Part shown: positions 1 to 21,769 of the stretch, piece by piece
How positions within the stretch are numbered: position 1 is the stretch's first letter
Layout: the number at the start of each line of letters is the position of its first letter
IMG/VR virus record: IMGVR_UViG_3300044993_000633
Coordinates: 1-21,769 of that record
Direction: 5' to 3' (one strand)
DNA length: 21,769 bases
Source: a virus
The notes under the pieces: model-generated
Seen by the model: the letters and a program-made list of their open reading frames with translations, nothing else
Databases searched by the model: none
Told to the model about the DNA's origin: nothing
Made by a program: the position numbers and the translations under genes

Positions 1-22
1 TTAGTTATTTTTAATGAAAATA

Positions 23-290
23 TTAATTTTTTTCAAAGAAGATTCTGAATTGATGTTCAACAATCTCTTCTTTTGTTAATTTTTTATCATTTAAAAATCA
101 TTCTGTATTACCATTTGGTCATATTATAACAGGACCATCTTCTCGGTGACGTTTTCCGTTTAACCACCATTTTTTGTCTTTGTTTTCCCATTCAACAGCA
201 GGGCCATCTTCACGGTGAAGTTCTCCATTTAAATACCAAGGTTTAGCTCTATCTAAGTGAATAATTTTTTTATATATTTGAATATAGAAT
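23..290 (-). pseudogene. WLNG/HREDGPA-repeat protein remnant with two in-frame TGA
   Basis: Reading the minus strand gives a clear tandem-repeat protein: WYLNGELHREDGPAVEW, then WWLNGKRHREDGP, then a last unit ending in LTKEEIVEHQF. This repeat is common in large phages and giant viruses; its function is unknown. The frame is interrupted only by two TGA codons (positions 119-121 and 98-100), both where the repeat normally has Trp. No ATG/GTG start lies between the upstream in-frame stop and the first repeat, so it is most simply a broken gene. A second copy with the same kind of defect lies at 9853-10107. Confidence 0.6.
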
Positions 291-325
291 ATATCTGATT
301 AAATAATGCTTGTTAACTAAAATGT

Positions 326-399
326 TGGTGCCCCGTGAGAGAATCGAACTCCCAACTTTGCTTTACGAAAGCACTGCATTACCATTATGCAAACAGGGC
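326..399 (-). tRNA. tRNA-Thr(CGT)
   Basis: Complete cloverleaf with encoded CCA. The acceptor pairs GCCCTGT with ACGGGGC, the anticodon loop is TTCGTAA and the T-loop TTCGATT. One mismatch (27-43) is present in the anticodon stem. Confidence 0.92.
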
Positions 400-405
400 T
401 TAAGA

Positions 406-768
406 TTACTCTCTATGATTGTTGGAAGTATGCCATTGACCATAAAAGCAATGCATAAACTCATGCCCATACCATTCTGGCTCATATGATACTTTAGGAG
501 ACATTATATGAACAGTGCATGTATTGTCATTTGGGTTTGCTGGTATTAAAGCAAATGCTGCTAAATCGCGGTTATTAATCCCTGTTTTTTTAGCAGCCTC
601 GAGTAATTCTTTTCTACTATTATAAGTCACTATAGTAATGGTAACACGATTTTTTTCAAAAGATGGTTCACCGAAAGTATACCCATCAACGCCTTTTCTA
701 CTATTTACAGATGTATCATTACATGATGCAAGCAAAAATAACAAAACAATGAAAATAAATTTTTTCAT
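406..768 (-). CDS. Lipoprotein with HExxH zinc-protease-like motif
   Basis: A 120-residue protein with a lipoprotein signal peptide: KK, a hydrophobic stretch and lipobox LASC with the lipidated Cys at 16. It should therefore be anchored in a host membrane facing the periplasm. Near the C-terminus is HEFMH (102-106) followed by G110 and H113, resembling a zinc metallopeptidase site, with spacing one residue longer than the classic metzincin pattern. A strong Shine-Dalgarno AGGAGG precedes the ATG. It lies in the same region as the putative holin and endolysin, so a lysis or envelope role is possible but unproven. No specific family was recognised. Confidence 0.75.
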   Translation of the reverse strand: MKKFIFIVLLFLLASCNDTSVNSRKGVDGYTFGEPSFEKNRVTITIVTYNSRKELLEAAKKTGINNRDLAAFALIPANPNDNTCTVHIMSPKVSYEPEWYGHEFMHCFYGQWHTSNNHRE

Positions 769-839
769 AGTAGTAGTCCTCCTACTACTATTTAGCCTTT
801 TAAGATGTTTAGATTAAAACACTAAACTTTGATAACTTT

Positions 840-1067
840 TTAATTATTTTCAATAGAAGCAGTAGGTAATAAAGGTTCTATTCTTGTTGTTGCCTTTGCT
901 CGGAAAATTATTGCCAATATACCAAGAATCCCTAAAACTGCTTCTTCAATAAGACTTTGTTGAATCTCTGTAGGTATAACTCCTAACCCATTAAGAATAG
1001 CTAAAATTGATGTTATCAAACCTACCCAAATAGTCCTAGATAACCACCATGGTTTTGTATCTTTCAT
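840..1067 (-). CDS. Small two-helix membrane protein, putative holin
   Basis: A 75-residue protein beginning MKDTKPWWLSRTIW. The start at 1067 is chosen because GGGAGAA precedes it; the longer frame would run into the neighbouring tRNA-Leu. Two hydrophobic segments (about residues 12-30 and 38-58) are separated by a short loop, followed by a charged tail RAKATTRI. This layout resembles small holin-like proteins found near phage endolysins, and a GH19 endolysin lies upstream at 3391-4137. The holin role is inferred from size, topology and context only. Confidence 0.6.
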   Translation of the reverse strand: MKDTKPWWLSRTIWVGLITSILAILNGLGVIPTEIQQSLIEEAVLGILGILAIIFRAKATTRIEPLLPTASIENN

Positions 1068-1118
1068 AAAATTTCTCCCATTGCGTTTAACGCAATAGTA
1101 TTTATCATTAGAAACTAA

Positions 1119-1203
1119 TGGTGCCCCAGGCCGGACTCGAACCAGCACGCCTTTCGGCAAATCATTTTGAGTGATTCGTGGCTACCAATTACACCACTGG
1201 GGC
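1119..1203 (-). tRNA. tRNA-Leu(CAA)
   Basis: Class II tRNA with acceptor GCCCCAG/CTGGGGC, A73 and encoded CCA. The anticodon loop is CTCAAAA, the variable arm contains GCCGAAAGGC, and the T-loop is TTCGAGT. Confidence 0.93.
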
Positions 1204-1295
1204 ATTTATAGAGACCCGCGTATGCCCGGGCGATAGAAGTAGTGTTCTATCTTTTAGTGACGCGCCACTACACACGTCACCTGTTGTATCTCTTA
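1204..1295 (-). ncRNA. Structured RNA copy 1 with complementary hairpin loops
   Basis: About 92 nt, repeated at 2624-2715 with one difference. On the minus strand, an outer AGAGAU/GUCUCU stem encloses three hairpins. Hairpin 1 (stem GTGACG/CGTCAC) has GTAGTG in its loop. Hairpin 2 (GATAGAA/TTCTATC) has the six-base loop CACTAC, an exact complement of GTAGTG. Hairpin 3 is CCCG/CGGG. It has no T-loop and no CCA, so it is not a tRNA. It follows tRNA-Leu(TAG) in the transcript and is probably released by tRNA processing. Confidence 0.7.
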
Positions 1296-1360
1296 ATTAA
1301 AAAAACTCCATAATGTGTCTTGAAGTAATATTAAGGACTACATACCTTTTCTTTACAAAT

Positions 1361-1445
1361 TGGTGCGGGTAGAGGGATTCGAACCCCCACAGATTACTCT
1401 GCCAGTACCTAAAACTGGTGCGGCTACCAATTTCGCCATACCCGC
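1361..1445 (-). tRNA. tRNA-Leu(TAG)
   Basis: Class II tRNA with acceptor GCGGGTA/TACCCGC, A73 and CCA. Anticodon arm CCAGT-TTTAGGT-ACTGG; T-loop TTCGAAT. Confidence 0.94.
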
Positions 1446-1471
1446 AAAATCAGTTAATTATATATAAAAAC

Positions 1472-1547
1472 TGGTGTCCCCCCGAGGAATCGAACCCCGT
1501 CCTCTTGTTCTTCAGACAAGCGCGCACACCAGCTACGCCAGAGAGAC
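1472..1547 (-). tRNA. tRNA-Phe(GAA)
   Basis: Acceptor GTCTCTC pairs with GGGGGAC using G-U wobbles, followed by A73 and CCA. Anticodon arm CTTGT-CTGAAGA-ACAAG; T-loop TTCGATT. Confidence 0.93.
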
Positions 1548-1579
1548 GCTAAATTTAAGAGATAAAATAGGACTAATCT

Positions 1580-1623
1580 AAAGTGCATTATAGCACCACT
1601 GGCCACATGAGCTACGTGACCAC
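1580..1623 (-). pseudogene. tRNA 5'-half-like fragment, no T-arm
   Basis: The minus strand has a D-arm-like hairpin (GGTCAC/GTGGCC around GTAGCTCAT) and a second hairpin GTGC-TATAAT-GCAC, then no T-arm, acceptor 3' strand or CCA. It may be a decayed tRNA or a small structured RNA. Confidence 0.4.
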
Positions 1624-1634
1624 AATTTAATAAC

Positions 1635-1712
1635 TGGTGGACCTTTCGGATTCGAACCGATTACTTGACGAGTTTAAACTCGCCTGAGCTTTTCCAAAGC
1701 ATCCCAAGGCCC
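1635..1712 (-). tRNA. Aberrant tRNA with CCA; anticodon unclear
   Basis: The acceptor (GGGCCTT/AAGGTCC), T-arm (TCGG-TTCGAAT-CCGA), A73 and CCA are good. The middle is odd. A short D-like hairpin GCTTTGGAAAAGC is followed by a palindromic arm GGCGAG-TTTAAA-CTCGTC, which gives a six-base anticodon loop. Alternatively TTGGAAA is a Ser(GGA) anticodon loop in a tRNA without a D-arm, and the palindrome is a class II variable arm. The sequence alone does not decide between these. Confidence 0.5.
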
Positions 1713-1720
1713 ATTATAGG

Positions 1721-1766
1721 GTGGGGCACTACTACTAGTTTTTAAGACCATCCAAGGTCACCCCAT
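1721..1766 (-). pseudogene. Minimal tRNA-like fragment
   Basis: A short GGGGT/GCCCC stem encloses a D-arm-like hairpin GACC-TTGGAT-GGTC. There is no recognisable anticodon arm or T-arm. It may be a decayed tRNA or part of a larger structured RNA. Confidence 0.3.
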
Positions 1767-1778
1767 AATCTTATCATC

Positions 1779-1848
1779 TGACCGCGGATATTCCAACCTG
1801 CATCCGTCTTGTTAACAGCGGGAAGCTCTGCTTATTAAGCTACCCGTC
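1779..1848 (-). pseudogene. Degenerate tRNA-Asn(GTT)-like sequence
   Basis: The D-arm (GCTT/GAGC) and an Asn anticodon loop CTGTTAA are recognisable, but the anticodon stem has two A-C mismatches, the T-loop reads TTGGAAT, the acceptor does not pair and CCA is absent. An apparently intact tRNA-Asn(GTT) is at 6446-6536. Confidence 0.5.
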
Positions 1849-1860
1849 GTTTATAAGGTA

Positions 1861-1961
1861 GATAGAATGGACAACTCTCGGGCAGTCAACACCACCCCAC
1901 CATTGAGCTACCAGACCGAAAGGACCGGGTAGGAATCGAACCTACTGCCTCCCATTCTATC
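1861..1961 (-). other. tRNA 3' half placed before a 5' half (permuted-like)
   Basis: In transcript order, a perfect T-arm (GTAGG-TTCGATT-CCTAC) and acceptor 3' strand CCGGTCC come first. Four bases later follow GGTCTGG, TA and a D-arm-like segment GCTCAATGGTG. The ends form a perfect 10-bp stem (GATAGAATGG with CCATTCTATC), stacked on GGCAG/CTGCC. This is the geometry of circularly permuted tRNA genes, but the acceptor has a U-U mismatch, CCA is absent and no normal anticodon can be assigned. Two adjacent tRNA fragments are an alternative. Confidence 0.4.
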
Positions 1962-1969
1962 AAACTCGT

Positions 1970-2059
1970 CAGTCCCGGAGAGAAACTAACTCTCGCTATC
2001 AGTTAATCTAACTGTCATGCCTTATTAAGGGCACCGCTCTGTCATTGAGCGACGGAACT
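1970..2059 (-). tRNA. tRNA-Leu(TAA)-like, 8-base anticodon loop
   Basis: The acceptor AGTTCCG/CGGGACT, D-arm GCTC/GAGC, a class II variable arm (CAGTTA/TAACTG) and T-stem GAGAG/CTCTC all pair perfectly. The anticodon stem GTGCC/GGCAT closes an eight-base loop CTTAATAA. The T-loop is TTAGTTT, position 73 is G and no CCA is encoded. It may be an unusual or impaired tRNA-Leu. Confidence 0.55.
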
Positions 2060-2072
2060 AAAATTTAATAAC

Positions 2073-2148
2073 TGGTGGACCGGGGCGACACCTGATCGCG
2101 ATCCGAATTGCTCTGAGTTACAGAGTTCCTCTATAGATTGAGCGGCCC
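2073..2148 (-). tRNA. Aberrant tRNA-like gene with CCA
   Basis: The acceptor GGGCCGC/CCGGTCC (last pair mismatched), A73 and CCA frame a tRNA-sized sequence. The inner arms fit poorly. One hairpin is CTCT-GTAACTC-AGAG (formally anticodon AAC) and the T-arm position reads GCGA-TCAGGTG-TCGC with no TTCRA. The identity cannot be assigned. Confidence 0.4.
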
Positions 2149-2160
2149 ATAAACTGTTTA

Positions 2161-2250
2161 GTAGAACCCCGGCAGGATTCGAACCTGCGCTAGGAATGCC
2201 AGTAACTGGAAGGCTTGACCTGCTTGTCTCTTACATCTACAGAGTTCTAC
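2161..2250 (-). other. tRNA-like RNA with canonical T-arm and 11-bp terminal stem
   Basis: GTAGAACTCTG and CGGGGTTCTAC form an 11-bp terminal stem with G-U pairs, enclosing a canonical T-arm GCAGG-TTCGAAT-CCTGC. The rest (for example CCAG-TTA-CTGG) does not make a normal D-arm or anticodon arm, and there is no CCA. Confidence 0.45.
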
Positions 2251-2264
2251 TGAACCGTTAATGA

Positions 2265-2575
2265 CACAACCGTTAGTTACCTATTTCAAGGTCCGGGCAG
2301 ATATATTCCTATTCTAGAACATATCACTTGTTTGTCCCATCAATAGTAGCTAGTAGTTACTCTAGCCTCTATCTCACTTCTCACTGCATCTTTACAGATG
2401 GGTGATACGAGCTAAGACATTCATGTGTATGTCTTAGTACCGGTAGTCACTTAGTCCTACCCACACGGAAGCCGGCTTTCTTTCCGACTGACTTTACTGA
2501 AACCTTCCGTAACACATAAACGGAATAGTCGCAGTCTTCCTGTGTCAAACTTAAAAACCAACAATGTCAAAGAGC
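2265..2575 (-). ncRNA. Gene-free, hairpin-rich stretch, possible ~300-nt RNA
   Basis: No ORF or tRNA was found. The stretch directly follows the promoter whose -10 is at 2584-2589, so it should be the 5' part of that transcript. Visible hairpins on the minus strand include a 9-bp CTAAGACAT/ATGTCTTAG and weaker ones around GTAGGACTAAGTGACTAC. It may be an independent structured RNA or a leader. No known RNA family was recognised. Confidence 0.35.
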
Positions 2576-2583
2576 ATGTTTTC

Positions 2584-2612
2584 TATATAATAAAATTTTT
2601 TAGTATTGTCAA
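2584..2612 (-). promoter_or_regulatory. Host-type promoter TTGACA-17-TATATA
   Basis: On the minus strand GG-TTGACA, a 17-bp spacer and TATATA. Reads left into the structured stretch and tRNAs. Confidence 0.75.
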
Positions 2613-2623
2613 CCTATAATTTT

Positions 2624-2715
2624 ATTTATAGAGACCCGCGTATGCCCGGGCGATAGAAGTAGTGTTCTATCTTTTAGTGACACGCCACTACACACGTCAC
2701 CTGTTGTATCTCTTA
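2624..2715 (-). ncRNA. Structured RNA copy 2 with complementary hairpin loops
   Basis: Identical to 1204-1295 except position 2682 (A instead of G). In the minus-strand RNA this turns a C-G pair of hairpin 1 into U-G, which still pairs; in the opposite strand it would be an A-C mismatch. That fits a functional minus-strand RNA. The promoter at 2742-2770 would start transcription about 20 nt before it. Its 5' segment CTGTTGTATCTCTTA (plus-strand reading) is duplicated in tandem at 2701-2730. Confidence 0.75.
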
Positions 2716-2741
2716 ACTGTTGTATCTCTTAAGATGTTTTC

Positions 2742-2770
2742 TATATAGTAAAGTTTTTCGGTGTTGTCAA
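2742..2770 (-). promoter_or_regulatory. Host-type promoter TTGACA-17-TATATA
   Basis: GG-TTGACA, 17-bp spacer, TATATA on the minus strand. The expected start near 2735 lies just ahead of structured RNA copy 2, making it the likely dedicated promoter of that RNA. Confidence 0.8.
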
Positions 2771-2804
2771 CCTATAATTTCATTTTTTATTTTTTAATTA
2801 TTTT

Positions 2805-3010
2805 TGACTATAGTTGACACTTGTGTAATAATTAAACCTTGATAAATCAATAAACAATTGATTTCTTTGTTCAATTAAATAACACAAGTATAAACTTAAA
2901 ATTATCGGTCTTTATCTGATGTTTGACCGATATTAGCCAGGATTATTATTTCAATCAGTCCTGTACGAACACAAAACATTTCAAGAACAATGCTGTTCTT
3001 TACTCTTTAC
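2805..3010 (-). other. Gene-free stretch with several hairpins
   Basis: This stretch follows the promoter at 3018-3046. Minus-strand hairpins in order: AAGAACA/TGTTCTT, CAGGA/TCCTG with CTGAT in its loop, ATCGGTC/GACCGAT with ATCAG in its loop (complementary to the previous loop), then a long AT-rich hairpin closed by ACTTGTGT/ACACAAGT with an inner AAATCAAT/ATTGATTT stem. No ORF was found. Confidence 0.4.
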
Positions 3011-3017
3011 ATATTTA

Positions 3018-3046
3018 TATATAACAAACGAAATACTGATTGTCAA
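3018..3046 (-). promoter_or_regulatory. Host-type promoter TTGACA-17-TATATA
   Basis: GG-TTGACA, 17-bp spacer, TATATA on the minus strand, directly downstream of tRNA-Glu and reading into the hairpin-rich stretch. Confidence 0.75.
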
Positions 3047-3056
3047 CCTATATTTT

Positions 3057-3133
3057 TGGTAGCCCCGACGGGTTTCGAACCCGCTTCTCTGCCTTGAAAG
3101 GGCAGCGACCTTCGCCAAGAAGTCCCCGGGGCC
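3057..3133 (-). tRNA. tRNA-Glu(TTC)
   Basis: Acceptor GGCCCCG/CGGGGCT, A73, CCA. Anticodon arm CTGCC-CTTTCAA-GGCAG; T-loop TTCGAAA. Confidence 0.93.
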
Positions 3134-3192
3134 ATAAATTCAAGGTTTACTAATTTAAAAAGTAAAATTATCAAATGTAAATTTATAAAATT

Positions 3193-3267
3193 TGGTGGAA
3201 CCTGGGAGAATCGAACTCCCGACCTTTTGTCTGCCAGACAAATGCTCTCCCGCTGAGCTAAGGTCCC
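3193..3267 (-). tRNA. tRNA-Ala(GGC)
   Basis: Acceptor GGGACCT/AGGTTCC, A73, CCA. Anticodon arm TTTGT-CTGGCAG-ACAAA; D-loop AGCGGGA; T-loop TTCGATT. Confidence 0.94.
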
Positions 3268-3301
3268 ATTAACGTATTTCTTGAAATTTTTAAACAATTT
3301 T

Positions 3302-3390
3302 TGGCGGAAGCGGTGGGATTTGAACCCACGATACCTTTAAGGTATACCGGTTTTCGAGACCAGCGCAATCAACCTCTCTGCCACGCTTCC
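3302..3390 (-). tRNA. tRNA-Ser(CGA)
   Basis: Class II tRNA with G73 and CCA. Anticodon loop CTCGAAA, variable arm ATACCTTAAAGGTAT, T-loop TTCAAAT. Its 5' end abuts the endolysin stop codon with no gap. Confidence 0.94.
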
Positions 3391-4137
3391 TTATTGTTTT
3401 TTATTTTTATTTGGCCAATTTAAAACACCTAAAATATGAGCTATCGCCCTGTATTTTTTTTCTCTATCTTCAATACCTTTAAGCCCTTTGTTAATAGGTC
3501 TAGTTACTGCAATAGTATCACTATAATCATCAATTTTAGGTTGAACTCTATTTTTCCAAAACCATATTGCTACTTTAGCAGCAATTTCAGGATTTTCAAC
3601 TAATTCTGGCTTTTCTTCTAAAGGTAATCCTAAAGCTTTTCCTGCTTTACGATAATTATCTCTGCCGGTTAATTGTATAAACCCCCTGCCGCGATATTTA
3701 TAACCATCCCCCGGGTTTATGTTACCCAATTCCTTAGCTTTTTTAGGGTTGTGTTTAATATCATATTTGTTAAAATAATTTTTATCGCCCATTTCTTCCA
3801 TAAATTGAAAATCAAGAGTTTCATGGGCGCATTGAGCTAAAAATTGAGAAAGTTGTCTACCTTTCATTCCAGCTTGTCTAGCCTGTTTAACTAAAGACTT
3901 TCCAATGGGAGTATTTAAAACTTTTATCATTTTATTAACTTCATGTGGATCAGCCTTAATTTTATTATTTTTTGCTTCTAGTTCTCTAGCTATTTGATCC
4001 ATGCTTTTAATTTCGCCAGGGGTAAAAAACCCTTTATGGATTAAATTTCCGGTTGCAGCCAAAGTCAAAGCAGCAACACCTCCTTTAACCCATTTAGAAA
4101 AATCTTCATTAAGATAATCAAATTCATAACTTCTCAT
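3391..4137 (-). CDS. GH19 chitinase-type endolysin
   Basis: A 248-residue protein whose region from about 70 to 240 is a glycoside hydrolase 19 (lysozyme/chitinase) domain: AQCAHETLDF with the likely catalytic Glu at 106, a second acidic pair at 114-115, and the hallmark RGRGFIQLTGRDNY. It should cut peptidoglycan for host lysis. The N-terminus MRSYEFDYLNE followed by a weakly hydrophobic segment (18-32) is not needed for catalysis; it resembles the short capsid-targeting peptides of T4 internal proteins, or could aid export. TATAAATA ends just before the ATG, so expression is probably late. It lies inside the tRNA array. Confidence 0.88.
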   Translation of the reverse strand: MRSYEFDYLNEDFSKWVKGGVAALTLAATGNLIHKGFFTPGEIKSMDQIARELEAKNNKIKADPHEVNKMIKVLNTPIGKSLVKQARQAGMKGRQLSQFLAQCAHETLDFQFMEEMGDKNYFNKYDIKHNPKKAKELGNINPGDGYKYRGRGFIQLTGRDNYRKAGKALGLPLEEKPELVENPEIAAKVAIWFWKNRVQPKIDDYSDTIAVTRPINKGLKGIEDREKKYRAIAHILGVLNWPNKNKKQ

Positions 4138-4142
4138 ATAGT

Positions 4143-4150
4143 TATTTATA
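4143..4150 (-). promoter_or_regulatory. T4-type late promoter TATAAATA
   Basis: The minus strand reads TATAAATA a few bases before the endolysin ATG. A T4-type start site would leave almost no leader. Confidence 0.55.
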
Positions 4151-4167
4151 TAAAAAATTTTTAATAA

Positions 4168-4245
4168 TGGTCGGAAAGAGAGGATTCGAACCTCCGATCT
4201 CCTGCTCCCGAAGCAGGCGCTTTAGCCAGACTAAGCTACTTTCCG
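4168..4245 (-). tRNA. tRNA-Pro(CGG)
   Basis: Acceptor CGGAAAG/CTTTCCG with the bacterial-Pro C1-G72 pair, A73, CCA. Anticodon arm CCTGC-TTCGGGA-GCAGG; T-loop TTCGAAT. Confidence 0.94.
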
Positions 4246-4260
4246 TTAAAATTTATGAAT

Positions 4261-4339
4261 TGGTAGGGATAGCAGGATTCGAACCTGCGATCTCAAGTCC
4301 CCCAGACTTGCGCGTTAGGCCTGACTACGCTATATCCCT
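4261..4339 (-). tRNA. tRNA-Pro(GGG)
   Basis: Acceptor AGGGATA/TATCCCT, A73, CCA. Anticodon arm CAAGT-CTGGGGG-ACTTG; T-loop TTCGAAT. A1-U72 is unusual for a bacterial-type Pro tRNA. Confidence 0.92.
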
Positions 4340-4365
4340 TTATTCTAGAGCTATAAATTAATTTC

Positions 4366-4456
4366 TGGCGGAGTCGGTGGGATTCGAACCCACGGTACAC
4401 TATTAGCGTACAATACCTTTCCAGGGTATCACCATCGGCCTCTCGGTCACGACTCC
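4366..4456 (-). tRNA. tRNA-Ser(GGA)
   Basis: Class II tRNA with G73 and CCA; acceptor GGAGTCG/CGACTCC, anticodon arm ATACC-CTGGAAA-GGTAT, variable arm GTACGCTAATAGTGTAC, T-loop TTCGAAT. Confidence 0.94.
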
Positions 4457-4530
4457 AATCAAATATTCATTTAAATTAAAAAATAACCAACCTTTAATAT
4501 TATCTGAGGCCGGATAATAAAAAACAAAAC

Positions 4531-4605
4531 TGGTGGTCGATGTAGGTACTGCCCCTACCATCTCTCGCTTATCAGGCGAGTGCTTTACTTCTAAGCTAAT
4601 CGACC
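4531..4605 (-). tRNA. tRNA-Ile(GAT), altered elbow
   Basis: All stems pair: acceptor GGTCGAT/ATCGACC, D-stem GCTT/AAGC, anticodon arm CTCGC-CTGATAA-GCGAG, T-stem GTAGG/CCTAC; A73 and CCA. The T-loop is GGCAGTA instead of TTCRANY, and the D-loop AGAAGTA has A18-G19 in place of G18-G19. Position 55 is G, so the 18-55 contact would be A-G; 54-58 is G-G. Confidence 0.85.
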
Positions 4606-4615
4606 GAAAATATTA

Positions 4616-4690
4616 TGGTACCCGGTGACGGTTACGCTCCGCCTTTTTTACCATGTCAAAGTAATGTTCTAACTAGTGAACTAACCGGGC
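4616..4690 (-). tRNA. tRNA-Val(GAC), altered elbow
   Basis: Acceptor GCCCGGT/ACCGGGT, D-stem GTTC/GAAC, anticodon arm TTACT-TTGACAT-GGTAA, T-stem GGCGG/CCGTC, A73 and CCA. T-loop AGCGTAA (A54, G55, C56, U58); D-loop ACTAGTTA has A18-G19. Confidence 0.83.
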
Positions 4691-4699
4691 ATTTTAAAC

Positions 4700-4773
4700 T
4701 GGTGCGTAGCCTAGGAATTGAACCTAGCCCAAGAGAAATACTTCTCCTGCCTACTACAGCGGCACCGCTACGC
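4700..4773 (-). tRNA. tRNA-Tyr(GTA)-like with a four-base anticodon loop
   Basis: Acceptor GCGTAGC/GCTACGC, D-stem TGCC/GGCA and canonical T-arm CTAGG-TTCAATT-CCTAG with A73 and CCA are perfect. The anticodon stem GAGAA/TTCTC leaves only GTAT as loop (or a six-base AGTATT loop with one more pair). GTA would read Tyr codons, which no other tRNA here covers, but the loop is three bases short and the class II arm of bacterial tRNA-Tyr is missing. Confidence 0.6.
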
Positions 4774-4789
4774 ATAAAACACTTCAAAC

Positions 4790-4866
4790 TGGGGCGACTG
4801 ACGGGGAACGATCCCGTCCCTACGGTTTCACAGACCGTTATGCTCACCACTAACACCACAGCCGCC
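4790..4866 (-). tRNA. tRNA-His(GTG), altered T-loop
   Basis: Encodes the His-specific extra G-1 opposite C73: acceptor GCGGCTG/CAGTCGC, then C73 and CCA. Anticodon arm ACGGT-CTGTGAA-ACCGT; T-stem ACGGG/CCCGT. The T-loop is ATCGTTC: U55 and C56 are kept, as is GG in the D-loop, but 54-58 is A-U instead of U-A. Confidence 0.88.
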
Positions 4867-4885
4867 AAACTGTAGAATAAATTTC

Positions 4886-4960
4886 TGGCGAGAGTGACGG
4901 GATTCGAACCCGCGTTTCCATTCCACAAGCCAGTGTCCTATCCAATTAGACAAACGAAGA
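4886..4960 (-). pseudogene. tRNA with intact 3' half, broken 5' half
   Basis: T-arm CGGG-TTCGAAT-CCCG, acceptor strand CACTCTC, G73 and CCA are intact, and a D-arm GTC-TAATTGGATA-GGAC is visible, but no 5' acceptor strand pairs with CACTCTC and the anticodon stem around TTGTGGA does not close. It is the tRNA next to the start of the homing-type nuclease, so insertion damage is possible. Confidence 0.5.
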
Positions 4961-5206
4961 GAATAGATTTCCAAATTGTCTTTGTTTATCTCTCGGGGTA
5001 TTAAGACTAAGATGAACTATCTTAGACAAAAAATTAATTATATAATGCCTGGACTGCCTCACCTATAATAAACTTAGTATCAGATATATTCTAATGTAAA
5101 TCAATCAAAAAGATAAATAGTCGTGCGGTAATCATAGAAGTTGCGTTTCTTTGAAACCCAGTCTGGATTCCAGGCTATCCCGCATCATATTTATCTGGAT
5201 ACCAGT
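4961..5206. other. Intergenic stretch upstream of the nuclease gene
   Basis: Contains a 7-bp hairpin CTAAGAT/ATCTTAG near 5008-5026 and AT-rich sequence. No tRNA, convincing promoter or gene was found. The plus-strand nuclease frame is open from 5141, but the start is placed at 5207. Confidence 0.4.
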
Positions 5207-5983
5207 ATGACCACTAATTATTCTTGCCCCGACTGCGGCAAAATGTGTAAATCTTTTAAATCTCTTCGCTCCCATATGAACTGGCACAATCCGAAGTATG
5301 CTAGTTCTTGTTCTGGCAACGGGGAAAAAATACGCAGTAGCCTCAAGGCCAAAGCTGCATACCAGCAGCAAGCAAAAGAAACTCTCTATCTAGAGTCTCC
5401 TAATTACTGTAAACATTGCAGCTCTGTATTACCTTACGCAAAACGCGCTAATATTTTCTGCAATAGTTCATGTTCAGCCTCTCATAACAATCCGAAAAGA
5501 GCCAAACCCAAACAACACAATCCTATCAAAAAAGAGAACAGAAACCCCAAAATAATAATATCTTGTAAAGAATGCGGGGACAATATAGCCGTTCCATCTT
5601 GGGAAAAGTCCCGAAAATATTGCTCGGTCGAGTGTAGCAATAAAAACAAGTATCATCCTAATTCCATTAAAAAACACACTAGTATATATAAAGGTTATAA
5701 AATGGATTCTGGTGCAGAATTAGCATTTGCACAGCTACTAGATTCTCATAATATTACCTGGATAAAAAACTCAACTAAATTTTTTACCTTCATAGATTCG
5801 AAGGGGGTTGTTAGAAAATACTACCCTGACTTTTATCTCACCGAATACGATCATTGGGTAGAAATAAAAGGAAAAAGATATATCCGAGAGGATGATGATC
5901 TAAGATTGAAGTCGGTAGGTGACAATATCGAACTCATAATGAGTCACGATATTAGGCTACCAAGTGTTATAATGGCGGACTAG
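5207..5983 (+). CDS. Zinc-finger PD-(D/E)XK nuclease, homing-type
   Basis: A 258-residue protein on the strand opposite the tRNA array. A C2H2-like finger (CPDC then HMNWH) is followed by two CxxC...CxxxC zinc motifs (CKHC/CNSSC and CKEC/CSVEC) that probably bind DNA. The C-terminal region from SGAELAF through KYYPDF to HWVEIKGKRY carries the E, PD and ExK residues of a Vsr/PD-(D/E)XK nuclease. Nucleases of this design in phages are usually mobile homing endonucleases. The ATG at 5207 puts MTTNY before the first finger; the frame is open from 5141. The stop lies within the acceptor end of tRNA-Asp on the other strand. Confidence 0.78.
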   Translation: MTTNYSCPDCGKMCKSFKSLRSHMNWHNPKYASSCSGNGEKIRSSLKAKAAYQQQAKETLYLESPNYCKHCSSVLPYAKRANIFCNSSCSASHNNPKRAKPKQHNPIKKENRNPKIIISCKECGDNIAVPSWEKSRKYCSVECSNKNKYHPNSIKKHTSIYKGYKMDSGAELAFAQLLDSHNITWIKNSTKFFTFIDSKGVVRKYYPDFYLTEYDHWVEIKGKRYIREDDDLRLKSVGDNIELIMSHDIRLPSVIMAD

Positions 5984-6047
5984 ACGGATCCTGACACCGC
6001 AACCTTCCGCTCGACAGGCGGATGCTCTTCCTTTGAGCTACTAGTCC
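5973..6047 (-). tRNA. tRNA-Asp(GTC), altered T-loop
   Basis: Acceptor GGACTAG/CTAGTCC, G73, CCA; D-arm GCTC-AAAGGAA-GAGC; anticodon arm TCCGC-CTGTCGA-GCGGA. The T-arm reads GCGGT-GTCAGGA-TCCGT: U55 and C56 are kept with GG in the D-loop, but 54-58 is G-G and the last stem pair is U-U. Its 3' end overlaps the nuclease stop codon antisense. Confidence 0.83.
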
Positions 6048-6154
6048 ATTTTTACTGATAGGTAGACACTGAACCACACCTAGCAGTCCCCGCTCCCATT
6101 GATATAGAGGGATTTTACTAGACTTTTACTCGTCCGCCCCTCTAGGGTTGTAAT
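6048..6154 (-). other. tRNA-sized gap with weak hairpins
   Basis: Minus-strand hairpins such as CCC-TAGA-GGG and TCCC/GGGA are present, but no tRNA fold or ORF. It may be a decayed tRNA or spacer RNA. Confidence 0.3.
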
Positions 6155-6230
6155 TGGAGGACCCGGTCGGACTCGAACCGACAACCTAGGGATTAAAAGT
6201 CCCACGCTCTGCCTATTGAGCTACGGGTCC
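6155..6230 (-). tRNA. tRNA-Lys(TTT)
   Basis: Acceptor GGACCCG/CGGGTCC, U73, CCA. Anticodon arm TGGGA-CTTTTAA-TCCCT; D-loop with GG; T-loop TTCGAGT. Confidence 0.94.
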
Positions 6231-6281
6231 GTAATAACTGCTCAATATCGGCTGTAGACAGAACTTAATCTGTCTTTAAAC

Positions 6282-6355
6282 TGGCATATCCTCCAGAAGT
6301 CAAACCTGGGCCGTCGGTTTTGGAAACTGAAATGCTATCATAACACCTAGGGCAC
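6282..6355 (-). tRNA. tRNA-Trp(CCA), compensated elbow
   Basis: Anticodon loop TTCCAAA; acceptor GTGCCCT/AGGATAT with one C-A mismatch; G73, CCA; D-stem GTGT/GCAT; T-stem CCAGG/TCTGG. The T-loop is TTTGACT (U56 for C56) and the D-loop TATGATA has A19 for G19, giving a Watson-Crick A19-U56 pair. Position 8 is A and 14 is U, the reverse of the usual U8-A14. The anticodon stem also has one A-C mismatch. The 11-24 pair is U-A. Confidence 0.82.
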
Positions 6356-6362
6356 ATAAACT

Positions 6363-6437
6363 TGGAGCCGGGAGTTGGATTTTAACCAACCTTCTCTTGC
6401 TTTGCAGGCAAGCGTATAGACACTCTACCACCCCGGC
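6363..6437 (-). tRNA. tRNA-Cys(GCA), compensated elbow
   Basis: Acceptor GCCGGGG/TCCCGGC, U73, CCA; anticodon arm CTTGC-CTGCAAA-GCAAG; T-stem GTTGG/CCAAC. The T-loop TTAAAAT has A56 and the D-loop AGTGTCT has U19, giving a Watson-Crick U19-A56 pair in place of G19-C56. G15 faces G48, as in E. coli tRNA-Cys. Confidence 0.87.
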
Positions 6438-6445
6438 ATCAAAAC

Positions 6446-6536
6446 TGGCTGGGCTAGATGGATTCGAACCATCATACCCCTCACGGGGAATACAACGCAT
6501 TAACAGTGCGTCCTCTTACCATTAGAGTATAGCCCA
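6446..6536 (-). tRNA. tRNA-Asn(GTT) with class II variable arm
   Basis: Acceptor TGGGCTA/TAGCCCA with U1-A72, G73 (typical for Asn) and CCA; anticodon arm ACGCA-CTGTTAA-TGCGT; canonical T-arm GATGG-TTCGAAT-CCATC. About 20 nt follow the anticodon arm and form CCCC-GTGA-GGGG, a GNRA-capped variable arm normally restricted to Leu, Ser, Tyr and Sec tRNAs. Confidence 0.88.
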
Positions 6537-6551
6537 ATAATCTTATAAATT

Positions 6552-6612
6552 GGGGTGCCCTATCCCTTGGTATAGAAGACCAAAAGATTAATCTCTTGCT
6601 ATGCCGACACCC
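6552..6612 (-). tRNA. T-armless tRNA-Arg(TCT)-like, copy A
   Basis: Acceptor GGGTGTC/GGCACCC pairs fully and an anticodon arm TTGGT-CTTCTAT-ACCAA has an Arg(TCT) loop. A hairpin AAGAG-ATTAAT-CTTTT sits in the D-arm position, but only six bases (GGGATA) separate the anticodon arm from the acceptor, so no T-arm exists. CCA is absent. It is part of a duplicated unit. Confidence 0.45.
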
Positions 6613-6681
6613 AACATAGCCGTAGTTGTCTATATTTCTAAGATTCAGACAACAAATTCTTATACCTGTAGTCAATAGACC

Positions 6682-6742
6682 GGGGTGCCCTATCCCTTGG
6701 TATAGAAGACCAAAAGATTAATCTCTTGCTATGCCGACACCC
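6682..6742 (-). tRNA. T-armless tRNA-Arg(TCT)-like, copy B
   Basis: Sequence identical to copy A at 6552-6612. Exact conservation after duplication, including the acceptor stem, could mean recent duplication or selection. Confidence 0.45.
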
Positions 6743-6906
6743 AACATAGCCGTAGTTGTCTACCGTTCTGGGTTTATTCCCAGTCAGTATAAGAATCAGA
6801 CAACAAATTCTTATACCTATTGCCCCCTTCATTTTTTTAGGACAATTTAATAATAAAAATACATTTTCTTTATAATTAGGTTACTAATTAACGAATTGTT
6901 GACCTA

Positions 6907-6935
6907 TATATATACATTGTTGTCCGTGTTGTCAA
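6907..6935 (-). promoter_or_regulatory. Host-type promoter TTGACA-17-TATATA
   Basis: GG-TTGACA, 17-bp spacer, TATATA on the minus strand; reads into the duplicated RNA units and the tRNAs beyond. Confidence 0.75.
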
Positions 6936-6971
6936 CCGATTTTTCAAAAAATACCGACTTTTTTAAAAAAT

Positions 6972-7059
6972 TGGAGGACGTAGTGGGATTCGAACCCACA
7001 CGGCGAATTAACGCGGCAGATTAAGAGTCTGCTGGACCAGCCAATTGTCCAATACGTCC
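6972..7059 (-). tRNA. tRNA-Lys(CTT) with enlarged variable region
   Basis: Acceptor GGACGTA/TACGTCC, U73, CCA; D-stem GGAC/GTCC; anticodon arm GCAGA-CTCTTAA-TCTGC; T-arm GTGGG-TTCGAAT-CCCAC. Sixteen bases (with GCG-TTAATT-CGC) lie between anticodon and T-arms, instead of the usual five for Lys. Confidence 0.88.
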
Positions 7060-7069
7060 ATTTAATTAT

Positions 7070-7146
7070 TGGAGTCCTCGGGGAAACTCGAATTCCCGGC
7101 CTTCAGATTCGTAGTCTGATGCTCTATCCAACTGAGCTACGAGGAC
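7070..7146 (-). tRNA. tRNA-Arg(ACG)
   Basis: Acceptor GTCCTCG/CGAGGAC, U73, CCA; anticodon arm TCAGA-CTACGAA-TCTGA; T-loop TTCGAGT. A34 would normally be edited to inosine to read CGN codons. Confidence 0.94.
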
Positions 7147-7154
7147 TAAATTAA

Positions 7155-7232
7155 TGGAGCGCCAGGCAGGATTCGAACCCGCATGTATCCATTAGCTTTC
7201 TCTTGATTCGAAGTCAAGCGGCATACTGGCGC
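7155..7232 (-). tRNA. tRNA-Arg(TCG) lacking a D-arm
   Basis: Acceptor GCGCCAG/CTGGCGC, U73 and CCA, anticodon arm CTTGA-CTTCGAA-TCAAG and T-arm GCGGG-TTCGAAT-CCTGC are intact. Only seven bases separate acceptor and anticodon arm, so there is no D-arm; 19 bases follow the anticodon arm and contain AATGGATA, which looks like a D-loop. Total length is normal, as if D and variable regions had swapped sides. Confidence 0.75.
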
Positions 7233-7249
7233 AATAATAAAGAGTAATC

Positions 7250-7325
7250 TGGTGCTGCTGGAGGGGATCGAACCCTCGACCTCTTCCTTACCAAGGAAGT
7301 GCAACTTCCGCTGTGCTACAGCAGC
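7250..7325 (-). tRNA. tRNA-Thr(GGT)
   Basis: Acceptor GCTGCTG/CAGCAGC, A73, CCA; anticodon arm CTTCC-TTGGTAA-GGAAG; T-loop TTCGATC. Confidence 0.94.
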
Positions 7326-7332
7326 AAATATT

Positions 7333-7407
7333 TGGTTGCCCCCCTAGGGCTCGAACCTAGATTGACGGATTCAAAGTCCGCTCTCTTGCCAATTAGAGGA
7401 AGGGGCA
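7333..7407 (-). tRNA. tRNA-Gln(TTG)
   Basis: Acceptor TGCCCCT/GGGGGCA with the Gln-type U1-A72 pair, A73, CCA; anticodon loop CTTTGAA; T-loop TTCGAGC. Confidence 0.94.
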
Positions 7408-7443
7408 ATTTGTTCTTAATGTAATATTAGAAAAACAACATTT

Positions 7444-7519
7444 TGGATCCCCGGGATGGCTCCGCCCCATCAACCTCCAGGTTCAGAGCCTGGCGTTCTA
7501 CTAATTGAACTACCGGGGA
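7444..7519 (-). tRNA. tRNA-Gln(CTG), altered elbow
   Basis: Acceptor TCCCCGG/CCGGGGA, U73, CCA; D-stem GTTC/GAAC; anticodon arm CCAGG-CTCTGAA-CCTGG; T-stem GATGG/CCATC. The T-loop is GGCGGAG (G54, G55, C56, G58) and the D-loop AATTAGTA has A18-G19, the same paired change as in Ile and Val. Confidence 0.86.
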
Positions 7520-7524
7520 ATAAT

Positions 7525-7700
7525 AGATGTCAGTAGACTTCTTTCACGAGAAGCTAATTTTCTTCTATCTAACATCTACATTTATAGAATTAAATCATAT
7601 CTAATAAAAACTATCAGGGAATGCGTTTCCATATTACCAAGCAATTTTTTTTATATTACTAAGTAATATAGTGCTGTTTTCGTCGTTGATAGTTTTTAAT
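7525..7700 (-). ncRNA. Two hairpin-based structured segments
   Basis: On the minus strand AGATGT/ACATCT closes a branched segment around 7525-7577. A 10-bp AAAACTATCA/TGATAGTTTT stem (7607-7616 with 7687-7696) encloses smaller hairpins including ATATTAC/GTAATAT. No ORF, tRNA motif or known RNA family was recognised. Confidence 0.4.
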
Positions 7701-7730
7701 AAACATGGAATATAGACATACGGTTTTATT

Positions 7731-7763
7731 GTATTACTTGACAACTCAAAAGTCAAGTAATAC
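7731..7763. repeat. Perfect 12-bp hairpin
   Basis: GTATTACTTGAC and its exact complement are separated by nine bases. Neither strand has a clear U-run after it, so it may be an RNA-stabilising or processing structure rather than a terminator. Confidence 0.6.
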
Positions 7764-8010
7764 TTCGGTTCACGCCTTGCCCAGCTTAAAGCCAGTAGTC
7801 CGCCTTTTGCATAATAGAACTATGTCTATTAGCGGGAAGTAGTTTTTAGCTCTTCCCGACGGAGGTATCCGCGTGTCAGTCCACATTCACCTTCACACAG
7901 TGGAGTTCACCGTGCGCTCAGCTACCCTTTTTCTGATATTACTATCAGACGCGCCTTTCGGGGCACCTAGCTTAACTAGGAGGTCGATGGACTCAACCTG
8001 TTTTAATTTA
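7764..8010 (-). ncRNA. Multi-hairpin structured RNA of about 240 nt
   Basis: Lies between the attenuator-like terminator and the first tRNA. Minus-strand hairpins in order include GGTTGA/TCGACC, CCTAG/CTAGG, TCTGATA/TATCAGA, TCCAC/GTGGA, CGGA/TCCG, GGGAAG/CTTCCC and TAATAGA/TCTATTA. The density of clean stems in an otherwise AT-rich genome points to a structured RNA. I looked for tmRNA, RNase P and group I intron signatures by eye and saw none. Confidence 0.5.
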
Positions 8011-8011
8011 T

Positions 8012-8045
8012 AAAAAACCCCTGAAAATCTTTCGATTCTCAGGGG
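8012..8045 (-). terminator. Rho-independent terminator
   Basis: On the minus strand CCCCTGAGAATC-GAAA-GATTTTCAGGGG, a 12-bp stem with one G-U pair and a GAAA tetraloop, followed by six U. Its first four C are also needed by the preceding long hairpin. Confidence 0.85.
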
Positions 8046-8087
8046 CTAATATAAACACATATACTTTACTATGTTTACATTAGCCCC
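8042..8087 (-). promoter_or_regulatory. Antiterminator-like hairpin overlapping a stop codon
   Basis: GGGGCTAATGTAAACA pairs with TGTTTATATTAGCCCC (16 bp, one G-U). The 3' arm ends in the CCCC that begins the terminator stem, so the two compete. The 5' arm contains the TAA of the 43-codon ORF, so a terminating ribosome would block this hairpin and favour termination. Confidence 0.55.
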
Positions 8088-8211
8088 CGAGCCCCTTAAT
8101 ATTTGATTCGAGGCAAATCTGAGAATTTGCTGGGCAAACGTCCAAACGCATTGCCAGACTGAAATCTTTTCTTAACCAATATTGTTCAAATATGTTACGT
8201 ATCTTAGTCAT
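8080..8211 (-). CDS. 43-aa ORF, possible leader peptide
   Basis: Starts MTKIRNIFEQYW and ends GLGG with its stop inside the antiterminator-like hairpin. AGGA lies about 13 nt before the ATG, a weak fit. It follows the promoter at 8296-8324 and precedes the terminator. No family was recognised. The position suggests a leader whose translation controls readthrough into the RNA region; it could also be an ordinary small protein or a chance ORF. Confidence 0.4.
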   Translation of the reverse strand: MTKIRNIFEQYWLRKDFSLAMRLDVCPANSQICLESNIKGLGG

Positions 8212-8397
8212 ATTAGTATTTAGTCCTGATAAATTAAAACGTATTTTATCTCATATTTTTTAATGTTTTTTATTAAAAAGCAATAATACGTCATAACTAT
8301 ATATGATTCGTATATTGCTGTCAACAAAAAAATTTCATTCTTCAAAAAATTTTTAAAAGAGAAATGATTTCATCATAAATTTCAGCCTGATTAATAC
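8212..8397 (-). other. Leader and intergenic stretch
   Basis: Apart from the promoter at 8296-8324, no gene or strong structure was found. The sequence is AT-rich, and the part left of 8290 should be the 5' leader of the 43-codon ORF. Confidence 0.5.
8296..8324 (-). promoter_or_regulatory. Host-type promoter TTGACA-17-TATAGT
   Basis: TTGACA, 17-bp spacer, TATAGT on the minus strand, feeding the leader ORF and attenuator-like structure. Confidence 0.75.
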
Positions 8398-8575
8398 TTA
8401 CCAAAAGCCAAATAAATAAATGCCCGGGATAACTATAAAAACCAGAGTAAACAACACAATAATCACGTCCTTATAAGTGGTCCTAGACACCGAATTATCA
8501 AATATTGCGAGTGTTACTACAGTCCAAATCAACAGGTTGAACAAAAAAAACAATGTGACCAAGAATAGTAAGCAT
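8398..8575 (-). CDS. Small two-helix membrane protein, frameshift at T8
   Basis: The ATG at 8575 has a strong AAAGGA nine bases upstream and begins MLTILGHIVFF. After a run of eight T (8543-8550) the start frame soon stops, while the shifted frame continues LFNLLIWTVVTLAIF, a polar turn and VIIVLFTLVFIVIPGIYLF to a stop, giving about 58 residues with two membrane helices. Loss of one T would restore one frame. Transcriptional slippage, programmed frameshifting, a real null mutation or a sequencing error are all possible. A TTGACA element lies about 50 bp upstream of the start. Confidence 0.5.
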
Positions 8576-8603
8576 TAATCTGTTCCTTTTGTTATTCAAT
8601 TTA

Positions 8604-8630
8604 ACTATACTCTCTAAGTTAAAATGTCAA
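8604..8630 (-). promoter_or_regulatory. Probable promoter TTGACA/TATAGT, short spacer
   Basis: TTGACA with TATAGT 15 bp downstream on the minus strand (TAGTTA at 17 bp), ahead of the frameshifted membrane-protein gene. It fits the spacing rule less well than the other promoters. Confidence 0.45.
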
Positions 8631-8763
8631 AAGAGTTTTTTATCTGCAATTTGTTTTCTTGAACTTGCCTATCTCTCTCGATAATTAAATCCAATTAAAC
8701 GACAGTTTTTTTAATTTTTTATAATGTCCCAAAAATTATCACGAAGCCAATTTTAATCTTGTT

Positions 8764-9057
8764 TTATTCGATTATATCCTTTTTGCTAGGCTTATGAATT
8801 TGTAAATTTTGATTTAAAATATAATCACTATATTTAAGATAAAACATAACAGCGGATTGCTCAGTGCATATTGTAACAACACCTTCTGAACTTACAGAGT
8901 CTACGCCCAATTTTTCTACAACATACTTAAGAAAATCATAATGCCAATGTTCATTGTATTGTTTATATCTTCGTGAGCGAGGTTCGTTTTCATAGTCATT
9001 CATTAGTTGTACCCAAAAAGATGGATGTATTTTTGCAGTATAATGAAACTCAGACAT
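8764..9057 (-). CDS. Hypothetical protein, 97 aa
   Basis: Begins MSEFHYTAKIHPSFW. The start at 9057 is preferred over the longer frame because it overlaps the stop of the upstream gene (ATGTCTGA arrangement), typical of coupled phage genes. Rich in aromatic and charged residues, with no membrane segment or recognised motif. It probably shares a transcript with the Cys-rich protein before it. Confidence 0.7.
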   Translation of the reverse strand: MSEFHYTAKIHPSFWVQLMNDYENEPRSRRYKQYNEHWHYDFLKYVVEKLGVDSVSSEGVVTICTEQSAVMFYLKYSDYILNQNLQIHKPSKKDIIE

Positions 9058-9289
9058 AATACTTTCCTGCCAAGCCACAATACCCGTGTTCACCCTCGTA
9101 ATCAGGCAACTCTTTACCATAAGTGAATAAATTTGTTACTGGATCTTTAACCCAACGCCAAGCCATACACTCTGAGCCAATACACATTGATGCTTTGTCA
9201 ATGCCCCAGGGGGTTCTATTATAGGGCCCTTGATTATAAAAATTTCTAGAAAAAGGACACCACTTAGTTTTAGCTTGTTCTTCTGTCAT
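9050..9289 (-). CDS. Small Cys-rich phage protein, possible metal binding
   Basis: A 79-residue protein with four Cys in the pattern CPFS...CIGSECMAWRW...YCG (residues 11, 36, 41 and 71). Small proteins with this CxGSxCMAWR motif occur in many phages; the conserved Cys suggest a zinc or iron-sulfur site, but the function is not known. Its TGA stop overlaps the start of the 97-aa gene, implying translational coupling. Confidence 0.78.
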   Translation of the reverse strand: MTEEQAKTKWCPFSRNFYNQGPYNRTPWGIDKASMCIGSECMAWRWVKDPVTNLFTYGKELPDYEGEHGYCGLAGKYYV

Positions 9290-9328
9290 AAATGCCTACT
9301 TAGCAAACAAACAAAATTATTAACTATT

Positions 9329-9475
9329 TTAAAAATTCATGCTTAGCTTATAAATTTCGCCCTCTCCGGCCGTCCAAGTTTTTGCTTGAGTCTGTATATA
9401 AGTATGGTAATTAATAGTGTAATCAGCATCAACACCCGTAGTTTTATAAGAACGTTTCTTGAGGTTAGGCTTCAT
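9329..9475 (-). CDS. Small basic protein, 48 aa, start in a hairpin
   Basis: Begins MKPNLKKRSYKTTG and ends KLSMNF. The ATG lies at the tip of a perfect 8-bp inverted repeat (TTAGGCTT-TATG-AAGCCTAA), so translation initiation may be structurally controlled. No clear Shine-Dalgarno, no recognised family, moderate confidence that it is expressed. Confidence 0.5.
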   Translation of the reverse strand: MKPNLKKRSYKTTGVDADYTINYHTYIQTQAKTWTAGEGEIYKLSMNF

Positions 9476-9517
9476 AAAGCCTAATACTCGGAATTTTAAC
9501 AATCTTTACTTTAATCA

Positions 9518-9802
9518 CTAGCCCACCTGTGCGTCAATGATGCGAACCAAGTCTTCTGCAAAAACTCCAGTCTGAAGGCTATCTTGCTTTATTTCAGCAT
9601 TCCGAATACGGAAAAATTGAATGTCATACAGGTCCGTACCCTCATTATACTTGATATAAACATGGCCCTTCCACTTGACCATGCCCGAAGTCTTGAACTT
9701 CAAGCCATCTCCCATATCAACCATTTCCTTAGCACCCCAGGCAAAAAGTGCCATCGGATCAATCGTCTTGATTTGCGAAAGAATAGTGCGAGCAATAGTC
9801 AT
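9518..9802 (-). CDS. Conserved phage protein MTIARTIL family, 94 aa
   Basis: Begins MTIARTILSQI and has a beta-rich middle (KWKGHVYIKYNEGTDLYDIQFFRIR). I recognise the pattern from small proteins shared by many unrelated phages; their role is unknown. AAGGAG precedes the ATG and the promoter at 9828-9856 lies directly upstream, so it is probably expressed early. Confidence 0.75.
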   Translation of the reverse strand: MTIARTILSQIKTIDPMALFAWGAKEMVDMGDGLKFKTSGMVKWKGHVYIKYNEGTDLYDIQFFRIRNAEIKQDSLQTGVFAEDLVRIIDAQVG

Positions 9803-9827
9803 AGTAGTATCTCCTTGCTATGCCTTT

Positions 9828-9856
9828 TAAATAGCAGTTTAGGTAAGCTCTGTCAA
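9828..9856 (-). promoter_or_regulatory. Host-type promoter TTGACA-17-TATTTA
   Basis: GG-TTGACA, 17-bp spacer, TATTTA on the minus strand. It overlaps the TGA that ends the second WLNG-repeat remnant. Confidence 0.7.
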
Positions 9857-10107
9857 CCGAAAATATTAATTTTCTTTTCAAGTAGCATTCGAAATTGATA
9901 TTCGGTGATTTCTGCGTCAGTTAGTTTTTCTCCATTCAACCATCATTCTTTGGCGACATTTGCCCTTTCAATAGCAGGACTATCTTTTCGGTGTAGTTTT
10001 CCGTTCAGATACCAATGTTTGGTGCCATTTGCACTAATGACGGCGGGGCGGTCTTCTCTGTGAAGATTATTATTCAGATACCATTCTTTATTTTTATCCG
10101 ATAAAAT
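9853..10107 (-). pseudogene. Second WLNG/HREDGPA-repeat remnant with in-frame TGA
   Basis: The minus strand reads KEWYLNNNLHREDRPAV, then WYLNGKLHRKDSPAIE, then a final unit WLNGEKLTDAEITEYQFRMLL. One in-frame TGA (9943-9945) replaces the Trp expected in the last repeat, and no ATG or GTG follows the upstream in-frame TAA. Same defect pattern as 23-290; the C-terminal units of the two copies align throughout. Confidence 0.6.
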
Positions 10108-10129
10108 TTATTATAATGATGATATTAAA

Positions 10130-10351
10130 TCATTTCCTCAAACATTTATATTCATATGGGGCAGAATACTTCATACGAATATCAACAATCTGTTTAAAAC
10201 TCTCCGGATTTTTTTGACGAATAATATGTAAAGGATCTACCTTTTGTTCATAGATTACACGAATAGCATCCTGACAACTTTTCATGGTGCGGTATTCACC
10301 TACTTGGGTATTAGTGAGTAGTGCAATAAGAACAAATTTCATCATGCTCAT
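10130..10351 (-). CDS. Small secreted protein with two Cys, 73 aa
   Basis: Starts MSMMKFVLIALLTNTQ, a short signal-peptide-like stretch, then a charged domain with Cys 26 and Cys 70 that could form a disulfide in the periplasm. Small periplasmic proteins of this layout are common in phage accessory regions. The exact start (first or third Met) is uncertain. Function unknown. Confidence 0.6.
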   Translation of the reverse strand: MSMMKFVLIALLTNTQVGEYRTMKSCQDAIRVIYEQKVDPLHIIRQKNPESFKQIVDIRMKYSAPYEYKCLRK

Positions 10352-10484
10352 TTTGACCTGAATTAAAAAATTACATACTATCCGTTGCTAAATGTATCCT
10401 CACTCAATGTTATATTCTTGGGGTGCTATGAACAATACCCGGCCTCTTTTTAAGAGCGAACTAATAGACTTTTTAAATTTCTGT

Positions 10485-10661
10485 TTATGTTATCACTTCA
10501 AAGTTATGATTGAGCCAACGCCGGTCACCAGTCTTCACACTCTCAATAAAGAGCATGTTTGGTTTGGGAGAGACACTTGGCTCAATTACTCGCCAAGTGT
10601 CTCCGTGTTCATGAATGCGATTTTTACCATGTCGTGTAACGCCCTTAAGTTTGATAATCAT
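10485..10661 (-). CDS. Conserved small phage protein MIIKLKGV, 58 aa
   Basis: Begins MIIKLKGVTRHGKNRIHEHGDTW and ends SVKTGDRRWLNHNFEVIT; a family I recognise from many phages, function unknown. The start is set at 10661, with GGAG upstream and the ATG right after the preceding gene's stop; the longer frame would overlap that gene. Likely co-translated with the 101-aa protein. Confidence 0.75.
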   Translation of the reverse strand: MIIKLKGVTRHGKNRIHEHGDTWRVIEPSVSPKPNMLFIESVKTGDRRWLNHNFEVIT

Positions 10662-10662
10662 G

Positions 10663-10968
10663 TTACATGCTCCAGTATGCCTCGCTAGCGGGGGAACAAT
10701 AGTAAGGAGTATTGACACTTTCACGATAGGTTTCACCAGTCATGAAATTCACGCGCTCAACCGTGCGTTGAATGTTCTTATAGAATTCATCAACTTCGGC
10801 GATGCTATACATAAAAACCGGGTCGCGTTCAGGATTACCAATATCCGAAACAGGAATCTTGTTATGCATACGGGTGATAGCTGCCTTAGCAGACGCGACT
10901 GTGGCATAGGTCTTTTGATTACCGCCGATAATACGAGTAGTTTCATTATCGTAGATTACATAAGCCAT
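10663..10968 (-). CDS. Conserved phage protein MAYVIYDNETT, 101 aa
   Basis: Begins MAYVIYDNETTRIIGG and ends CSPASEAYWSM, both characteristic of a small protein family shared by many phages; function unknown. The start at 10968 is chosen for its AAGGAGA; the frame extends further but without a ribosome site. A promoter (TTGACT-17-TATAAC) lies just upstream, so it heads a small operon with the 58-aa protein. Confidence 0.8.
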   Translation of the reverse strand: MAYVIYDNETTRIIGGNQKTYATVASAKAAITRMHNKIPVSDIGNPERDPVFMYSIAEVDEFYKNIQRTVERVNFMTGETYRESVNTPYYCSPASEAYWSM

Positions 10969-10996
10969 TTTATGTCTCCTTGCTACAACTATTATT

Positions 10997-11025
10997 GTTA
11001 TAATATATAACAAAAAAGGAGTCAA
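10997..11025 (-). promoter_or_regulatory. Host-type promoter TTGACT-17-TATAAC
   Basis: TTGACT, 17-bp spacer, TATAAC on the minus strand upstream of the 101-aa gene, and overlapping the end of the gene before it. Confidence 0.65.
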
Positions 11026-11029
11026 TACC

Positions 11030-11275
11030 CTATTTTTGTAATAGGTAAAAAAGCAACAATTTTTCATCTTCAACTTCCAAATACCAACCAGGTCCTCTAA
11101 TGATTACCGAACGCCCATTATTATGACAAACATAACGAGATTCAATATAAAATTGCCATCCCTCTCCCTTGACGGCATAATCAGTATAATGAATGTTTGG
11201 CCCGACATTTTTTACGAACCAAGAAATATCTTTTTCTGTCGGTTGTAATACTTTTATTTTTCTACCCCTTTTCAA
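11030..11275 (-). CDS. Hypothetical protein, 81 aa, probable TTG start
   Basis: Reading from TTG at 11275 gives MKRGRKIKVLQPTEKD and a compact beta-rich protein ending EDEKLLLFYLLQK. GAGG precedes the TTG and the overlap with the upstream gene is then only 14 bp; an ATG at 11338 would overlap by 77 bp and lacks a ribosome site. No family recognised. Confidence 0.6.
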   Translation of the reverse strand: MKRGRKIKVLQPTEKDISWFVKNVGPNIHYTDYAVKGEGWQFYIESRYVCHNNGRSVIIRGPGWYLEVEDEKLLLFYLLQK

Positions 11276-11465
11276 CTTTCCACCCTCTGTAGTCGGGAAA
11301 ACGATTTTGAAGAAAAATAATTTCTTTCTGGATGTCATCAGAACTCCAGTCTTTGTATTTATACGCTAATTTAAAAACACCATTCTGATAAATGTTAACT
11401 ACAGCGGCGTCAGAAGTGCTTGAACCAGGTTTGGCTAATTTTGTAATCTTACGATATTTTGCCAT
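11262..11465 (-). CDS. Hypothetical protein, 67 aa
   Basis: Begins MAKYRKITKLAKPG and ends FPDYRGWKVEKG. AAGAG precedes the ATG. Basic N-terminus, no membrane segment, no recognised motif. Its end overlaps the next gene, suggesting coupled translation. Confidence 0.65.
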   Translation of the reverse strand: MAKYRKITKLAKPGSSTSDAAVVNIYQNGVFKLAYKYKDWSSDDIQKEIIFLQNRFPDYRGWKVEKG

Positions 11466-11514
11466 AATACTACTCTTTTTTAACTTTGGGAAATAGCATT
11501 ATGTATTTAGTTTA

Positions 11515-13059
11515 TCAATTGCGTTTTTCTCGTCCTACATTCCCGCTTGCAGACTTGTTTTTAATAAAAGGTCTTCTATTTCTATTAAATGCTATATCTT
11601 CTGCTCTATCTATAAATTCCTTATCTGAAACAGTTCTTCTTTCACGTCTTATTTCAGTATCTATATTATAATCTTTTTCTATCCCCGAACCCCTATCAAT
11701 TTTAAATGTAAAATTTCCTTTAATTCCGGTGCTATAATAAGTTTTTTCAGCCGAAATATATACTTTTGAAATTGTTTTTCCTGGATATATTGTGTCAAAA
11801 TTCTCTATTATCCAAAAATCTGTTGTTTCTTTAGCCTTTGTGTGAACCTGAATTAAGGCACTGTGGTTTAATATATCTGCGGCAGACTCATTAAAGTTAG
11901 TATCAGAATTAATTTTTTCGGCAACTTCATAAGCAATTTGCGCCATAATATGATAAAATAGGTCAACACTTTTTGAATTATTTGCTTTTCTTTTCTTTGC
12001 TAACTGTTGTAAATTAAAACTAATATCTAAAAAGTCAACATCATTTAAATTAACCAATTGATTATTACGCAATCTTAATATTTCTTTTTCTTCTTTATCA
12101 TTAATGATACTGAATTTTTTTGCCAAATACAAAGGTGCATGAATTTGTCCTTTAGATTTAATTTCTCTAATTAAATCAATGGTATCTCTGTATTTTTCAT
12201 ATAATTTTTGTGAATTTACAGAATTTTCCAATTCTTCTATACTATTAATTAAATTAGAAATACTGACAGTGGCTCCGCGTCCGGCTTTTGTACTAATTTT
12301 AACTTCTTTTCCGTAATTATTTCTAAGAATACTATCGCTTAACCCGAAATTTTTATTTTGACTAAAGCTAATATATGTATCATTAAATGTTCCATCAAGA
12401 AATGTATCGGCTACTTCTTTTGCATTTCCTGTGTATTGCCCGTTTTGTATTGCCATTGGATGAAGTATTTCACAAAAGTAATTTATAAATCCAACAAAAC
12501 TAATATTTTCAGGTTTTTTAATTTTAATAGGAAATGGCTGCCCGCTAGCTATTTTATAAGCTGCGTCATATAATGGATGATTTGGACCCAGTGACACTGC
12601 TAATTGATCTAGTATATCATCGGCAGTTAAATCTACTAGAGTAGTCAAGAGATCTTGAGGACTTATTTTATCTAATATTTTTTTAGCTGAATTACCCGAA
12701 TATCTGAAATCACCTACTTGATTAGGAACAAAATTATTAGTAAAATTTGATTTGATATATTCCAAAAATTTACCGAATACTATTTCACTACCATCATCTT
12801 TCGTGAACGTAGCAACTGCTAACCCCCCGGACCTAGCATTCCTATTATTCATCCAAATGATGTTTTTTTCTGTTTCTAACTGTCTAACCAAAATATTTAA
12901 TTCTTTAGGGTCTAATTTTCCGCCAGTTTCTGGATAAAACTTAAGATTTTTAAAGATAATTTCTTTGCCGTTACTATCTCTAAAAACGTCTCCGGGTTTG
13001 CGGTTAGCTAGGCCCGTACTTTCTTCTAAATTTTCAAGGTATTCTAATATATCACGCAT
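11515..13059 (-). CDS. Unknown 514-aa late protein
   Basis: Starts MRDILEYLENLEESTGLANRKPGD. It has mixed alpha/beta composition without membrane segments; a segment KISTKAGRGATVSISN (about residues 257-272) is the most motif-like part but matches nothing I can name. TATAAATA immediately upstream of the ATG indicates late expression and so a virion or lysis-stage role. The N-terminus (MRxxLEYLExLEES) resembles the short N-terminal targeting peptides of proteins packaged in T4-like heads; this is speculative. It is divergent from the plus-strand phosphoesterase-like gene, with which it shares an inverted-repeat promoter region. Confidence 0.75.
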   Translation of the reverse strand: MRDILEYLENLEESTGLANRKPGDVFRDSNGKEIIFKNLKFYPETGGKLDPKELNILVRQLETEKNIIWMNNRNARSGGLAVATFTKDDGSEIVFGKFLEYIKSNFTNNFVPNQVGDFRYSGNSAKKILDKISPQDLLTTLVDLTADDILDQLAVSLGPNHPLYDAAYKIASGQPFPIKIKKPENISFVGFINYFCEILHPMAIQNGQYTGNAKEVADTFLDGTFNDTYISFSQNKNFGLSDSILRNNYGKEVKISTKAGRGATVSISNLINSIEELENSVNSQKLYEKYRDTIDLIREIKSKGQIHAPLYLAKKFSIINDKEEKEILRLRNNQLVNLNDVDFLDISFNLQQLAKKRKANNSKSVDLFYHIMAQIAYEVAEKINSDTNFNESAADILNHSALIQVHTKAKETTDFWIIENFDTIYPGKTISKVYISAEKTYYSTGIKGNFTFKIDRGSGIEKDYNIDTEIRRERRTVSDKEFIDRAEDIAFNRNRRPFIKNKSASGNVGREKRN

Positions 13060-13105
13060 AATAGTATTTATATAAGTTTTACGTATAAACTAAATACTAT
13101 TATGA
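13054..13105. promoter_or_regulatory. Divergent late promoter region, 14-bp inverted repeat
   Basis: CATAATAGTATTTA and its exact complement TAAATACTATTATG flank about 20 bp, and each arm contains the start codon of one of the divergent genes. The minus arm reads TATAAATA (13065-13072), a T4 late promoter; the plus arm reads ACTAAATA, a degenerate version. Confidence 0.6.
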
Positions 13106-13803
13106 GAAATATAATAAATTTTGATATTATTAGCGATTTAAATTTACATCCTGGAGAAGAATTTAATTGGAAAAATAATGTAACCAGCTTGTACTGTATA
13201 ATAGCAGGAAATATAAGTGATGATATAAAAACAGTGGCTAAGGTTTTATTTCACCTATCTACAATTTACCAAGGAGTTTTTTTTGTTCCGGGTTATCTTG
13301 AATATGATAATACTTTCAATTTTGCAGAAAGAACCAGAGAGCTAGCAATAATTGCTGATAATATTAAAAATGTAGTATTTTTATATAATAATATTGTTAC
13401 TATTGACGGAATAGGAATACTGGGTTCAAATGGATGGGGAAATATTTTAAATAACACTGAACCAAAAACATTATTGATGAATGTCTCTAAATATCAAGAT
13501 TATGTATATTTAGAAGCTTCTTTAAAAAAACTTCAACGTTATCCTGATATTAAAAAAATAGTTATTGTTACTAGTGCAGTTCCTAGAGAAGACTTATATT
13601 TTGGAGAAAAACCAGATAACATAATAGATAATATGCCACTGGTGAATATTTTAGTTGAAGATACTGAAAAAAAAGTAGTAACTTGGGTTTTCGGAACTTA
13701 TAAAAAACCAGTAGATGTTTTTTTAGATAGTGTGAATTATATCAGCAACCCGAAAACCCAAGATTTACCTTATCATTCTAAAAGAATAAAAATATCAATT
13801 TGA
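13102..13803 (+). CDS. Metallophosphoesterase-like protein, catalytic motifs lost
   Basis: A 233-residue protein with the outline of a calcineurin-like phosphoesterase, but with the metal ligands changed: SDLNLH (11-16) for DxH, AGNISDD (35-41) for GDxxD, PGYLEY (63-68) for GNHE, VTSAVP (156-161) for the TH motif and FGTYKKP (197-203) for GHTH. The first Asp is kept. It is probably a non-catalytic relative with a binding or structural role; an unrelated fold with chance similarity cannot be excluded. One of two plus-strand genes in the window; its end overlaps the end of clpS by nine bases. Confidence 0.6.
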   Translation: MRNIINFDIISDLNLHPGEEFNWKNNVTSLYCIIAGNISDDIKTVAKVLFHLSTIYQGVFFVPGYLEYDNTFNFAERTRELAIIADNIKNVVFLYNNIVTIDGIGILGSNGWGNILNNTEPKTLLMNVSKYQDYVYLEASLKKLQRYPDIKKIVIVTSAVPREDLYFGEKPDNIIDNMPLVNILVEDTEKKVVTWVFGTYKKPVDVFLDSVNYISNPKTQDLPYHSKRIKISI

Positions 13804-14100
13804 TTCTGGTTCAATTTTTACTTGAAGAGGATACCCACTAGCTCTAGCTTCAAGAATAACCTCAACACCTTTTTGTTCGGCAATTTCATAAGGCAAGACT
13901 GCTACTACAGCACTTCCGTGCTCATGAATATCGGTTGTGATATTTAATGCAGTATCCGGAGAATAATTAAAGTATTTTATTAAAGTAGATACTACAAATT
14001 CCATGGTAGTAGTATCATCATTTAAATAAATGACCTTATAAAAAGGAGGTTCAGATAAATCATGCTTGGGTTTAATTTTAGTTTCTACTCTAGGCATCAT
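13795..14100 (-). CDS. clpS: ClpS-like N-end-rule adaptor
   Basis: A 101-residue protein matching ClpS: PPFYKVIYLNDDTTTMEFVV, then DIHEHGSAVVAVLPYEIAEQKG and GYPLQVKIEPE. ClpS delivers substrates with destabilising N-terminal residues to ClpAP. The Asn-Asp pair (27-28), the Met after TTT and the His of DIHEH, which contact the N-terminal residue, are present; the Met of the LMLxVH segment is replaced by Thr, so specificity may differ. AAGGAAG precedes two possible ATG codons. A phage copy could redirect host Clp proteolysis. It follows hsp20 after a strong hairpin. Confidence 0.9.
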   Translation of the reverse strand: MMPRVETKIKPKHDLSEPPFYKVIYLNDDTTTMEFVVSTLIKYFNYSPDTALNITTDIHEHGSAVVAVLPYEIAEQKGVEVILEARASGYPLQVKIEPESN

Positions 14101-14116
14101 ACTTCCTTAATTATAA

Positions 14117-14144
14117 TAGTGCGCCCTATATACAGGGCGCACTA
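14117..14144. terminator. Strong 11-bp hairpin between hsp20 and clpS
   Basis: TAGTGCGCCCT and its complement around a six-base loop. The minus-strand continuation is TTATAATTAAGG, a poor U-run, so it may be a weak terminator or an mRNA-stabilising hairpin, as between many T4-like genes. Confidence 0.55.
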
Positions 14145-14156
14145 TATAATAATACA

Positions 14157-14594
14157 TTAGTAAGTAATTTCAATTTTCCTGGGTAACTTATCCTCAGGAA
14201 TAATTCTTTCAAGATTTATTGTTAAAATGCCATTCTTATAATGGGCATCAACAACTTCCACATGTTCAGCTAATGTGAAGTTTCTAGTAAAAGAACGTAA
14301 TCCTATACCTCGGTGGATATATTCTACACCTTCTTCACGAGCTTCTTCTTGTTCGCCCTTGATGGTAAGAATGTTCTTTTCTAGAGTTACAGAAATACTA
14401 CCCTCTTTGAAACCAGCTACAGCAAGCTCAATGGCATACTTATCTTCCGTATATTTTATGATGTTATAAGGAGGATAATTTACATTAGCTTGATTTGTAA
14501 GCTGTGACAGTTCATTAAAGATAGTGTCAAAACCGACACCAAATTTACGGATACTAGGAATATCAAGTGAACGAAGGGTAAGTTCTCTTGTCAT
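14157..14594 (-). CDS. hsp20: Hsp20/IbpA-type small heat-shock protein
   Basis: A 145-residue protein with a complete alpha-crystallin domain (about residues 42-140): PPYNIIKYTEDKYAIELAVAG, LTIKGEQ, RGIGLRSFTRNFTLAEHV and KNGILTINLER. The C-terminal KIEI is the IxI-type motif for oligomer contacts. Small heat-shock proteins hold unfolded proteins and are common in T4-like phages of marine bacteria, often linked to head assembly. The start at 14594 has AAGGAG; the late promoter at 14657-14664 lies upstream. Confidence 0.93.
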   Translation of the reverse strand: MTRELTLRSLDIPSIRKFGVGFDTIFNELSQLTNQANVNYPPYNIIKYTEDKYAIELAVAGFKEGSISVTLEKNILTIKGEQEEAREEGVEYIHRGIGLRSFTRNFTLAEHVEVVDAHYKNGILTINLERIIPEDKLPRKIEITY

Positions 14595-14656
14595 ATAATT
14601 TCTCCTTAAATAAGCAAGAATTTTATGAATAGACCTAATCAGCATCTATTCAAATA

Positions 14657-14664
14657 TATTTATA
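14657..14664 (-). promoter_or_regulatory. T4-type late promoter TATAAATA for hsp20
   Basis: The minus strand reads TATAAATA about 60 bp before the hsp20 start, leaving room for a short leader with a good ribosome site. Confidence 0.6.
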
Positions 14665-14701
14665 CTAGGTATTAAACAAAATTACTATATTTTTGGGAAA
14701 A

Positions 14702-16162
14702 TTATTTTAATAAATTAGTGACATATTGCTCTATCTGCTCTTTTTCTTTATCAGTTAATAGATCAATACTATATTCACCAGAATGAATTTTATCAATTAA
14801 ATACTTAATATATTGCTGGCTATAAGAAATTTTATCTAGGTTGTCTTTTTTTTCATTCCATTTATAGCCATCAAATACAAAGGTTCTATTGGGTTGTGAA
14901 TCTACTCTGACAAATACTTCTCCTTTTTTGGCAATAGGAGGAAATTTAGTTCCAAAACCTATTTTAACTTGATCTTGTTCGGTAAATAAATCAGGTCTTA
15001 ATTCAGACAAGGCTTGTTTACTTGAAGTTTTTCCGTTATAATTAACGTAATTATCATCAACTTCTAAAAAAGTCACGCCCTCAGTTTTTATTTCCTTAGT
15101 TTTTATTTCCTCAGGTTCTGTGACAATTTCAGTTTCTCCTCGGTCCAATATATCATCATTTTTACTGTCAGGGGTAGAAAATATTTCTGGTAATTTTTCT
15201 CCAGCCAATTCATCTGAATCATTAATATTTTGTTCATCATGTGATACCTCTTCTTTATATTTTGTTTTAAAAGTTATTTCAGGAACTACTGTGGCTTCTG
15301 GTTCTACCTTTGTAACTTTATTTTTGTGAAATTTATTTTGAGCTAATTCATCTTTTTCTGTTTCTTTTTTATTTTTTAAATCTTCATTTAGCCAACCATA
15401 GCTTTTTTGCGCTGCTATGACCATAGTCAATGCCAATGGGTCAAAAACTAAAACAATAATAATAATTACCCATCTAACTGCTTTTTCTAGTAGATTAGCA
15501 TCAGGATTGTCACCATATATCATGGCAGCAATGTATTTTATAGGACCAACTTCTGCTTCAACTTTTCTAAATTTAGCTTTGATAGGTGCAGCTTCTTCAT
15601 TAAGTTTTGTTATTATTTCTTGATTTTTCTCAATTTCTGCTAATAACCTATTGCGTTCTTCAGTTTGTTGTCTACGAATCTGAACAGCACGGTTAGCTCC
15701 ACCAAGATTATCTGTTCTTGCCAACACTTGATTAACTTGTTCATCTAGTTGACGAAGAGCGGCTCTACTAGTTTCTATATTTTCTCTAGCTACTTGTATC
15801 TTTTCATCATAAATTTGAACTTGTGCAATGGCATCCCCTGATACTAAAGTTTGGTCACTATGTGCTTTGCTCAAAAACCCAAATATACCCATACTGGTTA
15901 TAAAAGCCAACGTGATTACTGCCGGAACTAAGTAAAATTTAATTAAACGACCACAACGATTCCAATATCTATGTAGCCAAACTGTAGTTACAACTTTGGC
16001 TATCTCTAAAGAACCGCCCATAATTATGACAGGCACAACTGCACCGGCAAATATTGCTGTCAGGCCCAAAACAGAATACCAAGCAGCAATAGCACTTAAT
16101 GTTAATGCAACTATTAAGGTTAAGGTTGCAAAACTGAATAACTTATACAAAAAATTTTTCAT
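14702..16162 (-). CDS. Four-helix membrane protein with coiled coil, 486 aa
   Basis: Hydrophobic segments at about 9-31, 34-55, 76-98 and 228-252; a long coiled coil (about 110-215) rich in Glu, Gln and Arg lies between the third and fourth. The rest (about 265-486) is polar: an acidic low-complexity stretch followed by a small domain (KKGEVFVRVDSQPNRTFVFDGYKW) and a helical tail. I recognise the general layout from membrane proteins of T4-like marine phages, but the role is unknown. It probably sits in the host inner membrane. AT-rich sequence (AATAAATAAAG) precedes the ATG. Confidence 0.75.
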   Translation of the reverse strand: MKNFLYKLFSFATLTLIVALTLSAIAAWYSVLGLTAIFAGAVVPVIIMGGSLEIAKVVTTVWLHRYWNRCGRLIKFYLVPAVITLAFITSMGIFGFLSKAHSDQTLVSGDAIAQVQIYDEKIQVARENIETSRAALRQLDEQVNQVLARTDNLGGANRAVQIRRQQTEERNRLLAEIEKNQEIITKLNEEAAPIKAKFRKVEAEVGPIKYIAAMIYGDNPDANLLEKAVRWVIIIIVLVFDPLALTMVIAAQKSYGWLNEDLKNKKETEKDELAQNKFHKNKVTKVEPEATVVPEITFKTKYKEEVSHDEQNINDSDELAGEKLPEIFSTPDSKNDDILDRGETEIVTEPEEIKTKEIKTEGVTFLEVDDNYVNYNGKTSSKQALSELRPDLFTEQDQVKIGFGTKFPPIAKKGEVFVRVDSQPNRTFVFDGYKWNEKKDNLDKISYSQQYIKYLIDKIHSGEYSIDLLTDKEKEQIEQYVTNLLK

Positions 16163-16172
16163 GCTTTATTTA

Positions 16173-16424
16173 TTAAAAATCTTCCTCGTAATATTCGTCC
16201 CCGAATAAATGCCCGAAATTTTCTCTAAATTCTTCTACATGCATAACTAATTTTCTAGGAATACCAGGACCATCATGTATCAAATATGTTACCCAAAGTC
16301 CGGTATCCCTAGTTTTTGTTTGTATTATCTCTAGTTTATTACCATCAGGAAATACATGGACTTTACCCACTAAATTTTGAGACCAATTTAAAGTTTCTTT
16401 GTAGTATGAGCTTTCTTCATCCAT
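16173..16424 (-). CDS. Conserved small phage protein, 83 aa
   Basis: Contains LVGKVHVFPDGNKLEIIQ and GPGIPRKLVMHVEEF, a pattern I recognise from T4-like phages where it lies near structural or ligase genes; function unknown. Acidic at both ends. The gene ends ten bases before the membrane-protein start and begins 22 bases after the ligase stop, so the three probably form one transcript. Confidence 0.75.
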   Translation of the reverse strand: MDEESSYYKETLNWSQNLVGKVHVFPDGNKLEIIQTKTRDTGLWVTYLIHDGPGIPRKLVMHVEEFRENFGHLFGDEYYEEDF

Positions 16425-16446
16425 AAATTTAATTATTTAATAATTA

Positions 16447-17790
16447 TTATTTATCATTCCTAAATCTAACAAAACGAGGGAAGCGTAGTGAATAAGTTCC
16501 ATCTATGTTTTTAGTGATAGAATCTGCCAATACTTCTACTGTATTTCCCATAATACTGTTAGCATTATCCCAAATTTCTTTTCGTTCAGCATCAGTAAAA
16601 CCATTACCAACATTAACTGAAATTTCCCTGTCTTGGTCTACGCCGTAGCAAATCAAGGCTCCTAATTTTCCTTGATTTCTGCCCATGCCCTCTTGAATAC
16701 CAATAACCTGTAAATCTACCGTAATAGTAGGTTTATTTTTTAGCCAAAAACGGTTGCGTGTGCAAGAGTAAGGAGCATTGAGATTTTTAATCATCACCCC
16801 TTCATAACCATCTTCTAAAACTTTCTTGACATAGGAATTATATTTTTCCCATCCCTCTCTTGTGTCAAAATCGACATCAATATATGGGACCAATTTAAAG
16901 CTTTTGGTCTTATTAAATACTGGCTCTAGCTTTTTTAAAAGTTCTGCTCTTTTATACAAGGGAGCATTATAATGACCCTCAATAAAATTTCTTTTGGGAA
17001 TAATATCAAAGACATTGAATACAATGTCTTCGGTTTTTATATTTTTCTTTTTTCTAGCCTGCTGTAAAAGTGCCTGAAAAGATATCCCGGTCACTTCACC
17101 ATCAAGGATAAAATCTTCCCTAAAAGGAGAAGCTTTTTGTAAATCTTCTATTACAGCATCAATCTGATATTCAAGATGCTCAAAATTTTCAAAAAATTTA
17201 CCGTTACGGCTATACGCAGTTAAAAATACCTTTTTAAGTTTAGTATTCCACCATTTTTCATATGCACATACCGACAACAGCATTCTAATTCCATCAAGTT
17301 TGGGCTCGATGCGCATTTTTCCTTTCAGCATGGATCTGTCTTGCCAATCGCTAGCCAACTGACAAGAAAATACTGGAATTTTATATTTTCCACCTAATAC
17401 TTTGTTTATAGTAACAGCGCCAACCCCTACTTTTAAGTCTCGTCTAATAACAGGAGCACAGTAATTATTCCATTCATCACTATTAAATCTATGTGACATT
17501 TTTTTAATTGCGTCTTTGGCTTCATTGCCAACGATTTTTTTTTCAAGCAGATGATGCAAAAGTAGAAAAAAATCATCCCAAGGATTTTCGGCATCAACTA
17601 TACCAGTAGTATTATCTACATGTTTGATACCAAAAGTAATCATAGGAGAATAGCACCAACGAAAACCCGTCAAAAATCGTTCGGCTGATTGGTCACCCAA
17701 CTCCGCCATTATTGCAGCATCTTTTAACACTTTTTCCTTATATTGTCTGGAATTTTCTTTGTTTATTTTACGTATCCAAGAAGCTGCCAT
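16447..17790 (-). CDS. lig: ATP-dependent DNA ligase, T4 gp30-like
   Basis: A 447-residue ligase with the nucleotidyltransferase motifs in order: EPKLDGIR with the adenylated Lys at about 164, YSRNGKFFENF, LDGEVTG, EGVMIKN and FWLKNKPTITVDLQVIG. An N-terminal helical domain (about 1-140) precedes and a C-terminal OB domain (GALICYGVDQ onward) follows, as in T4 ligase. It seals nicks during phage replication and recombination. AGGGGG precedes the ATG and a promoter (TTGACT-17-TATTAG) lies about 40 bp upstream. Confidence 0.95.
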   Translation of the reverse strand: MAASWIRKINKENSRQYKEKVLKDAAIMAELGDQSAERFLTGFRWCYSPMITFGIKHVDNTTGIVDAENPWDDFFLLLHHLLEKKIVGNEAKDAIKKMSHRFNSDEWNNYCAPVIRRDLKVGVGAVTINKVLGGKYKIPVFSCQLASDWQDRSMLKGKMRIEPKLDGIRMLLSVCAYEKWWNTKLKKVFLTAYSRNGKFFENFEHLEYQIDAVIEDLQKASPFREDFILDGEVTGISFQALLQQARKKKNIKTEDIVFNVFDIIPKRNFIEGHYNAPLYKRAELLKKLEPVFNKTKSFKLVPYIDVDFDTREGWEKYNSYVKKVLEDGYEGVMIKNLNAPYSCTRNRFWLKNKPTITVDLQVIGIQEGMGRNQGKLGALICYGVDQDREISVNVGNGFTDAERKEIWDNANSIMGNTVEVLADSITKNIDGTYSLRFPRFVRFRNDK

Positions 17791-17826
17791 TAAAAGCCCC
17801 CTTTAAATAATAACTAAAATTATATT

Positions 17827-17855
17827 CTAATATATTAAAATTATTCACAAGTCAA
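17827..17855 (-). promoter_or_regulatory. Host-type promoter TTGACT-17-TATTAG
   Basis: TTGACT, 17-bp spacer, TATTAG on the minus strand upstream of the ligase gene. Confidence 0.6.
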
Positions 17856-17880
17856 TAAAAACATGATGAATGCTTTTTTA

Positions 17881-17979
17881 TTAAGACACAGTTTTATCTA
17901 GCCTGACATCAACCACTTTTTGATTTTTACAAACCCGACACTGGTCAGATACTATAAAGCAATTAAAGTTTCTTGACAA
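17881..17979 (-). CDS. Possible 32-aa Cys-motif ORF with TTG start
   Basis: From TTG at 17979, preceded by AAAGG, the frame reads MSRNFNCFIVSDQCRVCKNQKVV to a stop, with CRVC as half a zinc ribbon. It overlaps the end of the 218-aa gene by 17 bp. Short and without a second CxxC, so it may be a degraded or chance ORF. Confidence 0.25.
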   Translation of the reverse strand: MSRNFNCFIVSDQCRVCKNQKVVDVRLDKTVS

Positions 17980-18619
17980 TAATGACCTTTCCAAGCTTAG
18001 TACGATCACTATAATGCATCCGGGCAGTACCTTTAATCAGATACTTTTCGCCAGGAAGAACATGTGATTTCAGAGAAAAAAATACAGTAGAATTATTTAC
18101 AATTGCAGTAACATAATGCACTTTCCATTTTTCAGAAAAATTGCATCTAACTACTTCAATTTCAAATTGTTCACGTTTACCGATAGGAGTTTGCAAAGGC
18201 CTGTTATTTTCACGCAAAATAGTTTCTTGGTAATTACGTTCTACTGAACACAAATAAGACTTGGGTGCCGAAGCAAGCAATCCGATTTCGCGAGTAGTGG
18301 CAATTTCACTCTTTTGACTAATTTCTGCCAGAGCTTTAATGTATTCATTAGTCTCTCCGGCAATCACTTTAAGAAACAAACCCTTCATATAGCGATAAAC
18401 ATTGATAGCCATATTTTTGTCGTCTTGAGTGATAACTACGGAATCAGGAGTGCTCAAGTACAAACGCATTAGCTCTTTGTTAGAAGTAATCTGAGTTTGA
18501 TTGATATAATCGTATTTAGTAAATTTTTGATATCCTCGGTTAACGCGATGGGCAGCACAGGCTGCTTCAATGACAGTAATAACAGGATAAGGAAAAACAT
18601 TTTCATTGCTATAGCACAT
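17963..18619 (-). CDS. Unknown 218-aa protein, likely early
   Basis: Starts MCYSNENVFPYPVITVIEAACAAHR. The N-terminal two thirds are helical and basic; the C-terminal part (about 150-218, HYVTAIVNNSTVFFSLK to GKVIIVKKL) looks like a small beta-barrel, possibly an OB fold, which would suit nucleic-acid binding. This is inference from secondary-structure pattern only. AGGAG precedes the ATG and its own promoter lies just upstream. Confidence 0.7.
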   Translation of the reverse strand: MCYSNENVFPYPVITVIEAACAAHRVNRGYQKFTKYDYINQTQITSNKELMRLYLSTPDSVVITQDDKNMAINVYRYMKGLFLKVIAGETNEYIKALAEISQKSEIATTREIGLLASAPKSYLCSVERNYQETILRENNRPLQTPIGKREQFEIEVVRCNFSEKWKVHYVTAIVNNSTVFFSLKSHVLPGEKYLIKGTARMHYSDRTKLGKVIIVKKL

Positions 18620-18646
18620 GTCCGTCTCCTATAAAAAATATAATCT

Positions 18647-18675
18647 GCTATAGCATTTCAAATAAACGGTGTCAA
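18647..18675 (-). promoter_or_regulatory. Host-type promoter TTGACA-17-TATAGC
   Basis: GG-TTGACA, 17-bp spacer, TATAGC on the minus strand, about 30 bp ahead of the 218-aa gene. Confidence 0.75.
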
Positions 18676-18682
18676 CCAAAAA

Positions 18683-18871
18683 TTATTCAAGGTTTAGCAT
18701 TTTTTTAAATTTTGTAATTTGATCTTTAATATAAAGTTTTGCTTTTTTTAGTTTTTTAATTTCTAAATCATCTACCGATGTGTCTTTCAACATAAAAATT
18801 GTTGAATCAAGTTTGTCGTGCTGTTCTTGAAGATGTTTAATGTGATTTTTAATTTTTGTTTCATCCATCAT
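18683..18871 (-). CDS. DUF465/YdcH-like coiled-coil protein
   Basis: A 62-residue helical hairpin: KNHIKHLQEQHDKLDSTI, a short acidic turn (DTSVDDLE) and IKKLKKAKLYIKDQITKFKK. The HxxLDxxI and LKKxKLxxKDxI pattern matches the DUF465 (YdcH) family, small coiled-coil proteins of unknown role found in proteobacteria and phages. It lies downstream of the UvsXY block and upstream of a promoter for the next gene. Confidence 0.75.
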   Translation of the reverse strand: MMDETKIKNHIKHLQEQHDKLDSTIFMLKDTSVDDLEIKKLKKAKLYIKDQITKFKKMLNLE

Positions 18872-18894
18872 TATTCCCTTTCAATGACATTACA

Positions 18895-19584
18895 TTATTC
18901 ATAGATAATATTAGGTATTATCAATTCATAGTAATTATAATTATAGTATGAACGCTTTTTGATGTTTGAGGTTTCTCTAATTTTAATTTTACCCCTCTTT
19001 TCTATCATTTCTTCAAACAAAGATAAAAAGGGTTCAAATTGCTTACTTTTGTAAAGAAATAATGTATTATTATTATCTTTAAACCAATATTGTTTAACAG
19101 CAAAAAAATTATTAGGATATGGTATTAGAGTCTTGATAAATGTTAAATTTAAAAATTCTTTAAATTTAAGCTCAAATTCATATTTCGGCTGATGTTCCCC
19201 AAACATTTTGTCTATTTCTTTATCATAATGATAAAAAAACGGAAGTTTAAATATAATACCAAGATAATTGCTAGGAATCTTATTATAATCTTTACATTCA
19301 AAAAGACTTAAAACATTTTTTTTGTATTCTGTAAGTGAACCGTTTTTAAGTTCACATAATATGTATTTTCTATAATAATATTGTTTTATATTTGATACTA
19401 ATATATCATCCTCTGGCTTTTTTAAAGCAAGAATTTGGGAAACTTGTTCGGGTTGATAAAAATTAACCGTTATCTTTTTTGGATCAGCATTATAATGTCT
19501 ATACTGAATACAACTAATAAGCAAAGGATCAGTATTAAAAAAACTATTTACCTCAATATCTCTTTCTATTGGTTCTATTTGCAT
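18895..19584 (-). CDS. Unknown protein of about 230 aa next to uvsY
   Basis: From ATG at 19584 the protein begins MQIEPIERDIEVNSFF; a GTG at 19596 would add four residues. Very rich in Tyr, Phe, Lys and Asn, with no membrane segments and no catalytic motif I can name. Only 15-30 bases separate it from uvsY, so it probably belongs to the recombination transcript; many T4-like phages keep replication accessory proteins here, but no match can be claimed. Confidence 0.7.
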   Translation of the reverse strand: MQIEPIERDIEVNSFFNTDPLLISCIQYRHYNADPKKITVNFYQPEQVSQILALKKPEDDILVSNIKQYYYRKYILCELKNGSLTEYKKNVLSLFECKDYNKIPSNYLGIIFKLPFFYHYDKEIDKMFGEHQPKYEFELKFKEFLNLTFIKTLIPYPNNFFAVKQYWFKDNNNTLFLYKSKQFEPFLSLFEEMIEKRGKIKIRETSNIKKRSYYNYNYYELIIPNIIYE

Positions 19585-19600
19585 TTCTTTTACCACAATA

Positions 19601-20056
19601 TTATAAATTTATATCTTCCATACCTGCTGTTCTAAGTCTGGCAATGTGCCCTAACATAAAATTTTTAGACTCTAATGCTTTCATTATTCCTAAAAATTTA
19701 TTTCTAATCAAACTTACTTCGTTAATTAATATTTCAAAATCAATAATTTCGTCTTCCCCATCTGCATATTTTTCAGCATCTTTAGACGATAACTCACGAT
19801 TATAATTTTCTAAATATTTCTTATAATGTTTTCTTTTTAACTTTCTAAGTTGTATGTTTAAAAAATTTAAAATCGCTTCTATTTCTTGAAGTTGGTTAAA
19901 CCGAAGTTCGGTAATCCCAGGCAAAGCTGTGATGTTCTTTTCAAGGTTACCGTGTATACGAACATCAGACTTTGCCTGGATAATTTGATCTTCATAGTAA
20001 GTAATAAAATCAGGTATATTGTTTAAATCCTGAACAATTTTACTATACCATGACAT
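19601..20056 (-). CDS. uvsY: UvsY-like recombination mediator
   Basis: A 151-residue mostly helical protein. The C-terminal half (RKHYKKYLENYNREL through ESKNFMLGHIARLRTAGMED) resembles T4 UvsY, where a segment KSRGFAIKHIQDMRAFEAG ends the protein. UvsY loads UvsX onto single-stranded DNA coated with the phage SSB. The location two genes after uvsX supports the call. The start overlaps the previous stop (TAATG), implying coupling. T4 UvsY is 137 residues, similar in size. Confidence 0.8.
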   Translation of the reverse strand: MSWYSKIVQDLNNIPDFITYYEDQIIQAKSDVRIHGNLEKNITALPGITELRFNQLQEIEAILNFLNIQLRKLKRKHYKKYLENYNRELSSKDAEKYADGEDEIIDFEILINEVSLIRNKFLGIMKALESKNFMLGHIARLRTAGMEDINL

Positions 20057-20352
20057 TAGTAATCTTCTTCTTCCTCATCATAATAATTATTATAACTTAT
20101 ATAAGTGTCAATGTCATCATCATCTTCATCATAATATTCAAAAAATGCTCCATCTTCAGGCTTTTCTAAATAAAATTGGACCGCTTCTTTTATTTCTTTA
20201 TCGCCCCTGAACATTTGCTTTATTTCAATAGGTGAATAATCTTCTTCTATCAAATAATTAACCAATGTTTCTGCTGCGTCATTAACGTCTCCTACTTCTA
20301 TACTAGGTTTTAAAATTTTCCAAATTTCTTTAATTAATGAAAGATTATTCAT
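20056..20352 (-). CDS. Acidic conserved phage protein, 98 aa
   Basis: The N-terminal 65 residues (KILKPSIEVGDVNDAAETLVNYLIEEDYSP) form a helical domain; the C-terminus is a strongly acidic, Tyr-rich tail (EYYDEDDDDIDTYISYNNYYDEEEEDY). Proteins of this type occur beside uvsX in T4-like phages, function unknown; the acidic tail could mimic DNA or bind a basic partner. It begins two bases after uvsX and overlaps the uvsY start. Confidence 0.75.
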   Translation of the reverse strand: MNNLSLIKEIWKILKPSIEVGDVNDAAETLVNYLIEEDYSPIEIKQMFRGDKEIKEAVQFYLEKPEDGAFFEYYDEDDDDIDTYISYNNYYDEEEEDY

Positions 20353-20354
20353 AA

Positions 20355-21425
20355 TTATTTTGCCCCTTCTTCAATAATATCTGAATTATTGTTTATATAT
20401 ACTGGACCTGTTTTAGAAATTTCAGCCATTACTTTATCTAAGCAATTGTCATCATTTGCCTCCCAAGCTTTACGAAATTTCTTAATAATATTGCCATCAT
20501 GCATAGTATATACTAAACTATTACCTTCTTTTGTCAAAAGCTTCATAGATTCAAACATATCTACTAAACCAGAATAGGGATCCATTCCCCGGTCATACGG
20601 AATCTTAATCTGTACGGTTTCAAAAGGCTTTGTATAACGGGTCTTCATTATTTTACATACTGCTCTTATACCTCGAACCTCGCTAATTTTGTTACCTGTT
20701 TCGTCTTCTTTTAACTTTAATTTTTTCATAGCAACAACAATAGAACTTGCGTAAATGAATCCTTGCCCTCCTGAAATTTTATCATCGGGATCAAACATGT
20801 CCTGGCTTGCATAAGTGTGATTGGTAGCAACAAGACCGACATTATGATTGCCAAACATATTCACACAATTACGAACAAGCGCAGTAAGAGCCTTGGGTTT
20901 ACGGCCCATATCGCCCTTTAAATCACCGGTTTCAAATTGATGTACATCAGTAGGAGTCAACAACATACCAAGACTATCAATTACAAACAATACCTTGGGT
21001 TTATCTTCACTATCTATTTCCTTATAACTTTTCATAAATTCACTGATAGTTTTGGCCACATCATCTACCATTGACATGTTCATTTTCAGTAATTTATCTT
21101 CACTGGTATCAACTCCTAATGCATGAAGCCAATGTTCATCAAGAGCATTTTCTGTGTCAATAAGAACTACAAAAATTCCCTGCTCCTGAGCATTCTTTAT
21201 TAAGTTGCCCGAACAAATGTATGACTTGCCCGCACCTGATTCTCCTGCGAACACAGTAACCTTTCCCAAGGGAATACCTTTATTAAAGTCACCACTAATT
21301 CTGTAATTTAATGCATAATTGCCCGTACTAATCCAATCTGTAGGATCATTAAAACCGAAACTTAAACCATCAATGGCCTTGGTAAGTGTTTTTCTAAATT
21401 TGGATACATCAAACGGTTTAACCAT
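20355..21425 (-). CDS. uvsX: UvsX RecA-like recombinase
   Basis: A 356-residue RecA-family protein. Walker A GESGAGKS at 61-68, Walker B around KVLFVIDSLGML (about 143-154), and VGLVATNHTY in the position of the RecA Q-loop region. Length and N-terminus (VSKFRKTLTKAIDGLSFGFNDPTDWISTGN) agree with T4 UvsX rather than bacterial RecA. It forms filaments on ssDNA and drives strand exchange and recombination-dependent replication. AAAGGA precedes the ATG. First large gene of the block with uvsY. Confidence 0.96.
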   Translation of the reverse strand: MVKPFDVSKFRKTLTKAIDGLSFGFNDPTDWISTGNYALNYRISGDFNKGIPLGKVTVFAGESGAGKSYICSGNLIKNAQEQGIFVVLIDTENALDEHWLHALGVDTSEDKLLKMNMSMVDDVAKTISEFMKSYKEIDSEDKPKVLFVIDSLGMLLTPTDVHQFETGDLKGDMGRKPKALTALVRNCVNMFGNHNVGLVATNHTYASQDMFDPDDKISGGQGFIYASSIVVAMKKLKLKEDETGNKISEVRGIRAVCKIMKTRYTKPFETVQIKIPYDRGMDPYSGLVDMFESMKLLTKEGNSLVYTMHDGNIIKKFRKAWEANDDNCLDKVMAEISKTGPVYINNNSDIIEEGAK

Positions 21426-21435
21426 ATATTTTCCT

Positions 21436-21591
21436 TTAATTAATATGTATATTTTGAAGATAATCCTTTAAAACAGCCCTAGCCCTGTTTCTAACCACAC
21501 TAGGAACTCTAGGGGTCTTACCGGGATCGCACAAATCTTCAAGTAATTTTTTTGTTTTTTTTAATGTCTCTATCTTGTCATTCTGTGTCAT
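21436..21591 (-). CDS. Small BPSL0761-like protein, 51 aa
   Basis: Reads MTQNDKIETLKKTKKLLEDL, then CDPGKTPRVPSVVRNRARAVL and ends QNIHIN. A helix with Leu repeats is followed by TPRVPxxVRxxARxVLxxY, the pattern of small BPSL0761-type proteins found in phages and bacteria; function unknown. It ends 11 bases before uvsX. Its ribosome site is weak (GAGG about 9 bases upstream). Confidence 0.65.
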   Translation of the reverse strand: MTQNDKIETLKKTKKLLEDLCDPGKTPRVPSVVRNRARAVLKDYLQNIHIN

Positions 21592-21601
21592 AGATAACCT
21601 C

Positions 21602-21627
21602 AATGGGGAGACCTAAGTCTCCCCATT
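21602..21627. terminator. Strong 11-bp hairpin
   Basis: AATGGGGAGAC and its complement around CTAA, between the partial gene and the 51-aa gene. There is no U-run on the minus strand after it, so it is a processing, stability or weak termination element. Confidence 0.5.
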
Positions 21628-21632
21628 ATAAA

Positions 21633-21769
21633 TTACATCTTTTTTTGACGAGAGCGTATCATCTCAAGAATATCTCTGGCCTTGTCGCTTGAGGTTTCAA
21701 CCTTTGGTATTACTACCTCTTCCTTAGCAGAAGTTTCATGTTCCCAAGAAACGTCATCGCTATTAGGTG
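21633..21769 (-). CDS. C-terminal end of an unidentified gene
   Basis: The last 44 residues (ending ILEMIRSRQKKM) of a gene that continues beyond the window. The tail is acidic then basic and helical. In T4 the helicase genes 41 and 40 precede uvsX, so a replication gene is possible, but 44 residues do not allow identification. Confidence 0.6.
   Translation of the reverse strand, partial: PNSDDVSWEHETSAKEEVVIPKVETSSDKARDILEMIRSRQKKM

Follow-up and report, generated by a model that had tools for sequence, protein, structure and literature searches.

Viruses carry tRNA genes in which the bases that join the D-loop to the T-loop at the elbow have changed together, and their sequences predict that this contact has been exchanged for other bases rather than lost. 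Few bases in biology are as conserved as G18, G19, U55, and C56, which in textbooks count as fixed. Judged from sequence, these are almost certainly real, maintained phage tRNA genes with matching substitute elbow contacts and a predicted L-shaped fold. Our best explanation as a whole, that alternative elbows arose through escape from a factor reading the elbow or T-loop, we regard as evenly balanced between right and wrong.

Results

We called tRNAs in the window, the entire 21,769-nucleotide stretch of viral DNA analyzed here, with a cloverleaf scanner blind to positions 18 and 19 and to the T-loop, alongside Rfam model RF00005. The scanner detected 23 tRNAs, and those of the window lie on the minus strand throughout. 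Sixteen of them (positions 329 to 7407) are canonical at G18G19 and U55C56 by RF00005 and the scanner, and act as an internal control. The other seven depart from the canonical elbow defined by G18-U55, G19-C56, and U54-A58. A sequence-only reading had described seven tRNAs with noncanonical T-loops and good stems; the T-loops stood in all seven, while full or nearly full stems were found in five, the exceptions being Trp and Asp. Broken tRNA-like pieces also occur in the window, at 1560 to 2560 and 4880 to 5000.

The A18-G55 combination is present in tRNA-Ile(GAT), tRNA-Val(GAC), and tRNA-Gln(CTG), each of which has no stem mismatches and an encoded CCA. tRNA-Ile (4534 to 4605; RF00005 and scanner, 54.9 bits) has D-loop AGAAGTA (4586 to 4592) and T-loop GGCAGTA (4547 to 4553), and tRNA-Gln (7447 to 7519; ARAGORN, RF00005, and scanner, 52.8 bits) has D-loop AATTAGTA (7499 to 7506) and T-loop GGCGGAG (7460 to 7466); both have G54-G58 and retain G19-C56. 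tRNA-Val (4619 to 4690; ARAGORN, RF00005, and scanner, 45.2 bits) combines D-loop ACTAGTTA (4670 to 4677) with T-loop AGCGTAA (4632 to 4638) and has A54-U58; its D-loop has 8 bases, so the register is a choice, and the one used here preserves G19-C56.

Swaps at 19-56 are found in two neighbors. tRNA-Cys(GCA) (6366 to 6437; ARAGORN, RF00005, and scanner, 55.8 bits) has U19-A56 with G18-U55 retained (D-loop AGTGTCT, 6418 to 6424; T-loop TTAAAAT, 6379 to 6385), and tRNA-Trp(CCA) (6285 to 6355; RF00005 and scanner, missed by ARAGORN) has A19-U56 together with A8-U14 (D-loop TATGATA, 6336 to 6342; T-loop TTTGACT, 6298 to 6304). tRNA-Trp is the weakest of the seven at 29.2 bits, with A-C mismatches at 4-69 and 29-41, and its scanner score of 21.3 lies within the noise of shuffled windows, where the best score was 22.4; six of the seven rewired tRNAs scored at least 24.3. 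In tRNA-His(GTG) (4793 to 4865; ARAGORN, RF00005, and scanner, 46.9 bits, no stem mismatches) and tRNA-Asp(GTC) (5976 to 6047; RF00005 and scanner, missed by ARAGORN, 49.6 bits), only the internal 54-58 pair is altered, to A-U (T-loop ATCGTTC, 4806 to 4812) and G-G (T-loop GTCAGGA, 5989 to 5995), respectively. Both retain the D-loop GG and U55, and tRNA-Asp has a U-U mismatch at 53-61.

These contacts agree with the sequence-only reading, whose 19-56 swaps were recovered by both the scanner and RF00005, as were its A-G at 18-55 (in Val subject to the register), its altered 54-58 pairs, and its pairing of a kept U55 with a kept GG; its reversed A8-U14 holds as a reading of this one weak tRNA-Trp. 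The five tRNAs without G18G19 (Cys, Trp, Ile, Val, and Gln-CTG) are the same five that lack U55C56 (p = 3e-5 across the 23 scanner tRNAs). All seven altered tRNAs encode CCA, and anticodon loops in the window are ordinary by the scanner. The rewired tRNAs have a complete cloverleaf, normal arm lengths, U8-A14, U33, and CCA, with tRNA-Trp conforming in part. A feature overlooked earlier is base 60, which changes from a pyrimidine to mostly a purine where 54-58 is not U-A.

Rewiring extends far beyond the window. Using public viral contigs in IMG/VR, we picked unique tRNAs by D-loop alone and then checked the T-loop base, and the partner was correctly predicted in 115 of 123. A18 was accompanied by G55 in 40 of 43 tRNAs, A19 by U56 in 59 of 61, C19 by G56 in 13 of 14, and U19 by A56 in 3 of 5. 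Viruses thus use four Watson-Crick types at 19-56 (G-C, A-U, U-A, and C-G), as expected of covariation, and the non-Watson-Crick A-G as the alternative to G-U at 18-55. In a separate comparison of 7-base D-loops, which allow a single register, G55 accompanied A18 in every one of 41 tRNAs; mutual information reached 0.56 bits at 18-55 and 0.34 at 19-56, compared with at most 0.19 for any other D-loop by T-loop pair. The proposal that matched changes reflect compensation, not decay, is strongly supported by this D-loop-only prediction. Linked change in other viruses was borne out at 18-55 and 19-56; at 54-58, A-U, G-G, and A-A replace U-A within the T-loop without a D-loop partner. That these are decaying pseudogenes, as the broken pieces in the window and the weak tRNA-Trp might suggest, has next to no probability, given a covariation that already contradicts decay and matched changes accompanied by intact stems, U8-A14, U33, and a mostly encoded CCA.

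In a larger, partly selected set of 1,234 viral tRNAs, 403 had a noncanonical elbow, with the T-loop altered in 388 and the D-loop alone in 15. The 15-48 pair was standard less often where 54-58 was altered. Uncompensated intermediates (A18-U55, A19-C56, and U19-C56) were present, and Cys tRNAs with A56 sometimes carry A19, an A-A combination, so restoration of pairing is not universal. A search with the D-arm GTTCAATTAGTAGAAC returned mostly coding matches plus two tRNAs, one in HGTV-1 and one a His tRNA (L144) with A18 facing U55 and A56, also uncompensated. Elsewhere, rewired and canonical tRNAs were similar: U8-A14 was kept in 93% of both, A21 in 91% versus 87%, U33 in 94% versus 97%, and 15-48 in 78% versus 80%, and stems were perfect in 56% versus 59%.

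Rewired tRNAs cluster by contig (chi-square of 478 versus a permutation maximum of 137) and tend to share a type within a contig (543 of 629 pairs of the same type; permutation maximum, 494). In the extreme cases, G55 is found in 31 of 32 tRNAs of a 131-kb phage (G874) and in 30 of 37 tRNAs of another (G875). Across five arrays, 67 of 92 rewired tRNAs had stems nearest to canonical tRNAs of the matching amino acid (chance, about 0.14), which indicates that sets were converted tRNA by tRNA and rules out remolding of one rewired ancestor into a whole set. Diversification of T-arms to avoid recombination between tRNA genes was also rejected because T-loops of the 131-kb phage are uniform. We conclude that rewired elbows arose many times.

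The main rival explanation is compensated drift, in which elbow pairs of weakly constrained phage tRNAs mutate and a second mutation makes the repair with no external driver. The uncompensated intermediates fit such a path, RNA drift usually yields Watson-Crick swaps, and one bacterial clade has made the same A19-U56 swap in a single housekeeping tRNA-Gly. We nevertheless consider drift rather unlikely. Rewired tRNAs hold to the remaining conserved positions as tightly as canonical ones do, they fall into strong clusters by virus and by type, and one non-Watson-Crick swap is common to nearly the whole set of the 131-kb phage, converted one tRNA at a time.

Rewired viral tRNAs span all amino acids and also occur in one archaeal virus and in phages in culture that infect Sinorhizobium, Vibrio, and Xanthomonas. 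One of these, phage Phosso of Sinorhizobium meliloti, has A19-U56 in a tRNA-Thr(CGT) and C19-G56 in a tRNA with anticodon CAT. Most viral tRNAs retain the canonical elbow, as 16 of 23 do in the window. The T-loop TTAAAAT of the window tRNA-Cys recurs in Cys tRNAs on other viral contigs, and no clean cellular Cys tRNA with it was among the matches listed. BLAST of the window array against phages gave short matches to single tRNAs and nothing longer, a search via a 514-amino-acid protein found no relatives, and a search with one protein as the query found no cultured relatives of the 131-kb phage. The sole cellular case found was a chromosomal housekeeping tRNA-Gly(UCC) with A19-U56 in one Bacteroidota clade (6 of 395 genomes), adjoining Thr, Tyr, and Thr tRNAs. 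Its T-arm is matched by some phage Gly(TCC) tRNAs, as capture from host lineages already bearing such elbows would predict. Capture is still very unlikely: every amino acid is affected in viruses, and although A18 tRNAs occur in phages of Vibrio and Sinorhizobium, searches of 398 Pseudomonadota, 199 Bacillota, and 120 archaeal genomes found none.

Discussion

Because they covary, are otherwise intact, have many origins, cluster by virus, and are nearly absent from the cellular genomes searched, we view rewired viral tRNAs as maintained alternative elbows. In them, G19-C56 is exchanged for A-U, U-A, or C-G, G18-U55 for A-G, and U54-A58 for A-U, G-G, or A-A. These exchanges break the T-loop consensus UUC.A in at least one place and are predicted to preserve the L-shaped fold. 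In the scheme we propose, the T-loop is what comes under attack, and the D-loop change would mend the fold. The factor evaded may be one that recognizes the canonical elbow or T-loop in all tRNAs, for example an immune effector that cleaves them, or a T-loop modification enzyme on which a defense or quality-control step depends.

We infer that escape from such a reader is the best-fitting cause. Escape from a host tRNA-cleaving defense, suggested by the sequence-only reading, would fit the conversion of whole sets, the several different solutions, and the intact remainder of each tRNA. The specific possibility that a previously unrecognized immune effector or phage weapon recognizes the canonical elbow, and that bacterial and archaeal viruses have repeatedly converted tRNAs in response, sometimes as whole sets, is a tentative one that falls short of an even chance. 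The defense nuclease AriB reads D-loop bases, as U16C impairs its cleavage (PMC12409363). We found no elbow-reading phage defense nuclease in the literature searched, and no gene pointing to one in the window or among the proteins scanned beside the array of the 131-kb phage.

Alternatively, a nuclease made or activated by the phage could destroy canonical host tRNAs and spare a rewired phage set, and the near-complete rewired sets of some phages are what replacement of host tRNAs would require. This idea is improbable, as many phages with rewired tRNAs, including the one in the window, keep mostly canonical tRNAs that they would destroy, and 13 proteins scanned in about 37 kb around the array of the 131-kb phage included no candidate tRNA nuclease. 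Equally doubtful is the idea that new elbows fold well independently of host T54, Psi55, and Gm18, modifications that would lag behind a burst of phage tRNA. Changing U55 or G18 abolishes the Psi55 or Gm18 target (of TruB and TrmH), and changing U54 abolishes T54 (made by TrmA), as independence would predict. However, A19-U56 is weaker than G-C and leaves U54 and U55 in place, and most phage tRNAs keep a canonical elbow.

We found no published description of rewired viral tRNA elbows in the literature searched. Sequence changes in phage tRNA arrays have been proposed as escape from tRNA-cleaving defense (van den Berg 2023, PMC10264068), but those changes affect the anticodon loop, and the T-loop, D-loop, and elbow are unmentioned; here, D-loop and T-loop bases change as matched pairs, and the mutated anticodon loop that marks escape from anticodon nucleases is absent, with U33 kept as described above. 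A eukaryotic tRNA-Ala with A54/A58 and R15/A48 pairs (Westhof 2020, PMC7566577) is likewise a natural, functional tRNA without U54-A58, and here too altered 54-58 goes with less standard 15-48. That case, however, is a single isoacceptor of some eukaryotes, said not to occur in bacteria or archaea, with 18-55 and 19-56 unchanged. tRNA-Pyl and mitochondrial tRNAs also lack G18G19 and the TPsiC motif (PMC7609411), but in those the D-loop/T-loop contact is altered, reduced, or lost, as in the mitochondrial type II form, whereas rewired viral tRNAs appear to keep it with other bases. The Bacteroidota tRNA-Gly(UCC) shares the A19-U56 elbow but is one isoacceptor in one clade.

Viruses reveal that each elbow contact is replaceable, and which substitutes persist, across all amino acids, making rewired viral tRNAs a natural mutational scan of the tRNA elbow. 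Elbow rewiring is also one reason that phage tRNAs escape tRNA finders, and the rewired molecules are candidate orthogonal tRNA bodies. They give a sharp lead on what recognizes canonical elbows in infected cells, and with examples in cultured phages, the question can be tested now.

Matched elbow changes in the tRNA array

The RecA-like protein of this 21.8-kb virus record is 64 to 68% identical to counterparts in large tailed phages, among them Phosso, Vibrio phage 2.275.O, Atu_ph07, CBB, GAP32, and RaK2. An array of about 24 tRNA genes occupies 329 to 7519 on the minus strand. Our purpose-written cloverleaf finder, which scores stems, U8, A14, A21, the anticodon loop, and CCA, is blind to positions 18-19 and the T-loop, and leaves out tRNAs with bad mismatches, recovered all seven tRNAs (Cys, Trp, Ile, Val, Gln(CTG), His, and Asp) in which a sequence-only reading had described unusual elbows, with the same loops. 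The five tRNAs without G18G19 were the same five without U55C56 (n = 23, p = 3e-5), so the claim that D-loop and T-loop change together stands; His and Asp retain GG in the D-loop and vary only at 54-58. The tRNA-Trp is a weak case, with 29.2 bits and two A-C mismatches, and the 8-base D-loop of tRNA-Val makes its register a choice.

Other elements lie within the span of the array. On the minus strand, a short tRNA-like element occurs twice (6551-6640 and 6683-6770, about 80 bases identical by eye), with a 7-bp acceptor (GGGTGTC/GGCACCC), an anticodon arm whose loop, CTTCTAT, reads TCT (Arg), and no T-arm; it is possibly an arm-less tRNA, or merely a hairpin repeat. Also on that strand, a tRNA-Arg(TCG)-like gene (7158-7232, 39.5 bits) has a canonical T-arm and no clear D-arm 5' of the anticodon arm; its variable region instead holds the D-loop-like AGCTAATGGATA. 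At 4880-5000 (minus strand), a second His(GTG)-like tRNA has a good T-arm and CCA, but its acceptor stem is broken on the 5' side; a candidate for the matching strand is located some 30 bases upstream. The tRNA-like 4701-4775 (minus strand) has a good acceptor, T-arm TTCAATT, CCA, an odd anticodon loop, AAGTATTT (perhaps GTA, Tyr, without U33), and no Rfam or ARAGORN call. Degenerate tRNA-like pieces are densely packed at 1560-2560, and 1203-1290 and 2628-2715 share a repeat. Between tRNA genes, 5141-5983 (plus strand) encodes a 280-aa protein with a C2H2-like zinc finger, below the Pfam cut-off, and a PDFYL...VEIKG stretch resembling PD-(D/E)XK homing endonucleases.

Covariation in viruses and cells

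Among 288 tRNAs of a first viral set, A18 accompanied G55, A19 accompanied U56, and A56 was partnered by U19, with A19 in its place in some Cys tRNAs. As a prediction test, IMG/VR was scanned for common D-arms with one base altered, tRNAs being picked by the D-loop only. The linkage seen in the window extended to these viruses: among the matches listed, the D-loop base foretold the T-loop base for A18 (G55 in 40 of 43 unique tRNAs), A19 (U56 in 59 of 61 unique tRNAs), C19 (G56 in 13/14), and U19 (A56 in 3/5). Because these scans found U56, A56, and G56 partners, G-C, A-U, U-A, and C-G all occur at 19-56. The sampled contigs include near relatives; in 298 tRNAs with 7-base D-loops, where register needs no choice, 18-55 was G-U in 249, A-G in 41, G-C in 5, and otherwise in 3, and by mutual information 18-55 and 19-56 stand out from all 49 D-loop by T-loop pairs.

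Cultured viruses carry these pairs as well. Sinorhizobium phage Phosso has A19-U56 in Thr(CGT), C19-G56 in a CAT tRNA, and, a weaker case, A18-G55 in Pro(TGG); Vibrio phage 2.275.O has A18-G55 in both Tyr and Cys; Xanthomonas phage X1 has A19-U56 in Ala(TGC), plus 54-58 variants; and archaeal virus HGTV-1 has A18-G55 in Asn, Trp, and Asp, at sites carrying the depositors' tRNA annotation. We found no report of matched 18-55 or 19-56 changes in phage tRNAs in the open-access full-text literature; because coverage was open-access only, novelty is provisional.

The cellular control spans few phyla and single D-arm sequences and does not imply a general lack of such elbows in cells; within it, one A18 D-arm had no tRNA match in 398 Pseudomonadota and 199 Bacillota genomes, and another had none in 120 archaeal genomes. 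The only two cellular matches to the A18 D-arm were not tRNAs. A single A19 D-arm sequence occurred in 6 of 395 Bacteroidota genomes, the carrier in all six being a chromosomal tRNA-Gly(UCC), always with U56, adjoining Thr, Tyr, and Thr tRNAs. This clade (loci L525-L534) has the rare cellular elbow swap in a housekeeping tRNA, in at least two copies in some genomes, which suggests that at least A19-U56 is functional in a cell.

Intactness, diversity, and clustering

U8-A14, A21, U33, the 15-48 pair, and perfect stems are equally frequent in rewired tRNAs (18-55 or 19-56 swapped for other matching bases) and canonical ones. By these sequence features the rewired tRNAs are not decayed, in agreement with the sequence-only reading. 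Clustering at 80% stem identity divides the 233 rewired examples, from 122 loci, into 205 groups, and all amino acids are represented. Across all loci where 54-58 is A-U, A-A, or G-G instead of U-A, base 60 goes from pyrimidine to mostly purine; with such pairs 15-48 is also less often standard, a coupling reminiscent of eukaryotic tRNA-Ala, in which 54/58 and 15/48 are linked (PMC7566577). The T-loop TTAAAAT is found in odd tRNA-like genes (loci L087, L114; L094, L095, L099, L100, L111), including one with a 12-base anticodon loop (perhaps TCT) and Thr(TGT) tRNAs whose variable loop is class II-like.

In loci picked without regard to a rewired tRNA, 33 of 320 tRNAs were rewired at 55/56, and rewiring was strongly clustered by contig and by type. 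G55 is present in 31 of the 32 tRNAs of the 131-kb phage G874, whose portal and contractile-tail genes are T4-like, and in 30/37 of a second viral contig, G875; a third, G878, has G55 in 12 of 18, plus three tRNAs with U55G56, C19 being clear in two of these three. A canonical tRNA for the same amino acid was among the top three stem matches for 67 of 92 rewired tRNAs (chance about 0.14; canonical control, 249/300). Since rewired stems resemble canonical stems of the same amino acid, these sets were converted one tRNA at a time.

Possible basis of rewiring

Bases 19 and 56 form a tertiary Watson-Crick pair, and many partners, the ribosome among them, read its exposed face; base 18 stacks into the T-loop (PMC4810234). 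Rewiring would be driven by selection against recognition of the canonical elbow sequence; the main rival is compensated drift instead of selection. Selection against canonical-sequence recognition fits the observations that the fold survives replacement, that several solutions exist, that whole sets are converted, and that rewiring clusters by virus. Because 54-58 varies with GG kept and few non-canonical tRNAs (15 of 403) are altered in the D-loop alone, we infer that the T-loop is the part primarily being changed and that the D-loop would follow secondarily. The phage-defence tRNase AriB makes base-specific contacts to the D-loop (PMC12409363), and cleavage is reported in the variable loop of tRNA-Tyr for Septu (PMC13096335) and in the variable or anticodon loop for VapC52 (PMC13273310). 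By analogy with these modes of tRNA recognition, recognition of the canonical elbow is therefore plausible, and a factor reading the canonical T-loop or elbow may be a candidate for what these viruses evade.

Follow-up and report, generated by a model that had tools for sequence, protein, structure and literature searches.

The window analysed here, a 21.8-kb IMG/VR phage record (21,769 nt), carries on its minus strand, at 8324-8012, what is by its anatomy a leader-peptide attenuator with a predicted dependence on translation. We regard the leader as probably functional and consider it likely that it acts as a ribosome-operated transcription attenuator responding to translation status; this reading is sequence-based, drawing on the anatomy of the leader, its retention in relatives and its energetics. 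To our knowledge, it is an open question for what reason large phages have tRNA arrays and whether these are regulated. If the reading is true, a translation-status sensor stands at the entrance to phage tRNA and non-coding RNA production, and the leader allows a test of whether a phage adjusts its RNA supply to translation stress in the host. What is new is the unexpected place of a leader-peptide-type attenuator, ahead of a phage structured RNA and tRNAs. Our search of the open-access literature (PMC) found none before a tRNA region of a phage, and the paper on Agrobacterium phage Atu_ph07 contains no word that begins with attenuat-, terminator, leader or promoter.

The leader is carried by a giant phage, and the nearest UvsX proteins to that of the window come from jumbo phages (Phosso, Vibrio phage 2.275.O, XaC1, Atu_ph07, CBB and GAP32; 65-68% identity). 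A search with the GH19 endolysin of the window led to two related contigs, G001 and G002, and to two more matches (L004 and L005) with no tRNAs in the stretch examined. The window and G001 are closely related, and G033 is an independent, more distant phage. The leaders that we call type A were found in these four phages only, and the looser leaders of Atu_ph07 and Sinorhizobium phage Phosso are called type B.

Anatomy of the leader

The first-pass annotation of this DNA had described a host-type promoter followed by a 43-codon ORF, a 16-bp hairpin and a strong terminator, and all four were recovered, the hairpin at a larger size. The promoter, P1, is of the sigma70 type (TTGACA-N17-TATAGT, 8324-8296, match 11/12) and is the best among 11 promoter-like sites within 7000-9200, a count to be read against the roughly 8 such sites that the same simple scan reports in shuffled DNA. 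A possible Shine-Dalgarno sequence, AGGA (8227-8224), lies 12 nt upstream of the ATG, which is a long spacing. The leader ORF (8211-8080) comprises 43 codons and a TAA and encodes 19 different amino acids; its peptide belongs to no Pfam or PHROGs family. As had been claimed, the stop codon (8082-8080) lies within the 5' arm (8091-8070) of a competing, antiterminator hairpin, the 3' arm of which spans 8059-8038. At full extent this hairpin has 22 bp including G-U pairs (-33.6 kcal/mol). The intrinsic terminator (8045-8012) consists of a 12-bp stem with a GAAA loop (8045-8018; -19.5 kcal/mol) and a U6 tract (8017-8012). The two structures do share bases, but eight rather than the four first reported when counted for the full hairpin: the last 8 bases of its 3' arm (8045-8038) double as bases of the terminator 5' arm.

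In the minimum-energy fold of the full leader both stems are present, shortened to 16 bp and 10 bp, so their mutual exclusion is not absolute. The overlapping structures are also near-isoenergetic (hairpin -33.6 versus about -35.2 kcal/mol, the latter from -19.5 plus -15.7), and competition between them must therefore be kinetic or partial. The earlier idea of competition thus stands as regards the overlap and the direction of the switch described below, but not as all-or-none exclusion. As in a ribosome-mediated attenuator, an intrinsic terminator precedes the putatively regulated unit, and in the window, G001, G002 and G033 the antiterminator shares terminator bases and has an arm that a leader ribosome could reach. 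In the window and G001, CTAAATAC lies between the AGGA and the ATG of the leader, so that a late transcript might be without a ribosome site.

Conservation across phages

Although most of the leader sequence has turned over among the type A relatives, the architecture is kept: promoter, ORF, hairpin and terminator stand in the same order in G001, G002 and G033. Comparison of the leader in related phages had been proposed as a check, and all three keep the ORF and the hairpin together with the terminator, the opposite of a terminator conserved by itself. Equivalents of P1 occur at the same position in each (11/12 or 12/12, G033 having 12/12). AGGA precedes the ATG by 12-13 nt also in G001 and G002; the Shine-Dalgarno sequence is distant from the ATG in three leaders, and that of G033 is nearly leaderless and without one. 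ORF length is 43 codons in the window and in G001, 45 in G002 and 39 in G033, with the stop codon inside the hairpin 5' arm in all four, and the spacing from stop to terminator is 37, 41, 38 and 34 nt. The type A peptides are unrelated to one another (a judgement made for G033 by reading the sequence), and a search with the leader peptide gave no match in phages, nor in four relatives including G001 and G002.

The window and G001 can be aligned before the ORF and from the hairpin onward, but not across the middle of the ORF, and despite this both ORFs have exactly 43 codons. Window DNA 8090-7747 matches G001 at 89%, the match beginning at the hairpin, and 8026-7770 matches G002 at 83%. One hairpin pair is changed on both sides between the window and G001 (G-C to A-U), at the cost of a terminator pair, and in G002 and G033 the hairpin sequence is replaced. 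A distant-mode comparison of window DNA 7600-8600 with phages gave no match.

The type B leaders each lie before a tRNA array and encode 42 codons in Atu_ph07 (annotated as AUZ95228.1) and 54 in Phosso (XYS97753.1); the latter was spotted by eye first and later recovered by script. They have a 10-bp stem with its 5' arm 24-26 nt upstream of the stop codon, and their stop-to-terminator spacing is 33 nt (Atu_ph07) and 31 nt (Phosso), giving 31-41 nt over all six leaders.

We scanned 24 contigs (~1.38 Mb) for terminators overlapped by a hairpin whose 5' arm contains the end of an ATG ORF, using a detector loosened after a stricter version had missed the G002 hairpin. Eleven sites were found, 4 of which have same-strand tRNAs within 6 kb downstream: the window, G001, G002 and G033. 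A looser scan of 27 sources, in which a site had to have a promoter match of 9/12 or better and an ORF encoding 18 or more different amino acids, gave 12 sites, and a promoter of at least 11/12 was present at exactly the same four. The gapless competing stem was matched by dinucleotide shuffles in 0/300 cases for the window, G001, Phosso and Atu_ph07, in 1/300 for G033 and in 26/300 for G002, the last because an internal loop interrupts the G002 hairpin, the fold energy of which was matched by 3/300 shuffles.

All five phages with a terminator ahead of their first tRNA (window, G001, G002, Atu_ph07 and Phosso) also have a leader ORF and a competing stem there, and none of the 11 tRNA-array heads lacking a leader has a terminator closer than 1.5 kb. 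Among 11 named phages, no leader was found at the tRNA arrays of nine (CBB, GAP32, CcrColossus, phage G, KVP40, RaK2, DSS3P8, XaC1 and 2.275.O), and the same is true of G053, G055 and G037; arrays cut by contig ends (G057, G060, G063 and G069) were left out of this survey. In 80 ClpS-relative loci (1.10 Mb), just one of which holds tRNAs, no comparable leader was found; the few chance sites there have at most 15 different amino acids each and none is near tRNAs. In the window itself a ClpS adaptor gene (13795-14100, minus strand; PF02617, E 4e-25) lies beside a small heat-shock protein gene (14157-14645, minus strand; PF00011), and the two are also side by side in G001 and G002.

These comparisons bear on whether the leader is instead simply a small phage gene that has a promoter and a terminator of its own. 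Promoter, ORF and terminator would make such a gene complete, and TATAAAT is found right behind the terminator in the window and G001. T4-type late-promoter-like motifs (TATAAATA, TAAATAC) are moreover enriched upstream of G001 and G053 genes, TATAAATA occurring in 9/135 and 7/34 upstream regions, respectively, versus 1.7 and 0.5 in shuffles. However, G002 has no TATAAAT though its leader is kept, the overlap of hairpin and terminator exceeds that in shuffles, and the four peptides are unrelated, yet length, stop position and hairpin have been retained. We therefore think a plain small gene improbable.

Predicted switching by the ribosome

In the attenuation mechanism that we propose, RNA polymerase would start at P1 and a ribosome would load on the 43-codon ORF of the nascent, co-transcriptionally folding RNA. 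An undelayed ribosome would reach the stop codon, cover the hairpin 5' arm and release CCCCUGAG of the 3' arm; the freed 3' arm would allow the terminator to form, and transcription would halt ahead of the structured RNA. If the ribosome stalled within approximately the first 37 codons, or if none loaded, the hairpin would form first and sequester the lower end of the terminator stem, adjacent to the U-tract, giving readthrough into the structured RNA and partly into the tRNA genes, presumably to the benefit of the phage. Since stalling anywhere in these ~37 codons or a failure to load would suffice, the leader would sense general translation status and not one amino acid.

We folded the type A leaders with a 28-nt ribosome footprint stepped along the ORF and read out the probability of the bottom 4 terminator pairs. 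For the window this was.18 without a ribosome,.14 with a mid-ORF stall and.99 with a ribosome at the stop codon; the corresponding values were.02,.09 and.99 for G002,.64,.38 and.98 for G033, and.88,.82 and.98 for G001. The direction is as predicted in all four leaders. The effect is strong in two of them (window and G002), moderate in G033 and, at equilibrium, small in G001. The switch logic put forward in the first-pass annotation, termination after a finished ORF and readthrough when translation is lacking, is borne out by the folding to this extent. Shuffles of the hairpin region matched the change from no ribosome to ribosome at stop (+0.81 in the window) in 0/150 cases for the window, 0/150 for G002, 9/150 for G033 and 2/150 for G001. 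With no ribosome, or with the A-site at or before codon 37, the hairpin holds the first terminator 5'-arm bases at a probability of 1.00 in the window, G001 and G002; in G033 the value is 0.82-1.00 as far as codon 31. Once the ribosome occupies the final codons or the stop codon, the terminator base forms at 0.96-0.99. We infer that the decision by a real polymerase would be kinetic and that the hairpin, being made first, would hence be favoured. Type B leaders are not switched as cleanly by a ribosome at the stop codon: the Atu_ph07 terminator reaches 0.95 when codons 31-37 are covered by the ribosome but 0.57 when the ribosome is at the stop, and that of Phosso is predicted at ~0.9 without a ribosome.

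A translation-independent element could also be imagined, either a constitutive partial terminator that yields short and long RNA in a fixed proportion or an RNase-processed hairpin that frees the structured RNA. The coexistence of both stems in the full-leader fold and the G001 prediction, mostly terminating with or without a ribosome, are in keeping with this. Such an element would have no need of a 39-45-codon ORF with its stop in the 5' arm, which is nevertheless kept in 4/4 phages, and dinucleotide shuffles of the ORF body stay open at frequencies of only 0.109, 0.082, 0.058 and 0.107 for type A (0.177 and 0.061 for type B). We accordingly give this explanation little probability.

Comparison with known attenuators

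Like amino-acid attenuators (trp/ilv; Mycobacterium tuberculosis ilvB1, PMC13236596), the leader combines an ORF with an antiterminator and a terminator that have bases in common, and a ribosome at the stop codon would mask the antiterminator arm, whereas a stalled one would permit it (PMC13236596). PMC4824070 gives 27 nt as the distance past which a ribosome at the stop codon no longer blocks the terminator, and a spacing of more than 20 bp from stop to terminator for amino-acid attenuators; the 31-41 nt of our six leaders exceeds that 27-nt limit, as in amino-acid attenuators. Unlike these, the phage leader has no run of one regulatory amino acid, places its stop codon within the antiterminator arm, shows no protective early hairpin, and precedes a phage structured RNA and tRNAs instead of a biosynthetic operon. 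Because a protective early hairpin was not found, we propose that absent translation would also give readthrough. A classical amino-acid attenuator (trp, his, leu or ilv) was rejected: the type A peptides use 19-20 amino acids, with no single-amino-acid runs and no concentration of regulatory codons of one pathway. His_leader gave a weak match far below cut-off, and no known Rfam leader or riboswitch reached the gathering score in the window.

Besides amino-acid attenuators, the systems that the proposed switch resembles are above all the general translation-stress uORFs whiB7 and toiL (PMC12121999, PMC13236596), together with the DUF1127 uORF (PMC12218461). For the whiB7/wblC uORF of Actinobacteria and E. 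coli toiL-topAI, PMC12121999 reports a response to impaired translation in general: both respond to several antibiotics, whiB7 also to amino-acid starvation, and for toiL stalling at any ORF position is proposed to be sufficient. The whiB7 and toiL leaders control a bacterial transcription factor or a toxin-antitoxin gene, whereas the phage leader precedes non-coding RNA, and toiL works on translation and Rho, whereas the phage leader has an intrinsic terminator. In the S. meliloti DUF1127 system (PMC12218461), translation of the uORF lowers downstream transcription and impaired translation raises it, as we predict for the phage leader, and the uORF is proposed to sense ribosome availability and charged tRNA. 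It differs in being Rho-dependent, with C-rich codons at the uORF start and no intrinsic terminator switch. This Sinorhizobium meliloti leader, which senses translation efficiency through Rho (PMC12218461), is the precedent for a Rho-related or transcription-translation coupling effect, in which leader translation would protect or expose RNA for factors other than the hairpin; with a strong intrinsic terminator in every leader studied, we hold this to be very unlikely.

Amino-acid coverage of the leader peptides

In their 39-45 codons the type A peptides use 19 (the window, which lacks His), 20, 20 and 20 different amino acids. Among equally long coding windows taken from the same phages, the fraction reaching that coverage is 0.049, 0.0045, 0.012 and 0.0089; for random codons drawn at genome composition it is 0.080, 0.012, 0.020 and 0.0068, and for dinucleotide shuffles of the leader that stay open it is 0.187, 0.024, 0.085 and 0.013. 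Combined by Fisher's method, the open shuffles give 0.002 for type A and 0.005 for all six leaders. Since the idea of high coverage arose with the first three leaders, it is tested afresh only by G033 (20 in 39 codons); coverage in type B is unremarkable (18 in Atu_ph07, 19 in Phosso). One tentative reading is that the leader peptide samples all aminoacyl-tRNAs, stalling when any charged tRNA is scarce and thereby inducing the structured RNA and tRNAs; host defences that cut tRNAs, or a collapse of translation, could be triggers. We take the coverage as suggestive of such sampling, not as proof. In 5/5 leaders tested there is no enrichment of codons that the phage's own tRNAs read, which argues against feedback specific to phage tRNAs and not against a general sensor.

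Structured RNA and tRNA genes downstream

Within about 15 nt of the U-tract begins a conserved structured RNA of ~240 nt (8003-7757, minus strand; DNA identity 89% in G001 and 83% in G002). It folds better than 200/200 shuffles (z -4.07), and 6/67 pairs are changed on both sides among the three sequences. It is the most conserved longer DNA stretch common to the window and G001 (89% over 349 nt), longer gene matches between the two being 67-79%; the RNA may therefore be important in its own right. It belongs to no Rfam family at cut-off; the only family reaching cut-off in the window was tRNA, and the best sub-threshold match was CopA (24.1 bits versus 60). The motif was found among viral contigs in G001 and G002 only and in none of the prokaryote genomes searched, and the covariance model R1 (62 and 28 sources) matched the window, G001 and G002 only. 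A looser motif gave 8 stretches, 6 of which we read as chance in coding-like DNA without tRNAs. Among 48 of the 80 UvsX-relative contigs a single weak 25-nt match appeared, and its surroundings (L124) show no such RNA. The G033 leader is followed by a 54-codon ORF and a structured RNA (z -4.55) that R1 does not match and that we therefore do not call homologous; the next same-strand tRNA is 2.6 kb off, and two tRNAs lie upstream of the leader.

Between the structured RNA and the tRNAs lies a second promoter, P2 (TTGACT-N17-TACAAT, 7756-7728, minus strand), present in all three phages (window; G001, 10/12; G002, 9/12). P2 allows tRNA transcription without the leader, so tRNA supply would be at most partly leader-controlled. 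The structured RNA is thus likely the regulated product and immediate target, with the tRNAs second. Of the readthrough target named in the first-pass annotation, the structured RNA stands and the tRNAs only in part, and its coupling of tRNA supply to translation is at most partial, given P2 and the lack of enrichment for own-tRNA codons. The annotation's observation is confirmed and its interpretation partly supported.

The tRNA cluster (7519-326, minus strand) comprises 21 tRNA genes by ARAGORN and 24 by Rfam, along with further RNA elements and the GH19 endolysin gene. A 93-nt element, possibly a structured RNA, is repeated there at 99% identity (1204-1296 and 2624-2716, minus strand) and reaches the cut-off of no Rfam family. 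A 95-nt repeat, 94% identical (6545-6639 and 6675-6769, minus strand), follows a promoter-like TTGACA site near 6930. Between tRNA genes, 2600-2100 (minus strand) is an RNA-like stretch without long ORFs, in which 2151-2247 matches G001 at 80%. On the strand opposite to the tRNAs, 5141-5983 holds an ORF of 280 residues that weakly matches a C2H2 zinc finger and has partial matches in G001 and G002. Finally, the tRNA-Glu gene (3057-3133, minus strand) shares 98% identity with Roseobacter phage DSS3P8 DNA over 58 nt.
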